From Erysipelothrix piscisicarius (GTDB lineage Bacteria; Bacillota_I; Bacilli_A; Erysipelotrichales; Erysipelotrichaceae), in the NCBI RefSeq assembly GCF_003931795.1, contig NZ_CP034234.1, forward strand, positions 310,001-374,000: a stretch of DNA of 64,000 nt. Direction: 5' to 3'. The notes beneath the pieces are model-generated. The model saw only the letters and a program-made list of their open reading frames with translations. It had not been told where the DNA came from and did no database searches. Each line of letters starts with the position of its first letter. Positions within the stretch are counted from its first letter, which is position 1. Shown here piece by piece: positions 1 to 64,000 of this stretch. The position numbers and the translations under genes were made by a program.

Positions 1-2
1 CC

Positions 3-722
3 TTTATCAAGGACTCTACAAATTCTGATGTTGTAAAAGCTCAAAAAGAGGTTGGTAAAGCGTATAGTGTTGTATCGGGGATGGGATTTGAAGGGCATTC
101 ATTTAAAGAAGCGGATGCACTCTACCAAGATCAACTTGAGGAACTTGGGTCATCTTCATTACCACGAAACATCTCAATTATTTCTTCAGATTTTGAAGCG
201 AAAAAGGAAATTCGTACACACCTTGACGCTTACAATATTGATAAAAAAGATGCTGATAAGATCACTTACAGTGATATGTCAGAAATGATTACAGGTGTCA
301 TGGAAACAGTCGTGAATACAATTTCTTATGTGTTGATTGGATTTTCATCCATTTCTCTTGTCGTTTCTTCATTGATGATTGGAATTATTACATACGTTTC
401 AGTTATCGAACGTACCAAAGAGATTGGTGTACTTCGTAGTCTAGGAGCTCGTAAAAAAGATATTTCGCGTGTATTTAATGCTGAAACATTCTTAATAGGA
501 TTTGTATCCGGGACATTGGGGATCGTAGTTACATATCTACTTACCTTCCCAATCAACGCGATTATTTATAACCTCACAAAAACAGAAAATATCGCCGTGG
601 TTAATCCAATACATGCAGTGATTTTAATTATAATTAGTATCGTACTAACATCCATTTCTGGAGTAATACCTTCAAGAATGGCTGCCAAAAAAGATCCTGT
701 AATTGCTCTAAGAAGTGAATAG
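3..722 (+). CDS. FtsX-like ABC transporter permease, C-terminal part (5' end outside window)
   Basis: The reading frame is open from the first bases of the window, so only the C-terminal ~239 residues are seen. The visible part has a soluble stretch, then a transmembrane helix followed by the motif RTKEIGVLRSLGARKKDI. That motif marks the cytoplasmic loop of MacB/FtsX-type permeases (FtsX domain). Two more hydrophobic segments follow, and the protein ends in a short basic tail (SRMAAKKDPVIALRSE), which is also typical of the family. Such permeases pair with an ATPase encoded upstream to move lipids or peptides, or to drive mechanotransmission at the membrane. The substrate cannot be told here because the ATPase and the N-terminus lie outside. 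A terminator follows at once, so this is the last gene of its operon. The family call is firm; the role is unknown. Confidence 0.9.
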   Translation, partial: FIKDSTNSDVVKAQKEVGKAYSVVSGMGFEGHSFKEADALYQDQLEELGSSSLPRNISIISSDFEAKKEIRTHLDAYNIDKKDADKITYSDMSEMITGVMETVVNTISYVLIGFSSISLVVSSLMIGIITYVSVIERTKEIGVLRSLGARKKDISRVFNAETFLIGFVSGTLGIVVTYLLTFPINAIIYNLTKTENIAVVNPIHAVILIIISIVLTSISGVIPSRMAAKKDPVIALRSE

Positions 723-727
723 AAAAA

Positions 728-760
728 AAAGGCATCCTCGTTCAAAGGATGTCTTTTTTT
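728..760 (+). terminator. Rho-independent terminator after the FtsX-like permease
   Basis: An 8-bp stem (AGGCATCC pairing with GGATGTCT, one weak pair) with a 9-base loop is followed by a run of T. It starts a few bases past the stop codon. Confidence 0.85.
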
Positions 761-780
761 AAAAGAAAAAGAAGTCCAAA

Positions 781-1635
781 TTAGACTTCTATTTTTTTCA
801 TATATTGAAATGCAAGTGAACCAATTCCCACATGAACACTAACGGTTGAAATTAACTCCGTTACATATATTTCAGTATTTGGGAATGCTTCTTCAAACTT
901 CTTAACAGTTTTTTGAAGTTCATCTTTCGCATCCACATCTACGATTGTAATTTTAAAAGTTTCATCAACGCCCGCTTCCTGCATCGCTTCAATAACACGA
1001 TCAATTGCTTTAGACATCGTTCGTACTTTATCAAAAGGTTCAATAATTCCTTTTGTTTCTTTATTAAGATGAAGTATTGGTTTGATTTTTAGAAAACCAC
1101 CAAGGTTTGCGGCGAGTGGTGATAGTCGACCTCCACGTGATAGATGCGCTAAATCATCAGGAATAATAAACGTGTTGCCGTTATTGAGCGCTACATCAAT
1201 GCGTTCTTTAATTTCAGGGATATCATATCCTTGATCAAGAAGCTTGCGAGCAGCAATTGCACAGTCCAGTTCAATCGAAGCAGCTGTAAAGCAGTCGATA
1301 TAAACAAACTCAATATCAACAAATTGAGCCGCAGTATTCATGGCACCAATTGTTCCAGAAATTCCAGTAGTTATCGGTATCGCAAGAATACGCTCATAAC
1401 CTTCTGATTTAATTTCTCTAAATAAATCTTCAATCATGCCCAGTGCAGGTAGTGATGTTTGAAGCATAATATTTTTCCTCATGAGGGCATTAACTTGATC
1501 AATTGATATCTCAACACTCTCAAGTGAAGCATCCTCCTCATTGATGATCTGTAAGGGTATCGCGAAAAGACCATCCATTTCGATATGTTCATTATAATAA
1601 TTACTACTACTATCGACAATAACCGCAGTTTTCAT
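781..1635 (-). CDS. DegV family fatty-acid-binding protein
   Basis: This 284-residue protein starts MKTAVIVDSSSNYY, the usual DegV opening with the DSS(S/V) motif. It later has TTGISGTIGAMNTA and HLSRGGRLSPLAANLG, which match the family's fatty-acid head-group binding segments (TS-x-LSGT and SRGGR). DegV/FakB proteins bind an acyl chain and present it to the kinase FakA for entry into phospholipid synthesis; no fakA is visible here. The start at 1635 is chosen over an in-frame start 24 bases upstream because GGAGG sits 7-8 bases before it, and a TATAAT lies just upstream. It is the second of two adjacent paralogues on the minus strand. The family is certain; the specific lipid is not. Confidence 0.93.
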   Translation of the reverse strand: MKTAVIVDSSSNYYNEHIEMDGLFAIPLQIINEEDASLESVEISIDQVNALMRKNIMLQTSLPALGMIEDLFREIKSEGYERILAIPITTGISGTIGAMNTAAQFVDIEFVYIDCFTAASIELDCAIAARKLLDQGYDIPEIKERIDVALNNGNTFIIPDDLAHLSRGGRLSPLAANLGGFLKIKPILHLNKETKGIIEPFDKVRTMSKAIDRVIEAMQEAGVDETFKITIVDVDAKDELQKTVKKFEEAFPNTEIYVTELISTVSVHVGIGSLAFQYMKKIEV

Positions 1636-1688
1636 AATACAACCTCCAAGTACTACCATTATACACTAATAATGAAATGCATACGACC

Positions 1689-2558
1689 TCACATGATATA
1701 TTTATCGGTTTTTGGAATCCATTGAATTGCGACGGTTCCAAGACCTGCATGCGTGGCAACCGCAGCTGGAAGATCCATAATATATGCATCATGGTTCCCA
1801 AACGAATCTAAAAGTGCGTCACGAAGACGTGTAATGATTTCTTTAGCGTCGCTATGTAGGTAATAAAAATCATACGCTTCAGGGGTAATGCCTTGTTCTT
1901 TCATATGATTAATCAACAGTTCAAAAATTTTAGTTTCAGTCCGTGCAGTACCAAATTTCTCAATCGTCAAACCATGATTTTCAAGATAGAGGAGGGGTTT
2001 CACCTTTAAAAGTGAAGCCAGTGTGGCTGCATGTTTCGAAATACGACCACTTACTCGTAATTGATCTAAGTTTTGGGGATAAACAAATGATTCTGTGTGA
2101 AGTAAGAATTTGTTTATTCTTTCAATCATCACATCAAGTGTAATTCCATTTAACTCCATAGCGCGCACAAGCTTTACGGTTTGTTGGACGGGTCCACCTA
2201 ACGTAAAGGAATCTACAACGCGAATGTCGCAGTTCTCGACATGAGAAGCAGCCTGGTTGAAGGCACTATAAGTTCCTGATAAATTCGATGAGAGTGTTAT
2301 CGAAAGAATCTGATGATAGCCCTCGTCTCGAATTGATTCAAAAAGATTAATCAAAGATCCAAGATTTGGTTGTGAAGTCATAATCTTTTCTTTCTTAGAG
2401 AGTAAGTCATGAACTTCTTCTTTGGAAATCGTTTCTTGATCTAAGTACTCCACATTGTTATGAATTAAAGTTAAGGGTGCAATAAAAACGTTATATTTCT
2501 TAATTTCTTCTGGTGTGAAACAAACTGATGAATCACATACAATCGCTAAATTTTTCAT
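1689..2558 (-). CDS. DegV family fatty-acid-binding protein
   Basis: This 289-residue paralogue of the gene at 781-1635 has CDSSVCFTPEE at the N-terminus, TLSSNLSGTYSAFNQAA near residue 95 and LRVSGRISKHAATLASLLK near residue 165. These are the binding motifs of DegV/FakB proteins. The third motif reads RVSGRIS rather than SRGGRLS, so the two copies may bind different acyl chains. GGAGG precedes the ATG at 2558. A strong promoter (2579-2607) lies directly upstream, and the two degV genes probably form one transcript. Paired FakB proteins of different chain preference are known in other Firmicutes; that this pair works so is inference. Confidence 0.93.
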   Translation of the reverse strand: MKNLAIVCDSSVCFTPEEIKKYNVFIAPLTLIHNNVEYLDQETISKEEVHDLLSKKEKIMTSQPNLGSLINLFESIRDEGYHQILSITLSSNLSGTYSAFNQAASHVENCDIRVVDSFTLGGPVQQTVKLVRAMELNGITLDVMIERINKFLLHTESFVYPQNLDQLRVSGRISKHAATLASLLKVKPLLYLENHGLTIEKFGTARTETKIFELLINHMKEQGITPEAYDFYYLHSDAKEIITRLRDALLDSFGNHDAYIMDLPAAVATHAGLGTVAIQWIPKTDKYIM

Positions 2559-2578
2559 ACATATCCTCCGATGAGAGC

Positions 2579-2607
2579 ATTATAGAATATAATACTTTGA
2601 AAGTCAA
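2579..2607 (-). promoter_or_regulatory. Sigma-A-type promoter for the degV pair
   Basis: Reading the minus strand, TTGACT (2602-2607) and TATAAT (2579-2584) are 17 bases apart, directly upstream of the Shine-Dalgarno of the degV gene at 2558. Confidence 0.8.
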
Positions 2608-2637
2608 ACTATTATATTCCTTTATGAACGCGGCGAA

Positions 2638-3264
2638 ATGATTTATAATAAATATATGGAACAATTAGACTATAAAACAATTCAATCAGAAGTCATTGCA
2701 GAACAAGAAATCAATAAGTCAAAATTTATTGGTTATTTGGCCCCGATTCATTCTGAAGAAGAAGCAAAAGCATATTTAAAATCAATTAAAAAGATGCACC
2801 CAAAGGCAACCCATCATTGTAGTGCTTATCGGACGGGTGATATTGAACGATCAAATGATGATGGTGAGCCTGCATCGTCTGCAGGATTACCCATGCTTCA
2901 AGTGCTCCGTGGTCATAAGCTTGACGGTGTTATTGCGGTAGTGGTTCGCTATTATGGCGGTGTTTTGCTAGGGGTTGGTGGTCTTATTCGAGCTTATGGT
3001 TCAACCGTTTCGCTTACACTTGACGAAGCAAAACTCCTTGCACCTCAAAAGGTATTTACGATTGATCTTTCGTTCCCATATGAGTTTATTAATGATGTGG
3101 AGATTCATATCACAAGCGTGGGTACGGTGTTGGATCGCAATTATGATTCCTTAGCTCGCTATCAGATTTGTGTAACTGACCCAATGTTGTTTGAGCCACT
3201 AAAGGATATAACACGGGGTACGTTAAGCACGTTCATTGTGAATGAAACCATTGAATTTATCTAG
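2638..3264 (+). CDS. YigZ/IMPACT family protein
   Basis: This 208-residue protein (202 if the ATG at 2656 is used) has the UPF0029/IMPACT N-terminal domain with KSKFIGYLAPIHSEEEA, ATHHCSAYR and the signature DDGEPASSAGLPMLQ. The glycine-rich VVVRYYGGVLLGVGGLIRAYG follows, and then a DUF1949-type C-terminal domain. Bacterial YigZ proteins are conserved but of uncertain role; eukaryotic IMPACT modulates GCN2. The start is uncertain because neither ATG has a clear ribosome site. A TATAAT at 2644-2649 sits 6 bases before the ATG at 2656, which would fit a leaderless mRNA. The gene runs straight into the Fur-type gene downstream, whose ribosome site overlaps this stop codon, so the two are probably cotranscribed. 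Confidence 0.9.
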   Translation: MIYNKYMEQLDYKTIQSEVIAEQEINKSKFIGYLAPIHSEEEAKAYLKSIKKMHPKATHHCSAYRTGDIERSNDDGEPASSAGLPMLQVLRGHKLDGVIAVVVRYYGGVLLGVGGLIRAYGSTVSLTLDEAKLLAPQKVFTIDLSFPYEFINDVEIHITSVGTVLDRNYDSLARYQICVTDPMLFEPLKDITRGTLSTFIVNETIEFI

Positions 3265-3276
3265 GAGGTCTTGATT

Positions 3277-3696
3277 ATGGATATCAAAACAGAATTAAAT
3301 CATCATGGCATAAAATCAACACGACAACGCGAGGCAATTTTAACGATCTTAAAGGATAGCGATACGCCTATCACGATTAATCAGATTCGTGAAGCCTTGG
3401 ATGCAGATGGAGAATATATGGACTTATCAACGATTTATCGCGTGTTGGATGTCTTTGAACAGAAAAATATCATAACCAAGACGGTTCCGATTGAGCCCTC
3501 TCAAAGTGTTTATGATTATAAACGTCATATTCACAAACACCATCTTATTTGCACGCATTGCGGAACAATTACGATTATTGAAGGATGTCCTTTGGGAGAT
3601 TATGAAGGTAAGGTAGCCCGCGAGAGTGGTTATATTATCGATCGTCATCAATTAGAACTCTATGGTTTATGTCCGAAATGTCAAAAAAGTGCCTAG
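3277..3696 (+). CDS. Fur family transcriptional regulator
   Basis: This 139-residue protein has an N-terminal winged helix (KSTRQREAILTIL to DLSTIYRVLDVFEQKNII), then the Fur metal-binding dimerisation region HIHKHHLICTHCGTI and a second cysteine pair GLCPKC. The two CxxC pairs form the structural zinc site, and the His-rich HIHKHH is typical of Fur/Zur sensors. Which metal is sensed is unclear: the clustered histidines would suit Zur or Fur. The ATG at 3277 is chosen because AGGAGG (3263-3268) lies 8 bases upstream; a TTG six bases earlier is less well placed. A VOC protein and a CDF metal exporter follow, so control of local metal genes is plausible but not shown. Confidence 0.9.
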   Translation: MDIKTELNHHGIKSTRQREAILTILKDSDTPITINQIREALDADGEYMDLSTIYRVLDVFEQKNIITKTVPIEPSQSVYDYKRHIHKHHLICTHCGTITIIEGCPLGDYEGKVARESGYIIDRHQLELYGLCPKCQKSA

Positions 3697-3708
3697 CACT
3701 TTTTTTTA
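3683..3708 (+). terminator. Rho-independent terminator of the yigZ-fur pair
   Basis: AAAAAAGTG pairs with CACTTTTTT around a 5-base loop that includes the fur stop codon; the T-run continues to 3707. Confidence 0.8.
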
Positions 3709-3764
3709 TGCATAATACTTCCATTTATAACATAGTGTAGTAGTATGTTAATAGAGGTGAAACT

Positions 3765-4604
3765 ATGAAAACATTAAAAAATATTTCAATTAAAAATGTC
3801 ATTCTTAAAGTTCTTGATCTTGAAGCGATGAAATCATTTTACGAAAATACATTAGGACTTACTTTATTAAGTCAAAATCAAAATACAGTTATCTTGGGTA
3901 TTGATGATGTGCCCCTTGTCACACTTAAAGCTTCCGAAAGTTATGAAAAACCAAACAAAAACTATAGTGGGCTTTATCACATGGCCTTTCTCTTACCGGA
4001 TGAATCACATTTAGGTCCATTTTTAAAACATCTCATTTCGGTTAATCAATCGATTACAGGACTTGGGGATCATCTTTATTCTCAAGCCATTTATCTCAAT
4101 GATCCTGAAGGAAATGGTATCGAGGTTTATGCCGACCGATCACGATCATCATGGATTATTCATGATGATGGCAGTATTGTTGGTGGGACAGAACCTGTAG
4201 ACGTAGACCGACTTATGCGGATTGCTGATCCAAAAGCATGGGATGGGATGCCTTTGGGTACAATTTTAGGTCACGTTCATGTTCAGGTCGCCGATATCGA
4301 GAAAGCACGGATGTTCTATATTAATCAGTTAGGGTTTGATCTAAAAACAGAAATGCAAAAGGCTCTCTTTGTTTCTCGTGATGAATATCATCACCATATA
4401 GGGATCAATGAATGGGCGGGACCTCATATTGGAGACCTTCCTCATAATAAAACAGGTATGGAATCCTTTACAATTTCAACGTCATCTTTTACGGAATATC
4501 GAAATGAACTGATTCAAGCCGGAGAAACGATTAGAGATCTCGATGAGAATCATTTTACAGTCATGGACCCATTTCACATAAACATTATCTTTGAGAAAAT
4601 TTAA
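3765..4604 (+). CDS. VOC (glyoxalase/extradiol dioxygenase) family protein, two-domain
   Basis: This 279-residue protein holds two vicinal-oxygen-chelate modules. The first (residues ~5-125) runs from IKNVILKVLDLEAMKSFYEN to DPEGNGIEVYADRS. The second (~168-279) runs from LGHVHVQVADIEKARMFYIN to FHINIIFEKI. Likely metal ligands are the His in GHVHVQV, the His in HHHIGINEW and the Glu near the C-terminus (IIFEKI). Length and layout match the Bacillus CatE-type catechol-2,3-dioxygenase group, but family members act on many substrates and annotation by family alone is weak. GAGGTGA precedes the ATG. It follows a terminator, so it has its own promoter. Confidence 0.85.
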   Translation: MKTLKNISIKNVILKVLDLEAMKSFYENTLGLTLLSQNQNTVILGIDDVPLVTLKASESYEKPNKNYSGLYHMAFLLPDESHLGPFLKHLISVNQSITGLGDHLYSQAIYLNDPEGNGIEVYADRSRSSWIIHDDGSIVGGTEPVDVDRLMRIADPKAWDGMPLGTILGHVHVQVADIEKARMFYINQLGFDLKTEMQKALFVSRDEYHHHIGINEWAGPHIGDLPHNKTGMESFTISTSSFTEYRNELIQAGETIRDLDENHFTVMDPFHINIIFEKI

Positions 4605-4615
4605 TATGATATAAT

Positions 4616-5734
4616 ATGGGTATGAAAAACTTAGAAAACAGAAATGTGATTGGAATCAAGGCAGGTATCGTGGGGATAATCTGTAACTTGATTCTTTTTA
4701 CTTTAAAATTAATCGTTTGTACTTTGTCGCATAGTTTTGCGATTCTTGCGGATGCAATTAATAATCTATCAGATAGCTTATCATCCATCATTACGATTGT
4801 TGGATTTAAAATTGCGGCAAAGCCCGCAGATAAGGAGCATCCTTATGGACATGAGCGATTTGAATACATTAGCGGATTTGTGATTTCGATTATCATGCTT
4901 TATTTAGGTGTTGACATTATCAAGTCATCCGTTAAAGATCTTCTCAATCCTCAACCGATGCAGATGAGTCAAGCCATCATTTTTGTATTGGTATCCTCAA
5001 TCATCGTGAAAATAGCGATGGCTTTATATTATTCAAAGAAAGCGAAAGAAGTAGATTCTGATGTATTGGTTGCGAGTGCTAAAGATAGTCAAAATGATGT
5101 CTATATAACAGGCTCGATTTTGTTGGCATTGATTGTTCAATATTATTTTAAGTTTCGAATTGATACCTACCTTGGGATTATTATTGCTCTTTTTATTATC
5201 TATTCTTCGGTGATGATGCTTCGTGAATTTATGAATGAACTCTTAGGAAGTAGACCGGATGGGGATACATTACAAAAAGTAAAAGAAATTCTTTGTAGGA
5301 ATTCAAATATCGAGGGTTATCATGATTTAATGATTCATAATTATGGTAAATATCATATTTATGGTGTTGTCCATGTAGAAGTTAATGCAACGTTATCCCT
5401 GATTGAAGCGCATAATATTATTGATGCGATTGAACGTGAAATAAAAGAAGAAATCAATATCGACCTTGTGATCCATTTAGATCCATTGGATATGGATAGT
5501 CCGGAAATTTTAAATATTCAACAGGTAATTAAACATTACCTAAGAGATTCTTGCGCGGGATGTACATTCCATGATTTACGAATTATTAATAATGTCCTAC
5601 GATTTGAAATTGTTTTATGTGATGCATTAAAGCATGAACCCGATCGCATTAAACATGAAATGACAGAGTATTTAAGAGAAGAAGGAATTCCTTACGAGTT
5701 AGAAATCACCATGGATACCGATCAGCTAATTTAA
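4616..5734 (+). CDS. Cation diffusion facilitator family metal exporter
   Basis: This 372-residue protein has about six N-terminal membrane segments. FAILADAINNLSDSLSS lies in the second and SAKDSQNDVYITGSIL in the fifth; together they give the paired acidic metal sites of CDF transporters. DKEHPYGHERFEYISG is the conserved loop of the family. A cytoplasmic ferredoxin-like domain (residues ~205-285) follows, and then an extra ~80-residue C-terminal module with CAGC. The NNLSD type of site resembles the manganese-exporting MneP/MntE group rather than zinc exporters, so Mn2+ or Fe2+ export is the best guess. There is no clear ribosome site; a TATAAT ends right before the ATG at 4616 and a second ATG follows at 4622, again suggesting a leaderless transcript. 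A terminator follows. Confidence 0.9.
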   Translation: MGMKNLENRNVIGIKAGIVGIICNLILFTLKLIVCTLSHSFAILADAINNLSDSLSSIITIVGFKIAAKPADKEHPYGHERFEYISGFVISIIMLYLGVDIIKSSVKDLLNPQPMQMSQAIIFVLVSSIIVKIAMALYYSKKAKEVDSDVLVASAKDSQNDVYITGSILLALIVQYYFKFRIDTYLGIIIALFIIYSSVMMLREFMNELLGSRPDGDTLQKVKEILCRNSNIEGYHDLMIHNYGKYHIYGVVHVEVNATLSLIEAHNIIDAIEREIKEEINIDLVIHLDPLDMDSPEILNIQQVIKHYLRDSCAGCTFHDLRIINNVLRFEIVLCDALKHEPDRIKHEMTEYLREEGIPYELEITMDTDQLI

Positions 5735-5766
5735 AACGTCTTGGAACAAAACCAAGACGTTTTTTA
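5734..5766. terminator. Bidirectional Rho-independent terminator
   Basis: The stem AACGTCTTGG/CCAAGACGTT has A-rich sequence before it and T6 after it. It separates the CDF gene from the convergent membrane-protein gene and could serve both strands. Confidence 0.85.
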
Positions 5767-6414
5767 TGCATACGTGGCAAGGACGGAAAAAGACCATGAT
5801 AAAAGATGATAAATAAGAATGAGAGAAGGTATAAAAGGATTCATGAGATGATCCTTTTTGATTTGAGAAAAGGGGAAAAGAAGAAGTGCTAGAAAATAGA
5901 AGGGATTGATCCATAGAGAAAAGATTAATGTAAGGACGATCCCTCCTGAAAATTGAAGACGCGGAGCATCTTTTAAAATATAGAGAAGACTTGCAAAGGA
6001 AATAAGGATAAGCGCTTGATTAAGATATTTAAAGCTTAGAAGCAGTGTGATCGGAAGACAAATCCAACCGATTAATTGAAAAGTCGGGTACTTTTCTGTA
6101 ATAAAGTATTCGTAGAGATAAAACAACAAGAAAATTAAAAAGAACGTCAAGCACAAATTACGCTTAACCTGGTACTGAGGAGCAAGTACAAAGGCATTAA
6201 AGAAAGCATTGAGGATAAACAAAAGTACGCTACCACCCCATAATTTGTAAAGTAAAAGGCGCTTGTTTTTTGAAGCAAGAAAGTAACGATATACCATCAC
6301 AGCAATCATGGGATTAACAAGTAAAGCGAGGATTCTAAGCGGCTCAAGATTTAAGAATGAATGAATGGATTCTAAAACAATGGGTGAGCCCTGCGAGAAT
6401 AGAACAAATAACAT
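5764..6414 (-). CDS. Polytopic membrane protein of unknown function
   Basis: I do not recognise this 216-residue protein. It is strongly hydrophobic, with about six or seven predicted membrane segments separated by short basic loops (for example LASKNKRLLLYKLWGG). No enzymatic motif is seen. The start at 6414 (MLFVLFSQGS) is chosen because AAGGAG lies 8 bases upstream; an in-frame ATG 27 bases further up has no ribosome site. It is convergent with the CDF gene and shares its terminator. A long gene-free stretch follows on its 5' side, so it is likely monocistronic. Confidence 0.7.
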   Translation of the reverse strand: MLFVLFSQGSPIVLESIHSFLNLEPLRILALLVNPMIAVMVYRYFLASKNKRLLLYKLWGGSVLLFILNAFFNAFVLAPQYQVKRNLCLTFFLIFLLFYLYEYFITEKYPTFQLIGWICLPITLLLSFKYLNQALILISFASLLYILKDAPRLQFSGGIVLTLIFSLWINPFYFLALLLFPFSQIKKDHLMNPFIPSLILIYHLLSWSFSVLATYA

Positions 6415-6791
6415 TGGATCAACTCCTTCTATAATTATCATAAGAAATAATTGGATTTTGAACCATTGAATTTACTTACACAGGTCTTACAAAGTTGTAA
6501 GTTAATGTATTTGATAATTATATAATTGTTTCACATTAATTTTGGGAGCATCTCTTAATACTACAATTCCTAAACTATCAAAGAAATATATAAAAAATAT
6601 CATACTGGGAATGACAGTGTTTGATTCGATTTTGGAAAAATATATGAAATAGAGCAAATGCCTTCAGAAAGTGCTTGTAGACTTATGCTTGGTTAGGTGT
6701 TCATGTTTTCATAATGTTCCAAACATTGTAATACCTCTTTTAATTTATTCTATCATCAACGTTAAATATGAATAGTTATTATGTTAAGGAG
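6415..6791. other. Gene-free stretch with no recognised feature
   Basis: About 375 bases of AT-rich DNA carry no open frame longer than a few codons in a plausible context, no tRNA-like or leader-like fold that I can name, and no IS end. It includes the 5' region of the minus-strand membrane-protein gene. It could be a decayed gene or IS remnant. Confidence 0.5.
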
Positions 6792-6820
6792 TTGACAGTT
6801 AAATCAGAAACGCATATGAT
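6792..6820 (+). promoter_or_regulatory. Sigma-A promoter of the pyr operon
   Basis: TTGACA (6792-6797) and TATGAT (6815-6820) are spaced 17 bases apart, just upstream of the PyrR leader. Confidence 0.88.
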
Positions 6821-6827
6821 TAGTTAG

Positions 6828-6930
6828 AAATAGGAACCTTTAAAATTGTCCAGAGAGGCAAGCAAGGAAAGAGAAATTACCGCTTCATCTAATGATGAGC
6901 CTCTTTTCGTGCGCGAGAAGGGGCTCTTTT
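6828..6930 (+). promoter_or_regulatory. PyrR-binding attenuator leader
   Basis: The leader contains GTCCAGAGAGGC at 6848-6859, the conserved PyrR-binding-loop sequence, flanked by CCTT and AAGG arms that form the anti-antiterminator. A 13-bp terminator stem follows (GAGCCTCTTTTCG pairing with CGAGAAGGGGCTC, 6897-6926, loop TGCG), then T4. As known for Firmicute pyr operons, PyrR with UMP should stabilise the binding hairpin and let the terminator form; low UMP should allow readthrough into pyrR. Confidence 0.93.
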
Positions 6931-6949
6931 CTATGATTGGAGGGAAATG

Positions 6950-7459
6950 ATGACAAAAATGATTATGAACCAAGAAGAAATTCAACGTGCTATGAATCGG
7001 ATTGCGTTTGAAATTTTAGAGCGTTTCCATGGTGTTGAGAGTGTTGTGCTCTTAGGTATTGAAACACGAGGTATCGATATTGCAACGCGAATCCAGAAGA
7101 AACTTGAAAGCATTGAAGGACCGGTTGAATGCATAAGTTTAAACATCCATGCTTATCGCGATGATGTCCGTTCCAAGCAGGCACTCAAGCGATCGGATGC
7201 ATTAACACAAAAACATGTGGTTATCGTAGATGATGTTTTATTTACAGGACGAAGTGTTCGCTCATCGATGGATGCGATTATTGATTTAGGGCATCCAGCT
7301 TCCATTTCCCTTGCTGTACTTATAGATCGAGGCCATCGCGAGTTACCTATTAGTGCAGACTTTATTGGTAAAAACATTCCAAGTTCACTTAAGGAGCGTA
7401 TTTACGTTCAAACTGTTGAGACTGATGGAATTGATAGAGTTGTACTTGAAACTACGTAA
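6950..7459 (+). CDS. pyrR: Bifunctional pyr operon regulator / uracil phosphoribosyltransferase PyrR
   Basis: This protein of ~169 residues has the type I phosphoribosyltransferase PRPP loop VVIVDDVLFTGRSVRSSMDA and the PyrR opening region LLGIETRGIDIATRIQKKLE. PyrR binds the leader RNA when UMP is high and also has weak uracil phosphoribosyltransferase activity. GGAGGG at 6939-6944 favours the ATG at 6950 over the one at 6947, which is too close; a later Met at 6959 is possible. It is the first gene of pyrR-pyrF-pyrE and lies directly behind its own attenuator, so it is autoregulated. Confidence 0.96.
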   Translation: MTKMIMNQEEIQRAMNRIAFEILERFHGVESVVLLGIETRGIDIATRIQKKLESIEGPVECISLNIHAYRDDVRSKQALKRSDALTQKHVVIVDDVLFTGRSVRSSMDAIIDLGHPASISLAVLIDRGHRELPISADFIGKNIPSSLKERIYVQTVETDGIDRVVLETT

Positions 7460-7471
7460 AAGGAGAATATA

Positions 7472-8161
7472 ATGGAAAACGTAATTATTGCATTAGATTT
7501 TGATGGAACGGACGCTGCATTAGCATTTTTAGATTTATTCGAGGGTAAGAACCTCTTTGTGAAAGTGGGAATGGAACTGTATTATCAAAGTGGTCCCTCT
7601 ATTATTCATGAGATTAAAAAAAGAGGACACAAAATTTTCTTAGATCTTAAACTCCACGATATCCCCAATACTGTTGAGCGAACCATGCGTCGTTTAAAAA
7701 CAATGGGTGTTGACATGACGAATGTTCATGCAGCGGGCGGTCTTGAAATGATGGAGGCGGCACGACATGGGTTTGGTGATGAGAGTGTATTAATTGCGGT
7801 AACACAATTAACATCAACATCGGAATTCCAAATGCAACAAGAACAACTTGTCCATGCATCTTTAAACGATTCGGTACTGCACTATGCTGAGCTAACACAG
7901 AGTGCTGGCCTTGATGGTGTGGTGTGTTCTCCACTCGAATCCAAACTGATTCGTGAAACTTTGGGAAATGACTTTTTAACCGTTACACCGGGCATTAGAC
8001 CAAACGCTGCTGATAAAGGAGATCAAAAAAGGGTAACGACGCCTGCTCAAGCGCGTGCAAATGGTTCAAGCTATATTGTTGTGGGAAGACCCATTACGCA
8101 AGCCGAAGATCCTGTCTTAGCATATGAACAGATTGTTGCAGAATGGGAGGTCGCATCATGA
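7472..8161 (+). CDS. pyrF: Orotidine 5'-phosphate decarboxylase
   Basis: This 229-residue TIM-barrel enzyme decarboxylates OMP to UMP, the last step of pyrimidine synthesis. The active-site signature [15 protein letters not shown] (residues ~53-67) carries the catalytic Asp-x-Lys-x-x-Asp set. The phosphate-binding end of the barrel is [16 protein letters not shown] followed by [15 protein letters not shown] precedes the ATG. The stop overlaps the pyrE start (ATGA), so the pair is translationally coupled. Confidence 0.97.
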
Positions 8162-8784
8162 ATACATCTAAAAAAATAGCACAATATCTTCTTGAAGTAG
8201 AAGCTGTAACCTTAAGTCCAGATAATCTTTATACATGGGCAAGTGGAATAAAGAGTCCAATATATTGTGATAACCGAATCACAATGAGTTATCCTCATGT
8301 TCGAAAATATATTGCGGAAGCCTTTGCAAAAGCAATTCGTGAAACGTATCCAGAGGTAAATTATATTGTTGGAACTGCAACTGCTGGAATTCCACAAGCA
8401 TGTTGGGTCGCAGATTTATTAGACAAACCCATGGCTTATGTTCGACCTAAACCGAAAGATCATGGGAAAGGGAAACAAATTGAAGGGATGATTCCAAAAG
8501 GTTCAAAAGTTATCGTTATCGAAGACTTGATTTCAACTGGGGGAAGTTGTATCAAGGTTTGTGATGCATTGAAAGATGAAGGAATTGAAGTTCTTTGTGT
8601 TTATGCGGTCTTTACTTATGAGCTCCAAAAAGCTCTAGTGGCTTTCAATGAAGCAAAAATCACGTTACATACTTTGTCCAATTACTCAACATTGATTCAA
8701 GTAGCACGGGAAATGGAAGCGATAACGGACGAAAACCTATCATTACTCCAAGCTTGGGCTGAAAATCCATCTTCATTTAAATAA
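8158..8784 (+). CDS. pyrE: Orotate phosphoribosyltransferase
   Basis: This 208-residue enzyme joins orotate and PRPP to make OMP. The PRPP-binding loop is [20 protein letters not shown], and the catalytic flexible loop carries [17 protein letters not shown] with the conserved lysines. The start at 8158 overlaps the pyrF stop and has GGGAGG 8 bases upstream. No pyrB, pyrC, pyrD or pyrK follows, so this operon only covers orotate to UMP. Downstream an IS3-family element is inserted within 20 bases of the stop, and no terminator is visible before it. Confidence 0.97.
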
Positions 8785-8840
8785 AAAACTTAGTATATTT
8801 GGAACTGACCTAGTTCCTTGGGACTAAAGAAAAAACCAAG

Positions 8841-9700
8841 TTAGGATGAAGTTAACCGATAATTTACGGGAGATTGATATCCTAGCTTTTCTTGTATTCG
8901 ATTTTCATTGTAATATTTTAAATAGTTTATCACAGTTTGTGATACAATTTCAGTAGAACCCTTTAGTTCTGGGTTTAATTCGAATGTTTCACACTTTAGC
9001 GAGGCATGAAACGATTCGATAGGAGCATTATCAGCGGGTGTACCCTTACGGGACATACTCATGGTAATGCTTTTATTTTTTACTTTGAGTTGATACTCTT
9101 TTGATGTATAGACACTCCCTTGATCAGAATGAAGAATACATGGCTGAACGATATCCGGAAGTTGATTTAATGTATCAACCACACATTCTAGGTTTTGTCT
9201 GTCACTCAATGTAGACGCAATAATCTCACCATTATATAAATCCATGATCGTAGATAAATAGAGCATCTTATGGCCATAAGGGATGTAAGTGATATCTGTC
9301 ACCAATTTCTCTAGAGGACGTAGTGATTTAAAGTCGCGATTAATGATATTGGGCATAATGATCTTCGGATTTTGTTTTCGATACCGTTTGACCTAACACG
9401 GCATTGACATTGGTGTTTCTGCATTATCTTTGAACAGTGTTCTTATTGATAATTCTTTCTTTCGAATTAATGCAGTTATTTTCGATATCCATAACGAAAT
9501 TTATTTTCTTTACAAAGTTCAATTACTAATGCTTCATTGACAGAATAATTATTAGACTCTAGTTGCTCTTTTTTAGTCCAACGGTAATACGTTGACTTAG
9601 GTACCCCAAAAAGATTCAAGATATCTTTAAGAGATACAGTGTTGCGATACTCTTCAACGAGCTTGATGATTATTTCAGGAACCACATCCTTTCTCTTCAA
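8841..9700 (-). pseudogene. IS3-family transposase orfB, frameshifted
   Basis: Three pieces together make a DDE transposase. The N-terminal HTH_21-type region runs 9700-9476 and ends ...FRYGYRK. A middle segment is out of frame. The catalytic rve domain runs 9356-8841. The catalytic residues are visible as TDITYI, HSDQGSVY and NAPIESFH. The first break is in an A-run (four A where five would keep the frame into ITALIRKKELSIRT, near 9480). The second lies near 9390-9400. The transposase cannot be made as one protein, so the element should be immobile unless complemented. Confidence 0.88.
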
Positions 9701-9983
9701 ATACTTTTAATAGTTCAATTTGTTGCTCCAAAGATTTAATTCTAAGTCTTTGTGTTTCTTCGACCGTGTCTCCTTCAGGCCCTTTTCCAAAAGTATATTG
9801 CTTGCCTACAGGTTGAGAAAATCGATAGTGTTCACCATTTCGATACCATCTCCACCATGTTTTGACTTGTGTTACATTTTTTATTCCAAGTTCAGTCTGA
9901 ATAAACCTGCTTGAGTAGCCTGCCAATTTCATTTCTATAACTTTCATCTTTGTCTCATAGCTATGCATAGTTCGTGTTCCCAT
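9675..9983 (-). CDS. IS3-family transposase orfA (HTH protein)
   Basis: This 102-residue protein has an IS3-type helix-turn-helix (MKVIEMKLAGYSSRFIQTEL) and a C-terminal leucine-zipper-like stretch (RLRIKSLEQQIELLKVFEEK). It overlaps the start of orfB by 26 bases in another frame, the usual arrangement for a programmed -1 frameshift that makes OrfAB. Since orfB is broken, this gene only has a remnant role. Confidence 0.85.
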   Translation of the reverse strand: MGTRTMHSYETKMKVIEMKLAGYSSRFIQTELGIKNVTQVKTWWRWYRNGEHYRFSQPVGKQYTFGKGPEGDTVEETQRLRIKSLEQQIELLKVFEEKGCGS

Positions 9984-10074
9984 ATAAAAACCTCCTATAT
10001 TGAACTATTTTACAATAATTCTCATACAAGAGGTTTTTTTCTTTAGTCCCACGGAACTAGGTCAGTTCCTTCCC

Positions 10075-10953
10075 TTAAATCGGTGTTTTTATATGTTTAA
10101 TCATTTTAATATGGGAAATACCTACTTCTTCATATATTTCCCCAGTTATTTCAAATCCTTGTCTCTTATATATGTTCATTGCACTCAGTTGTGCGTTCAA
10201 TTCAATTTTATCAATCCCATTGTTTTCTGCTTGGATAATTGCATAGCGAACTAGTTTGGAAGCAATTTTTTTATTACGATATGGTTTTAGAACTGCGAGT
10301 CTTCCAATTTTCATTGTTCTATCAGAGCAATATAATCGCATTGTACCGATAACGTGATTCTGTTGCATTGCAACTACATGACTAACTTGTTGATGGTCAA
10401 GGATGTCAAGTTCATCATATTCTTCTGAAGGGTCAATATTTTGCTCATCTACAAATACTTTTTTACGGACATCAAGATATCTTTTAAACATAGATTCATC
10501 TACCTTTTTAATTTTCACTTGTTTATTTCGTTGCTGTTTAAAGAAATCCAACATCAGTTGTTTGGTTTTATCTCCTTGTATTCCCGCAATCACTTCTGGA
10601 TAGTGGTTATAGCCCTCTATCTTCGTAAAATCGATTACCGACCCTAAACAACCACTTTTAGGTTCTTTTGATCCGTAAACAACGGTACTTACCCTTGATT
10701 GCATAATGGCTCCTGTACACATTGCACAGGGTTCCAGTGTTACATATAAAGTGCAACCTTCTAAATTCCAAGAACCAAGTGTTTCTCCTGCCTGATCCAT
10801 CGCAATAATTTCCGCATGCCCAGAAGGTTGGTGTTGCGTTTCTCGAACATTATGACCTCGTCCAATGATTTGATTGTTGTAGACAACGACAGCACCAACA
10901 GGAACTTCTTCTTTATCATAAGCTTGAAGTGCTTCTTGATATGCCGCATCCAT
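10075..10953 (-). CDS. tadA: tRNA adenosine(34) deaminase TadA fused to a GNAT acetyltransferase domain
   Basis: Residues ~1-145 are a TadA deaminase. It has PVGAVVV, the zinc/catalytic motif GHAEIIAMDQA (His and the proton-shuttling Glu) and PCAMCTGAIM with the two zinc cysteines. TadA converts A34 to inosine in tRNA-Arg. Residues ~146-292 form a GNAT domain of the ElaA/YjcF type (RKKVFVDEQNIDPSEEYDELD; acetyl-CoA loop VLKPYRNKKIASKLV). Normal TadA is ~150-165 residues, so the second half is an added domain. The ATG at 10953 lacks a ribosome site. An AAGGGGG (10979-10985) sits 7 bases before an in-frame ATC at 10971 that would give IEHNKYMDAAYQ, the expected TadA N-terminus. The true start is therefore open. 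Confidence 0.9.
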   Translation of the reverse strand: MDAAYQEALQAYDKEEVPVGAVVVYNNQIIGRGHNVRETQHQPSGHAEIIAMDQAGETLGSWNLEGCTLYVTLEPCAMCTGAIMQSRVSTVVYGSKEPKSGCLGSVIDFTKIEGYNHYPEVIAGIQGDKTKQLMLDFFKQQRNKQVKIKKVDESMFKRYLDVRKKVFVDEQNIDPSEEYDELDILDHQQVSHVVAMQQNHVIGTMRLYCSDRTMKIGRLAVLKPYRNKKIASKLVRYAIIQAENNGIDKIELNAQLSAMNIYKRQGFEITGEIYEEVGISHIKMIKHIKTPI

Positions 10954-10991
10954 ATATTTGTTATGTTCGATAGTAACGCCCCCTTATATAC

Positions 10992-11077
10992 AAAAAGAGC
11001 CACAACACACATAAGAGCTAATGTAAGGCTGCTGCATTCCTGCCCTGACCTGGTTAACTAGATTATGTTGTTGTAGC
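10992..11077 (-). ncRNA. ffs: Signal recognition particle RNA (small SRP / 4.5S-type)
   Basis: Read on the minus strand, the apical part is ACCAGGTCAGGGCAGG followed by AATGCAGCAGCC, which matches the conserved SRP domain IV loop (GGTCAGG...GCAGC). Flanking arms GCTACAACAACATA and TATGTGTGTTGTGGC pair into a long helix, with a T5 run at the 3' end. A TATAAT at 11084-11089 with TTGCAT 16 bases upstream makes a promoter. The boundaries are my estimate. In Bacillus the scr gene also neighbours tadA. Confidence 0.88.
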
Positions 11078-11083
11078 ATAGTT

Positions 11084-11111
11084 ATTATACCAAAACTGTC
11101 TTAAAATGCAA
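11084..11111 (-). promoter_or_regulatory. Promoter of the SRP RNA gene
   Basis: On the minus strand, TATAAT (11084-11089) has TTGCAT 16 bases upstream. The RNA start would be near 11077. Confidence 0.7.
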
Positions 11112-11133
11112 CCTCTTAAACGACTAATTTAAA

Positions 11134-11149
11134 TGTTCCACGTGAAACA
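11134..11149. promoter_or_regulatory. parS site
   Basis: TGTTCCACGTGAAACA fits the 16-bp parS consensus TGTTNCACGTGAAACA exactly. It lies between the SRP RNA promoter and the HAD gene, about 13 kb from dnaA, on the same chromosome arm as gyrA and gyrB. The parB and soj genes are at 61.7-63.3 kb. It overlaps the place where a -35 element for the HAD gene would be (its TATAAT is at 11156-11161). Confidence 0.9.
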
Positions 11150-11178
11150 TTATGGTATAATTTCAATGGAGGTTTCTT

Positions 11179-11967
11179 ATGATTAAATTAATAGCAACTG
11201 ATATGGATCACACGCTTTTAGATGATGATTCAAATCTTCCTTGTAATTTTGAAGAGGTGCTTGCGGAGCTCAAGAACAACAACATCCATATGGTACTTGC
11301 AAGTGGTCGCACCCTCTTTAGCATTAAGAAGAAGGCCCATGATTATATCGATGATCTTTCGTTTGTTTCTGATAATGGTGCGATCGTTGAACATCAGGGT
11401 AAGATACTTTATCAATCTGTCTTTTCAAAACGCGATATTAAGATTGTTACCGAGGTTTTTAGACAATGCAAAGAAACATCGATTATCGCTTCCGGTATTA
11501 ATTGCGCCTATGTCGAACTTGGTGATCCAGTCCACGAACAATATCTTGAAGAGTATTATCCTGGCTTTGTTATCGTCGATGACTTAACAGACGTTGATCT
11601 TAATTTCGTTAAAATAACTGCATGCAGTCTTCATCACACCGTTTCTAATTTCCAAGAGATCGTACAATCAGCTCTAAACGGAACCTTTAATGCCGTTACA
11701 GCTGGCGCGGTGTGGATCGATGTTATGAACTCTGATGTTAATAAAGGACAAGGAATCCAGCACCTTCTACAAACGCTTAATATCGATGCTGCGGACATTG
11801 TTACGTTTGGTGACTATCACAACGACATCCAGATGTTAAAGCTCGCTGGACGCTCGTATGCCGTTTCTAACGCACACGAAGATGTGAAGCGAATCGTTAC
11901 TGAGGTAATTGATTCAAATAACAATAATGCGGTAATGAATCAAATTCAAAAATTAATCACTAAATAA
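11179..11967 (+). CDS. HAD-superfamily Cof-type phosphatase
   Basis: This 262-residue protein has HAD motif I as DMDHTLLDDD (DxDxT nucleophile pair) and motif II as LASGRTLFS. The lysine of motif III is in VNKGQGIQHLL, and motif IV is TFGDYHNDIQMLKLAG. The layout is the Cof/YkrA subfamily (Cap IIB), which dephosphorylates sugar phosphates, FMN or pyridoxal phosphate. The substrate is not predictable here. GGAGG precedes the ATG, and TATAAT is 18 bases upstream with a parS site just before it. A bidirectional terminator shared with serS follows. Confidence 0.93.
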   Translation: MIKLIATDMDHTLLDDDSNLPCNFEEVLAELKNNNIHMVLASGRTLFSIKKKAHDYIDDLSFVSDNGAIVEHQGKILYQSVFSKRDIKIVTEVFRQCKETSIIASGINCAYVELGDPVHEQYLEEYYPGFVIVDDLTDVDLNFVKITACSLHHTVSNFQEIVQSALNGTFNAVTAGAVWIDVMNSDVNKGQGIQHLLQTLNIDAADIVTFGDYHNDIQMLKLAGRSYAVSNAHEDVKRIVTEVIDSNNNNAVMNQIQKLITK

Positions 11968-12003
11968 AAAAATAGAGCCTATTGATTCGGCTCTATTTTT
12001 TTA
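11967..12003. terminator. Bidirectional terminator between the HAD gene and serS
   Basis: The stem AAATAGAGCC/GGCTCTATTT is flanked by A7 on one side and T7 on the other. It contains the serS stop codon in its loop and serves convergent genes. Confidence 0.9.
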
Positions 12004-13265
12004 TTAAATCCCATATAGGGTTGTAATGCTTCTGGTATAAGTACGCTTCCGTCTGCTTGAAGATTGTTTTCTAAAAAGGCGATAAGCATTCGTGGTGGTG
12101 CTACTACCGTATTGTTTAAGGTATGTGCGTAAACACGTCCTTCTGGTGTGTCAATACGTATTTTTAATCGACGCGCTTGTGCATCTGTTAAATTTGAGCA
12201 ACTTCCAACTTCAAAATATTTTTTCTGTCTAGGACTCCATGCTTCTACATCAACACTCTTGTTTTTTAAATCGGCAAGGTCTCCGGAACAACATTCGAGT
12301 ACACGTACAGGAATATCAAGGGTTCTAAAGAAATCTACTGAATTATGATAAAGTTCTTCAAAGAGTGCTGCACTATCATTTGGATGACAAACGACTACCA
12401 TTTCTTGTTTCTCAAATTGGTGTATACGGTATACACCGCGTTCTTCAATACCGTGCGCGCCCACTTCTTTTCGGAAACATGGTGAGTAGCTGGTAAGTTT
12501 GTGTGGGAGCGTTTCTCCATCAATAATTGTATCGATATACTTACCTATCATTGAGTGTTCACTCGTACCGATAAGATAAAGGTCTTCACCTTCAATTTTA
12601 TACATCATGTTTTCCATCTCTTCAAAACTCATAACACCACTAACAACGTCACGATGAATCATAAATGGAGGGATTCCATAGTCATATCCACGATCAATCA
12701 TGAAATCACGGGCATAAGTTGTCACCGCTGAATGAAGTCTCGCAATGTCTTTTTGTAAATAGTAGAATCCTGCTCCGGCAACCTTACGTGCGGCATCAAG
12801 ATCAATTCCACCAAATGACTCCATAATATCCGTATGGTAAGGAACATCGAAGCCTTTATCGATAATTTCACCTACAGTATAACGTTCTACATTTTCGCTA
12901 TCATCTTTTCCGATAGGAACGTCATCCGCAATAATATTAGGGATTTCCATCATCAAACCTTTAATTTTTTCAAATAGAGGTTCTTCTCTCTCTTCGATTT
13001 CTTTTAGTTCAAGGGCGAAGGCCTGTACCTGTTCCTTTACAGCATTTGCTTCTTCAATCTTCTTTTGTCCCATAAGTTGGCCGATTTGCTTACTTAAAGC
13101 ATTACGTTGCCCTCTTAATTCATCCGCACGTGTTTTAATACCGCGGTATTCGATATCCAAAGCAATGATTTCATCTACCATATTTTCCTTATGATCTTGG
13201 AATTTCTTCTTAAGGTTGTCCTTAATAAGCTCAGGATTCGTTCTAAATAGATTAATATCTAACAT
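11979..13265 (-). CDS. serS: Seryl-tRNA synthetase
   Basis: This 428-residue class II synthetase charges tRNA-Ser. The N-terminal tRNA-binding coiled coil is at residues ~28-105 (from LKKKFQDHKENMVDEIIALD to EREEPLFEKIKGLM). The catalytic core has motif 2 (SYSPCFRKEVG then ERGVYRIHQFEKQE) and motif 3 (LNNTVVAPPRMLIAFLE). The start MLDINLFRTNPE at 13265 is set by AAGGAG 8 bases upstream. The open frame further upstream crosses the leader and is not coding. It sits behind a T-box, so expression should rise when tRNA-Ser is uncharged. Confidence 0.97.
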   Translation of the reverse strand: MLDINLFRTNPELIKDNLKKKFQDHKENMVDEIIALDIEYRGIKTRADELRGQRNALSKQIGQLMGQKKIEEANAVKEQVQAFALELKEIEEREEPLFEKIKGLMMEIPNIIADDVPIGKDDSENVERYTVGEIIDKGFDVPYHTDIMESFGGIDLDAARKVAGAGFYYLQKDIARLHSAVTTYARDFMIDRGYDYGIPPFMIHRDVVSGVMSFEEMENMMYKIEGEDLYLIGTSEHSMIGKYIDTIIDGETLPHKLTSYSPCFRKEVGAHGIEERGVYRIHQFEKQEMVVVCHPNDSAALFEELYHNSVDFFRTLDIPVRVLECCSGDLADLKNKSVDVEAWSPRQKKYFEVGSCSNLTDAQARRLKIRIDTPEGRVYAHTLNNTVVAPPRMLIAFLENNLQADGSVLIPEALQPYMGFNKKIEPNQ

Positions 13266-13281
13266 ATTTTTCTCCTTTTGA

Positions 13282-13487
13282 AAATAAAAAAAACACCTCT
13301 TAAGGGACGTATGTACGTGGTGCCACCCTTTTTTCATATGTTCCACGTGGAACATACCTTTAACAGATAACGGTTGTCTTCCGAAATTAATCTCTCCAGG
13401 GTGGAACTATAGCGTTTTATAATGATTTTCACCAAACATCATCTCTCTTAAATAAAACAGTTATATTATTCCCTTTCAACGAGTTTA
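13282..13487 (-). promoter_or_regulatory. T-box riboswitch leader of serS
   Basis: On the minus strand the leader carries the Stem I motif AAGAGAGATGATG...GGTGAAAA, the CCCTGGAGAG-type segment, and the T-box proper AGGGTGGCACCACG. A terminator hairpin with T8 ends near 13282. TCC at the place expected for the specifier (just before ACCCTGGAG) would be a serine codon and agrees with serS; this codon assignment is inference. Uncharged tRNA-Ser should stabilise the antiterminator. A 16-bp parS-like palindrome lies inside the leader. Confidence 0.92.
13339..13354. promoter_or_regulatory. parS site inside the serS T-box leader
   Basis: TGTTCCACGTGGAACA is a perfect palindrome and differs from the parS consensus by one base in the right half (GGAACA for GAAACA). 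It is transcribed as part of the serS leader and in RNA forms a strong hairpin between Stem I and the T-box antiterminator. It lies 2.2 kb from the other parS site. Confidence 0.75.
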
Positions 13488-13492
13488 AGTAA

Positions 13493-13521
13493 ATTATAGC
13501 GATTATCATATTTTAAGTCAA
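13493..13521 (-). promoter_or_regulatory. Sigma-A promoter of serS
   Basis: On the minus strand, TTGACT (13516-13521) and TATAAT (13493-13498) are 17 bases apart, directly upstream of the T-box leader. Confidence 0.88.
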
Positions 13522-13530
13522 ATAGAATCG

Positions 13531-13563
13531 AAAGAAAAAAAGCAAGGATTTTATCCTTGCTTT
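13531..13563 (-). terminator. Terminator of the gyrB-gyrA transcript
   Basis: On the minus strand, AAGCAAGGAT and ATCCTTGCTT form a stem followed by a long T-run, directly after the gyrA stop. Confidence 0.88.
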
Positions 13564-13565
13564 GC

Positions 13566-16076
13566 TTATTCGGTTATTTCTATTTCTTTGTTTTCAATTT
13601 GTACTTCCGGTTCGTTCGTTTGATCGTCTTCGGGTTCCTCATCAACTGTCGGTTGTAGTATTGCTACTTGAGAAACAGAATCCGATTCACCAACATTAAT
13701 CAATCTTACACCAATTGTTGAACGTCCATAGATTCCGATATTGCTAATCTCTGTTCGAATAACAGTACCCTCGTTTGATATAATTAATGCTTCTTCATCA
13801 CCGTTAACTGCACGTAATGAAACAAGTTCGCCGTTTTTCTCAGTAATATTTACTGTTTTAACACCTTTAGCACCACGTTTCGTACGGCGGTATTCCGAAA
13901 TGTCTGTACGCTTACCGTATCCCTTTTCAGTTACCGCTAAAATATATTGACCTTCACGATCCGTCGCAATCCCTACAACTTCACCTTCATCAACATTGAA
14001 TCCAATAACACCTGACGCTGTACGTCCCATTGAACGAACCTCATTCTCATCGAATCGAACAGCTTTACCGTTGCTTCCTCCGATAATGATTTCGTTGTCC
14101 CCGTTAGTCATACGAACACCTACGAGTTCATCATCTTCTCGTAACGTAATTGCAATTTTACCGTTTTGACGGATCGATTCAAATTCTTGAACTTCAACTC
14201 GTTTCACTATACCTTGCTTTGTAACGAAGAATGCATATCTCGATTCATCATCTTTGGCAACTTTCACGAGCGTTTTAACGGTTTCTCCTTCTGCAAGATT
14301 CAATAAGTTTACAACAGGTATCCCCTTTGATGTTCGGCTTGAAGACGGTACATTAAATCCACGAATACGGTAGACTTTACCAAGGTTTGTAAAGAGTAGT
14401 AGATAGTCATGCGTCGACATTGCAATGAATTGATCCACTGTATCTTCATCATAAGTACTAATACCACGTACACCTTTCCCACCACGGTTTTGTGTGTTGA
14501 ATGAATCAACTGTTGTTCGCTTGATATAACCATTCATAGTCATCGTAACAACAATATCTTCCACCGGAATTAAATCTTCATCCAACATGTCAATATCCGC
14601 TTCTACGATTTCTGAACGGCGATCATCACCGAATTTTGTTTTAATTTCGGTCAATTCGTCTTTAATAATGGTAAGTAAGCGATCATGGTTCGCTAAAATA
14701 TCTTTTAAATCAATAATTAGAATTGTTAATTCATTAAATTCGCTCTCGACTTTATCACGTTGTAACCCAGTTAAACGACGTAATTGCATATCTAATACCG
14801 CTTTAGACTGGATCTCTGTTAAGTCAAATGCTTCATTAAGTCGGGTAATCGCCTCCGGATCGTCTTTAGATGATCGAATAATTGAGATTACTTCATCGAT
14901 ATGATCAAGTGCAATCATCAACCCTTGAAGAATATGTGCCCGATCTTCGGCTTTCTTCAATTCAAATTGTGTTCTACGTGTAACGATTTCAATTTGATGG
15001 TCGCGATAATGACTTAATACCTGTAATAGATTTAAGAGCTCGGGACGGCCATTCACCAACGCAAGCATATTTACCCCAAAAGATGATTGGAGGGCAGTAA
15101 GACGATAAAGTTGATTTAAGACAACCTCTGCTTGAACTTCTCTTCGTAATTCAACAACAATACGAATTCCTTCACGGTTTGATTCATCTCTTAAATCGGT
15201 AATTCCGTCAATTTCTTTATCACGAACAAGAGTAGCAATTTTTTCAACTAATGTGGCTTTATTTACTTGATATGGAATTTCAGAAATAACAATACGTGGC
15301 TTCCCGTTTTTCATTTCTTCGATATCCACTTTAGCCCGCATAACTACAGAACCGCGTCCTGTTTCAAATGCTGACTTAATACCACTACGACCTAATAGGA
15401 GCGCACCTGTTGGGAAGTCGGGTCCGAAAATGTATTCATCCATTAATTCTTTAATTGTAATATCTGGATTATCGATAAGTGCAATCGTTGCGTCAATAAC
15501 TTCGCCAAGATTATGAGGAGGGATGTTTGTTGCCATACCAACCGCAATTCCGGTTCCACCATTAACGAGAACGTTTGGGAAACGTGACGGAAGCACTGCA
15601 GGTTCGCGTTCTTCACCGTCGTAGTTATCAATGAAATCAACGGTGTTTTTATTGATATCACGAATTAATTCCATCGAAATTTTAGACATACGCGCTTCGG
15701 TATAACGCATCGCAGCTGCACCGTCGCCATCGACTGATCCAAAGTTTCCGTGACCATCAATCAACATATAGCGGTATGAAAACTCTTGGGCCATACGTAC
15801 CATTGAATCATACACAGCCGTATCCCCATGCGGGTGATACTTACCAATTACTTCACCAACAATACGTGCTGACTTTTTATAAGGTTTATCACTCGTCATA
15901 CCAAGATCATTCATTGCGTATAAGATTCGACGATGAACGGGTTTTAGACCATCACGGACATCTGGCAACGCACGTGAAACAATAACCGACATGGCATAGG
16001 AGACGAATGATTTTTTCATTTCTTCAGAAATATTACGTTGTTTTATTTTGTCATAACTTTGTGTATTATCTTCCAT
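13566..16076 (-). CDS. gyrA: DNA gyrase subunit A
   Basis: This 836-residue topoisomerase II subunit cuts and rejoins DNA. The breakage-reunion domain starts [17 protein letters not shown], and the catalytic tyrosine is in [14 protein letters not shown]. The quinolone-resistance region ([20 protein letters not shown]) carries Asp at the usual Ser83-equivalent neighbourhood: HPHGDTAVY has T-A-V-Y where many species have SAIY. The C-terminal beta-pinwheel has repeats with [10 protein letters not shown] (GyrA box) and [12 protein letters not shown] Glu/Asp-rich tail ends the protein. It lies 9 bases after gyrB, in the same operon. Confidence 0.98.
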
Positions 16077-16085
16077 TGTGTCCTC

Positions 16086-19078
<2,993 letters not shown>

Positions 19079-19089
<11 letters not shown>

Positions 19090-19291
19090 GTTCTGTTGTG
19101 ATTTCGTGTTTATTACCGTTAATTACAACAACATCTCCAGGATACAACTTTCTACCGCGTCGGTTCTCTTCTTCACCGTTTACTTGAATCGAAAACGTAT
19201 GAATGAGGTGTTTCGCTTCTCCACCTGAATTAACATAATCCGCCACTTTTAGAAATTGCCCTAAAGTGATATATTGAGTCTCTTTTTTCAT
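19079..19291 (-). CDS. yaaA: S4-domain RNA-binding protein YaaA
   Basis: This 70-residue protein is a single S4 RNA-binding fold: TLGQFLKVADYVNSGGEAKH, then QVNGEEENRRGRKLYPGDVV. Small S4 proteins of this type sit between dnaN and recF in most Firmicutes, which supports the name. Its role is thought to be in ribosome biogenesis. The start at 19291 is preferred over 19300 because AAGG lies 9 bases upstream; the first ATG overlaps the ribosome site. A TATAAT further upstream begins the yaaA-recF-gyrB-gyrA transcript. Unusually, fruA and not dnaN is its upstream neighbour. Confidence 0.9.
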
Positions 19292-19300
19292 AGCACCCAT

Positions 19301-19382
19301 CCTTTTTATTACCTTTTTATTACCTTATTATTATACTATAAAAACGAATTAAAATCATCTTTTTACGGCTCATATAACGCAC
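19301..19382 (-). promoter_or_regulatory. Promoter region of the yaaA-recF-gyrB-gyrA operon
   Basis: On the minus strand a TATAAT appears in AGTATAATAATAAGG, followed by two tandem copies of GGTAATAAAAA just before the yaaA ribosome site. No good -35 is visible. The tandem repeat may be a regulator site or simply AT-rich sequence. Confidence 0.5.
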
Positions 19383-19418
19383 AAAAAACCACATTCTTTA
19401 AACCAAATGTGGTTTCAT
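19383..19418 (-). terminator. Terminator of the fructose operon
   Basis: On the minus strand AAACCACAT and ATGTGGTTT pair around a 12-base loop and are followed by a T-run, directly after fruA. Confidence 0.85.
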
Positions 19419-19439
19419 GATAATTGTGTTAAAAAAGAA

Positions 19440-21296
19440 CTAATTACGCTTTAAAATACCCATTAAAAGCCCACTAACAATCGAACCAATAATGATAAAT
19501 AGAATATATAAGAGTGGCTGACTCACAAGAAGAATCACAAAGAGACCTCCATGTGGTGCGTTAACGGTAATATTAAATGCTAATGACAAGGCTCCTGTCA
19601 AGGCAGAACCCACAAAGAAACTTGGAATAACACGAAGGGGATCACTGGATGCAAATGGAATCGCTCCCTCAGTAATGAACGAAGCACCTAAAATTAAGTT
19701 TGTCATACCAGCTTGACGTTCTTCATCTTTAAATTTGTGTTTAAAGAACAGTGTAGCAACAAAAACAGCAAGTGGTGGAACCATCCCTGCTGCCATAACA
19801 GCAGCCATAACAGCGCTACCTTGCCCTGCGGCAGTTGCAGCTAACGTACCCGTTCCAAACACATAAGCAGCTTTATTAATTGGCCCACCAAGGTCTACAG
19901 CCATCATACCACCTAATAATGCACCTAAAAATATTGCATTGGTACCTGATAAACCATTTAAGAAGCCATTCATCGCCTCATTTACGGACTTCATCGGTAT
20001 ATTAATTAAAACCATTAATAAACCGGTCACAAGTACACCTAAAACGGGATACAAGAGGATTGTCTTAATACCATCAAGACTTTGTGGAAGCGTTGCAAGG
20101 AGTTTTTTAATCATGTTCATTGCATAACCCGCTAAGAAACCACCAATTAATGCCCCTAAAAATCCTGCTCCACCTGCCGAAGCAATACCTCCAGCAACAA
20201 ACCCTACAACAAGTCCTGGACGATCAGCGATACTGTAAGCAATATAACCAGCGAGTACAGGCAACATAAATCCAAATGCTTGCCCACCAATATCTTTTAA
20301 AATCGCTGGAAATGCGTTATATGAACCAAGCTGTCCTAATTCTGTAGTTGGAACTCCCATCAATTGGTCAAGCATAAATGCAATCGCAATTAGAATACCG
20401 CCCCCTACAACAAATGGGAGCATGTGTGATACACCATTTAAGAGATGTTTATACAGATTACTGCCTTCATTTTCCTCACTCGATGTTACAGAAGATGATG
20501 ACGTATAGATTTCCGATTCTGTTAATGCTTTATCAATAAGAGAATCGGGATGACTGATTGCGGAAGCAACCGGAACTTTGATTAATTTTTTACCGTTAAA
20601 GCGATTCATCTCTATATTAATATCTGCGGCAACAATAACTGCATCAGCATTATTAATATCACTTTGTGTCAAGCGATTTCCTACACCCGAAGAACCGTTT
20701 GTTTCGACTTTAATTGCGATTCCTTTGTTTTTAGCTGTTTCTTGAAGCTTTTCTGCTGCCATATACGTATGTGCAATCCCTGTTGCACATGCTGTTACCG
20801 CAACTACAAAAGATTCACTCTTATCATTATTCTCTTTTTCTTCTTGATCAACATCAAAAGCCGCCACAAGTTCATCATACGTTGAAGCAGTTTTTAATGC
20901 TTCTTGAACTTCTGATTTCATGAGTAAACCTGATAATGTAGATAAAATCGCTAAATGATCATCCCCAGAATTTTCTGGAGTTGCAATCATAAAGAACAAA
21001 TGGGCTGGCTCACCATCCATAGAATCAAAATCGATGCCCTTATCACTTCGACCAAAGACGACAACAGATTCTGATACGACTGAACTTCGACCATGAGGGA
21101 TTGCAATACCATCTCCAACACCCGTTGTACTAATGGCTTCGCGTTCTTTAAGTGTTTCGATAAACGACAGTTCATTTGAAACAATTCCCTCTTTGCTTAG
21201 TTTTCGAGTCATTTCAGATAGGACTTCTTCCTTAGATGATGCATTTAATTCGAAAATAACAAGATTTGGTTTTAAAACTTGAGTTATATTTTTCAT
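19440..21296 (-). CDS. fruA: PTS fructose transporter subunit EIIABC
   Basis: This 618-residue PTS permease imports fructose as fructose-1-phosphate. The domains run A-B-C. EIIA is residues ~1-150, with its phosphorylated His in GDGIAIPHGRSSVV. EIIB is ~160-265, with its Cys in VVAVTACATGIAHTYMAAEK. The membrane EIIC is ~285-618 (from LLNGVSHMLPFVVGGGILIA), with about nine helices and GAIPFASSDPLRVIPS. It lies 4 bases after fruK with a GAAAGGAT ribosome site. A terminator follows. Confidence 0.95.
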   Translation of the reverse strand: MKNITQVLKPNLVIFELNASSKEEVLSEMTRKLSKEGIVSNELSFIETLKEREAISTTGVGDGIAIPHGRSSVVSESVVVFGRSDKGIDFDSMDGEPAHLFFMIATPENSGDDHLAILSTLSGLLMKSEVQEALKTASTYDELVAAFDVDQEEKENNDKSESFVVAVTACATGIAHTYMAAEKLQETAKNKGIAIKVETNGSSGVGNRLTQSDINNADAVIVAADINIEMNRFNGKKLIKVPVASAISHPDSLIDKALTESEIYTSSSSVTSSEENEGSNLYKHLLNGVSHMLPFVVGGGILIAIAFMLDQLMGVPTTELGQLGSYNAFPAILKDIGGQAFGFMLPVLAGYIAYSIADRPGLVVGFVAGGIASAGGAGFLGALIGGFLAGYAMNMIKKLLATLPQSLDGIKTILLYPVLGVLVTGLLMVLINIPMKSVNEAMNGFLNGLSGTNAIFLGALLGGMMAVDLGGPINKAAYVFGTGTLAATAAGQGSAVMAAVMAAGMVPPLAVFVATLFFKHKFKDEERQAGMTNLILGASFITEGAIPFASSDPLRVIPSFFVGSALTGALSLAFNITVNAPHGGLFVILLVSQPLLYILFIIIGSIVSGLLMGILKRN

Positions 21297-21300
21297 ATTA

Positions 21301-22224
21301 TTAATCGATCCTTTCGATAATTATTTTTTCATTTAATTCAGATATTGATGTCGCTGATGCAAGATGGTCCGAAAATGCAGTTGCACTTCCCGCAGCACAC
21401 GCTAACTGATACGATTCAAGTAATGAATATTTATTTACATAACCATAAATAAATGCAGCAACCATAGAATCTCCAGCACCTACAGAATCCACTAATACAC
21501 CTTCCGGCGCGTAAGCTCGATAACATGCATCTTCAGTTATCAATAGAGATCCCTGTGATCGAAGTGAGACAATGATATTACGAGCCCCCCTTTCAATAAG
21601 TATTTTTGACTCACTTATTAAACGTTCTAATGATAAATCGTTTTCTTCGATGCCAAGAATAGCACGAATTTCATCCTGATTCGGTTTGATAAGAAGCGGA
21701 TGATAAGCGATCATATCGATGAGTTTATCGGAACTGACATCTACTGCAAAGGGAATATTTTGTTTATTCAATGCCTCACAAACTGAGACATACCAGTCGT
21801 AAGACATGCCCGATGCAACACTTCCTGTTAAGACTACAAAATCATTCGGAGTAAGTGTCGTGATAAATGTGGAAAGTTCTTCAATTAAAGCGTCATCAAT
21901 CGGATGACCACTACCATTAATTTCAGTCTCACCTTTATAATCGAGTTTAATATTTATGCGGGTTGGATTGTTTGCGTCCATAAACCCATCAACAAGCAGA
22001 GGATATTTTTTCAATTCTTCACGAACATGATTCCCTGTAAAACCTCCAAGAAAACCAATACATGTAGAAGATTGTCCCAGATTGTTTAAAACAATACCAA
22101 CATTAATCCCTTTTCCACCAATACGTATCTGTTCTTCTTGAGAACGATTGGTAACGCCAAGTGATAACGTTTTAGGTGTCATTAGGTAATCAATCGAAGG
22201 GTTAAGTGTAACGATATAAATCAT
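21301..22224 (-). CDS. fruK: 1-phosphofructokinase
   Basis: This 307-residue ribokinase/PfkB-fold enzyme phosphorylates fructose-1-phosphate to fructose-1,6-bisphosphate. The start MIYIVTLNPSIDYLM, the RIGGKGINVGIVLNNLG loop and the catalytic-base motif DSVGAGDSMVAAFIYG near the C-terminus are typical of FruK. AGGAGG precedes the ATG. Its own promoter lies upstream, after a terminator that ends the regulator gene, so fruK-fruA can be transcribed apart from deoR. Confidence 0.94.
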   Translation of the reverse strand: MIYIVTLNPSIDYLMTPKTLSLGVTNRSQEEQIRIGGKGINVGIVLNNLGQSSTCIGFLGGFTGNHVREELKKYPLLVDGFMDANNPTRINIKLDYKGETEINGSGHPIDDALIEELSTFITTLTPNDFVVLTGSVASGMSYDWYVSVCEALNKQNIPFAVDVSSDKLIDMIAYHPLLIKPNQDEIRAILGIEENDLSLERLISESKILIERGARNIIVSLRSQGSLLITEDACYRAYAPEGVLVDSVGAGDSMVAAFIYGYVNKYSLLESYQLACAAGSATAFSDHLASATSISELNEKIIIERID

Positions 22225-22244
22225 ATTAATTTCCTCCTAAATAT

Positions 22245-22273
22245 AGAATAACACAATATGTAAGTGGTCTCAA
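22245..22273 (-). promoter_or_regulatory. Promoter of fruK-fruA
   Basis: On the minus strand, TTGAGA (22268-22273) and TATTCT (22245-22250) are 17 bases apart, just upstream of the fruK ribosome site. AT-rich sequence further upstream is the likely place for the DeoR-type operator; I could not define the site. Confidence 0.65.
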
Positions 22274-22313
22274 ACATTATTTATCATATAATATCATTTA
22301 TATTCAAATTATA

Positions 22314-22341
22314 AAAAAAGGTGAACTTAGTGTTCACCTTG
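22314..22341 (-). terminator. Terminator at the 3' end of the deoR-type gene
   Basis: On the minus strand, AAGGTGAAC and GTTCACCTT form a stem followed by T7. The stem includes the last codons of the regulator gene. Confidence 0.85.
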
Positions 22342-23076
22342 TATTTTAATATCATAATTTTTATATGCTTCGCCTGGATCTTTATCCGTAATGAGCAATC
22401 CATCATCTGATAACGCAAAACTCACACTGGAGCGCTTATTAAACTTAGAGCTATCCCCAATAAAGAATACCTGCGATGATTGAGCAACAATCGTAGATTT
22501 TGTTACTGCTTCCATTTCATCCGTTGTGGAAAAACCAAAATCTGCATCCAAAGCATTAAATCCGATAAAGGATTGATCAAAATTCATTTGCTTTAGATAT
22601 TGAGTACTTAATCCACCCACTGCTGCACGAGTTGTCGGCTTCACAAATACACCGATAACATAGCACTCAATACCAAATTGAACTAACGCGTCAACATGAT
22701 GCAATCCATGTGTATACACAGTAACATGCTTATCTTTAAGATACGGTATCATCCGCGAAACAGATGTTCCTGCATCAAGATACACGACGCTATTCGGCTT
22801 AACCAACGCTGCAGCTGTTTTAGCGAGTTGGTCTTTGATTTCTGAATTCACATCATTTCGAGTATGTAATTCAACATCATTTGAATAATCACGAATTGTG
22901 ATGGATGTCGCACCACCATGTACTTTATGAACTAACCCTTTTTCATCCAACTCATTAATATCTCGACGAACGGTTATTTCGGAAACATCCACAAGTTGTG
23001 CAAGCTCTTCAACTTTAGCAAATTGATGCAAATCAATATAGTGGATAAGTTGTAAATGTCTTTGATTCTTTAACAT
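22327..23076 (-). CDS. DeoR family transcriptional regulator (fructose operon repressor)
   Basis: This 249-residue protein has an N-terminal DeoR helix-turn-helix (VEELAQLVDVSEITVRRDINELDEKGLVHKVHGGA). The DeoR sensor domain carries VYLDAGTSVSRM and FIGDSSKFNKRS, the sugar-phosphate-binding segments. Placed directly upstream of fruK-fruA it is most likely the FruR-type repressor that senses fructose-1-phosphate. It starts 5 bases after dnaN with no clear ribosome site, so its translation may be coupled to dnaN. That would tie a sugar regulator's expression to the replication operon. Confidence 0.88.
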   Translation of the reverse strand: MLKNQRHLQLIHYIDLHQFAKVEELAQLVDVSEITVRRDINELDEKGLVHKVHGGATSITIRDYSNDVELHTRNDVNSEIKDQLAKTAAALVKPNSVVYLDAGTSVSRMIPYLKDKHVTVYTHGLHHVDALVQFGIECYVIGVFVKPTTRAAVGGLSTQYLKQMNFDQSFIGFNALDADFGFSTTDEMEAVTKSTIVAQSSQVFFIGDSSKFNKRSSVSFALSDDGLLITDKDPGEAYKNYDIKIQGEH

Positions 23077-23081
23077 AATCG

Positions 23082-24200
23082 TTAATCAAATGTTCTTACA
23101 GGTAAAACAAGTTGGACAATTGAATCGTCTTCTGGGTTTTTAAGAATAAACGCTTGCATTTCTCCCACAAATAAAATCTTAACGATATCTGTTTTAAATG
23201 ATTTAAGGGCTTCAATCATATAACGTCCACTGAATGAGATTTTTAAGTTACCACCAATATAATCAATCGGTCTTAAAATTTCCTCTGAACTACCAATTTC
23301 TTGTGACTTAGAACTAATTAGGACACCATCATTGGATGCCTCCAATTTAACAGTCCAATATCCATCACTCTTTAAGAAAGAGGATCGATCGATTGCACTG
23401 ATCATATCGTGACTATTAACTGTGAGTTCAAAACCATATTCCGAAGGAATTAATCGATTAACATCGGGGAATAATCCATCAATTAAACGGGATTGAATTA
23501 ACGTTGAATCGACATAGAATTGAACAAGTTTATCAGAAACAGCAATATGAACATCTTTATTATCACTAATCGTTTTTGCTACTTCATAAAGGTTAACTGC
23601 TGGAATACATATATTAAAATACATTGGTGTAGGAAGTTCAATTGATTTTTTGGCTAATCGATAACTATCCGTAGCAACACAATTCATAACATTCCCATCT
23701 GCTTTAAAATTTACTCCAGTAAATATTGGACGATCTTCACTTGTCGAACAAACAAAAGCAGTTTGTTGAATTACTTCAGAAAGTTTAAAGCCTGGCATCT
23801 TAAATTCTTTTGTTGGTTTTGTAAAATCAATTGTTGGATAAAGTTCTGCTTTACTACCATTGATGTTGTATTCTGCTTTATTTCCACTAATACGTGTTAA
23901 AGCACCATCAATGATTTCAAAGTCGATAAAATCGCTATCAAGTTTTCGAACTGCTTCAAGAATATAACGAGATTCTAAAACAACTTCCCCTTCTTCATAT
24001 ACGTTCAATTTATTTTCGTCATTCGCATAAAGAACTTCTTTAATTGAAATATTAGAATCACTTGCAATTAATGTTATAGCATCATCTCTTAATTCAAATT
24101 TAATTCCTGAAAGAATTGGTAATGGTGAATGTGTAGATGCTGCACGTCCTACAGAGGACAATGCTTTATAAAATGATTGTTTCTTTATATTGAACTTCAT
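23082..24200 (-). CDS. dnaN: DNA polymerase III beta subunit (sliding clamp)
   Basis: This 372-residue sliding clamp has the three-fold clamp repeat: KQSFYKALSSVGRAAS at the start, EDRPIFTGVNF in the middle, and the C-terminal DSIVQLVLPVRTFD (a clamp ending related to MPMRL). The start at 24200 has GGAGG 7 bases upstream; an ATG 12 bases earlier is not favoured. A TATAAT lies in the dnaA-dnaN gap. The gene is followed by the fructose regulator rather than yaaA. Confidence 0.97.
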   Translation of the reverse strand: MKFNIKKQSFYKALSSVGRAASTHSPLPILSGIKFELRDDAITLIASDSNISIKEVLYANDENKLNVYEEGEVVLESRYILEAVRKLDSDFIDFEIIDGALTRISGNKAEYNINGSKAELYPTIDFTKPTKEFKMPGFKLSEVIQQTAFVCSTSEDRPIFTGVNFKADGNVMNCVATDSYRLAKKSIELPTPMYFNICIPAVNLYEVAKTISDNKDVHIAVSDKLVQFYVDSTLIQSRLIDGLFPDVNRLIPSEYGFELTVNSHDMISAIDRSSFLKSDGYWTVKLEASNDGVLISSKSQEIGSSEEILRPIDYIGGNLKISFSGRYMIEALKSFKTDIVKILFVGEMQAFILKNPEDDSIVQLVLPVRTFD

Positions 24201-24319
24201 ATAACCCTCCAAATGATAAACACTATTGTATTAATTATATCATATTATGTACTTTTTATTATATTCTTTTTTATAAAAATAAATGGATCACTGCGAGAAC
24301 TTTTAAGTAAATTATTCTC

Positions 24320-24463
24320 CAAGGCGATATGTTTATTAGTATTAAATAATTAATTAGTATTACTAGGGCCTGTGGATAAGTGTATAACTTGTATAAAACA
24401 CTCTAAACAAGCGACAATACTTACGAAAAACGGTGTTATTAAAGTGTGGATAACTGTTGATAA
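24320..24463. other. oriC, downstream part between dnaA and dnaN (DnaA boxes and probable unwinding site)
   Basis: Two perfect DnaA boxes (TGTGGATAA, the complement of TTATCCACA) lie at 24371-24379 and 24445-24453, and a one-mismatch box TGTTGATAA is at 24455-24463, touching the dnaA stop. Reading the minus strand from the first box gives TTATCCACA, then a short GC-rich GGCCC, then CTAGTAATACTAATTAAT and more AT-rich DNA to ~24330. That order (box, GC-rich spacer, CTA-type trinucleotides) is the layout described for the bacterial origin unwinding element with DnaA-trios. DUE assignment is inference. Confidence 0.82.
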
Positions 24464-25825
24464 CTATTTAATTTTGGCTTCAAGTTCATAAACAGCACGA
24501 GCCAGCATTTGGTCCGTTTTAAGTTTCTTTTCAATCTTGTCACAAGCACTAATAATTGTAGAGTGATCACGTTTTCCAAAATCCTCACCAATTTTATTGT
24601 AAGGCAAATCAAGATGCTTACGACATAAGTAGATTGCAATGTGTCGGGCATTTGCAATTGCTTTGGTTCGAGCCTTTGAAACAAGCTGAGCTTGGGTTAA
24701 CCCATAGTAATCTGCAACAATCCGTTTAATGGTCTTTGTATCCAATTCATTTGTTTTAATAGGTTCCCCATTTGTTTTAAAGGCGTTCATTGCGATGTTA
24801 ATGTCAATATGATCATTTTGAGAAAACTCAATCGAGAAAAAGATCAGTCGATTTAAGGCACCTTCTAGCATACGGACATCTTTAGAAAAATTAGAGGCGA
24901 TGTAGCTTAAAACATCTTCATCAAATAATCCTGGATCAACACTTTTATGTTTGATTTTCAATTCAAGAATGGCAAGTGAGGTCTCAAATTCCGGGGAATC
25001 AACACCGACCGAAAGACCTGAAGAAAATCGACTGATTAAGCGGTCTTCTAGACCTTTTATCTCGGTAGGAAGGCGGTCACTTGTAATAACAATTTGTTTC
25101 TTATTGTAAATAAGTTCATTAAAGATATGAAAGAAGATCTCATGAGATTTTTCTTTACCTGCGAGGAACTGGATATCATCAATAAGTAAGACATCGAGAT
25201 TATACATTTGTTCTTTAAAGTCTTCAATCGTGCGATTCTGTATTGAATTAGCAACTTGTCTAACGAAATCTGAACTAGACGTATAAAGGACACGTGCATC
25301 TGGATTTAGTTTTTTGATGTAATTTCCAATTGCATTTAAAAGATGTGTTTTTCCTAGACCGGAGTTTCCATAAATGAATAGGGGCGTATAAAATTGTCCA
25401 GGGCGATACGCACACCCTAATGCTGCAGAATGGCTTTCTTTATTGCTTGGACCTACGACAAAATTATCAAAAGTTTGATTTGGGGCAATGCCATCATTGC
25501 GAACAACGACTGGAATTTGAGGTTGAACAGGAACTTGAACGGAGATATTTTTCTTGAATTCATTTTCAAGCAGAACCTCACAAACCATAGATGTTTTATC
25601 TAAAATTTGATTAATAACATCATTTAAAAAAGGAATTTCTTCAGAAAGAATTACTTTTTGGAGATAGGTTGGGACCACAATAATCGCTTTTGTCTCATCC
25701 AACGCAGCAAGGTTTGTATCTTCGATGTAAGTATTATAAATGGGCTCATCGAAATGATTGCTTTCCTTGATCGCAAGCTTTACTTTTCCCCACACATCTT
25801 CTAAATAAAATTTCATAGTTGTCAT
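24464..25825 (-). CDS. dnaA: Chromosomal replication initiator protein DnaA
   Basis: This protein of ~453 residues has an N-terminal domain (FYLEDVWGKVKLAIKES), a short linker, and an AAA+ core with Walker A GNSGLGKTHLLNAIG and Walker B VLLIDDIQFLAGKE. The C-terminal DNA-binding domain has the DnaA signature RHIAIYLCRKHLDLPYNKIG and GKRDHSTIISACDKIE. The first in-frame ATG is 84 bases further upstream, but AAGGGG is 9 bases before the ATG at 25825, which agrees with the usual DnaA N-terminus (25816 is also possible). Boxes upstream of the gene suggest the usual autoregulation. Confidence 0.97.
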   Translation of the reverse strand: MTTMKFYLEDVWGKVKLAIKESNHFDEPIYNTYIEDTNLAALDETKAIIVVPTYLQKVILSEEIPFLNDVINQILDKTSMVCEVLLENEFKKNISVQVPVQPQIPVVVRNDGIAPNQTFDNFVVGPSNKESHSAALGCAYRPGQFYTPLFIYGNSGLGKTHLLNAIGNYIKKLNPDARVLYTSSSDFVRQVANSIQNRTIEDFKEQMYNLDVLLIDDIQFLAGKEKSHEIFFHIFNELIYNKKQIVITSDRLPTEIKGLEDRLISRFSSGLSVGVDSPEFETSLAILELKIKHKSVDPGLFDEDVLSYIASNFSKDVRMLEGALNRLIFFSIEFSQNDHIDINIAMNAFKTNGEPIKTNELDTKTIKRIVADYYGLTQAQLVSKARTKAIANARHIAIYLCRKHLDLPYNKIGEDFGKRDHSTIISACDKIEKKLKTDQMLARAVYELEAKIK

Positions 25826-26300
25826 ATTCAAATACCCCTTTGCAAGTTCTATAATATCAAATTTAGAATACAATTCCATAGACAAAAAAACTCCCAACAA
25901 GTTATCCACATAATCTACTGTGGAATACGGCTATTCTAATGCTTATTTTGATAGTTATCCACAGTTGTCCACAAAATTATGAATGTTTATAAATTGTGGA
26001 CTTCTTAAATACATTCTCAACATAGCGTTGACAAAAAATGTAGAGCTTGATTTTTGTCATTTATACGCAGACATCTCAACATGAAAATAGCTACTTATAA
26101 AAGGGTATGATGCATTTATCCACACTATCCACAATCTGTTGATAAACATTGTTATGAACTCGTATAAAAGATGGTTTATAGTTTTCCACTGATTTTTTAA
26201 TCATTAAAATCTTCCACTAAATTTATCCCACGAATCCGATAGAGTTACCAACATTTCGTTGCATATGCATGAAAAAGTGGATAACCACAAGCATTTTCGA
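25826..26300. other. oriC, upstream part between dnaA and rpmH (DnaA box cluster)
   Basis: Perfect DnaA boxes TTATCCACA lie at 25912-25920, 25955-25963 and 26116-26124. One-mismatch boxes are at 25965-25973 (TTGTCCACA), 26125-26133 (CTATCCACA), 26137-26145 (TGTTGATAA) and 26276-26284 (AGTGGATAA). Together with the boxes downstream of dnaA they make a bipartite origin like that of Bacillus. The DNA is AT-rich throughout and the strand bias of genes changes here: genes run leftward on one side and rightward on the other. Confidence 0.93.
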
Positions 26301-26543
26301 ACGAAAATAATCCGATATTGGTAATAAAAGGGCAAGCATCAACTAATTTTAAAGAGGAATGCTCACTCTTTTATTACCTGTGAATTATTTAAAGGCGCTC
26401 CGATCAATAAAAAAAATTGAAAAAAATATCGTGATTGAAAGATGAATGTGTTACAATAGCGATGATAATTCTATAAAGTTAGAATGAAATAGTATCAATT
26501 AGATGGTGAATCAGATAATCAAAACGTTATTTAAGGCACTTTA
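26301..26543. other. Gene-free AT-rich stretch between oriC boxes and the rpmH promoter
   Basis: No gene is seen. It contains A-rich tracts (for example at 26408-26428) that would bend or open easily, but no further perfect DnaA box. Confidence 0.5.
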
Positions 26544-26572
26544 TTGACATTGAAAAGTATTTCTTATATAAT
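26544..26572 (+). promoter_or_regulatory. Sigma-A promoter of rpmH
   Basis: TTGACA (26544-26549) and TATAAT (26567-26572) are 17 bases apart; both hexamers are perfect. Confidence 0.93.
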
Positions 26573-26620
26573 TTTAAAGCATTTGCTCTTCGTATATATA
26601 AAGAACTGGAGGTGGTTTTC

Positions 26621-26755
26621 ATGAAGAGAACTTATCAACCGAGCAAACGGAAACACCAAAAGGTCCATGGTTTTAGAGCCCGTATGAAAACAGTAGGCGG
26701 TCGCCGCGTGCTTTCACGTCGTAGATCAAAAGGAAGAAAAGTGTTATCTGCATAA
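26621..26755 (+). CDS. rpmH: 50S ribosomal protein L34
   Basis: This 44-residue, highly basic protein starts [20 protein letters not shown] and ends GRKVLSA, the full L34 sequence. GGAGGTGG lies 5-6 bases before the ATG. It is the first gene of the rightward rpmH-rnpA-yidC-jag cluster next to oriC, as in most bacteria. Confidence 0.98.
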
Positions 26756-26783
26756 CAGTCACCCTTATGGGTGACTTTTTTGT
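26756..26783 (+). terminator. Terminator/attenuator between rpmH and rnpA
   Basis: The stem AGTCACCC/GGGTGACT with loop TTAT and T6 follows directly after rpmH. As no promoter is visible before rnpA, partial readthrough would give more L34 mRNA than RNase P protein mRNA. Confidence 0.85.
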
Positions 26784-26802
26784 CATAATGGAAGTGAAAA
26801 AA

Positions 26803-27129
26803 ATGAGAGAAGAATATAGAGTAAAAAAAGCAGCGGAATTCCAAAAAATCATGGGGGCTCGTCGATTTAAAAATACCAAAGCTTTTACAGTATATATAAA
26901 TAAAAAAACTAAAAATCACTCGCGATATGGAATTGCAGCACCTAAAAAACTAGGAAATGCAGTAGTGCGCAATAAAACAAAACGTCAAATAAGAAGTATG
27001 CTCCAAGACATCAACATGTTTGATACACCTTACGATTACATCGTTCTAGTTCGAAAAAAATATTACGAACAGAGTTATGAGGAAAATCGAAAAGACTTGG
27101 AAAACCTAATAAAAACGGTTAAAATGTAA
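26803..27129 (+). CDS. rnpA: Ribonuclease P protein component
   Basis: This protein of ~108 residues assists the RNase P RNA in tRNA 5' processing. The RNR motif is seen as KLGNAVVRNKTKRQIRSMLQ. The basic N-terminus (MREEYRVKKAAEFQKIM) and aromatic FTVYINK are usual. The start at 26803 is chosen for its GGAAGTGA ribosome site. An in-frame ATG at 26788 is possible, and the frame further upstream overlaps the terminator. yidC follows after 27 bases. Confidence 0.94.
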   Translation: MREEYRVKKAAEFQKIMGARRFKNTKAFTVYINKKTKNHSRYGIAAPKKLGNAVVRNKTKRQIRSMLQDINMFDTPYDYIVLVRKKYYEQSYEENRKDLENLIKTVKM

Positions 27130-27156
27130 AGTGAGTATTTTAGATTAGAGATAGAT

Positions 27157-27998
27157 ATGAAAAAATATAAAAAACTGATTATATTCAGTATTTTGCTATT
27201 AGCATTAACGGATGTACTCAAGTTATTGATCCACAAACGAAACAAGTATACGCTGACAAGATTATTAGTTTAGGTGATGCATGGTCATGGGGTACCGACA
27301 CATGGTTTGGAGCGCTCTTTGTATGGCCAATTGCACAAGCATTAAACTTTTTCTCACAATACATCGGAACCATTGGTTCAATTGTTGTTGTAACATTGAT
27401 TATTAAGCTTATTACAATCAAAGGTTCAATTAAAGCAACAGTTCAACAACAAAAAATGCAATTAATTGGTCCTGAACAAGCTCGAATTGAAGAGAAGTAT
27501 CAAGGTCGAAATGATCAACAAGCAAAACTTCAAAAAGCTACTGAAATGCAAAAGTTGTTTGAAAAACATGAAATTAATCCAATGGGTGCTTTAGGTGGAA
27601 CATTCCTTCAGTTACCAATTATGATTGCAATGTATCAAGCTGTTATGCGTTCAGAAGCCATCATTAATGCTACGGTATTTGGACAAACTCTAGAAGTAAC
27701 GCCGATGCAAGGATTTACTCAAGGAAATATTATTATCATTGTAATTTTCATTCTAATGGCAATATCACAGTTCCTTTCAATGTTCTTGCCACAATATCTT
27801 GCAAAACAAAAACTTCGTAAACGTTCATATGAAAAACAACCTGCTAATCAAGCAAATATGATGATGTATTCATCACTTATTATGATTGTAGTTCTTGCTC
27901 TTAACTGGCAAGTGGGTATGAGTTTATACTGGATGGTTTCAGCTCTTGCACAATTAGTACAAACATTATTTATTAATCATAAATACGGCACAAAATAA
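27157..27998 (+). pseudogene. yidC: Membrane protein insertase YidC/OxaA, frameshifted near the N-terminus
   Basis: YidC inserts and folds membrane proteins with or without Sec. The first ~18 codons give MKKYKKLIIFSILLLALT and then go out of frame. Adding one G at about 27208 would read LALTGCTQVIDPQTKQVYAD, a perfect lipoprotein signal peptide with lipobox LTGC, and continue without a stop to 27998. The rest holds the YidC core: the hydrophobic TM1 with GSIVVVTLIIKLITIKGSIK (conserved Arg/Lys groove), EINPMGALGGTFLQLPI and LNWQVGMSLYWMVSALAQ. All motifs are intact, so this is a recent one-base loss or a sequencing error in a normally essential gene. Confidence 0.9.
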
Positions 27999-28015
27999 AA
28001 AAGGGAGGAATACAC

Positions 28016-28630
28016 GTGAAGCAATATACAGCTAAGTCTTTAGATGATGTTCTAAACAATGTCTCTAAAGAAAAGAATGTTGAAAAAAGTGATCTTATCT
28101 ACTATGTCATCGAAGAAAAATCAGGTTTCTTAGGCATTGGGGCGAGTGTTACTTCTGAAGTGTTTGCCCTTAATGATGTCAAATTGTTTGTTGAAGAATA
28201 TTTTAATAAATTCTTTACCGGTTTGGGATTAAAAGTTGAACAAGAAATTACTGTTAAGAATAATAACGTTAAAGTATCATTGAATGCAGAAAACAATGCA
28301 ATCCTAATTGGTAAAAATGGGAAGTCATTGGAAGGCATGAATATGTTACTCAAACATGCAGTTAATTCCGAGTTTAAACGTCGTTTTTACGTTATGATTG
28401 ATATAAACAACTATAAAACAGATCGTTATCAAAAACTTAAGGCAATGGCAAAACGGATTGCTAAGAATGTTAGTCGTTCTAAAATTGACGCATCTTTAGA
28501 CCCAATGCCAAACGACGAACGTCGTGTGATTCATAAAGAATTGACTGATTTTCCAGGAATTCGCACACAAAGTGAAGGTTCAGGAAGAGACCGTCATCTT
28601 AAGATTGTCTATGATCCAAACAAAGAGTAA
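28016..28630 (+). CDS. jag: RNA-binding protein Jag/KhpB (EloR)
   Basis: This 204-residue protein starts with GTG at 28016, 5 bases after GGAGGAAT. The domains in order are the Jag N-terminal domain (residues ~1-50; EEKSGFLGIGA), a KH domain (~75-130; AILIGKNGKSLEGMNMLLKH) and an R3H domain (~140-204; MPNDERRVIHKELTDFPGIRT). With KhpA it forms an RNA chaperone that influences cell elongation and division in streptococci. It lies directly after yidC, as is usual. Confidence 0.94.
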   Translation: MKQYTAKSLDDVLNNVSKEKNVEKSDLIYYVIEEKSGFLGIGASVTSEVFALNDVKLFVEEYFNKFFTGLGLKVEQEITVKNNNVKVSLNAENNAILIGKNGKSLEGMNMLLKHAVNSEFKRRFYVMIDINNYKTDRYQKLKAMAKRIAKNVSRSKIDASLDPMPNDERRVIHKELTDFPGIRTQSEGSGRDRHLKIVYDPNKE

Positions 28631-28652
28631 GGGGAGTCCCTTATTCTTTTTT
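28622..28652 (+). terminator. Terminator after jag
   Basis: An 11-bp stem (AAGAGTAAGGG with CCCTTATTCTT, one G-T pair) includes the jag stop and is followed by T-rich sequence. Confidence 0.8.
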
Positions 28653-28669
28653 GCTTAATGGAGGAATGT

Positions 28670-29218
28670 ATGAAAGTAATCGTAGGATTAGGAAATCCCG
28701 GAAAACAGTATGAGAATACAAGACATAATGCAGGTTTTCTGGTTATTGATGAAGTTGCATCGAAATTAGGTGTTTCGATCACAACGAATAAATTTAAAGC
28801 ACTTATTGCTGAAACGTTTGTAGGTACTGAAAAAGTCGTTTTGGTTAAACCACAAACATATATGAATCTCTCAGGAGAATCAGTCGGAGAAGTCATGCGT
28901 TATTATAATGTTGATCTTGAAGATCTTCTTGTTATTAGTGATGATATGGATATTACCGTCGGATCACTGAGACTTCGCGAAAAAGGATCGTCAGGTGGAC
29001 AAAAAGGTGTTAAGAGCATCATTGATCATTTGGGATCAAATGAATTTTTAAGGCTAAAAGTTGGAATTGGTAAAAGCAGTCAAATAAAAACAGTTGATTG
29101 GGTACTTGGAAAAATTGATGAAGAAACAGCAATTTCATTGGGTGCTCGATGTGTAAGTGATTTTATCAGTGGAAAACGGACTGATCAATTGATGAATGAA
29201 TACAATGTAAGAGTGTAA
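28670..29218 (+). CDS. pth: Peptidyl-tRNA hydrolase
   Basis: This protein of ~182 residues frees tRNA from stalled peptidyl-tRNA. It has the N-terminal MKVIVGLGNPGKQYENTRHN with the catalytic His, LVKPQTYMNLSGESVG, and ISDDMDITVGSLRLREKGSS-G-GQKG. GGAGG is 6-7 bases before the ATG at 28670; a start 12 bases upstream overlaps the ribosome site. It is followed at once by mfd, a common Firmicute pair. Confidence 0.96.
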   Translation: MKVIVGLGNPGKQYENTRHNAGFLVIDEVASKLGVSITTNKFKALIAETFVGTEKVVLVKPQTYMNLSGESVGEVMRYYNVDLEDLLVISDDMDITVGSLRLREKGSSGGQKGVKSIIDHLGSNEFLRLKVGIGKSSQIKTVDWVLGKIDEETAISLGARCVSDFISGKRTDQLMNEYNVRV

Positions 29219-29220
29219 AA

Positions 29221-32200
29221 ATGAATTGGTTATATAATTATTTAGAAAAGCATGAACTTGTGAAAGAGTACACCCAGGGCAAAAATACTTTTGCCCATTT
29301 AAGCGTGGTTCAAGAATCTTTATTAGTTCTAGGATCCAGTAGAGTAAGCAAAAAACCTTTGTTTATAATTAAGGAAAACGAACAGCAAGCATCAAATTTA
29401 TATAATGAGATAAAACATCTTGATGAAAATGCAAATGTAGTTTATTACAACCATGAAGAGTCACTACGTGTTGAGGCTATTGTTCAATCAGAAATTATGA
29501 AAGCGAATCGAATTGATGCATTATTTAAAATTGTGAACGGAGACTTTGAGATTTGTATTACGCATGCAATTGCTTCAGTAAGAAAATTATCCCCGTTGAA
29601 AGTTCTTAAAAATTCGATAATCAACATTAAGACCGGTGATGAGTGGGAACCGCTCCAACTTGCACGTGAGCTCGAACGACTGGGGTATACGCGTGTTAAA
29701 TATGTTGAAAAGCCATTTACATATGCAATTCGTGGTGGTGTTTGTGACGTGTTTTCTATCCAAATGGAGCAGCCACTTCGAATTGAATTTTTTGATGTAG
29801 AAGTAGATAGTCTAAGATATTTTGACATTGAGAATCAGCGATCGCTATCGCGAGTTGATGAAGCGATGATTGCATTTGCGACAGATATTCTTCTTAACGA
29901 TCAGGATATTTTAGAAATCAGTAATTCATTGACTCAAAAAATCGAGGGAATCGATAATGATGATTTGATTCATGAAATGGAACAAAAACGAGAATTATTA
30001 CAAATGAATCAGTTTGATGTATCGTTGTACCCACTGCTCTCATTTTGGTCAAACTATGCGACGATTTATGATTATTTAAGTGAATCAACGACGTACATGA
30101 GCCCAATTGAAGCTATTGAAAGAACACTTAAACAAAATACCTTAGATGCTCACACGTTTATTGAAGAACAGTATGAGATGAATCAAATGATTTATGTCTC
30201 AGATATTTTCGAGTCATTTGAACGGATTAAAGCAAAACATACGTATCGTGAAATTTTTGAATATCAAACCGAGGGTGAAGTTTTTATTCCTTGGCATGCA
30301 CCCAATATTGTATCGGAAAGTATAGAGCAAACCATGAAGTGGCTTCGTAAAGAGGCAATAACACAAAAAGTGATCATCATACTCGATGAAGATACTATGG
30401 AAGATTTTGTTAAGACGCTACTAAATCAAGGTATTGAGTATCAGGTGTTAACCGACAAACCAACTACAAATGGAATCTATATTGAATACGGTCATATCAC
30501 CTCTGGATTTATTCTAGAAGATATTGATACGGTCGTTTATACAGCAAGTGAATTGTATAAGTATAAGAAAAAGATGTTCCGATACGATAATAAGTTTTTA
30601 AAGGCAGAATCTTTAAATCAATTATCAGATCTCGATACATTGGATTATGTTGTGCACCGCCAATATGGTATCGGTAAGTATATGGGAATTACTACCAAAG
30701 AAATTGAAGGAATTCATAAAGATTTTATGCGCATTCAATATCGTGATGGTGATGAACTGTTCGTACCTCTCGAACAATTTAACCTGGTTCGTAAGTTTAT
30801 GTCACGAGAGGCAGCATCAGTTCGCCTGAGCAAGCTTGGTACAAGTACCTGGCAAAAGAACAAAGAACGTATTAAACAAGATGTTGCCGATGTGGCAGAT
30901 AAACTCGTAACGCTCTATTCTTCAAGAATGGAGGCAAGTGGATTTGCTTTTAGTCCCGATACGGAATACCAGAAACAGTTTGAGGATGCGTTTGAATATG
31001 AATTAACTCATGATCAAAAAACAGCCATTGAAGAAATTAAACGGGATATGGAACGCAATGTTCCGATGGATCGTTTACTTTGTGGTGATGTTGGATTTGG
31101 AAAAACCGAAGTAGCCATTCGTGCAGCGTTTAAAGCCTTTGTAGATCATAAACAAGTCGTTTTCCTTTGTCCTACAACAATCCTCTCACAACAACATGCA
31201 CGAACTCTTAAAGAACGATTGAGTGATTTTCCTGTGACGATTGAAGTTTTAAATCGCTTTGTATCAGATAAAGAAAAAAAGGAAATTATTGAACGGGTCA
31301 AAGATGGCAAAGTTGATATTTTAGTGGGTACACACCGTGTATTATCACGCGATGTAAAGTTTAAAGATTTAGGATTACTAATTATTGATGAAGAGCAGCG
31401 ATTTGGGGTGGAACATAAAGAGCGTATTAAGGAATTTAAAGTTTCTGTGGATGTTTTATCACTCAGTGCGACTCCGATTCCACGAACACTTCAAATGTCT
31501 CTAATTGGACTTCGTAGTTTATCACAACTCAATACTCCGCCATCAAACCGTCTTCCGGTAATGACTTATATCATTGAAAAAAACCAACAAACGCTTAATG
31601 ATATTATTTCCAAAGAACTTAGTCGGGAAGGACAGGTTTTCTACCTATTTAATAATGTAGAGCAAATTTACTCTGTTGCTTCAGTCATTGCGAATCATGT
31701 GGAAGATGCACGTGTGGCTGTTGTGCATGGCCAAATGGAACGTCATGAAATTGAAGATGTGATGATACGATTTATTAGTAAGGAAATTAATGTTTTAGTT
31801 TGTACAACAATCATCGAAACTGGAATTGATATTCCAAATGCCAACACGATCATTGTGGACAATGCGCATCGTTTTGGTTTGTCACAGCTCTATCAAATCA
31901 AGGGACGCGTTGGACGGTCAGATCGTTTAGCGTATGCGTACTTTGTTGTACCCAATAAACGTGGGTTAACGGAGTTAGCACAAAAAAGACTTCAAGCAAT
32001 TAAAGAGTTTACACAGCTTGGTAGTGGATATAAGATTGCAATGCGTGATTTAACGATTCGTGGTGCCGGAGAACTCCTTGGTGGTAATCAGTCGGGATTT
32101 ATTGATACTGTAGGTATCGACTTATACGTACAACTTCTTAAAGAGGCCATTGCGAAAAGACAAGGTAAAGAGGTTATTGATGTTGAAGCACAAGAACGAT

Positions 32201-32637
32201 TCAATCTTAAAGTGGATGGATATTTACCCGAAGACTTCGCAAGTGATGATGGCGAAAAATTAGATCTGTATCAACAAATTAACCAAATCCAATTACTGGA
32301 TGAATTGAAGCAGTTTCATGAGATGATTGATGACCGCTATGGGAAATTACCAAATTCAGTTAAAATGCTGTTGGAAAAAACACGTCTGGAATTATTCTTA
32401 AATGATCAGCGCATTAAGTCATTTAAAGAACGTGTTAATAAAGTAGAATTAGTCTTTACAGAGGAATATAGTAGTCAAGTAGATGGTGTCCATCTCTTTG
32501 AATTAATCTCTGAAAAGTCGAGTGAAATTAAGATAAAGTATCTAAATCAAACAATCATTATTACCATGCCAATGTATACAGAGTGGGCAGAAGATTTGAT
32601 TTATATACTCGAAAATTTAAAGGAGCAAACACTATGA
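29221..32637 (+). CDS. mfd: Transcription-repair coupling factor Mfd
   Basis: This 1138-residue DNA translocase removes stalled RNA polymerase and recruits UvrA. The UvrB-like N-terminal module is residues ~1-330. The RNA-polymerase interaction domain is at ~470-540 (LDYVVHRQYGIGKYMGI). The RecG-like motor has Walker A LLCGDVGFGKTEVAIRAAFK, the DEEQ box LLIIDEEQRFGVEHKE, SATPIPRTLQMS and QIKGRVGRSDRLAYAYF. The TRCF C-terminal domain ends the protein (GKLPNSVKMLLEK). It starts 2 bases after pth and its stop overlaps the rqcP start. The length is normal. Confidence 0.97.
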   Translation: MNWLYNYLEKHELVKEYTQGKNTFAHLSVVQESLLVLGSSRVSKKPLFIIKENEQQASNLYNEIKHLDENANVVYYNHEESLRVEAIVQSEIMKANRIDALFKIVNGDFEICITHAIASVRKLSPLKVLKNSIINIKTGDEWEPLQLARELERLGYTRVKYVEKPFTYAIRGGVCDVFSIQMEQPLRIEFFDVEVDSLRYFDIENQRSLSRVDEAMIAFATDILLNDQDILEISNSLTQKIEGIDNDDLIHEMEQKRELLQMNQFDVSLYPLLSFWSNYATIYDYLSESTTYMSPIEAIERTLKQNTLDAHTFIEEQYEMNQMIYVSDIFESFERIKAKHTYREIFEYQTEGEVFIPWHAPNIVSESIEQTMKWLRKEAITQKVIIILDEDTMEDFVKTLLNQGIEYQVLTDKPTTNGIYIEYGHITSGFILEDIDTVVYTASELYKYKKKMFRYDNKFLKAESLNQLSDLDTLDYVVHRQYGIGKYMGITTKEIEGIHKDFMRIQYRDGDELFVPLEQFNLVRKFMSREAASVRLSKLGTSTWQKNKERIKQDVADVADKLVTLYSSRMEASGFAFSPDTEYQKQFEDAFEYELTHDQKTAIEEIKRDMERNVPMDRLLCGDVGFGKTEVAIRAAFKAFVDHKQVVFLCPTTILSQQHARTLKERLSDFPVTIEVLNRFVSDKEKKEIIERVKDGKVDILVGTHRVLSRDVKFKDLGLLIIDEEQRFGVEHKERIKEFKVSVDVLSLSATPIPRTLQMSLIGLRSLSQLNTPPSNRLPVMTYIIEKNQQTLNDIISKELSREGQVFYLFNNVEQIYSVASVIANHVEDARVAVVHGQMERHEIEDVMIRFISKEINVLVCTTIIETGIDIPNANTIIVDNAHRFGLSQLYQIKGRVGRSDRLAYAYFVVPNKRGLTELAQKRLQAIKEFTQLGSGYKIAMRDLTIRGAGELLGGNQSGFIDTVGIDLYVQLLKEAIAKRQGKEVIDVEAQERFNLKVDGYLPEDFASDDGEKLDLYQQINQIQLLDELKQFHEMIDDRYGKLPNSVKMLLEKTRLELFLNDQRIKSFKERVNKVELVFTEEYSSQVDGVHLFELISEKSSEIKIKYLNQTIIITMPMYTEWAEDLIYILENLKEQTL

Positions 32638-32906
32638 GACTTGATAAATATTTGAAAGTATCACGAATCATTAAACGCCGTACTGTGGCGAAAGAACTCG
32701 CTGATGATGAGCGTGTCTTTATCAATGGAAAGAAATCAAAACCATCATCAGAGGTTACACTTGAAGATGTAATTGAAATTCGATTTGAACATCGCCATAT
32801 TAAAATAGAAGTTACATTTTTAAGCGACAAAATTTTACGAAGTAATCCGCCGATGTATGAACTTATTTCAGATCAACGGATCGATAGAAGCGATTCAGAA
32901 AACTGA
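32634..32906 (+). CDS. rqcP: S4-domain ribosome quality control protein RqcP
   Basis: This 90-residue single S4 domain (MRLDKYLKVSRIIKRRTVAK, then VFINGKKSKPSSEVTLEDV) matches RqcP/YabO of the Hsp15 group. With RqcH it adds alanine tails to nascent chains stuck on 50S subunits. The start at 32634 has AAAGGAG upstream and overlaps the mfd stop as ATGA; the in-frame codons further upstream lie inside mfd and are not used. The position between mfd and divIC is the same as in Bacillus; the sporulation genes yabP and yabQ that stand there in Bacillus are absent. Confidence 0.93.
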   Translation: MRLDKYLKVSRIIKRRTVAKELADDERVFINGKKSKPSSEVTLEDVIEIRFEHRHIKIEVTFLSDKILRSNPPMYELISDQRIDRSDSEN

Positions 32907-32912
32907 CAACTC

Positions 32913-32940
32913 TTGCAATTTTTGAGAATGTTAGTATAAT
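32913..32940 (+). promoter_or_regulatory. Promoter of divIC
   Basis: TTGCAA (32913-32918) and TATAAT (32935-32940) are separated by 16 bases, upstream of the divIC ribosome site AGAGAAGTGGAAAG. Confidence 0.7.
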
Positions 32941-32986
32941 GAATATAGATAAATAAACTAACAAAAAAAGAAAGAGAAGTGGAAAG

Positions 32987-33307
32987 ATGGGACAAACAGT
33001 TACGAAACCGCGAATAGCTAAGAATCCAACAATTAAATTTGCATCAATCATTCTTGGTATTTTGATAGTATCCGTTTCATGCCTGATGTTATCTAAATCT
33101 GCAAAAGAATTAGTATCAACATTCCAATTGAATCAACAACTAAAAAGCGAGCGCTCGAATTTAAAAGTACTCGAAACAAGACAAGGTGAACTTGCTCTTG
33201 AGAAGGCAAAACTTCAAGATCCTACTTATGTTCAAAACTATGCTCGAGGCAAACATCTCTTGTCGAAGTCAGAAGAACAAGTATTCATCTTACCTAAAAC
33301 AGAATAA
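32987..33307 (+). CDS. divIC: Septum formation initiator DivIC/FtsB-like protein
   Basis: This 106-residue protein has a short cytoplasmic N-terminus and one membrane helix (residues ~22-42, FASIILGILIVSVSCLMLS). A coiled coil follows (~48-85, FQLNQQLKSERSNLKVLETR) and then the DivIC-type end with PTYVQNYARGKHLLSKSEEQ and VFILPK. DivIC works with DivIB and FtsL at the division septum. Its terminator downstream has been split by an IS insertion, so transcription may now run into the IS. Confidence 0.93.
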   Translation: MGQTVTKPRIAKNPTIKFASIILGILIVSVSCLMLSKSAKELVSTFQLNQQLKSERSNLKVLETRQGELALEKAKLQDPTYVQNYARGKHLLSKSEEQVFILPKTE

Positions 33308-33311
33308 CAAA

Positions 33312-33334
33312 AAAATAAAGAGTAACATTTAATG
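33312..33334 (+). terminator. Left half of the divIC terminator, split by an IS
   Basis: AAAGAGTAACATTTAATG here and TTACTCTTTTTTT at 37168-37181 are the two arms of one hairpin. Removing the IS and one copy of CATTTAATG rebuilds AAGAGTAACAT-TTA-ATGTTACTCTT plus a T-run. Confidence 0.85.
33326..33334 (+). repeat. 9-bp target duplication of the outer IS, left copy
   Basis: CATTTAATG directly precedes the IS end TGGAG at 33335 and is repeated directly after the right end (37160-37168). Confidence 0.85.
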
Positions 33335-33350
33335 TGGAGTAGTAAACTAA

Positions 33351-33381
33351 AAGTAGACAAGTAAAAAAGACTTGTCTACTT
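33351..33381 (+). repeat. 31-bp target duplication of the IS30-type element, left copy
   Basis: The 31 bases start AAGTAGACAAG and end GACTTGTCTACTT, an inverted repeat. They recur at 35825-35855 with one difference (T to A at the centre). The undisturbed second IS copy has this palindrome only once. Confidence 0.88.
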
Positions 33382-33503
33382 TCCTAAATTCAAATCTCAA
33401 CCGAACCACCCAAGGTGCGGTTGTTTTTGTATAATAAAAGGAGCCCACCCGACTATGAACCGCACCCCGAATCTTGGACAAAGATGAGGAGGTGCGGTTT
33501 TTT

Positions 33504-34007
33504 ATGGCTAAGCTAACACGAAAACAAAAAATTGAAATATATGAAAAACGAAAGTTAGGACAATCAGTATGTTCATTAGTAAATGAGTATGGTATTAATA
33601 AATCAAGTATTAAATATTTGGTAAGACTTATCGATCAACATGGACCCAATGTTCTAAGACGAAACAAAAATCACTTTTATTCTCATGAATTTAAGTCAGA
33701 AGTAATAAATCGGATATTAATGGATGGAGAAAGTACAATAGCTGTCGCCATCGAACTTGGATTAAGTTCTGATGGATTGATTTACAATTGGATTAAAAAT
33801 TATAAAGAAAACGGCTATAATGTCATAGAACGGAAACGAGGTAAACCATCTATGACAAAACCAACTAAACTATTAACAGTTAATGATGAACTAAAGGCAT
33901 TGAAGAAAAAAAACAAGTATTTGGAAGCGGAGAATGAATATTTAAAAAAATTGAATGCCGTAGTGAAACAAAGGGTGGAGCGCGAAAAGAAGAAAAAACC
34001 AGAGTAG
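33504..34007 (+). CDS. IS3-family (IS150-like) transposase orfA
   Basis: This 167-residue protein has two helix-turn-helix regions (KIEIYEKRKLGQSVCSLVNE and VINRILMDGESTIAVAIELG) and a C-terminal leucine zipper (LKKKNKYLEAENEYLKKLNA). This is the IS150-group orfA layout. GAGGAGG stands 11 bases before the ATG. An A-rich stretch near the end (GAAAAGAAGAAAAAACC) is the likely slippage site for the -1 frame into orfB. Confidence 0.88.
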   Translation: MAKLTRKQKIEIYEKRKLGQSVCSLVNEYGINKSSIKYLVRLIDQHGPNVLRRNKNHFYSHEFKSEVINRILMDGESTIAVAIELGLSSDGLIYNWIKNYKENGYNVIERKRGKPSMTKPTKLLTVNDELKALKKKNKYLEAENEYLKKLNAVVKQRVEREKKKKPE

Positions 34008-34833
34008 TCTCCTTACTACGACAAAAATATCCGGACTCGCTCGATCTACTTACTACTTCTACGTTTCAAAAATTGATTTTGATACCAAAAACGACGAACT
34101 CATGCAAGAGATTATAGAAATCTATTATGATCACAAAGGACGATATGGTTATCGTAGAATTACTTTAGAACTAAATAATCGAGGAATTCGTGTAAATCAC
34201 AAGAAAGTCTTGAGACTTATGAATAAAATGGGATTACATTCAATCATAAGAAAGAAACGTAAGTATTCTTCATATAAAGGGACAGTGGGAACCATTGTTG
34301 AGAATCGAGTTCAAAGAGATTTTGAAGCTGATAAACCCAATCAAAAATGGTTTACGGATATCACTGAGTTTAATGTGCAAGGGAAGAAAATCTATCTTTC
34401 ACCAATACTTGATGCATATGGTAGATACATTGTATCTTACAACATATCTACAAGTCCTAATTTGGATCAAACTAGAGACATGCTTCACAAGGCATTTTCT
34501 TGTAACGATACGCAAGGAACAATTATTCATTCGGATAGAGGATGGCAATACCAACATCAATTTTATGTGAAAGAATTAGAAGCACATTCGATGATTAGAA
34601 GTATGTCAAGAAAGGGAAATAGTATTGATAACGGACTCATGGAGGGCTTTTTTGGGCTACTAAAATCAGAAATGTATTATGACCAAAAACATAAGTATAA
34701 AAAGGTAGAAGAATTAGTTGATGCAATTGATGAATATATCGACTCTTATAATAACAAGAGAATTAAGAGCAAACTAAAAGGACTGACCCCTGTTCAATAC
34801 AGGAATCAATCCTTAAATTTAAAAGATAATTAG
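34004..34833 (+). pseudogene. IS3-family transposase orfB with a likely N-terminal frameshift
   Basis: The catalytic region from 34102 is open and complete: GRYGYRRITLELNNRG, TDITEFN, HSDRGWQYQ and GLMEGFFGLLKSEMY give the DDE residues. Upstream, the -1 frame from orfA reads VVSLLRQKYP and then leaves frame. The expected continuation ISGLARSTYYFYVSK is in another frame from about 34034. A short deletion near 34025-34035 therefore seems to separate the two, and a full OrfAB would not be made. Confidence 0.7.
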
Positions 34834-34877
34834 CTTGTCCAAAATTTGGGGTTCAGTTCACTAAAAGGAGCTCCCAT

Positions 34878-35816
34878 ATGAAGTATAAACAATTAGATAA
34901 AAAAATGAAAGACCAAATTGATATTCTATTAAGCATCGGCTACTCTATGCGCAAGGCAGCACGTAAACTCAATATATCTCATTCTACGATTTCTAGATAT
35001 AAAAATAATGTCTATAAGAAACGAACGATTGATATTCGAGAAAAATATTCCCACCTAATCGAATATCTGCATTCTCACTATGATCCTAAAGTTCATTCGG
35101 TAGAAGTATGCTTGAGTAACTATAAACGATATCATCCATATAAACCGTGTGTTTCATCGCAGCAAGTCTATAACTGGATTAATCAAGGTAAACTTGATAT
35201 AAAACCAAATAGAATGTGCTATAAACGTCGAAAACGTAAAAAGAGAATTAGTGGAATGATGAATCACTTGAGATGGAACTTGGAAGAGAAAACAGTACTT
35301 CCAATTAGCCTTAGACCTAAATACATTGAGGAACGTAACGAGATTGGCCATCTCGAAATCGACTCTATAATCGGTAAGAAACATGAATCTGCAGCGATTA
35401 TATCCATTGTAGACCGCTGCTCAAGAATGACCTGGCTTATTAAAGCAGAATATCGATATGACTATTACACATCAAACTTAATTCGAAAATTTATTGAAGA
35501 GAATAATATAACAACGAAATCGATAACAGTAGATAATGGACTTGAATTTAAAACATTAGGGATTACAGCCAAGCGGTTGGGTGTGAAACTATATAAGTGT
35601 GATCCATACTGTTCTTTTCAACGTGGAACCAATGAACGAGCGAATGCAATCGTTAGAAGGTTTATACCAAAAGGAAAATCAATGTATGATATAGCGCAAC
35701 AATATCTTGATGATATTTGCTTCAAAATTAACTCAATGCCGCGAAAAATATTTGACTTCAAAACGGCCTATGAGATAGACTTTAATAAAAGTAAAAGTGG
35801 TGCGGTTGAGATTTGA
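34878..35816 (+). CDS. IS30-family transposase
   Basis: This 312-residue protein starts with a helix-turn-helix (IDILLSIGYSMRKAARKLNI) and has the DDE catalytic core of the IS30 family. The first Asp is in NEIGHLEIDSIIG, the second in TVDNGLEFKTLG and the Glu in FQRGTNERANAIVRRF. The frame is open and full-length, AAAGGAG precedes the ATG, and the catalytic residues are present. It could be active, though an IS150-like insertion stands between it and its leader. Confidence 0.92.
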   Translation: MKYKQLDKKMKDQIDILLSIGYSMRKAARKLNISHSTISRYKNNVYKKRTIDIREKYSHLIEYLHSHYDPKVHSVEVCLSNYKRYHPYKPCVSSQQVYNWINQGKLDIKPNRMCYKRRKRKKRISGMMNHLRWNLEEKTVLPISLRPKYIEERNEIGHLEIDSIIGKKHESAAIISIVDRCSRMTWLIKAEYRYDYYTSNLIRKFIEENNITTKSITVDNGLEFKTLGITAKRLGVKLYKCDPYCSFQRGTNERANAIVRRFIPKGKSMYDIAQQYLDDICFKINSMPRKIFDFKTAYEIDFNKSKSGAVEI

Positions 35817-35824
35817 TAAAAGAA

Positions 35825-35855
35825 AAGTAGACAAGAAAAAAAGACTTGTCTACTT
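35825..35855 (+). repeat. 31-bp target duplication of the IS30-type element, right copy
   Basis: Right partner of the repeat at 33351-33381; 30 of 31 bases agree. Confidence 0.88.
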
Positions 35856-35900
35856 TTTTTGTGTAATAATAAAATCAGAGATAAAACGGAGGTATTAATG

Positions 35901-37123
35901 ATGGGAAGACCCAAAGGTTGGATTAAATAATAAATGGACTTATGAGGATCGTATTAAAGTCGTTACACGTCATATTGATGAACATATAAGTGCTGCGAAA
36001 CTATCACAAGTCCTAAAGGAACGATTAATGGTTGGATTGATCGATTCATGCGTGATGGTAAAGAGGGTTTAAAAAACAAGAAAAAGACAGGAAATCATTT
36101 TTCTGCGCTTCATACGAGTAAATCATTAACTGAGATCGAACGACTTCAACTCGAAATTCTAAAACGAGATATTGAGATTGTACGATTAAAAAAAGGGTAC
36201 CAGGTGAAAGGAGTTGGTGTAAACAAGGAGTTCGTTACTTTAAAAGACAAGAATTCCAAATAGCACATGACTTATCTTTTAAACATCCGATTACGTTCAT
36301 TCTTAGATTTATGAATTTGAACCGATCTGGTTATTACAAGTGGTTAAAGCATAAGAATGATCTCAATATTTATGAACAAAAAAGAGCGATTCTTAGCTTT
36401 GTGATTAAAGACTGGCATCGCCGTTTTCCAAGTTATGGTTATCATGATATCGCTGCAGTCATGAGAAAGCAAAGTGATTTAGGGATTGAATTTTCCGATA
36501 ATTTAATCCACAAGTGTTGCAAGTTTTTAAATATTAAATCAAAAGTGAAACACTATTCCTATAAAAAACCTGGAACACAAAGTCGAATTTATCCTAATAT
36601 TATAAAGAATCAATGGAGGGCAACCAAACCTTTAGAAATTATTGTTTCAGATATGACACATATTCGAAACAAAGGGATTAATTATGAATGGACTTTAATG
36701 GTTGATACCTTTAACAATGAAATTATCAGTTCTGCATTATCGCGTACAACTGGTGATCCTAAGCCTTACTACAAGTGTCTCGAGGATCTCCTTGCGCTAC
36801 TTAAGGATAATAAAAAAACAGCTCCCACGATTCTTCACACAGATCAAGGAGCTGTCTACCACTCTAAAGCTTTCGCTAAAGCGCATGAAAATTATAACAT
36901 AATTAGATCTATGTCGCGAGCTGGAACACCTACAGATAATCCAATTATCGAATCATTAAATGGATGGATTAAAGCAGAAATGGCGTGTGATTATCAATAC
37001 TGGTCCGTAGATAACTTTGAAAATTTTATCGAAGAATATGTACATCATTTCAATTTTGAAAGACCTGCTTACTGTTTAAATTACAAAACCCCTATCCAAT
37101 ATAAAATGGATAAGGGTTTCTAG
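35901..37123 (+). pseudogene. IS3-family transposase (orfA broken, orfB open) of the outer element
   Basis: Comparison with the second copy shows an extra T in AAAGGTTGG just after the start (second copy AAAGGTGG) and a 10-base loss near 36011, so orfA is out of frame. orfB (36311-37123 from its first ATG, continuing upstream in frame from RQEFQIAHDLSFKHP) is open. Its catalytic residues are in VSDMTHIRN, HTDQGAVYH and NPIIESLNGWIKAEM. orfB would need the orfA frame for a full OrfAB, so this copy is probably inactive. Confidence 0.85.
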
Positions 37124-37159
37124 TCTTTTATTAATGTCTACTTTTGTTTGACAACTCCA

Positions 37160-37181
37160 CATTTAATGTTACTCTTTTTTT
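37160..37181 (+). terminator. Right half of the split divIC terminator, with right target duplication
   Basis: CATTTAATG (37160-37168) repeats the left flank of the IS, and the following TTACTCTTTTTTT is the second arm and T-run of the original hairpin. Confidence 0.85.
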
Positions 37182-37189
37182 AATGCTTA

Positions 37190-38194
37190 TTATAATTTAT
37201 TCATTGTTTCGATCATCTGCTTACGTTTAATCTCATAGCGAATAATCTCATGATTATTAACCAATAAGGGATCAAAATAAAATTGTTGGATTGGTCTATT
37301 CTCGTAGGTTGAGATGTTAACCGTTCTATTCTCTAAATCGTATGCAGAGGTATACTGTGTGTATTGTATCTGGTTTTTTTCATCGACAATCAATCCGTAA
37401 GGAATATCAAAGGTATTGAGGACGCGGAAAACTTTATCAAGTGTTTGGTCATCATTGGGTTGATTTGAGAGGTTATTCAAGACTGTTGCCCTTACAAATC
37501 GCGATTGTGGTGTATAGTCTCCGGGTAAGCCAAACAATCCATTCCCCGTACCAGAACTCAAACTTTCAAATTTACCAAACTTACGTGAAGGATAAATTTG
37601 ATTGTTCATGGAGACATAGTTTTGAAGGTTTTGAACATGCCAAGGAAATTCAGGCTGATTGGTGAAGGTTCCAATCTCGTTGGGATAAATATCAAAGGAA
37701 CCGGCGGAGTAAGGTTCAAGAACGATGCTAGCTCCTGTACGGTCTACAAAAACATAATGTTGAGGGATTACATTACCATGAATATTAGGTTCGTTGGATA
37801 TTGCGACCTCTTTAATTGCTTTACGGTGTAAATCGACAATCGAATCACAATTTAGTAGAGCCAAAGTTACAAATTCCTCTCCTCTTAAGGCCTGTTTACC
37901 CATCAATTCAATTGCACTGGTGGGTGCATAATCTGAGTAATCATTTCCATAATAGAAACTCCCACCTACGAGTCCATGTTCATTCATACCATCCATAAAT
38001 AAAAGATCCTGGTTCGAATCATGAAGACTAATGCCAGCTGCAGCATTTTTCGCTACAATGGGTGAAAGCATATGATTAATTGCTGTTCCACGAGGGACAA
38101 GCACGCCACAAACGGGCAAAAATGTATCAAATTCTTGAGTTCTACCCCAATAAGTATTATTTTGCTTTGAAATTACTTGTATTCCTGTACACAT
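37190..38194 (-). CDS. Choloylglycine hydrolase / penicillin V acylase family protein
   Basis: This 334-residue Ntn-hydrolase becomes active by removal of Met1 to expose Cys2 (MCTGIQVIS). Arg18 in YWGRTQEFD is the conserved active-site Arg. The position that is Asp21 in most bile salt hydrolases and penicillin acylases is Glu here (TQEFD), with an Asp two residues on. Conserved Asn is seen in FTNQPEFPWH. Family members split bile salts, penicillin V or N-acyl homoserine lactones. Which substrate applies is open. The start follows from the need for Cys2. No clear operon partners. Confidence 0.88.
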   Translation of the reverse strand: MCTGIQVISKQNNTYWGRTQEFDTFLPVCGVLVPRGTAINHMLSPIVAKNAAAGISLHDSNQDLLFMDGMNEHGLVGGSFYYGNDYSDYAPTSAIELMGKQALRGEEFVTLALLNCDSIVDLHRKAIKEVAISNEPNIHGNVIPQHYVFVDRTGASIVLEPYSAGSFDIYPNEIGTFTNQPEFPWHVQNLQNYVSMNNQIYPSRKFGKFESLSSGTGNGLFGLPGDYTPQSRFVRATVLNNLSNQPNDDQTLDKVFRVLNTFDIPYGLIVDEKNQIQYTQYTSAYDLENRTVNISTYENRPIQQFYFDPLLVNNHEIIRYEIKRKQMIETMNKL

Positions 38195-38257
38195 ATAAGT
38201 ACCGCCTTTCTCGTCTTTAATATATTACTATTTTATGTGAGCAATTAGTGAAGAAGC

Positions 38258-38291
38258 ATAAAAAAAAGCGAACCAATTGGACGGTTCGCTC
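38258..38291 (-). terminator. Terminator of nudF and its upstream membrane-protein gene
   Basis: On the minus strand GCGAACC and GGTTCGC pair around GTCCAATT and are followed by T8, directly after the Nudix gene. Confidence 0.88.
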
Positions 38292-38292
38292 A

Positions 38293-38829
38293 TTATTTTT
38301 GTGATAGATAATGATTTACTTTGTAAGCAAGGGAAATAGTTTTTGCATCCGTAATATTATTTGCTTCGATATCAGTAATAATATCATGAAGATCACGAGT
38401 ATAAACATTGAGCACTTCATTGTCGTCGAGGTCTTGGCCGACATAATCTAAATCCGATGCATAATAAAGATACAAGACTTCGTCAAGATATGCGGGTGAT
38501 GGATGAATGTATCCAAGTGGAACAAGTGTTTTCGCTACAAATCCAATTTCTTCCCGCAATTCCCTTAGCGCAGCATCAAGTGGCAACTCACCTTTATCAA
38601 TTTTTCCTGCAGGGAACTCTTGCATAATATGTTCAACACCATAACGATATTGATCAACACAGTAGAATGCTTGATCGTCATGGGTTGCGGCAATACAGAC
38701 ACCGCCATCATGTTTTAAAATCTCAGCTTCAAACATGCCAGTTTGTGTTTCAAATTCAACATTATATACATCTACAATTTTTCCTTGATACTTTAATACT
38801 TCATTTAGTTTTAAGCCATCTCTTACCAT
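38293..38829 (-). CDS. Nudix hydrolase, ADP-ribose pyrophosphatase type
   Basis: This 178-residue protein has the Nudix box GKIDKGELPLDAALRELREE followed by IGF (GX5EX7REUXEEXGU pattern). The surrounding fold, with QEFPAGKIDKGE and a Pro-rich PSPAYLDEVLYLYYA after the box, is the ADP-ribose pyrophosphatase (NudF) subgroup, which splits ADP-ribose to AMP and ribose-5-phosphate. It directly follows a small membrane-protein gene with no gap, so they share a transcript. Confidence 0.9.
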   Translation of the reverse strand: MVRDGLKLNEVLKYQGKIVDVYNVEFETQTGMFEAEILKHDGGVCIAATHDDQAFYCVDQYRYGVEHIMQEFPAGKIDKGELPLDAALRELREEIGFVAKTLVPLGYIHPSPAYLDEVLYLYYASDLDYVGQDLDDNEVLNVYTRDLHDIITDIEANNITDAKTISLAYKVNHYLSQK

Positions 38830-39024
38830 CTAATCTTCCTTCTTTATAATGTGTTTGATAAGAACTCCAAAAGCGACACAAAACATCAAGAGCGTGAGAA
38901 TTGTGAGGACCGTCGTATTAAGAAAATAATTAATAACGATTAAGAGTACAACAATCCCTAAAACAATCATATAGACATTGTCATTTGATGCTTTTTGAAA
39001 TCCTTTTTTAATTTGTTGGATCAT
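38830..39024 (-). CDS. Small membrane protein of unknown function
   Basis: This 64-residue protein has two hydrophobic helices (YMIVLGIVVLLIVINYFL and VLTILTLLMFCVAFGVLI) with a basic N-terminus and a KKED tail. AGAGGA precedes the ATG. It abuts the Nudix gene. I do not recognise the family. Confidence 0.7.
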   Translation of the reverse strand: MIQQIKKGFQKASNDNVYMIVLGIVVLLIVINYFLNTTVLTILTLLMFCVAFGVLIKHIIKKED

Positions 39025-39116
39025 AATTTTTTCCTCTAAAGTTTTCTTCTTCTCTTACATAATAATCCAAAATGATAAAACACACAACTTTTAGAATAGA
39101 CCACGCTATACCATGC

Positions 39117-39122
39117 TATAAT
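39117..39122 (+). promoter_or_regulatory. Extended -10 promoter of tmk
   Basis: TGCTATAAT (TGnTATAAT type) lies at 39114-39122, 22 bases before the tmk ATG; no good -35 is seen, as expected for an extended -10. Confidence 0.65.
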
Positions 39123-39143
39123 ATTCAAAGAAGAGGTGGCAAC

Positions 39144-39767
39144 ATGACATTATTTGTATCATTTGAAGGTCCTGAGGGAAGTGGTAAAACAACAATTACC
39201 AAGATCGTTTCGGATTATTTTGAGAAAAAAAATCAACCCGTCCTTTGTACTCGAGAACCTGGAGGAATTCGTATTTCTGAGAAAATTAGAGAACTGATTC
39301 TTGATCCGGATCATAAAGAAATGGATGATCGTACCGAAGCTTTGCTCTATGCTGCAAGTCGCCGACAACATTTAATTGAGAAAATTCAACCTGCACTAAA
39401 CCGAGGTGAATTGGTAATATGTGATCGATTTATTGATAGCTCACTCGCTTATCAAGGTTATGCTCGAGGTATTGGTATTGATGATGTATGGGATATAAAC
39501 ATGTTCGCTATTGATGGTTTTCTGCCCGATTTAACAATCTTTTTGGATGTCAAACCACAAGAAGGCCTAAATCGAATTGGTGTTCGTGGATATAAAGATC
39601 GTTTAGAGCTCGAAGGCGATGTCTTTCATGAGAAAGTATATGAAGGGTATCAAGAAGTGATTCGTCGTTTCCCAAACCGTATTAAGATTGTGGATGCACA
39701 TCAATCGATTGATGATGTTGCTTCCGATGTTATTAAGATTATTGAGAAACATTTGAATCATGAATAA
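39144..39767 (+). CDS. tmk: Thymidylate kinase
   Basis: This protein of ~207 residues phosphorylates dTMP to dTDP. It has the P-loop FEGPEGSGKTTITKIV, TREPGGIRISEKIRELIL, the DR motif VICDRFIDSSLAYQG and the TMPK lid region. GAGGTGG precedes the ATG at 39144; the in-frame upstream codons contain the promoter and are not coding. It overlaps holB by 8 bases. tmk-holB-rsmI follows the usual Firmicute order with several genes missing (yaaQ, ricT, yabA). Confidence 0.96.
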   Translation: MTLFVSFEGPEGSGKTTITKIVSDYFEKKNQPVLCTREPGGIRISEKIRELILDPDHKEMDDRTEALLYAASRRQHLIEKIQPALNRGELVICDRFIDSSLAYQGYARGIGIDDVWDINMFAIDGFLPDLTIFLDVKPQEGLNRIGVRGYKDRLELEGDVFHEKVYEGYQEVIRRFPNRIKIVDAHQSIDDVASDVIKIIEKHLNHE

Positions 39768-40710
39768 TGTTTCAAGTCAGGTTAAAGCGCTAAATCTCTT
39801 TCATCGTCAACAATCAAAAAATCGTGTTTCCCATGCCTATTTAATCGTTGGAGATTATGGAACGCTTGATTTTTCTAAATACATGGCAATGAGTATGATG
39901 TGTTGCGAACAAGACATTGGTGCCTGTGGTTCTTGTCTTACATGCCAACGAATAAACAATGAAAACCATGCGGATTTTAGAATACTTAGTGGTAAAGAAC
40001 AAAGTATTAAGAAATCAGAGATCATTGATCTCAAGGAATATTTCAGTCAATCATCAATAGAAACATCAGGGCACCAAGTCTACATTATTGAAGATGTGGA
40101 TAATGCGACCGTAGAGGCGATGAACAGTCTTTTGAAATTCTTAGAAGAGCCAGAAGGTGATATCGTTGCAATCTTAACAACACGCAATGAAAATCGTGTT
40201 CTTGAGACCATACGATCCAGATGTCTCACAATCCATTTGGAATCGATGAATCATCAAATGTTATTTGATGTGGCATGTGAACAAGGGATTGATCCAATTG
40301 ATGCTTATTTATTATCGAGGATGAATCAAAATAGTGAAGAACTAAATCATCAGATTAATGATGACGTCTATAGAGAAGCCAGTTCAATTTTCTTTGATGT
40401 ACTTGAATCTTTAAATCAACGAGACTATTTGTCGGCGATCTTAACCTTACAAGTTGAGGGGATTAAGAAAAAAAGATTGGATCGGGAACGATTGGTATTA
40501 CTTTTTGAATTATTCGAATTATCGTTCTCATTACAAGGTCAACACGAACAAACAATCCAAGTTCAAACAAATCGCATTACAAATGAAGATCGTATTCATT
40601 TGCTTCAAATTGTTTTAAGCTTAAAAGATCGGATTCGACCGGGCGTCAATATTAACCTTATCATTGATCAATTTGCTTATGAATTAACGAAATACTATCA
40701 GAACCTTTAA
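39760..40710 (+). CDS. holB: DNA polymerase III delta' subunit
   Basis: This 316-residue clamp-loader subunit has N-terminal SHAYLIVGDYG in place of a functional P-loop. Its zinc cysteines are in CCEQDIGACGSCLTC. The AAA+ core has IEDVDNATVEAMNSLLKFLE and the SRC motif TIRSRCLTIHLES. The lack of Walker A function is normal for delta'. Its start overlaps the tmk stop. Confidence 0.93.
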   Translation: MNNVSSQVKALNLFHRQQSKNRVSHAYLIVGDYGTLDFSKYMAMSMMCCEQDIGACGSCLTCQRINNENHADFRILSGKEQSIKKSEIIDLKEYFSQSSIETSGHQVYIIEDVDNATVEAMNSLLKFLEEPEGDIVAILTTRNENRVLETIRSRCLTIHLESMNHQMLFDVACEQGIDPIDAYLLSRMNQNSEELNHQINDDVYREASSIFFDVLESLNQRDYLSAILTLQVEGIKKKRLDRERLVLLFELFELSFSLQGQHEQTIQVQTNRITNEDRIHLLQIVLSLKDRIRPGVNINLIIDQFAYELTKYYQNL

Positions 40711-40730
40711 TTTCGATTAAAGGTTTATCT
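40702..40730 (+). terminator. Hairpin after holB (weak terminator)
   Basis: AACCTTTAAT and ATTAAAGGTT pair around TTCG with a modest T content after it. Readthrough to rsmI is likely. Confidence 0.6.
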
Positions 40731-40746
40731 ATTTTAGGAGAATGTT

Positions 40747-41592
40747 ATGATAAAACAACAAAGTTTTAAAAACGAAAAACCAACACTATTCCTGGTTGCA
40801 ACACCAATAGGAAATTTGAATGAGATGACACCCAGAGCGATTGAGACATTGAAAAATGTTGATGTTATTGCGGCAGAGGATACACGCAATGCACGCAAGC
40901 TATGTTCACACTTTGATATCAACACAAAAATGATCAGCCATCATATGCATAATGAACAAGAATCAACTAAAGGGATTCTTGATTTATTGGAATCAGGCTT
41001 AAGTGTTGGTTTAGTCAGTGATGCAGGATATCCATTAATCTCTGATCCAGGCCAAACATTAGTTCGCGATGTCATTGCCGCGGGCTTTAATGTTGTCCCA
41101 ATATCAGGAAGTAGTGCCTTTCTTAATGCACTGGTTGCATCGGGACTTATTGTTCACCCTTTCGCATTTATGGGCTTTATGGAGCATAAAGAAAGCCAAC
41201 TTAAAAAACAATTAATCCAAAACAAGGATTTACCAATGACGACAATCTATTATTTATCAGTTCATAAATTAGAAAAGACACTCGAAATCGTGTATGATGT
41301 GTTAGGTAATCGAAAGATTTGTCTTGTGCGTGAGATTACAAAAATGCACGAGGAGTTTATACGTGGTACGGTTACCGAGGTTATGGAGTCAGTTGAGACG
41401 ATAAAAGGTGAGTTTGTAATTGTTATTGAGGCGAACACTGATGTATCAGAAGTAAGCTTTGATGATTTAATCATTCGCATTAAGGAACAGATTAATGCAG
41501 GAAATTCTGTTTCACGTTCAATTTCTTCTGTGGCCAAAGAGAATGGTGTTTCAAAAAACGAGCTCTATTCTTACTATCACGAGAATAAATAG
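40747..41592 (+). CDS. rsmI: 16S rRNA 2'-O-methyltransferase RsmI
   Basis: This 281-residue SAM-dependent enzyme methylates the ribose of C1402 in 16S rRNA. It has the TP-methylase signature LFLVATPIGNLNEMTPRAIE and AAEDTRNARKLCSHF, then LVSDAGYPLISDPGQTLV and ISGSSAFLNALVASGL. AGGAG stands before the ATG. guaC follows 9 bases downstream. Confidence 0.96.
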   Translation: MIKQQSFKNEKPTLFLVATPIGNLNEMTPRAIETLKNVDVIAAEDTRNARKLCSHFDINTKMISHHMHNEQESTKGILDLLESGLSVGLVSDAGYPLISDPGQTLVRDVIAAGFNVVPISGSSAFLNALVASGLIVHPFAFMGFMEHKESQLKKQLIQNKDLPMTTIYYLSVHKLEKTLEIVYDVLGNRKICLVREITKMHEEFIRGTVTEVMESVETIKGEFVIVIEANTDVSEVSFDDLIIRIKEQINAGNSVSRSISSVAKENGVSKNELYSYYHENK

Positions 41593-41601
41593 GAGGCCGT
41601 A

Positions 41602-42576
41602 ATGAAAATATTTGATTACGAAGATATTCAATTAATTCCAAATAAATGTATTGTGAAAAGTCGCTCTGAATGCGATACAAGAGTTAAATTGGGAAATCGA
41701 ACCTTTGAAATGCCTGTTGTTCCTGCAAACATGCAAACAATAATCGATGAACCGCTCGCTATTTGGTTAGCAGAACATAATTATTTTTATGTTATGCATC
41801 GTTTTAACGAGGAACGTCGTTATGGATTTATTCAAGATATGAATCAACGCGGTCTATATGCCTCCATTAGTGTTGGTGTAAAAGATGACGAGTATGATTT
41901 TGTACGTCGATTGGCAGCAGATAATGTCATTCCTGACTATATTACAATCGACATTGCGCATGGTCATTCTGAGCAAGTTATTCGAATGATTAAGCACATT
42001 AAAGAATTCTTACCAAACACATTTGTGATTGCAGGAAATGTGGGAACCCCAGAAGCGGTTCGTGAACTTGAGAATGCAGGAGCAGATGCTACGAAAGTGG
42101 GTATTGGCCCGGGTAAGGTATGTATTACGAAATTAAAAACTGGGTTTGGAACAGGTGGATGGCAATTATCCGCATTATCATGGTGTGCTAAGGCTGCTCG
42201 CAAACCTTTGATTGCAGATGGAGGAATCCGAGATCATGGCGATATCGCTAAGTCAATTCGATTTGGTGCTACGATGTGTATGGTTGGATCATTATTTGCA
42301 GGACATGAAGAATCACCTGGAGAAACAATTGAAGTTGATGGCGTTCCATTCAAAGAATATTTTGGAAGTGCATCACAATTTCAAAAAGGTGAACATAAAA
42401 ATGTTGAAGGAAAGCGCATTTTAATTGAACATAAAGGAAAAATCGAGGATACTCTACGCGAAATGCAACAAGATCTTCAATCATCCATTTCTTATGCTGG
42501 AGGTCGCGATCTTGAAGCGATTCGTAAGGTTGATTACGTGATTGTTAAGAACAGTATTTTTAATGGGGACCGTTAG
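41602..42576 (+). CDS. guaC: GMP reductase
   Basis: This 324-residue TIM-barrel enzyme turns GMP into IMP with NADPH. The loop [20 protein letters not shown] carries the catalytic Cys. Absence of a CBS domain and the GMP-reductase-type N-terminus ([20 protein letters not shown]) separate it from IMP dehydrogenase, as does the short length. GGAGG precedes the ATG. In the same operon as rsmI. Confidence 0.96.
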
Positions 42577-42613
42577 ATTAAAGCAAATATTCTTGTAAAA
42601 GCATATTTTATGC

Positions 42614-42619
42614 TATAAT
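42614..42619 (+). promoter_or_regulatory. Extended -10 promoter of the PerR-like gene
   Basis: TGCTATAAT (42611-42619) has TTGTAA 15 bases upstream. The promoter overlaps the dyad AGCATATTTTATGCT, a possible operator for the regulator itself. Confidence 0.6.
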
Positions 42620-42635
42620 TAAGATGGTGATGATA

Positions 42636-43037
42636 ATGAGTATCAAGCTTACTAAACAAAGACAAGAGATTTTAGATTTAATTCAAGCATCTGAAGGTCA
42701 TATGACGGCAGATCAAATTCATACAAAACTTAAAGAAGGTGATGTATCAATTGGAATTGCGACGGTCTATCGAAATTTAAATGTGCTCTATAATGAAAAA
42801 TTAATAAACCGTGTAAGACATCCAGAACTTGGATTTATCTACGATAAAAATCTACACGATCATTATCATTTTAGATGCAGAGAATGCAATCGCATTGAAG
42901 ATGTGGAATTAGATTACCGAAAAGAATTACATCAACTCGTCGAAGAAGAATTAGGATGCCTCGAGTTAGATCACGACATTACATTCGAGGGGATTTGTAA
43001 GGACTGTTTGGCAAAATCAAATCAAAAACATAAGTAA
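42636..43037 (+). CDS. Fur family regulator, PerR-like
   Basis: This ~133-residue protein has the Fur winged helix (KLTKQRQEILDLIQASEGHM, IATVYRNLNVLYNE) and the metal region HDHYHFRCRECNRIEDVE plus the second pair GICKDC. HDHYHFRC fits the PerR arrangement of the regulatory site (a peroxide-sensing His/Asp set) better than the HIHKHH of the other Fur-type gene in this window. PerR represses oxidative-stress genes until peroxide oxidises it. The start is probably 42636 (MSIKLTKQRQ); a Met 12 bases upstream is possible. A terminator follows. Confidence 0.87.
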   Translation: MSIKLTKQRQEILDLIQASEGHMTADQIHTKLKEGDVSIGIATVYRNLNVLYNEKLINRVRHPELGFIYDKNLHDHYHFRCRECNRIEDVELDYRKELHQLVEEELGCLELDHDITFEGICKDCLAKSNQKHK

Positions 43038-43041
43038 GAAC

Positions 43042-43072
43042 AAAAAAAGGAGCCTTTGCTCCTTTTTTTTTA
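43042..43072 (+). terminator. Terminator after the PerR-like gene
   Basis: AAAGGAGC and GCTCCTTT pair around CTTT, followed by T8. The A-rich 5' side lets it work for the convergent XRE gene as well. Confidence 0.9.
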
Positions 43073-43096
43073 CCTTCATCGAAAGATGATGGCTTT

Positions 43097-43453
43097 CTAT
43101 TTGTAACCCAGTGCTACTTTACCTACTGCTTCATTTACTTTTTCATAACTATATAAATCTAATTGAGAAAAACATTCAACAAGTTGATCAACTGTAACAG
43201 ATTGAAGATGTTCAACGATTGCTGTTGCGGTTAAAGCTTCAAGTTCTTCTTCTAAACCTAATAAGTACGTTGGAGTTGTTTCTAAAGCCTCGGCGATATC
43301 ATAAATTTTTGACTGGGGAAGATCGATCACACCTGCTTCAATTTTGGCAATTGTAGAACGTGATGTATACCTTACAGCAACAGCAAGTTCCTGTTGAGAA
43401 ATACGTAGTTCTTTTCGACGTGCCTTCAGTCTTTGACCTAATATATTCGACAT
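43097..43453 (-). CDS. XRE family DNA-binding protein
   Basis: This 118-residue protein has an N-terminal HTH_3 domain (LGQRLKARRKELRISQQELA, then SRSTIAKIEAGVIDLPQSKI and YDIAEALETTPTYLLGLEEE). A C-terminal ~50-residue part has no known motif. The layout is that of small phage-type repressors or stress regulators. AAGGAG precedes the ATG. It is divergent from the LPXTG surface-protein gene, so it may control that gene; no operator was identified. Confidence 0.87.
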   Translation of the reverse strand: MSNILGQRLKARRKELRISQQELAVAVRYTSRSTIAKIEAGVIDLPQSKIYDIAEALETTPTYLLGLEEELEALTATAIVEHLQSVTVDQLVECFSQLDLYSYEKVNEAVGKVALGYK

Positions 43454-43474
43454 AATTACTCCTTCACCTCAATG

Positions 43475-43503
43475 AATATAGCATTTATATCTCTAATTTG
43501 CAA
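43475..43503 (-). promoter_or_regulatory. Promoter of the XRE gene
   Basis: On the minus strand TTGCAA (43498-43503) and TATATT (43475-43480) are 17 bases apart. Confidence 0.65.
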
Positions 43504-43635
43504 TATCTATTCAGAGAGTGTGAAATTTCCATATAAAATCTGTCCTTTCTTGAATTAATATGGTGAATAATACGCCCTTTTGGATAAATTATTACCAAGA
43601 CGGTAAAAAAAGTGGACATTTTACGACAAAAATAA

Positions 43636-43664
43636 TTGACTAAATATGTGAAAACAAATATTAT
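43636..43664 (+). promoter_or_regulatory. Promoter of the vWA/Cna-B surface-protein gene
   Basis: TTGACT (43636-43641) and TATTAT (43659-43664) are 17 bases apart. The dyad GTGATTAAAAATCAC (43672-43686) at the transcript start could be an operator. Confidence 0.75.
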
Positions 43665-43716
43665 CAACGTTGTGATTAAAAATCACTTTTAAATGATACT
43701 TGTAAGGAGGAAAAAA

Positions 43717-46700
43717 ATGAGAACGAGAATCATTAAAAGCGGATTAACAACCGTGTTAATCACAATGGTATTATTATCAGTAAGTACATCTTTTGTATCT
43801 GCGGAAGGACATCCTTCTACAAGTGTTAAAACATTAACAAATTCAGTACAAATAGATGATATGCAAGAAGGTTCGGTTCGCGTATTTAAAACAGCGAAAC
43901 CAATTCCCAACACGATTAATCGTTGGGAAATATCGATTGATGTATATTGACGCGTAAAGCGGGAACCATCAGACATTGTTTTGGTACTTGATACATCCGG
44001 AAGTATGGATCCACAAAAAAATCCACAAGGAATTGATCGGATATCAAAGGCTAAACGTGAAGCGATTCGTTTTGTGAATGAAATTTTTGAAAGAGATGAC
44101 ACCGCTCGAATTGCCCTTGTATCCTATGGAACACGGGTAAAAACAAATTCATTTCATACCAAAAATGATGCAACGCATTTAATTGATGAAATTAATAATC
44201 TTAAAGCCGAAGGAGGGACCTTTACGCAAGGGGCACTTCATGAAGCGAAAACATTATTAAATCAGAGTACGGCGCCAAATAAAACAATAATCTTGTTATC
44301 AGATGGGCAACCCACTTATCGATATCCACTCAAGGCAAAAGTAAATCAAGAATTACTTGGTTTTGAGGGAAATGTTATGGTTCAAAAACGCTATAATGGA
44401 CAACAACGTCCTTTTGATCCGGGAATTCCAAGTTCGGTGAACTATGCGATTCCCGGATATCGATTTAAATCATTACCGAATACCGATCATTTTGATTATA
44501 GCGCTCCGGTTTACGGAACGGGTAATGAGTATTATTTGGATCAACTTGGCGATGTACTATCATATGGAAATAAGAATTATTTTGTCTATATGTCTTCAGC
44601 AGACGCATCCATTGTCGAATCCAATCAAATTCATCAAGAACAAATCCATTTATACTCAATTGGATTTGATACCGATGATAAGGGAACCGAAATATTGAAG
44701 CGTATCAGTAAAGGAAATTATTATGATGCTACATCAAGCCGTGATAATCTGGATGATATCTTTAAGGAAATTTCAAACAATATTTTTTCTGCGGCGAAGG
44801 ATATTCATATTGATGACCCAATGAGCGATGCTTTTGATGTTGATATGTCACGTTTGGATGATGCACTCTTACCAATGTATGATTCAAACCAAAAACGTTT
44901 TAATGTTCGAAGTCTAGGACTGTATGATTACGATAGTGATATCCAACACTTTGGCTATCACTATGAAGTCAAAACAAATCCATTGGCAAATATAAATGAG
45001 CACAACTTCTTTGAACTAAACAAAACAACAACCATTACGTATACAGACATCAATAATCAAACCGTTAAAAAAGAGATTACAGTTCCACAGGCTAAGCCAA
45101 CACCCGTTCGACTTAAAACAGAAGTCTATAAAGCGGATAAATCACGGGATTTAAAAACAGATTATCAAGCGAATGTCGTCTTTAAATCGGATCATGATGA
45201 ACAGAAACTTCATCATGTTAGTGCAATGAATGAAAGCACGACGTCATGGTCCTTTACAGATTATGGAGCGTATGATGTTCGGATTGAGGCACTCAATGTG
45301 AAAGACGAAGCACATAATCTTAAGGATTATGATGTTGTCTACGAATATTATGAGTATGTAAATGGTGAGCGTAAACCTGTATCGCGTTTAAACATTCAGA
45401 ATCAACCGGAATCGTATGAGGTTGTGGTTAAACTTTATCAGAAACAATTAGGAACTATCACAATTGATAAGACCGTTAAACAGGGATCAAAAACAATATA
45501 TCCTGATGATATTTTTATTTTTGAAGTCTTTAATCAAGACTACAAAATTGATGAAATTCGGTTAAAAGCGGGCGAGCATAAAACACTCACCGATTTACCG
45601 CTGGGCTCCTATCGTGTTGAAGAAAAAACACTAGGAGGATTTAGTCCAAGAACCCCACAACAATCCTTTGAAATAACGTATCAAGGTCGTGATCATACCC
45701 TTCATTTCACAAACGATGTTGAGAATAGAACATCTTATGAGGTCGAACAGATTTGGGATGGCGGTCCTCTCGAAAAACCAGAGATTGAAATGATTCTTTA
45801 TCGTCAAAGTGTAACAAATCCTGAACGTGTAGATTCAAAACGCTTAACAAATGGACAAACAAAAGCCATATTTACTGATTTAGAAAAAACAGATAAAAAT
45901 GGAAATCTTTATACATACTGGGTTGAAGAAGGCGATCAAGAGGGTCTGCTTCAAGAACACCACTATACCGCTGAGCGCATCGATGCCTTCACGATCGTGA
46001 ATCACTATTATTCCCCTAAAACAACATTCACCATGACAAAAATATGGGATGGTGGTCCAGAAATTAAACCTGAAATTGAAGTTCAGCTTCTAAAAAACGG
46101 TGAAACTGTAGGCAATCCAATCATTCTTCATCACGGCGAAACAACCTATACGTGGACCGATCTTGATGAATTTGACAAAGACGGAAATATAATTAACTAT
46201 CGTGTTCGTGAAATCAACGAACCTGAAGGATATATCCAAGCACTTGATGAAACAGGCGCCATCATAACAAATCACTTTCAACCTGAAGTTCGAACCATTA
46301 ACGCTTACTTATATTGGGAACATGGACCGGATGAAAAGCCAACGGTTATTTTTGATCTCTATCAAGTTGTCGATGGTGTCGATCGCTTAACAGTAATTAA
46401 CACATATCATCCCCCTGTTCAGGAATTTACGTTAAATAAGCAATGGGTGGGGGGCGAAAAGATCCAGGCAGAAGCAACATTTACGTTGTATCAAAACGAA
46501 AAGGTCTATAATGTGGTAAAGCTTTCATACAACGATACAAATTATAAATGGCTTGTAGACGCAAAGGATCTTAAAGGAAATGCGTTTACGTATCACCTTG
46601 AAGAAACTTCCGTACCTGATGCCTTTGTATCGGAACGTATTGATGCATGGACCTTCCGTAATACCTACACATCACCTAAACGTGATGTAACCGTGACAAA

Positions 46701-47145
46701 GCATTGGATCAATGCGCCTGAAACGGTACCAACGATTCATCTTCAACTCTTAAGAAACAATGAACCAATGGGTGACCCAATTACTTTAGAGAGTGGTCAA
46801 AGAACCTATACATGGAAACATTTAGATGAGACCGATGAACAAGGCAATGCATATGACTATCGAGTTTATGAAATTGATCCCCCTAAAGGTTAGCAAGTTT
46901 CCTATAGTGAAGATGGACTGGAAATCTTTAATAAGTATCAAGAAGATGTGTCTAACATTCGGAACGAAAATCCCTCAAAGAATACACCGAATAAAAAACC
47001 AATCCTACCAGATGAAAAACCGAATCATCATGCTCTGAATCATGAGGTTCTCCCCCAAACAGGCGTTGGAAATCCAGTTCGATTGATTCCGGGAACGGTA
47101 CTGTTTGGTTTGGGTGTTATTTTATTATTGAAAAAGAAACATTAG
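43717..47145 (+). pseudogene. LPXTG surface protein with von Willebrand A and Cna-B repeats, two in-frame stops
   Basis: One frame of 1142 codons runs from the ATG after AAGGAGG to 47145. It has a signal peptide ending VSAEG and a vWA domain (residues ~85-280) with the MIDAS motif LVLDTSGSMD. A linker follows, then Cna-B-type beta repeats from about residue 579 to 1059 (IDKTVKQGS, EQIWDGGP, TKIWDGGP, NKQWVGG, TKHWINAP). The C-terminus has LPQTG at ~1112, a hydrophobic helix and KKKH, the sortase-anchoring signal. The frame is cut by TGA at 43948-43950 and TAG at 46891-46893. The first stop removes all but the first 77 residues; the second removes the anchor. One Cna-B repeat (~859-903) is half-length. 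Adhesin or pilus-tip roles are typical for this architecture. Confidence 0.92.
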
Positions 47146-47154
47146 TTTTATATT

Positions 47155-47190
47155 TAAAAACCTCGTATTGTGAAAAGTACGAGGTTTTGT
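47155..47190 (+). terminator. Terminator after the surface-protein gene
   Basis: AAACCTCGTA and TACGAGGTTT pair around a 10-base loop, with T-rich sequence after. Confidence 0.85.
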
Positions 47191-47194
47191 CTTA

Positions 47195-47223
47195 TTGTAG
47201 AGCTTACATAAATAGGCTATAAT
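47195..47223 (+). promoter_or_regulatory. Promoter of metG
   Basis: TTGTAG (47195-47200) and TATAAT (47218-47223) are 17 bases apart. No T-box is present between it and metG (leader only ~25 bases). Confidence 0.75.
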
Positions 47224-47252
47224 TAAGGGGAAATTCTAGCGGAGGAAATCAA

Positions 47253-49184
47253 ATGAAAAACAATAAAAATTACTATATAACAACCGCTATTGCTTATACA
47301 TCAGCAAAACCTCATATTGGTAACATTTATGAGATTGTGCTAGCAGATAGTATTGCACGATTTAAACGTGCTCAAGGTTATAATGTTCGTTTCCAAACAG
47401 GAACGGATGAACACGGTCAAAAAATAGAAGATAATGCGAAAGCACATAATATGTTACCGAAAGCATATGTCGATAATATTTCGAGTGTGATTCGCGGTTT
47501 ATTTGATCTGATGAATGTTCAATATGATTATTTTATTCGAACAACAGACGACTATCATAAAACACAAGTTCAAAAGGTTTTTAAGAAACTCTTTGATCAA
47601 GGGGATTTATATAAAGGTAATTATGAAGGATGGTACTGTAAGTCATGCGAATCCTTTTATTCAGATTCACAGGTAGAAGATGAAACATGTCCAGAGTGTG
47701 GTGCGAAGGTTGTACGCCAACAAGAATCTTGCTACTTCTTTAAAATGAGTAACTATCAAGATCGCCTTGTACAATACATCAAGGATAATCCATCATTTAT
47801 TCAACCTGAATCACGAAAAAATGAAATGCTTCAAAACTTCCTTAAAGAAGATCTCTATGATCTTGCGGTTTCACGAACAAGTTTCAAATGGGGAATTCCT
47901 GTAGATTTTGATCCTGAACATGTTGTGTATGTTTGGATTGATGCACTGATTAACTATATCACGGGTTTAGGATATGATGTTGATGGGAATAATGGGCCAC
48001 TTTTTGATGAGTTCTGGCCAGCTGACGTGCATTTAATTGGTAAGGATATTTTACGTTTCCATACAATTTATTGGCCAATTCTATTAATGGCCCTTGATAT
48101 TGAGTTACCAAAACAAATCTTCGGACACCCATGGTTACTTACTGGCGACAGCAAGATGAGTAAATCAAAAGGGAATGCACTTTATGTTGATGATCTAACA
48201 TCCGTCTTAGGTGTTGATCCAGTTCGATACATTATGCTTCATGAAATGCCTTTTGAACGTGATGGTCACCTCACATATGAATTGATGATTGAACGTATTA
48301 ATACAGACCTTGCGAATATTATTGGGAATCTGGTTAACCGTACCATTTCAATGACCAATAAATACTTTGACGGCGTATTGACTGTTAATCATGTGCATGA
48401 AGCAATCGATGATGAATTGATTGATGCATGTAAAAATCTTATTCCAAATGTTGAAGCGAAGATGGATACGCTTCATGTAGCGGATGCAATTTCTGAGATT
48501 GTTTCCTTATTTAGAAAAGGGAATAAGTATATTGATGATACACAACCTTGGGTTCTTGCGAAAGATGAAACGAAACAAGATCGCCTTCAAACAGTACTTT
48601 ATAATCTAACGGAAATGATTCGTATTGGTGGTATCGCCCTTGAATCATTTATCCCAGAAACATCCCAACGCATTCTTGCACAATTACAAACAGAACATAC
48701 AACGTTTGAAAGTGCGAAGGTGTTTGGACTCTTTGAACTTAATAAACCTGTTGTTTCAAAAACAGACATCATCTTTAATCGTTTAGATGTGAAAGAAACA
48801 CTTGAGTTATTAGAAAAGGAGGTAGAACCTGTGGTAGAAACAAACGTTGTTGAAGAAGAAACAAAAGAAATAACATTTGATCAATTTCAAGATGTAGAAC
48901 TTCGTACGGGGACAATCGTAAAAGTCGAAAAACATCCTAAAGCAGATAAACTCTATGTCTTACAAGTTGATTTAGGAAGCAAAGAAGTAACTGTAGTAAG
49001 CAGCCTTGTAGATTTCTTTACGGAAGAAGAACTCCTCAATCATAAAGTTGTTCTCGTTGCAAACCTCAAACCCGTTAAACTACGCGGTATAATGTCAAAT
49101 GGTATGATTATTACAGCTGAAGAAGGCGACAAAGTAAGACTTGTAACCGGTGGTGATGTCGCAAACGGAACGCTATTGCGTTAA
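47253..49184 (+). CDS. metG: Methionyl-tRNA synthetase
   Basis: This 643-residue class I synthetase charges tRNA-Met. It has the HIGN signature (YTSAKPHIGNIYEIV), a zinc knuckle CKSC...CPEC (residues ~127-147), the KMSKS loop (GDSKMSKSKGNALYVDD) and the anticodon-binding helical domain. The C-terminal EMAP/Trbp111-like tRNA-binding domain is at ~535-643 (DVELRTGTIVKVEKHPKADK). GGAGG precedes the ATG. Confidence 0.98.
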   Translation: MKNNKNYYITTAIAYTSAKPHIGNIYEIVLADSIARFKRAQGYNVRFQTGTDEHGQKIEDNAKAHNMLPKAYVDNISSVIRGLFDLMNVQYDYFIRTTDDYHKTQVQKVFKKLFDQGDLYKGNYEGWYCKSCESFYSDSQVEDETCPECGAKVVRQQESCYFFKMSNYQDRLVQYIKDNPSFIQPESRKNEMLQNFLKEDLYDLAVSRTSFKWGIPVDFDPEHVVYVWIDALINYITGLGYDVDGNNGPLFDEFWPADVHLIGKDILRFHTIYWPILLMALDIELPKQIFGHPWLLTGDSKMSKSKGNALYVDDLTSVLGVDPVRYIMLHEMPFERDGHLTYELMIERINTDLANIIGNLVNRTISMTNKYFDGVLTVNHVHEAIDDELIDACKNLIPNVEAKMDTLHVADAISEIVSLFRKGNKYIDDTQPWVLAKDETKQDRLQTVLYNLTEMIRIGGIALESFIPETSQRILAQLQTEHTTFESAKVFGLFELNKPVVSKTDIIFNRLDVKETLELLEKEVEPVVETNVVEEETKEITFDQFQDVELRTGTIVKVEKHPKADKLYVLQVDLGSKEVTVVSSLVDFFTEEELLNHKVVLVANLKPVKLRGIMSNGMIITAEEGDKVRLVTGGDVANGTLLR

Positions 49185-49215
49185 GATAGGTATTGTATAG
49201 AAAAGAGGGTGCTTT

Positions 49216-49818
49216 ATGAAAATTGTATTAGTAAGACATGGTTATACGACTTCTAATGAAGAAGGAACGTATTCAGGGTGGTCTTATGTTCACTTATCGA
49301 AACAAGGAATCGAAGACCTAAAACAATATAAATTGGAGTACGCGTATCCACAAACAGAGCGTTATTATACATCTGATTTAACACGTACGATTGATACGTT
49401 TGAAATTCTTTACGGTAAAGAGACACCAATCTATGAATCAAGTAAAGAATTACGCGAGATCTATTTTGGTGATTATTAAGATGTACATGGGGATGACGTA
49501 TCCGAAAATTATTTTGATGGATTCCTTATTAATAAACGCATTGCTCATGGAGAGACGTTAACTGAATTTAGCTACCGAATCATCTCTAAGTTGGAATGCA
49601 TTCTAAAAGATATGAAAGCAACCAGTGTGGAATCTTCAACAATTGTTTGTCATTCAGGTGTTATTAAAACACTGTTAATTTTCTTAGAAAACAGACCATT
49701 CCTAGACTTTAGAGCAATTCATGCACCCAATGGACTGGGATACATACTTGATGTTGATTTCGATGATTCGTTAAATCGCATTATCTTAAAGAGTGTAGAA
49801 GCATTACCAAAAAAATAA
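49216..49818 (+). pseudogene. Histidine phosphatase (phosphoglycerate mutase family), in-frame stop
   Basis: One frame of ~200 codons has the RHG motif KIVLVRHGYTTSNEEGTYSG at its start, DLTRTIDTFEILYG, and the second catalytic His in VCHSGVIKTLL. It is cut by TAA at 49477-49479, right after LREIYFGDY, where the family has Glu (…FGDWE…). GAA or CAA to TAA by one base would explain it. Both catalytic histidines lie on opposite sides of the stop, so no active product is expected. Its terminator downstream is split by the second IS copy. Confidence 0.9.
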
Positions 49819-49836
49819 GAAAGACACGTATCGATA
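49817..49836 (+). terminator. Left half of a terminator split by the second IS copy
   Basis: AAGACACGTATCGATA here joins CGTGTCTTTTTTT at 51203 after removal of the IS and one target copy, giving the perfect palindrome AAGACACGTATC/GATACGTGTCTT plus T-run. The target duplication ATCGATA (7 bp) is at 49830-49836 and 51196-51202. Confidence 0.85.
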
Positions 49837-49872
49837 TGGAGTTGTCAAACAAAAGTAGACATTAATAAAAGA

Positions 49873-50686
49873 CTAGAAACCCTTATCCATTTTATATTGG
49901 ATAGGGGTTTTGTAATTTAAACAGTAAGCAGGTCTTTCAAAATTGAAATAATGTACATATTCTTCGATAAAATTTTTAAAGTTATCTACGGACCAGTATT
50001 GATAATCACACGCCATTTCTGCTTTAATCCATCCATTTAATGATTTGATAATTGGATTATCTGTAGGTGTTCCAGCTCGCGACATAGATCTAATTATGTT
50101 ATAATTTTCATACGCTTTAGCGAAAGCTTTAGAGTGGTAGACAGCTCCTTGATCTGTGTGAAGAATCGTGGGAGCTGTTTTTTTTATTATCCTTAAGTAG
50201 CGCAAGGAGATCCTCGAGACACTTGTAGTAAGGCTTAGGATCACCAGTTGTACGCGATAATGCAGAACTGATAATTTCATTGTTAAAGGTATCAACCATT
50301 AAAGTCCATTCATAATTAATCCCTTTGTTTCGAATATGTGTCATATCTGAAACAATAATTTCTAAAGGTTTGGTTGCCCTCCATTGATTCTTTATAATAT
50401 TAGGATAAATTCGACTTTGTGTTCCAGGTTTTTTATAGGAATAGTGTTTAACTTTTGATTTAATATTTAAAAACTTGCAACACTTGTGGATTAAATTATC
50501 GGAAAATTCAATCCCTAAATCACTTTGCTTTCTCATGACTGCAGCGATATCATGATAACCATAACTTGGAAAACGGCGATGCCAGTCTTTAATCACAAAG
50601 CTAAGAATCGCTCTTTTTTGTTCATAAATATTGAGATCATTCTTATGCTTTAACCACTTGTAATAACCAGATCGGTTCAAATTCAT
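49873..50686 (-). pseudogene. IS3-family transposase orfB, copy 2, frameshifted
   Basis: Same protein as in copy 1 (MNLNRSGYYKWLKHKN... to ...YKTPIQYKMDKGF). A run of eight A near 50170-50178 (seven in copy 1) shifts the frame between LLALLKDNKK and TAPTILHTDQGAVYH, which separates the first catalytic Asp from the other two catalytic residues. Confidence 0.9.
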
Positions 50687-50732
50687 AAATCTAAGAATGA
50701 ACGTAATCGGATGTTTAAAGATAAGTCATGCG

Positions 50733-51107
50733 CTATTTGGAATTCTTGTCTTTTAAAGTAACGAACTCCTTGTTTACACCAACTCCTTTCACCTGGTACC
50801 CTTTTTTTAATCGTGCAATCTCAATATCTCGTTTTAGAATTTCGAGTTGAAGTCGTTCGATCTCAGTTAATGATTTACTCGTATGAAGCGCAGAAAAATG
50901 ATTTCCTGTCTTTTTCTTGTTTTTTAAACCCTCTTTACCATCACGCATGAATCGATCAATCCAACCATTAATCGTTCCTTTCGGTATTCCTGTTTCTTGT
51001 GATAGTTTCGCAGCACTTATATGTTCATCAATATGACGTGTAACGACTTTAATACGATCCTCATAAGTCCATTTATTATTTAATCCACCTTTGGGTCTTC
51101 CCATCAT
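50733..51107 (-). CDS. IS3-family transposase orfA, copy 2
   Basis: This ~124-residue protein starts MMGRPKGGLNNKWTYEDRIK, with GGAGG 6 bases upstream. It has a helix-turn-helix (AAKLSQETGIPKGTINGWID) and a C-terminal coiled coil (LTEIERLQLEILKRDIEIAR). It is intact here, unlike in copy 1. It should join orfB by -1 frameshifting near 50740 (overlap with RQEFQIAHDL). Confidence 0.87.
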   Translation of the reverse strand: MMGRPKGGLNNKWTYEDRIKVVTRHIDEHISAAKLSQETGIPKGTINGWIDRFMRDGKEGLKNKKKTGNHFSALHTSKSLTEIERLQLEILKRDIEIARLKKGYQVKGVGVNKEFVTLKDKNSK

Positions 51108-51195
51108 TAATACCTCCGTTTTATCTCTGATTTTATTATTACACAAAAAAGTAGACAAGTCTTTTTTACTTGTCTACTTTTAGTTTACTACTCCA

Positions 51196-51217
51196 ATCGA
51201 TACGTGTCTTTTTTTAT
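51196..51217 (+). terminator. Right half of the split terminator
   Basis: ATCGATA (target copy) followed by CGTGTCTTTTTTT, the second arm of the hairpin whose first arm ends at 49836. Confidence 0.85.
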
Positions 51218-51225
51218 GTAGAACT

Positions 51226-53220
51226 CTATGAATCTTTTTTAACAGAGAGGTAGTATTCAAAATAAATATTAAGATCTGTAACTTCAACATTAACTCGATA
51301 AATATCATGAGGTCGATCCGAAATTACAAATGAAGATACTTTGTCTTTAAGTAACTCTAATTCGCTTGAAGAAACAAAATCCGAATCATGATTACTTACA
51401 CTGTCACTGACATAGATTGATGAAGATGCACTGATTCCTTTCGCGAATACAGAATTCTCATTCTCGGCACGATAAATCATCCCTTCAGTATTGATGTTAT
51501 CGATTGGTTTTAAGTTGTTTTTGATGTACTCTGTTGTTTTAGGATGACGATTATCGATGTTTAACAGGTAATCGTTCATATAGTCACGATCTTTTAGTTT
51601 ATAGGCAAGGACAAAGTTTAATGTATCGCCATTGGGTTGTAGTTCAGCATTTTGAAGGTCATCTTTATATGTTTCGATGAGTTCGCTTCGTGAACCTGTA
51701 AATCGATATCCCTTGGTTAGGGTATTATTGAAGATATAAATTTGATTGATTTGCTTTTCTTCATTGAAGAGGATGTTTGTATCTTTTAAAGTATCAGGAT
51801 TTACAACTGCAGGATAGAGTGGTTTTAATAACTCATCCTTTACATTAAAACGGCGCTTAATTTTACTTCCGCTTTTGAGTTTGTACTCGATGTATATGGG
51901 CGTATATTCTGAAGTATACTCAAGATTTGAACTTACTAAGCCTTCATTTTCTTTCAATTGGCTAACGATTGAGTAATGGAATGTATTTGTAAGTTGGAGT
52001 AATTCGGGTTGTTCACGGGTAATATGAAGATTTTTTTGAAAAAGATAGTTTCCAGCATTTATGAGGAAGTCTTCATCTTCGATTCCCGAAAATTCCCCTT
52101 GAGAAGTTATCGTAACCGACTCAATTTTATCAATCTTCGGAATATAATATGTATAACCCAGCCCGTTGGTTACATATAAGATTATACAGAATATCATTAA
52201 TACCACCGCAAAGATTGTATAGTTCTTCAGGATTCCTGTCATGTTTTTTAGAGAACGATTTTTGATAATGTTTAAAAGCGTAAAAAGTAATAAAGCGATT
52301 AAAATGGGCATCACAACCGATCCTACAGTAAGGGTTCGCGTTCCCATGGCAAAGATTGGAAGTAAAAATATCAAAACAATGCCTGTGAAGAGATAGATGA
52401 TTAAAGGGAAAAACCAATTATTAATAAATGGCGTCTCACTTTTTTCAGATTTACGTGCATCATGAATCACAAGCGACACAGACAGCAGTATAAGTCCAAG
52501 AATTAACCAATATGATGCGTAAAGACCCATATCATAAGGTGAATTCGTAGTTCTTAGTCCAAATAGTACGGAAATCGGCGGTGATAGAAAGGCCAATGAA
52601 TCCATGCGCATCGAGGTATATCCAATTACAAAAGTGGATGCAAACAATTCTAAAGCACCAAAAGCTAAAAATGGCGCAATAAAGATAATCACGGTATAGA
52701 TTAATGCATCTGAGAGTGTACCCGTGTTCATCAAAACAAACATAACCGGTGTTGTGGTTGCAAAGAAAATTGCGAGTAATTGGAAGTAAGTCTCAATATG
52801 ATACCATTTTAAAGAAATATTAAATAAGAGATTATTAAGGGCATAGCCTGAAAAATAGGCGATGGTGAACGGCATAAAGATAATAAGAAGGGATGCAACA
52901 TAGTTTGTAAGAAATAAATCACTCCGTTTTATCGGTAGTGAGTGAAATACATCGACAGATTTCTTACTACTCAAGTAATTGAAGAGAATCATTGGGGTAA
53001 CGATGGATAAAAATATTGTGATGATGATTGGTACATACACAGAAGCATTTGAGTAATTCTCAAAATTCTGCTGATCTCGAGTTTGGATCCAACGGATTAA
53101 AGTGGGTATTGGAAACGAAGTCATTAGAAATATTGTATAGAATAACAGTAAACCTTTATATTTTTTAAAGTTAAACTTTAAATAATCAAAATTGATTCGT
53201 GAATTAATCAATGTTTTCAT
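51226..53220 (-). CDS. ABC-2 type transporter permease with large C-terminal domain
   Basis: This protein of ~664 residues has an N-terminal membrane part (about eight to nine helices from YKGLLLFYTIFLMTSF to VVLMIFCIILYVTNGL, residues ~15-365) with YVASLLIIFMPFTIAYFSGY and SSKKSVDVFHSLPIKRSDLF, a loop common in ABC-2 permeases. The last ~290 residues are polar and probably extracytoplasmic, with no family I recognise. The start at 53220 (MKTLINSRIN) follows TGGAGAAC and overlaps the ATPase stop by 17 bases; a start 39 bases upstream is inside the ATPase gene. With the ATPase and the GntR regulator it resembles ytr-type operons induced by cell-wall stress. Confidence 0.82.
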   Translation of the reverse strand: MKTLINSRINFDYLKFNFKKYKGLLLFYTIFLMTSFPIPTLIRWIQTRDQQNFENYSNASVYVPIIITIFLSIVTPMILFNYLSSKKSVDVFHSLPIKRSDLFLTNYVASLLIIFMPFTIAYFSGYALNNLLFNISLKWYHIETYFQLLAIFFATTTPVMFVLMNTGTLSDALIYTVIIFIAPFLAFGALELFASTFVIGYTSMRMDSLAFLSPPISVLFGLRTTNSPYDMGLYASYWLILGLILLSVSLVIHDARKSEKSETPFINNWFFPLIIYLFTGIVLIFLLPIFAMGTRTLTVGSVVMPILIALLLFTLLNIIKNRSLKNMTGILKNYTIFAVVLMIFCIILYVTNGLGYTYYIPKIDKIESVTITSQGEFSGIEDEDFLINAGNYLFQKNLHITREQPELLQLTNTFHYSIVSQLKENEGLVSSNLEYTSEYTPIYIEYKLKSGSKIKRRFNVKDELLKPLYPAVVNPDTLKDTNILFNEEKQINQIYIFNNTLTKGYRFTGSRSELIETYKDDLQNAELQPNGDTLNFVLAYKLKDRDYMNDYLLNIDNRHPKTTEYIKNNLKPIDNINTEGMIYRAENENSVFAKGISASSSIYVSDSVSNHDSDFVSSSELELLKDKVSSFVISDRPHDIYRVNVEVTDLNIYFEYYLSVKKDS

Positions 53221-54094
53221 GATTCTTGTTCTCCATTTCATAAATAAATATTTCTTCAAGGGTCACGTCATTATGTTCGACGAGTAAGGGATTCATTGAA
53301 TTGAGTTCTTTTTCAATTGTTTCACGGTTTCCCTTGATAATAATTGAGAAAATACGTGCTGAACCTGTTATATTTAAAGGATTCATAAAATCAAAGTCCG
53401 AACGTTTCATTTCAGATTCAAAAGCTATTTGATAGCGATGATAAATTGATCCAAAATCATTGGTTGATTGATTCATCATGATATTGTTTTCATCGATAAT
53501 CGCAACTGTATCGCAAATATCTTCAAGTTCTCTTAAGTTATGGGATGAAATAATAACGGTAGCGTTATGATCGATGATCATTTCCCCAAGAAACTGCTTA
53601 ATTCGAAACCGCATGATCGGATCAAGACCATCGAAAGCTTCATCAAGAAGTAATATTTTTGGTTTTGATGCCAAAGCAAGTAAAAGGGAAACTTGTCGTT
53701 TCATTCCTTTTGATAGTGCATTGATTTTTCGATTTTCATCCAAACCAAACAACTCAAGAAGATCTTGGTAGTAATGGTCATCAAACGATTTATAGAATAC
53801 TTTGTAAAACTGTTGCATGTCTTTAATCGTAGCTTGACTAAAGAAGAAAGGATCATCCCCAACAAAGAATACGTCTTTTTTGGTTTCAGGGTTATCGTAG
53901 ACGCGTTGATCATTAATTAAAACAACACCAGCATCGGCATGAAGGACCCCACTGATAAGGCGTAATAGTGTCGACTTTCCGGAACCGTTTTTACCAACAA
54001 GGCCAATAATTGAACCTTCTTCAAACGTAATATTAATATCTTCGAGAACAATTTTGTTATCAAATTTTTTATTTACATTAGTGAATCGTATCAT
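53204..54094 (-). CDS. ABC transporter ATP-binding protein
   Basis: This 296-residue ATPase has Walker A GLVGKNGSGKSTLLRLISG, the ABC signature INALSKGMKRQVSLLLALAS, Walker B KILLLDEAFDGLDP and the switch His in VIISSHNLRELED. The C-terminal extension after the core (~residues 215-296) is typical of ABC-2 exporters. It overlaps the regulator gene by 17 bases and the permease gene by 17 bases, a tightly coupled operon. Confidence 0.95.
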   Translation of the reverse strand: MIRFTNVNKKFDNKIVLEDINITFEEGSIIGLVGKNGSGKSTLLRLISGVLHADAGVVLINDQRVYDNPETKKDVFFVGDDPFFFSQATIKDMQQFYKVFYKSFDDHYYQDLLELFGLDENRKINALSKGMKRQVSLLLALASKPKILLLDEAFDGLDPIMRFRIKQFLGEMIIDHNATVIISSHNLRELEDICDTVAIIDENNIMMNQSTNDFGSIYHRYQIAFESEMKRSDFDFMNPLNITGSARIFSIIIKGNRETIEKELNSMNPLLVEHNDVTLEEIFIYEMENKNHENID

Positions 54095-54449
54095 TATGTG
54101 ACTCCTTTAATAGATTGAATATCGTTTCTTGTGTTTCTCCGAGTTCAAGTAATTTGTGATAGATCAGGGTGAGTTCTTGATAGGCATCACTAACGAGATT
54201 ACTGACACCTTTTTCATGCTCGCTTACAAAAGATCCCTTGCCAGGAATTGAGTAAATAAGTCCATTCATTTCACATTCGTGATATGCCTTTGAAACGGTA
54301 TTGGGATTGACACCGAGATCTTTGGCGAGGGAACGTACGGTTGGAAGTTGTTCATGTGGTTGGAGTATCCCCATTGCGATAAACTTTCCAACTTGTTGAA
54401 TAATCTGCTCAAATATTGGTGTTGCGTTTCGTGTGTTAATTGTAAACAT
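54078..54449 (-). CDS. GntR family regulator, YtrA subfamily
   Basis: This 123-residue protein has a GntR winged helix (TPIFEQIIQQVGKFIAMGIL, LPTVRSLAKDLGVNPNTVSK, GKGSFVSE) and only a short ~45-residue C-terminal part, the YtrA type. YtrA-like regulators repress their own operon and the following ABC transporter genes, and antibiotics that target the wall relieve this. GGAGG precedes the ATG. Confidence 0.92.
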   Translation of the reverse strand: MFTINTRNATPIFEQIIQQVGKFIAMGILQPHEQLPTVRSLAKDLGVNPNTVSKAYHECEMNGLIYSIPGKGSFVSEHEKGVSNLVSDAYQELTLIYHKLLELGETQETIFNLLKESHNDTIH

Positions 54450-54481
54450 AGATACCTCCTATCTGTACCACTTACATTAAT

Positions 54482-54510
54482 ACAGTATTACATCATGACG
54501 TATGTGTCAA
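54482..54510 (-). promoter_or_regulatory. Promoter and probable operator of the GntR-ABC operon
   Basis: On the minus strand, TTGACA (54505-54510) is 17 bases from TACTGT (54482-54487). GTAATACTGTATTAATGTAA around the -10 is an imperfect dyad and a likely site for the GntR regulator. Confidence 0.6.
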
Positions 54511-54591
54511 GTTTGAATAAATAAGTGAACTTAAATCATTATCAACTCGAATGTTGTATAATTGTGATAAAATACCAACGGAGGCTTTTAT

Positions 54592-56442
54592 ATGTATGAT
54601 GTTATAGTAGTAGGAGGCGGTCATGCCGGTGTTGAAGCAGCAGTTGCTTCAGCCAGAATGGGGCAAAGAACGGCACTCTTTACGTTAAATGTAGATAAAA
54701 TTGCATCAATGCCTTGCAATCCATCAATTGGTGGACCTGCAAAAGGGATTGTTGTTCGTGAAATTGAAGCACTTGGCGGTGTTATGGGGGAAATTGCGGA
54801 TAAGACAGCCTTGCAGTTTCGGATATTAAATTCAAGTAAGGGACCGGGTGTTCAATGCTTGCGTGTTCAGTCGGATAAATTAGCGTATTCGCGTGCGATG
54901 CGTGATGCTGTTCTTGCGGAACCTGGAATTGAAATTGTTCAAAAAATGGTAGAAGGTGTTGTTGCTAAAAACGGCATTGTCACCGGTGTTCGTTGTAAAG
55001 GTGATGAGTTTGTAGCGGCTAAGGCTGTAATTATTACCAGTGGAACGTATATGAGTTCAAAAATTTTACTGTCCTCATCGGTTACCGTAAGTGGACCTGA
55101 TGGCGATCCCACAACCAATAGCCTATCAGAATCATTACGTGCTTTAGGGTTGAAGACGTTCCGTCTTAAAACAGGAACGCCAGCACGTGTTTATACAGAT
55201 AGTATTGATTTTAGTAAGACAACCATTCAGCCTGGGGATGATGAGCCGTATTACTTCTCCAATAGTACTCAGAAGGAAGATGTAATTAAGGAACAATATC
55301 CTTGTTATTTAACCTATACAAATCCTACAACTCACGATCTAATTGAGGCTAATCTTGAAAAATCAAGCATGTACTCAGGTGTTGTTGAAGGGGTCGGTGC
55401 ACGTTATTGTCCATCAATCGAAGACAAAATTGTCCGCTTTGCAGATAAAAATCGTCACCAAATCTTTTTAGAACCAGAATCCGCAGAGTTGGATACAACT
55501 TATGTTCAAGGGCTGTCTTCATCATTACCAGAAGAGGTTCAAGACGCAATGATTCGAACCGTTCCTGGATTAGAAAACTGTCGCGTTCAACGCTATGGTT
55601 ATGCTATCGAATATGATGCAATTGATCCAATTCAGTTAAAACCATCACTTGAAATCATGACTGTGGAAAATTTATTTACTGCCGGGCAAATTAACGGGAC
55701 TTCAGGTTATGAAGAAGCAGCCGGTCAAGGTCTGATGGCAGGGATTAATGCAGCACTTAAAAATCAAGGGAAAGAACCCCTTATTCTTAAACGCGATGAG
55801 GCTTATATTGGTGTAATGCTCGATGATCTTGTAACTAAAGGAACATTAGAGCCGTATCGTCTCTTAACCTCACGAGCAGAGTATCGTCTCTTATTGCGTC
55901 ATGATAATGCATATCGACGATTATCTCACTTTGGTCATGAGATTGGATTGTTAAGTGACGAAGATTATGAGAAAATAGAGTTAGATATTCAAATTATTGA
56001 TGAATTCATTGAAGCAAGTAAAACCATCAAATTACCGCATAGTCCGGAATTTGAAGCTTATTTTGCTGAAAAGGATTCACCATTTCAAGCACATGATTTA
56101 ACAATTTACGACGCGGTTAAAAGACCGGGTATTGAATTGTTAGAGGTATTAGAACTGTTGGACATGGAAGTCCGAAAAGACTTAGCATTCCAAATCCAAG
56201 TAGAAATCAAGTATGAAGGTTATATTAAGAAAGCCATGAAAGAAGCAGAAAAGCTTCGTTCGATGGAGAATATTAAATTACCGGAAGATATTAACTATGA
56301 TTCTATTGAAAACTTATCAATTGAGGGGCGTCAAAAACTGACTGCTGTAAGACCGATTACAATGGGTCAAGCATCGCGTATTTCAGGTGTTAATCCAGCA
56401 GATATTGCAATTCTTGCTATGGTACTCAAACACAAAGGATAG
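54592..56442 (+). CDS. mnmG: tRNA uridine-5-carboxymethylaminomethyl modification enzyme MnmG (GidA)
   Basis: This 616-residue FAD enzyme makes cmnm5U34 in tRNA together with MnmE. It has FAD site VVGGGHAGVEAAVASARMG, MPCNPSIGGPAKGIVVREIE (signature with catalytic Cys), TGTPARVY and the second signature GQINGTSGYEEAAGQGLMAG. The C-terminal helical domain ends ...GVNPADIAILAMVLKH. GGAGG precedes the ATG, with TATAAT at 54557-54562. Its partner mnmE is not in this window, unlike in Bacillus where mnmE-mnmG-rsmG lie together. The Gfo/Idh gene starts 10 bases downstream. Confidence 0.97.
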   Translation: MYDVIVVGGGHAGVEAAVASARMGQRTALFTLNVDKIASMPCNPSIGGPAKGIVVREIEALGGVMGEIADKTALQFRILNSSKGPGVQCLRVQSDKLAYSRAMRDAVLAEPGIEIVQKMVEGVVAKNGIVTGVRCKGDEFVAAKAVIITSGTYMSSKILLSSSVTVSGPDGDPTTNSLSESLRALGLKTFRLKTGTPARVYTDSIDFSKTTIQPGDDEPYYFSNSTQKEDVIKEQYPCYLTYTNPTTHDLIEANLEKSSMYSGVVEGVGARYCPSIEDKIVRFADKNRHQIFLEPESAELDTTYVQGLSSSLPEEVQDAMIRTVPGLENCRVQRYGYAIEYDAIDPIQLKPSLEIMTVENLFTAGQINGTSGYEEAAGQGLMAGINAALKNQGKEPLILKRDEAYIGVMLDDLVTKGTLEPYRLLTSRAEYRLLLRHDNAYRRLSHFGHEIGLLSDEDYEKIELDIQIIDEFIEASKTIKLPHSPEFEAYFAEKDSPFQAHDLTIYDAVKRPGIELLEVLELLDMEVRKDLAFQIQVEIKYEGYIKKAMKEAEKLRSMENIKLPEDINYDSIENLSIEGRQKLTAVRPITMGQASRISGVNPADIAILAMVLKHKG

Positions 56443-56452
56443 GGTGGAAAAC

Positions 56453-57412
56453 ATGAATATTGGAACAATTGGTACAGGAATTATTGTTGAAGAATTTATT
56501 AAGTCATCACAAGATATATCAGGTGTGTCATTTAAAGCGGTTTATTCCCGCACGCAAGGCAGAGCGGATGCTTTAGCGAAGAGTTTTGGGATTACACAAA
56601 CACACACGACACTTGAGGTCTTATTTTCAGATCCGTTGGTGGATACGATTTATATTGCTTCACCCAACAGTCTTCACTATGAACAAGCATATGCTGCGTT
56701 AAAAGCCGGTAAGCATGTCATTGTAGAAAAACCTTTTGTTGAAACAGAGGAACCTGCGCAACGATTGATTCGTTATGCACAAGAGCATCATTTATTCCTC
56801 TTTGAAGCAATTTGCAATATTCATTTACCGCACTATCAATTTATCAAATCAAATTTAGAAGTTATTGGTGATATTAAGCTTGTTCAGTGTAATTTCAGTC
56901 AATATTCAAGCCGATATGATGCACTCTTAGCAGGTGAAACACCCAATGTCTTCAACCCTCATTTTTCTGGAGGTGCCTTAGCGGATATCAATATATATAA
57001 TATTCATTTTGTTGTTGGGATTTTTGGAATGCCCGATGAAGTAAAATATTATGCAAATAAACATTCTAATGGTATTGATACTTCTGGTGTTCTAATTATG
57101 AAATATCCGACCATGACCGTAGAGTGTGTTGGTGCTAAGGATAGTTTTTCTCAAAACTTTGGACAAATCCAAGGGGAAAAGGGCTATATTTATATTCCTG
57201 AAAGTGTCAGCAGCATTGAGTCTGTAAGTATTGTAACGAAAGATTCAAAAGAGATGATTAACATTCAAGATCTTCCAAGGCTTGCATATCAAGTAGAAGT
57301 ATTTGAGCGTGCGATTCGAACACAGGATTTTGAACTTCGTGATCTGTATTTAGAACAAACACTGAGTGTGGTTCGAATTGCAGAAAAGGCCCGTAAAACA
57401 GCTAATAATTAA
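56453..57412 (+). CDS. Gfo/Idh/MocA family oxidoreductase
   Basis: This ~319-residue NAD(P)-dependent dehydrogenase has an N-terminal Rossmann fold (MNIGTIGTGIIVEEFIKSS), DTIYIASPNSLHYEQAYAALK and the EKP motif GKHVIVEKPFVETEEPA. Its C-terminal substrate domain starts around GDIKLVQCNFSQYSS. Substrates in this family are sugars, inositol or biliverdin; none can be chosen here. The start at 56453 has GGGTGG upstream. Cotranscribed with mnmG, followed by a terminator. Confidence 0.92.
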   Translation: MNIGTIGTGIIVEEFIKSSQDISGVSFKAVYSRTQGRADALAKSFGITQTHTTLEVLFSDPLVDTIYIASPNSLHYEQAYAALKAGKHVIVEKPFVETEEPAQRLIRYAQEHHLFLFEAICNIHLPHYQFIKSNLEVIGDIKLVQCNFSQYSSRYDALLAGETPNVFNPHFSGGALADINIYNIHFVVGIFGMPDEVKYYANKHSNGIDTSGVLIMKYPTMTVECVGAKDSFSQNFGQIQGEKGYIYIPESVSSIESVSIVTKDSKEMINIQDLPRLAYQVEVFERAIRTQDFELRDLYLEQTLSVVRIAEKARKTANN

Positions 57413-57438
57413 AGCCAACCCAGTAGGGTTGGCTTTTC
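57411..57438 (+). terminator. Terminator after the Gfo/Idh gene
   Basis: AAAGCCAACCC and GGGTTGGCTTTT form a stem with loop AGTA, followed by T-rich sequence. An IS30 end abuts it. Confidence 0.88.
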
Positions 57439-57475
57439 TTTTATCAAATCTCAACCGCACCACTTTTACTTTTAT
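57433..57475 (-). mobile_element. Remnant of the IS30-type element (43-bp end)
   Basis: These 43 bases are identical to the complement of 35785-35827, the right end of the IS30-type element, including CAAATCTCAACCGCACCAC. Beyond 57475 the similarity stops. It stands directly after a terminator stem, the sort of inverted repeat the family uses as target. Confidence 0.88.
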
Positions 57476-57584
57476 GATTTCTTATTGAGTAGACAACACT
57501 TTGTTGTAAATCGAAAGACCTCTTTACAATCCAAGGATGTATATGTAAAAATTTAAAACGCTATTAAATGTGGAGGGGGATTTA

Positions 57585-60005
57585 ATGATACGAAAAATTG
57601 GTATATTTGTAATGTTTATTTTACTTTTTGGTATTTTTCGAACAGAACATGTTTCTGCGGAAGTAGGTTTTGATTTTCAAAATCTAAATCAAGGAACTGA
57701 TGTAATGCTACGCGGTCTTTGTCATCGCGCTAATACCTGTGTATCAGGTTCTAAAACTTACACAATTAATTGGTTCGGGATGGAGAGCGGTGATCAGCCC
57801 ATCTCCTTAACAATGCAAGAGGAGTATAATGATGATACCTCCATTGAAATTGGTAAGATTACAAATCTTACAAAAGATATAAAGTCAATTACGATTGATA
57901 ATCTAGTCCTTCAAGATGCATTCAACTTTAATGCTGATGGAGGCAATCTTTATCATAAAGTTTATGGCTTTAAAATTGATAAAGAAACGCCAGATGCTCT
58001 TGAATATAGAGTGATTCAGAATCAAAATATCATTAATATTGTGCGAATTAAAAATCAAACAATTAAATTCTCGGTGGTCCGGGATGGACCCATCAATGGT
58101 GTGCGATCGCTTCCTTTTGTCTTAACAAAAAATGGTGAGCAATCGAAAAGTCATCGCACTACATTTTACACACGTTCTTCAAGTCAACATTATTCGTTTA
58201 TTACAACCAAGTATGACGATAAGAATCGACCTTATACATTTGATATTATTACCGATGGTGATGATAGGGTAAAAATTGAAAAAAAGGTAATCAATGAAAA
58301 CGAATTTGAATTTCGTATTCGTCAAGATATTACGAAAGAAATTCCTTTAAAAGGCCATAATACAAGTGGTCTTACGGGAGAAGTCGTTTTTATTACTGAT
58401 AACCAAAAAGAATTAACAGGTATTGTTAAAGACGGGAATGTGGTATTTGAGAATATTAGACATGAAGACTTGAATACATTTACTCGAATGAAACGATACA
58501 ATTTGAATGATGCAAGCGTAGAACTTAATATCAGAGAAGATCGGTTAAAAGAAATTTCTGAAATTGCAGTCGAGCGATTCATTGACAAAACATTTAATGT
58601 GGAGTGGGGACCTAATATATTGGCCTATACAGGAGCCAAGGAAACAGATACGATTGATATTCACCTCTTTGAAGGAAATCAAGCCCCCGATTTCAAAAAA
58701 GCCGTCGCCTTTAATCAGTCGGAAGTAACCTTCAAGGTAAATCCTCGTAAAGAAACGACATTCTCCGTTGATGATGGGTTTGTAAGTGTCGCAAATGATT
58801 TGAAAATTTATATCGATCGTGTGATTCAGCCGCTTCAGATTGACATTCAGAAGGCATATAAGCCGAAAAAAGATGACGATTTGGATATCCAAGTAGAAAT
58901 ATTAAGTCCGCCTCGTGCAACAGGCAAAATTGATTTGAACGAACTGTTGGGTGTGGATGGATTTATCATTCATGAAACTCCGAAGCCTTCAATAGAACCT
59001 GATCGTGAGGTCATGCTATCGGTAGACGGTTTTTTTATTCACGATACTCTCGATGAACCTAAAAATCGTTTACGACCCGATCCGGTATTTCTTGATGGAT
59101 ATGGTATCGAAGACGTTCAAAATCACGAATACATCAGTGGAATGGAAGCCATTATGCAGAAGGAAAGGATGAAGCAAAAATATTTAGAAGATGTTTTAGA
59201 GCAAGATCGGAAAAATCGCATTGCTTACGAACTCAGTACGAAGGAATATGAGGCACACCTCAACCCCATAATTTTAGAGAATCATTTTGATGGATTTCCA
59301 ATTGAACTACAAGAAACAGCCTTACACGAAAATCTTAATCCAATAATAGAAGTTGGAGTGTTTAATGATAATCAGCAGATTTTTAGTATGGTAGATGTTG
59401 AAGGAGAACCTATAAAAGGGGATATCCTTCCACCTTATTTAGAAGGAGAGGAAGTTCCTGAACATGCATTCGACCACACTGAAAGGGATGCGGCATCGAA
59501 CTTTTTGAGTATCATTGCAACAAAAAAACGTGTGGAATTGGAGCGAATTTTACTTCAAGATATTGAAAATCGGAAACAGCACGAACGTGAAACAAATAAT
59601 ATATTAGACGCATTGCTACGTAGGCAACCAGACAGTCCCAACGTGATTGAACCACTTGAATATTATGCAATAATTATGTCAAATCCAATTATCCAACAAA
59701 AAGACGGCGTTTCAAAAATAACAACAGAACAACAATCATCAAATTTGGTGAGAGATAAAAGTATAAAAACCACACATACTCCAAAAGAAAAGACCGAAGA
59801 GAGTCATGCAATCAAAAGTCATTACAGTACCATTAAACAAAAGTTTGATGAGAAAACGATTGCCCGGGTAATAAACAAGGACACAGATGGCGTTCTTCCT
59901 AAGACCGGAAAACAAAAACACAGTAATAAATGGGGAATAATCCTGATATTAATGGGAGTTTGTGTATTATTACCGAAAAGGCATAAAAATAGAATTGTTA
60001 ATTAG
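57585..60005 (+). CDS. LPXTG-anchored surface protein of unknown function
   Basis: This 806-residue protein starts after GGAGGGGG with a signal peptide (MIRKIGIFVMFILLFGIF, cleavage near VSAEVG). It ends with LPKTG, a hydrophobic helix and KRHKNRIVN, the sortase signal. The N-terminal ~300 residues contain CHRANTCVSG (a possible disulfide pair) and look like beta-rich domains. I do not recognise them. In the middle (~residues 450-510) short repeats LLGVDGFIIHET, MLSVDGFFIHDT and VFLDGYGIED occur. The region ~515-700 is charged and helical (EAIMQKERMKQKYLEDVLEQ). No enzyme motif is seen. It stands alone between terminators and just upstream of rsmG. Surface localisation is strongly supported; the function is unknown. 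Confidence 0.88.
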   Translation: MIRKIGIFVMFILLFGIFRTEHVSAEVGFDFQNLNQGTDVMLRGLCHRANTCVSGSKTYTINWFGMESGDQPISLTMQEEYNDDTSIEIGKITNLTKDIKSITIDNLVLQDAFNFNADGGNLYHKVYGFKIDKETPDALEYRVIQNQNIINIVRIKNQTIKFSVVRDGPINGVRSLPFVLTKNGEQSKSHRTTFYTRSSSQHYSFITTKYDDKNRPYTFDIITDGDDRVKIEKKVINENEFEFRIRQDITKEIPLKGHNTSGLTGEVVFITDNQKELTGIVKDGNVVFENIRHEDLNTFTRMKRYNLNDASVELNIREDRLKEISEIAVERFIDKTFNVEWGPNILAYTGAKETDTIDIHLFEGNQAPDFKKAVAFNQSEVTFKVNPRKETTFSVDDGFVSVANDLKIYIDRVIQPLQIDIQKAYKPKKDDDLDIQVEILSPPRATGKIDLNELLGVDGFIIHETPKPSIEPDREVMLSVDGFFIHDTLDEPKNRLRPDPVFLDGYGIEDVQNHEYISGMEAIMQKERMKQKYLEDVLEQDRKNRIAYELSTKEYEAHLNPIILENHFDGFPIELQETALHENLNPIIEVGVFNDNQQIFSMVDVEGEPIKGDILPPYLEGEEVPEHAFDHTERDAASNFLSIIATKKRVELERILLQDIENRKQHERETNNILDALLRRQPDSPNVIEPLEYYAIIMSNPIIQQKDGVSKITTEQQSSNLVRDKSIKTTHTPKEKTEESHAIKSHYSTIKQKFDEKTIARVINKDTDGVLPKTGKQKHSNKWGIILILMGVCVLLPKRHKNRIVN

Positions 60006-60006
60006 C

Positions 60007-60042
60007 ACATAAAAGGCAGTATATACTGTCTTTTATGCATTT
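60007..60042 (+). terminator. Terminator after the LPXTG protein gene
   Basis: GCACATAAAAGGCAGTA and TATACTGTCTTTTATGC form a long near-perfect stem. Confidence 0.8.
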
Positions 60043-60070
60043 TAGACCAAATATTTGTCACGATGATTTG

Positions 60071-60099
60071 TTGTGGAAATCTTATAAATACGCTATAAT
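60071..60099 (+). promoter_or_regulatory. Promoter of the rsmG-noc-soj-parB cluster
   Basis: TTGTGG (60071-60076) and TATAAT (60094-60099) are 17 bases apart; the transcript would have a leader of ~75 bases. Confidence 0.7.
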
Positions 60100-60182
60100 T
60101 ACAACGTAGTTTCGATTCTAATCATAAGAATCAAATATGATAAAAATGTGTTAATAAAAGATGCATTGCAATTGGAGGCTTC

Positions 60183-60899
60183 ATGAATTTTTTAGAATTT
60201 ATTAGTAAAATTGGAGCGTTGGGAATTGTTGTTTCAGAAGAGATGAAACAACAATTTTTATCGTACAAGAATCTTATTCAAGAAGTGAATAAAGTCTTAA
60301 ATTTAACCGGTATCGATGATGATGAAGGCATATTTTTAAAGCATTTCTACGATTCATTACTTATTTCACCATTAATAAAAGAAAACAGTCGGATTGCTGA
60401 TATAGGAAGTGGTGCAGGTTTTCCAGGAATTGTTCTTGCCATTGCCCGTCCGGATATCACGGTGACCTGTATTGAACCCACAACAAAACGAACAAATTTT
60501 TTAGAACGTGTTGTACTTGAATGTGGATTAAAAAATACAACTGTAATTAATGGTCGAGCAGAAGATGTTATCGGAGAACTTCGTGAATCATTTGATGTTG
60601 CGACGGCTCGGGCTGTTGCATATCTTGATATTCTAAGTGAGTTATGTCTGCCTTTCGTGAAGGTAGGCGGTGTATTTTTAGCGATGAAAGGATCTAAAGG
60701 AATTGAGGAGTATGAAGACTCCCTCAAAGCGATTAAAATCCTTGGTGGCGAACTTACGCAGACACATAAATTCAGTGATGATATCATGGGTGACCGCTAT
60801 AATTTAGAGATTACAAAAGTGAAGTCCGCTTCGAAGAAGTATCCAAGAAGTTATGCTAAAATTAAAAAGACACCACTGTCTGGGAGGAATCATGATTGA
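60183..60899 (+). CDS. rsmG: 16S rRNA (guanine527-N7)-methyltransferase
   Basis: This 238-residue SAM enzyme has the motif ADIGSGAGFPGIVLAIARPD, the acidic ligand in TCIEPTTKRTNFLERVV, and the Arg/Asp-rich substrate loop. NLTGIDDDEGIFLKHFYDSL near the N-terminus is a GidB signature. GGAGG precedes the ATG. The stop overlaps the start of the noc-like gene by 8 bases. Confidence 0.96.
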   Translation: MNFLEFISKIGALGIVVSEEMKQQFLSYKNLIQEVNKVLNLTGIDDDEGIFLKHFYDSLLISPLIKENSRIADIGSGAGFPGIVLAIARPDITVTCIEPTTKRTNFLERVVLECGLKNTTVINGRAEDVIGELRESFDVATARAVAYLDILSELCLPFVKVGGVFLAMKGSKGIEEYEDSLKAIKILGGELTQTHKFSDDIMGDRYNLEITKVKSASKKYPRSYAKIKKTPLSGRNHD

Positions 60900-61647
60900 T
60901 CGTAGAGAAATAGCTATTGAAAAAATTAAACCTAACCGTAATCAGCCTCGGCTAACTTTTAATGATGAGAGTTTGTTGGAATTAGGACAATCGATTAGTG
61001 AAAATGGCCTTCTTCAACCGATTGTTGTTCGTGAAGTTGACGAGACAGATGAATATGAAATTATTGCCGGAGAACGTCGATATCGAGCAATGCGAATGTT
61101 TGGATTTACTGAAGTACCATGCATCATTAGTAATATTGATGATGATAAAAGTGCGACATTAGCGCTTATCGAGAACATCCAACGCGAAGATTTAAGTGTT
61201 TTGGAAGAAGCGAAAGCGTATCGCGATATTTTGCGAATTCAAAAAATTACTCAAAAGGAACTTGCAACAAAAGTAGGAAAATCGCAATCCGCAATCGCGA
61301 ATAAAATCCGTTTGCTTGAATTGCCAGAACCCGTACTCGAAGCCCTTGGCGAACGTAAAATTACGGAGCGTCATGCGCGCGCGTTATTAAGCGTTGAAAA
61401 GGAAAAAACGGAAGAAGTTTTAGACGAAATCCTTAATAAAAAGTTGAACGTTAAAGAGACCGAAACCCTCATTAACAAACCACGAAAGAAAAAAGCTGTA
61501 ACACGTGGTATTTCTCAACACATCAAGATTGGAATCAATACAATCAAACAATCGATTGGTATGATCGAAAAAACAGGAATTACCGTAAAACATGATATGG
61601 AAGAAACGAATGATGAGGTCGTCATCACGATACGCTTCCCTAAATAA
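60892..61647 (+). CDS. noc: ParB/Noc family DNA-binding protein, Noc-like
   Basis: This 251-residue protein has the ParB CTP-binding region (RNQPRLTFNDESLLELGQSI, then the C-motif AGERRYRAM and ENIQREDLSVLEEA) and an HTH (GKSQSAIANKIRLLELPEPV). At positions reported to separate Noc from ParB it shows Gln (SQS), Lys (ANK) and Arg (ITERHARAL), as in Noc. The paralogue at 62458 shows ParB-type residues. The position after rsmG and before soj is also that of noc in Bacillus. The start ATG at 60892 follows GGGAGG. It lacks the N-terminal amphipathic helix that tethers Bacillus Noc to the membrane, so its mode of action may differ. Noc blocks division over the nucleoid. Confidence 0.85.
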   Translation: MIDRREIAIEKIKPNRNQPRLTFNDESLLELGQSISENGLLQPIVVREVDETDEYEIIAGERRYRAMRMFGFTEVPCIISNIDDDKSATLALIENIQREDLSVLEEAKAYRDILRIQKITQKELATKVGKSQSAIANKIRLLELPEPVLEALGERKITERHARALLSVEKEKTEEVLDEILNKKLNVKETETLINKPRKKKAVTRGISQHIKIGINTIKQSIGMIEKTGITVKHDMEETNDEVVITIRFPK

Positions 61648-61676
61648 CTTAAGAAGATAACAAAGGATGTGAGTCA

Positions 61677-62474
61677 ATGGGGAAAATAATTGCTGTAGCG
61701 AATCAAAAAGGTGGCGTTGGTAAAACAACGACAAGTATTAATTTATCTGCTGGTTTAGCCTACTTAGGCCAAAAAGTTCTATTAGTAGACCTTGACCCCC
61801 AAGGAAATGCATCTCAAGGTGTAGGTGCAAATAGAATGGCCATCAAAGACAGTACCTATGATTTAATTCTTTCTGAAAAAGAAGTAAGTGACATTAAGAT
61901 GTCTCTAAACACGCCTCCAATGGATTTAATTCCCGCAACAATTGACCTTGCGGGTGCAGATCTCGAAATGGTAGAGTTTAAGATTGGTCGCGAACGTCTT
62001 TTAAAGAATAAATTAATAAAAGCAAAGGATGACTATGATTACATCATCATCGATTGTCCGCCATCATTAGGTTTGTTAAATACGAATGCTCTAACAGCTG
62101 CAGATTCGGTTATTATACCGGTCCAATGTGAGTATTATGCACTTGAAGGATTAACGCAATTGTTATCCACAATTCGACTGGTGCAAAAGCTGTTTAATCC
62201 AGATTTAAAAATAGAAGGCGTTTTACTTACGATGTTTGATGTCCGTACTCGTTTGAGTGTTGAGGTTCAACAAGAAGTTCGTAAATATTTTAAAGAACGT
62301 GTCTATAAGAGTAATATCCCTAGAAATGTTAAGTTGTCAGAAGCTCCTTCTCGTGGAAACTCAATCTTCGAATATGATTTAAAATCGGAAGGCGCTAAAG
62401 CATACGCATCTCTAGCGAAAGAAGTCTTATCATATAATAAGAAACGGAGTGACTCGAATGGCAGAGAAAGATAG
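61677..62474 (+). CDS. soj: Chromosome partitioning ATPase ParA/Soj
   Basis: This 265-residue ATPase has the deviant Walker A KGGVGKTTTSINLSAGLA with the N-terminal AVANQ, Walker A' YDYIIIDCPPSLGLL, and the C-terminal SRGNSIFEYDLKSEGAKAY. It dimerises on ATP, binds DNA non-specifically and is released by ParB, and in Bacillus it also controls DnaA. The start follows AAAGGATGTGAG. It overlaps parB by 17 bases. Confidence 0.96.
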   Translation: MGKIIAVANQKGGVGKTTTSINLSAGLAYLGQKVLLVDLDPQGNASQGVGANRMAIKDSTYDLILSEKEVSDIKMSLNTPPMDLIPATIDLAGADLEMVEFKIGRERLLKNKLIKAKDDYDYIIIDCPPSLGLLNTNALTAADSVIIPVQCEYYALEGLTQLLSTIRLVQKLFNPDLKIEGVLLTMFDVRTRLSVEVQQEVRKYFKERVYKSNIPRNVKLSEAPSRGNSIFEYDLKSEGAKAYASLAKEVLSYNKKRSDSNGRER

Positions 62475-63327
62475 TAATCGTTTAGGTCGTGGACTGGGGG
62501 CAATTTTTGGTGATGATGTGTCTTCAGTCCTTGAGGATATTCAACAAGGTAATAATGATGAGTTTACAGGCGTTAAGACAAGCCTTAAAGTCAAAGATAT
62601 TCGTACAAACCCATACCAACCACGTCGTCATTTTGACGAGGATAAATTAGAAGAATTATCGCAATCAATTTCAACTCATGGTTTGTTTACCCCGATATTA
62701 GTTCGTGAAACCAATAAAGGTTACGAACTTGTCGCAGGAGAGCGTCGTTTACGTGCTACAAAACGTGCGAAAATAGAAGAAATTGCTGCAATTGTTGTCG
62801 ATTTTGATGACTCACAAATGATGGAAATTGCGATTATTGAAAACGTTCAGCGTGAAGATTTAAATGTAATTGAAGAAGCGATGGGTTACAGTTCTTTAAT
62901 TGATCGTTTAGGTCTAACTCAAGAAGAAGTTGCTAAACGTGTAAGTAAATCCCGCAGCCATATTACAAACTTGTTGCGTCTGCTTAGACTTCCAAAATCT
63001 GTACAAGAGATGGTGAGCGATAATAAATTAACAATGGGTCATGTACGTCCACTTGTTACAATTGAAGATCCAAAAGAAATTGAACGCATTGCGGAAGAAA
63101 TTTTAAGTAATAAGTTGTCTGTTCGTGAAGCAGAACGTCTCATTAATAAAGAAGATGTTAAACCTGTTGAACCGAAAATCCGTAATAAAGATTATGATTA
63201 TGCTCAATCATTATTTGAACGACGTCTACAAACGCGCGTTAATATCGCAAATAATAAAGTAACAATATCGTTTGATGATGATGAAGATTTAAATCGTATT
63301 TTAGAATTGCTTGATATCATCGAGTAA
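62458..63327 (+). CDS. parB: Chromosome partitioning protein ParB/Spo0J
   Basis: This ~289-residue protein has the ParA-stimulating N-terminus (NRLGRGLGAIFGD). The CTP/ParB domain has RTNPYQPRRHFDED, VAGERRLRATKRA and ENVQREDLNVIEEA. The HTH is VSKSRSHITNLLRLLRLPKS, followed by a C-terminal dimerisation domain. The HTH set Arg (SRS) and Gly (MGHVRPL) is that of parS-binding ParB proteins. It should load at the parS sites at 11.1 and 13.3 kb. The ATG at 62458 has GGAG upstream. Confidence 0.96.
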   Translation: MAEKDSNRLGRGLGAIFGDDVSSVLEDIQQGNNDEFTGVKTSLKVKDIRTNPYQPRRHFDEDKLEELSQSISTHGLFTPILVRETNKGYELVAGERRLRATKRAKIEEIAAIVVDFDDSQMMEIAIIENVQREDLNVIEEAMGYSSLIDRLGLTQEEVAKRVSKSRSHITNLLRLLRLPKSVQEMVSDNKLTMGHVRPLVTIEDPKEIERIAEEILSNKLSVREAERLINKEDVKPVEPKIRNKDYDYAQSLFERRLQTRVNIANNKVTISFDDDEDLNRILELLDIIE

Positions 63328-63347
63328 GGACGCTGACGCGTCCTTTT
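63324..63347 (+). terminator. Terminator after parB
   Basis: AAGGACG and CGTCCTT pair around CTGACG, followed by T5. Confidence 0.85.
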
Positions 63348-63415
63348 TCTATCTTTCATTGTAATTTCTCATATCGATAAAATGATAATGATATCGTAAC
63401 ATTAGAGGTGAAACT

Positions 63416-63931
63416 ATGAAACAAGAACGACAAAAGGTGTTGGATCAGTCTAATCGGAAGAACCAACGTCTACTGAAAATCGCAGTCGTATTATTTTTAA
63501 TTGTTCTGGGACTTCTAGTCTATCAAAAGTCACAAGTTAACGATCATACTAATCAAGATGATTCACTTGTTCAAAATATATCGATTCCAGTCAATGCATT
63601 GGGTGATGTCTTGAATGAAAATGCAGATGCATTTTACCAAAATCTTGTAAAATCTGAGACCATTCGTTCCTATCATCTAAATCCAATTGATCTGTGTGAG
63701 AGCGATAATCAAAAGATTCAATCTCAAATTTATGTGGTAAACATTGAAAAAGAAAATCATGAAACCAAGGAAAAAGAATACAAACCGGAGTACTTATTAT
63801 CCGGAGCGGTAGAAATTGTGTATGATAATAATGAGGTAAAGGGATACAGACGATGGATTGAGCGCTCTGAAACAATTGAAGGGATTCATGAATTCGTTAA
63901 AGCACGTCAATTAACGTGCTCTATTCCGTAA
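63416..63931 (+). CDS. Membrane-anchored protein of unknown function
   Basis: This 171-residue protein has a basic cytoplasmic N-terminus (~20 residues), one membrane helix (LLKIAVVLFLIVLGLLVYQ, ~21-40) and a polar outer domain with two Cys (PIDLCESDN and the last residues RQLTCSIP), possibly a disulfide. GAGGTGA precedes the ATG. I do not recognise the family. It is followed within 25 bases by a nucleoside-hydrolase-like gene. Confidence 0.75.
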   Translation: MKQERQKVLDQSNRKNQRLLKIAVVLFLIVLGLLVYQKSQVNDHTNQDDSLVQNISIPVNALGDVLNENADAFYQNLVKSETIRSYHLNPIDLCESDNQKIQSQIYVVNIEKENHETKEKEYKPEYLLSGAVEIVYDNNEVKGYRRWIERSETIEGIHEFVKARQLTCSIP

Positions 63932-63953
63932 TCAAGGGAAAAGAGGGGAAGTT

Positions 63954-64000
63954 ATGAAAGTTATTTTAGATGTGGATACTTGGATTGATGATACCTTTTC
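63954..64000 (+). CDS. Nucleoside hydrolase-like protein, N-terminus only (runs off the window)
   Basis: The first 15 codons (MKVILDVDTWIDDTF) show DVDTxxDD, the calcium-binding DxDxxxDD motif of inosine-uridine nucleoside hydrolases, with Trp in place of the usual Gly. AGAGGGGAAG precedes the ATG. The call is based on this motif only. Confidence 0.6.
   Translation, partial: MKVILDVDTWIDDTF

Follow-up and report, generated by a model that had tools for sequence, protein, structure and literature searches.

The window analysed here, a stretch of 64,000 nucleotides, belongs to a small Erysipelothrix genome (G000, 1.72 Mb) in which insertion sequences and decayed genes occur. These features would fit 15TAL0474, an E. 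piscisicarius isolate from fish for which 286 pseudogenes and a proteome smaller than all others have been described (PMC7873064). The window genome was compared with 12 other Erysipelothrix genomes, three of which (G002, G009, and G005, the last being E. tonsillarum DSM 14972) hold an ortholog of the gene considered below. This gene occupies positions 57585 to 60005 and encodes an 806-residue LPXTG surface protein; the gene itself and all the features described within and directly upstream of it lie on the forward (+) strand. The first-pass annotation had called the gene intact and had placed it next to the chromosome partition genes, and both statements were borne out: the open reading frame is uninterrupted, starts with ATG, and is preceded by a strong ribosome-binding site (GGAGGGGG, 57572-57579), and the rsmG-noc-soj-parB genes indeed stand beside it. 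An alternative, longer start at a GTG (57570) was rejected, as it overlaps the ribosome-binding site and the sequence MIRK opens all the orthologs. Elsewhere in the window, several transposase genes, some of them broken, are found at 33474-37123 and 49873-51158, the latter insertion falling in the phosphoglycerate mutase region, which is intact in G002. Downstream of parB lies a gene for a 171-residue predicted membrane protein (63416-63931), which is fast-evolving (66% identity to G009 and 50% to E. tonsillarum), while parB itself is not.

The surface gene has a conserved promoter region of its own and is separated from the upstream Gfo/Idh gene by the intrinsic terminator of the latter (57411-57436; an 11-bp stem followed by a T-run). 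Alignment of the upstream regions of the four genomes revealed a dyad, TTGTAAAT-N10-CTTTACAA (57504-57529), a putative operator/promoter element lying over the presumed -35 box, for which a TTTACA sequence is found at 57523. The dyad, TTGTA-N16-TACAA (TTGTANAT-N10-CTTTACAA), is kept in every one of these genomes, that of E. tonsillarum included. A search for a regulon turned up no further exact match in them, and since each of the four thus has the exact pattern only once, control through the dyad may be specific to this gene. G009 carries a degenerate copy of the same dyad upstream of a TypA-like gene.

The signal peptide comprises residues 1 to 25 (57585-57659), with a hydrophobic stretch, MIRKIGIFVMFILLFGIF, and a cleavage-like VSA, after which cleavage is predicted (VSA/EV); the peptide was judged by eye, and it is conserved in all four orthologs. 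At the other end, from residue 771 (59895-60002), the protein carries a sortase motif, a hydrophobic segment, and a basic tail (LPKTG...WGIILILMGVCVLLPKRHKNR, ending in KRHKNR), an arrangement conserved in G002 and G009. The TIGR01167 model scored 17.5 bits on this anchor in the genome search (cut-off, 15.9) and 12.5 bits in the whole-protein scan. Both elements had been noted in the first-pass annotation. The window genome has one sortase gene (PF04203, 81 bits), and G002, G009, and G005 have only one each. The export signal and the LPXTG anchor, together with the presence of a sortase, lend good support to the predicted surface location of the protein.

At the sequence level, neither Pfam nor NCBIfam gave a match to the 806-residue protein above the cut-off, and sequence and profile searches of the PDB yielded nothing significant. 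Fragment-scan matches to PF02876 beta-grasp (E = 0.0025), Kre9_KNH (E = 0.0045), Cas9 PI, and DUF4992 were not taken as homology, because all fell below the cut-off and the G002 equivalent of the PF02876 fragment matched nothing. Cna_B (PF05738) did not match either the fragments (up to E = 10) or the whole protein (up to E = 1), whereas the same scan of RspC, a Cna-B/vWA adhesin encoded nearby, gave 261 bits and eight Cna_B stretches. Thus, no clear homology to a described adhesin family was found in the Pfam, NCBIfam, and PDB searches, and the earlier statement that no domain could be assigned holds for sequence comparison; it does not hold for the predicted structure, in which residues 248 to 416 form two Ig-like beta-domains.

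These two domains, residues 248 to 331 (58326-58577; pLDDT of about 80 to 90) and 332 to 416 (58578-58832; pLDDT of about 80 to 88), were compared with known structures by VIA-align and Foldseek. The first showed Z scores of about 5 to 6 to pilin domains, e.g., SpaD (4hss) and SpaA (3htl), and the second 6.3 to PitA (7vcr), 5.9 to Cna B1 (1d2o), and about 5.3 to FN3 domains. The best Foldseek match was Cna B1B2 (1d2p, E = 1e-4), followed by the pilins PitA and RrgB. With Z scores of 5.8 to 6.3 to Cna B and pilins and FN3 domains close behind, these are middling matches, and an hhalign comparison of the stalk with genuine Cna-B repeats, nine in number and taken from the neighbouring adhesins, was weak and only suggestive (probability, 9%; P = 0.0036). 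The models therefore predict a generic Ig-like stalk that leans toward Cna-B. N-terminal to it lies a beta-rich head of unassigned fold (residues 26 to 247; 57660-58325), in which strands are predicted at a pLDDT of mostly about 20 to 50 and which is among the better-conserved parts of the ectodomain (71% and 57% identity). For the tandem DEv-IgG ligand-binding domains of MSCRAMM adhesins (dock-lock-latch N2N3), the comparison comes down to this low-confidence model of the head. The cysteine pair in CHRANTCVSG that had been pointed out near the N terminus corresponds to an invariant loop, Cys46 to Cys52 (57720-57740). None of the four orthologs has another cysteine beyond its signal peptide and membrane segment, so a disulfide between these two is likely.

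C-terminal to the stalk we found a repeat region that the first-pass annotation had described in part. Its short VDGFxIH repeats are real, but they belong to a more extensive pattern, [hydrophobic][DENQ][GS]xx[IVM], with six copies between residues 457 and 624 compared with 0.52 expected and a maximum of 4 in 2,000 shuffles. The motifs, of the form hhhDGxxI, fall into two sets of three, VDGFII (457), VDGFFI (480), and LDGYGI (503) at 58953-59108 and FDGFPI (568), VEGEPI (605), and LEGEEV (619) at 59286-59456, and each set is followed by a long helix that ends in LxQDxxNRxxxE. The first helix (residues 516 to 558; 59130-59258) was modelled at a pLDDT of 72 to 88, and its LEQDRKNRxAYE is near-invariant in the orthologs; the second (residues 631 to 679; 59475-59621), with LLQDIENRxxHE, is likewise seen in the model. 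The charged, helical C-terminal third proposed earlier was thus roughly right. When the two units were aligned with each other, only 2 to 8 of 500 shuffles reached their score, whichever ortholog was used (these are not independent of one another), and the second helix unit is likely a duplicate of the first. In the model of the whole region, the two helices stood out at a pLDDT of about 70 to 92 and the rest was of low confidence (pTM, 0.20), so that outside the helices the region is probably disordered. It is also fast-evolving (52% and 36% identity), and the tail that would span the wall (residues 701 to 768; 59685-59888), hypervariable and only 24% identical to that of the G002 ortholog, is the least conserved part of the protein.

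A survey of the 12 other Erysipelothrix genomes gave orthologs in conserved synteny in the three named above, intact in two of them. The G002 and G009 proteins have 818 residues and are 59% identical to that of the window (in G002 over 805 residues), while the E. tonsillarum ortholog is 46% identical and is interrupted before the anchor by a frameshift that splits a 730-residue open reading frame from one of 96 residues with LPNTG. This could be a sequencing error; taken at face value, it suggests that the protein may be dispensable in E. tonsillarum. In the other nine genomes there is no gene at the site, and Gfo/Idh runs directly into rsmG. The four gene-bearing genomes form a close clade, with rsmG 94 to 100% identical to that of the window versus 78% or less in the rest. 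Since Gfo/Idh abuts rsmG in all nine genomes lacking the gene, the distribution is most simply explained by a single lineage-specific insertion in the ancestor of the four. Outside the genus, no relatives were found in 395 class-level genomes or in plasmids, phages, and viral contigs; a match in G046 (E = 9e-4) was spurious, being a reading with two stops across unrelated genes. In G012 (L067:3256-6090), genes for a response regulator, a sensor kinase-like protein, and a small membrane protein lie between Gfo/Idh and mnmG, and hence the interval has received insertions in other members of the genus as well. The site of ER1, a diagnostic primer used for E. rhusiopathiae, is present in G002 and G009 and absent from the window genome. 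The sequence of ER1 appears in PMC6616368.

The divergence of the surface protein from its G002 ortholog stands out against that of the adjacent housekeeping genes mnmG, rsmG, noc, soj, and parB, which are 95 to 100% identical (adjacent housekeeping genes as a whole, 93 to 100%). The dN/dS of the surface gene is about 0.18 to 0.24 (0.19 against G002 and 0.24 for G002 versus G009), and selection on this fast-evolving sequence is therefore purifying on average. The neighbouring RspC-type adhesin is also strongly divergent from its G002 counterpart (75% identity; dS, 1.4), to an extent comparable in dS to the surface gene, and fast divergence is thus usual for surface genes here. When G002 and G009 were compared with each other, they turned out to be mostly 86 to 95% identical upstream and mostly 98 to 100% identical from the boundary of the TypA-like and surface genes on, over the about 24 kb of downstream sequence that the comparison covered (G002:C1 about 117000-141900; G009:C1 about 1855000-1879400). 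This jump marks a recent exchange of a long tract of DNA between two Erysipelothrix species, with the surface-gene insertion at its edge. In G002 (L045:11567-13351) and G009 (L046:7250-9034), the TypA/BipA-like translational GTPase gene (594 residues) separates Gfo/Idh from the surface gene; neither the window nor E. tonsillarum has it at this position.

The gene order of G002 allowed the ortholog to be matched with a published locus. Two genes served as reference points, guaC, which is ERH_1690 (PMC4968806), and rspC, which is ERH_1687 (PMC9120913). Counting along G002 gives fur (1689), an XRE regulator (1688), RspC (1687), metG (1686), phosphoglycerate mutase (1685), an ABC permease (1684) and ABC ATPase (1683), GntR (1682), mnmG (1681), Gfo/Idh (1680), the TypA-like gene (1679), and the surface gene (1678). 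As the count lands on 1678, the E. rhusiopathiae ortholog is most likely ERH_1678 of Fujisawa. ERH_1687 itself, suggested by its "LPXTG" label, was rejected as the ortholog, as it is RspC, a Cna-B/vWA protein. ERH_1678, annotated as a hypothetical protein, has been detected by mass spectrometry with 18 unique peptides and a coverage of 24.9% (PMC4968806), which over 818 residues comes to 11 residues per peptide and fits the length of the ortholog. The match is further supported by its immediate neighbours: the genes one step away would not be named hypothetical, and 18 peptides at a coverage of 24.9% call for a longer protein than that of rsmG. The description of the protein as unrecognised thus stands in that it is uncharacterised, but its ortholog, almost certainly ERH_1678, has already been seen by proteomics. 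In the attenuated strain HX130709a, the ratio of ERH_1678 to that in HX130709 was 0.277 (about 3.6-fold down), with the mRNA also decreased, and the same table gives 0.248 for SpaA (PMC4968806). HX130709a had undergone 70 acriflavine passages, grew more slowly, and was harvested at a different time, and one of the three replicates was discarded. With that number of passages, and with about 170 proteins changed besides growth, the reduction of ERH_1678 is an association and not a cause.

Taken together, these data incline us to regard the protein as a sortase-anchored, multi-domain surface protein of the adhesin type that is restricted to the E. rhusiopathiae-tonsillarum lineage. Its signal peptide would direct export, after which the single sortase would join LPKTG covalently to peptidoglycan. 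The two Ig-like stalk domains would hold the beta-rich head and its one disulfide loop outward, and the largely disordered, acidic linker, with its two modules of three hhhDGxxI motifs and one long helix each, would span the wall and may offer further short-motif binding sites. The head, the DG motifs, or both may bind a putative host ligand, and the earlier proposal of a new factor in host contact is a plausible one. A bolder version of the same reading, which we consider doubtful, is that the duplicated module with its L.QD..NR...E helix signature is an undescribed ligand-binding repeat, that the head has a new adhesin fold found only in the pathogenic Erysipelothrix lineage, and that the gene is under the control of an operator of its own.

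Instead of mediating adhesion, the protein could serve immune evasion by capturing a soluble host protein (a plasma protein, an immunoglobulin, or a complement factor) through its DG motifs and helices, with the head acting as a cap. The layout, in which a disordered, acidic stretch carries six short motifs along with long charged helices, resembles that of the repeat regions of plasma-protein-binding proteins of Gram-positive bacteria, and the fast evolution of the region would fit as well; however, the DG motif matches no described binding repeat in the Pfam, NCBIfam, and PDB searches, and the better conservation of the N-terminal beta-region than of the repeats suggests that the main function lies in the head. 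We therefore hold this to be possible, though rather unlikely. A housekeeping role in the cell wall of the lineage, as a spacer or in the organisation of the wall or capsule, and with no part in host contact, seems distinctly improbable: the gene is absent from most of the genus, evolves far faster than the neighbouring core genes, and owes its place to insertion between unrelated genes, being set off by a terminator upstream and a promoter region of its own, even if it adjoins the chromosome partition genes, is present in a single copy, is intact in all but one of the four species having it, and belongs to no known adhesin family. The resemblance of the stalk to Cna B1B2 and to the pilins PitA and RrgB among the best Foldseek matches might also point to a pilus subunit of the Cna-B/pilin type. 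This is highly improbable, given that each of the four genomes has just one sortase gene, that the gene stands alone, with a pilin partner and a pilus sortase absent from the locus, and that Pfam gives no Cna_B or SpaA match in the protein where the same scan finds the eight Cna_B stretches of RspC.

Expression of the E. rhusiopathiae ortholog, and its place among the most strongly reduced proteins of the attenuated strain (0.277), make the protein a reasonable candidate for diagnostics or subunit-vaccine work, as well as for binding tests. SpaA, with 0.248 in the same comparison, is the main protective antigen. If exposed at the surface as predicted, the protein is a lineage-specific antigen candidate that the published lists of Erysipelothrix surface proteins have missed, ERH_1678 being absent from all three (PMC9120913, PMC9637936, and PMC7083082). 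The surface gene also marks the edge of the tract exchanged between two species.

Among known systems, the fibronectin-binding repeat proteins (tandem beta-zipper) share with this protein only the idea of repeated short motifs in a disordered stalk; their repeats presumably differ from the DG region in motif sequence, in spacing, and with regard to the intervening long helices. The EF2685/EF0750 family (NF053819) has a similar anchor region (residues 733 to 801), but the match is limited to the anchor and reaches 17.4 bits against a cut-off of 47. RspC and other Cna-B MSCRAMM-like adhesins share the layout of a head, an Ig-like stalk, and an LPXTG anchor; by Pfam, however, the surface protein has neither vWA nor Cna_B, and by inspection the DG-motif/helix region is missing in RspC. 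RspC is intact in G002 (1,466 residues), where it lies about 11 kb from the surface gene, and its counterpart in the window, a vWA/Cna-B adhesin at 43981-46893, has neither an in-frame signal-peptide start nor an LPXTG end, in agreement with its earlier description as decayed. Although the window allele differs from the G002 ortholog at 41% of sites and has no TypA-like gene upstream, ERH_1678 corresponds to the same locus by gene-order count and agrees with the ortholog in length and peptide coverage.
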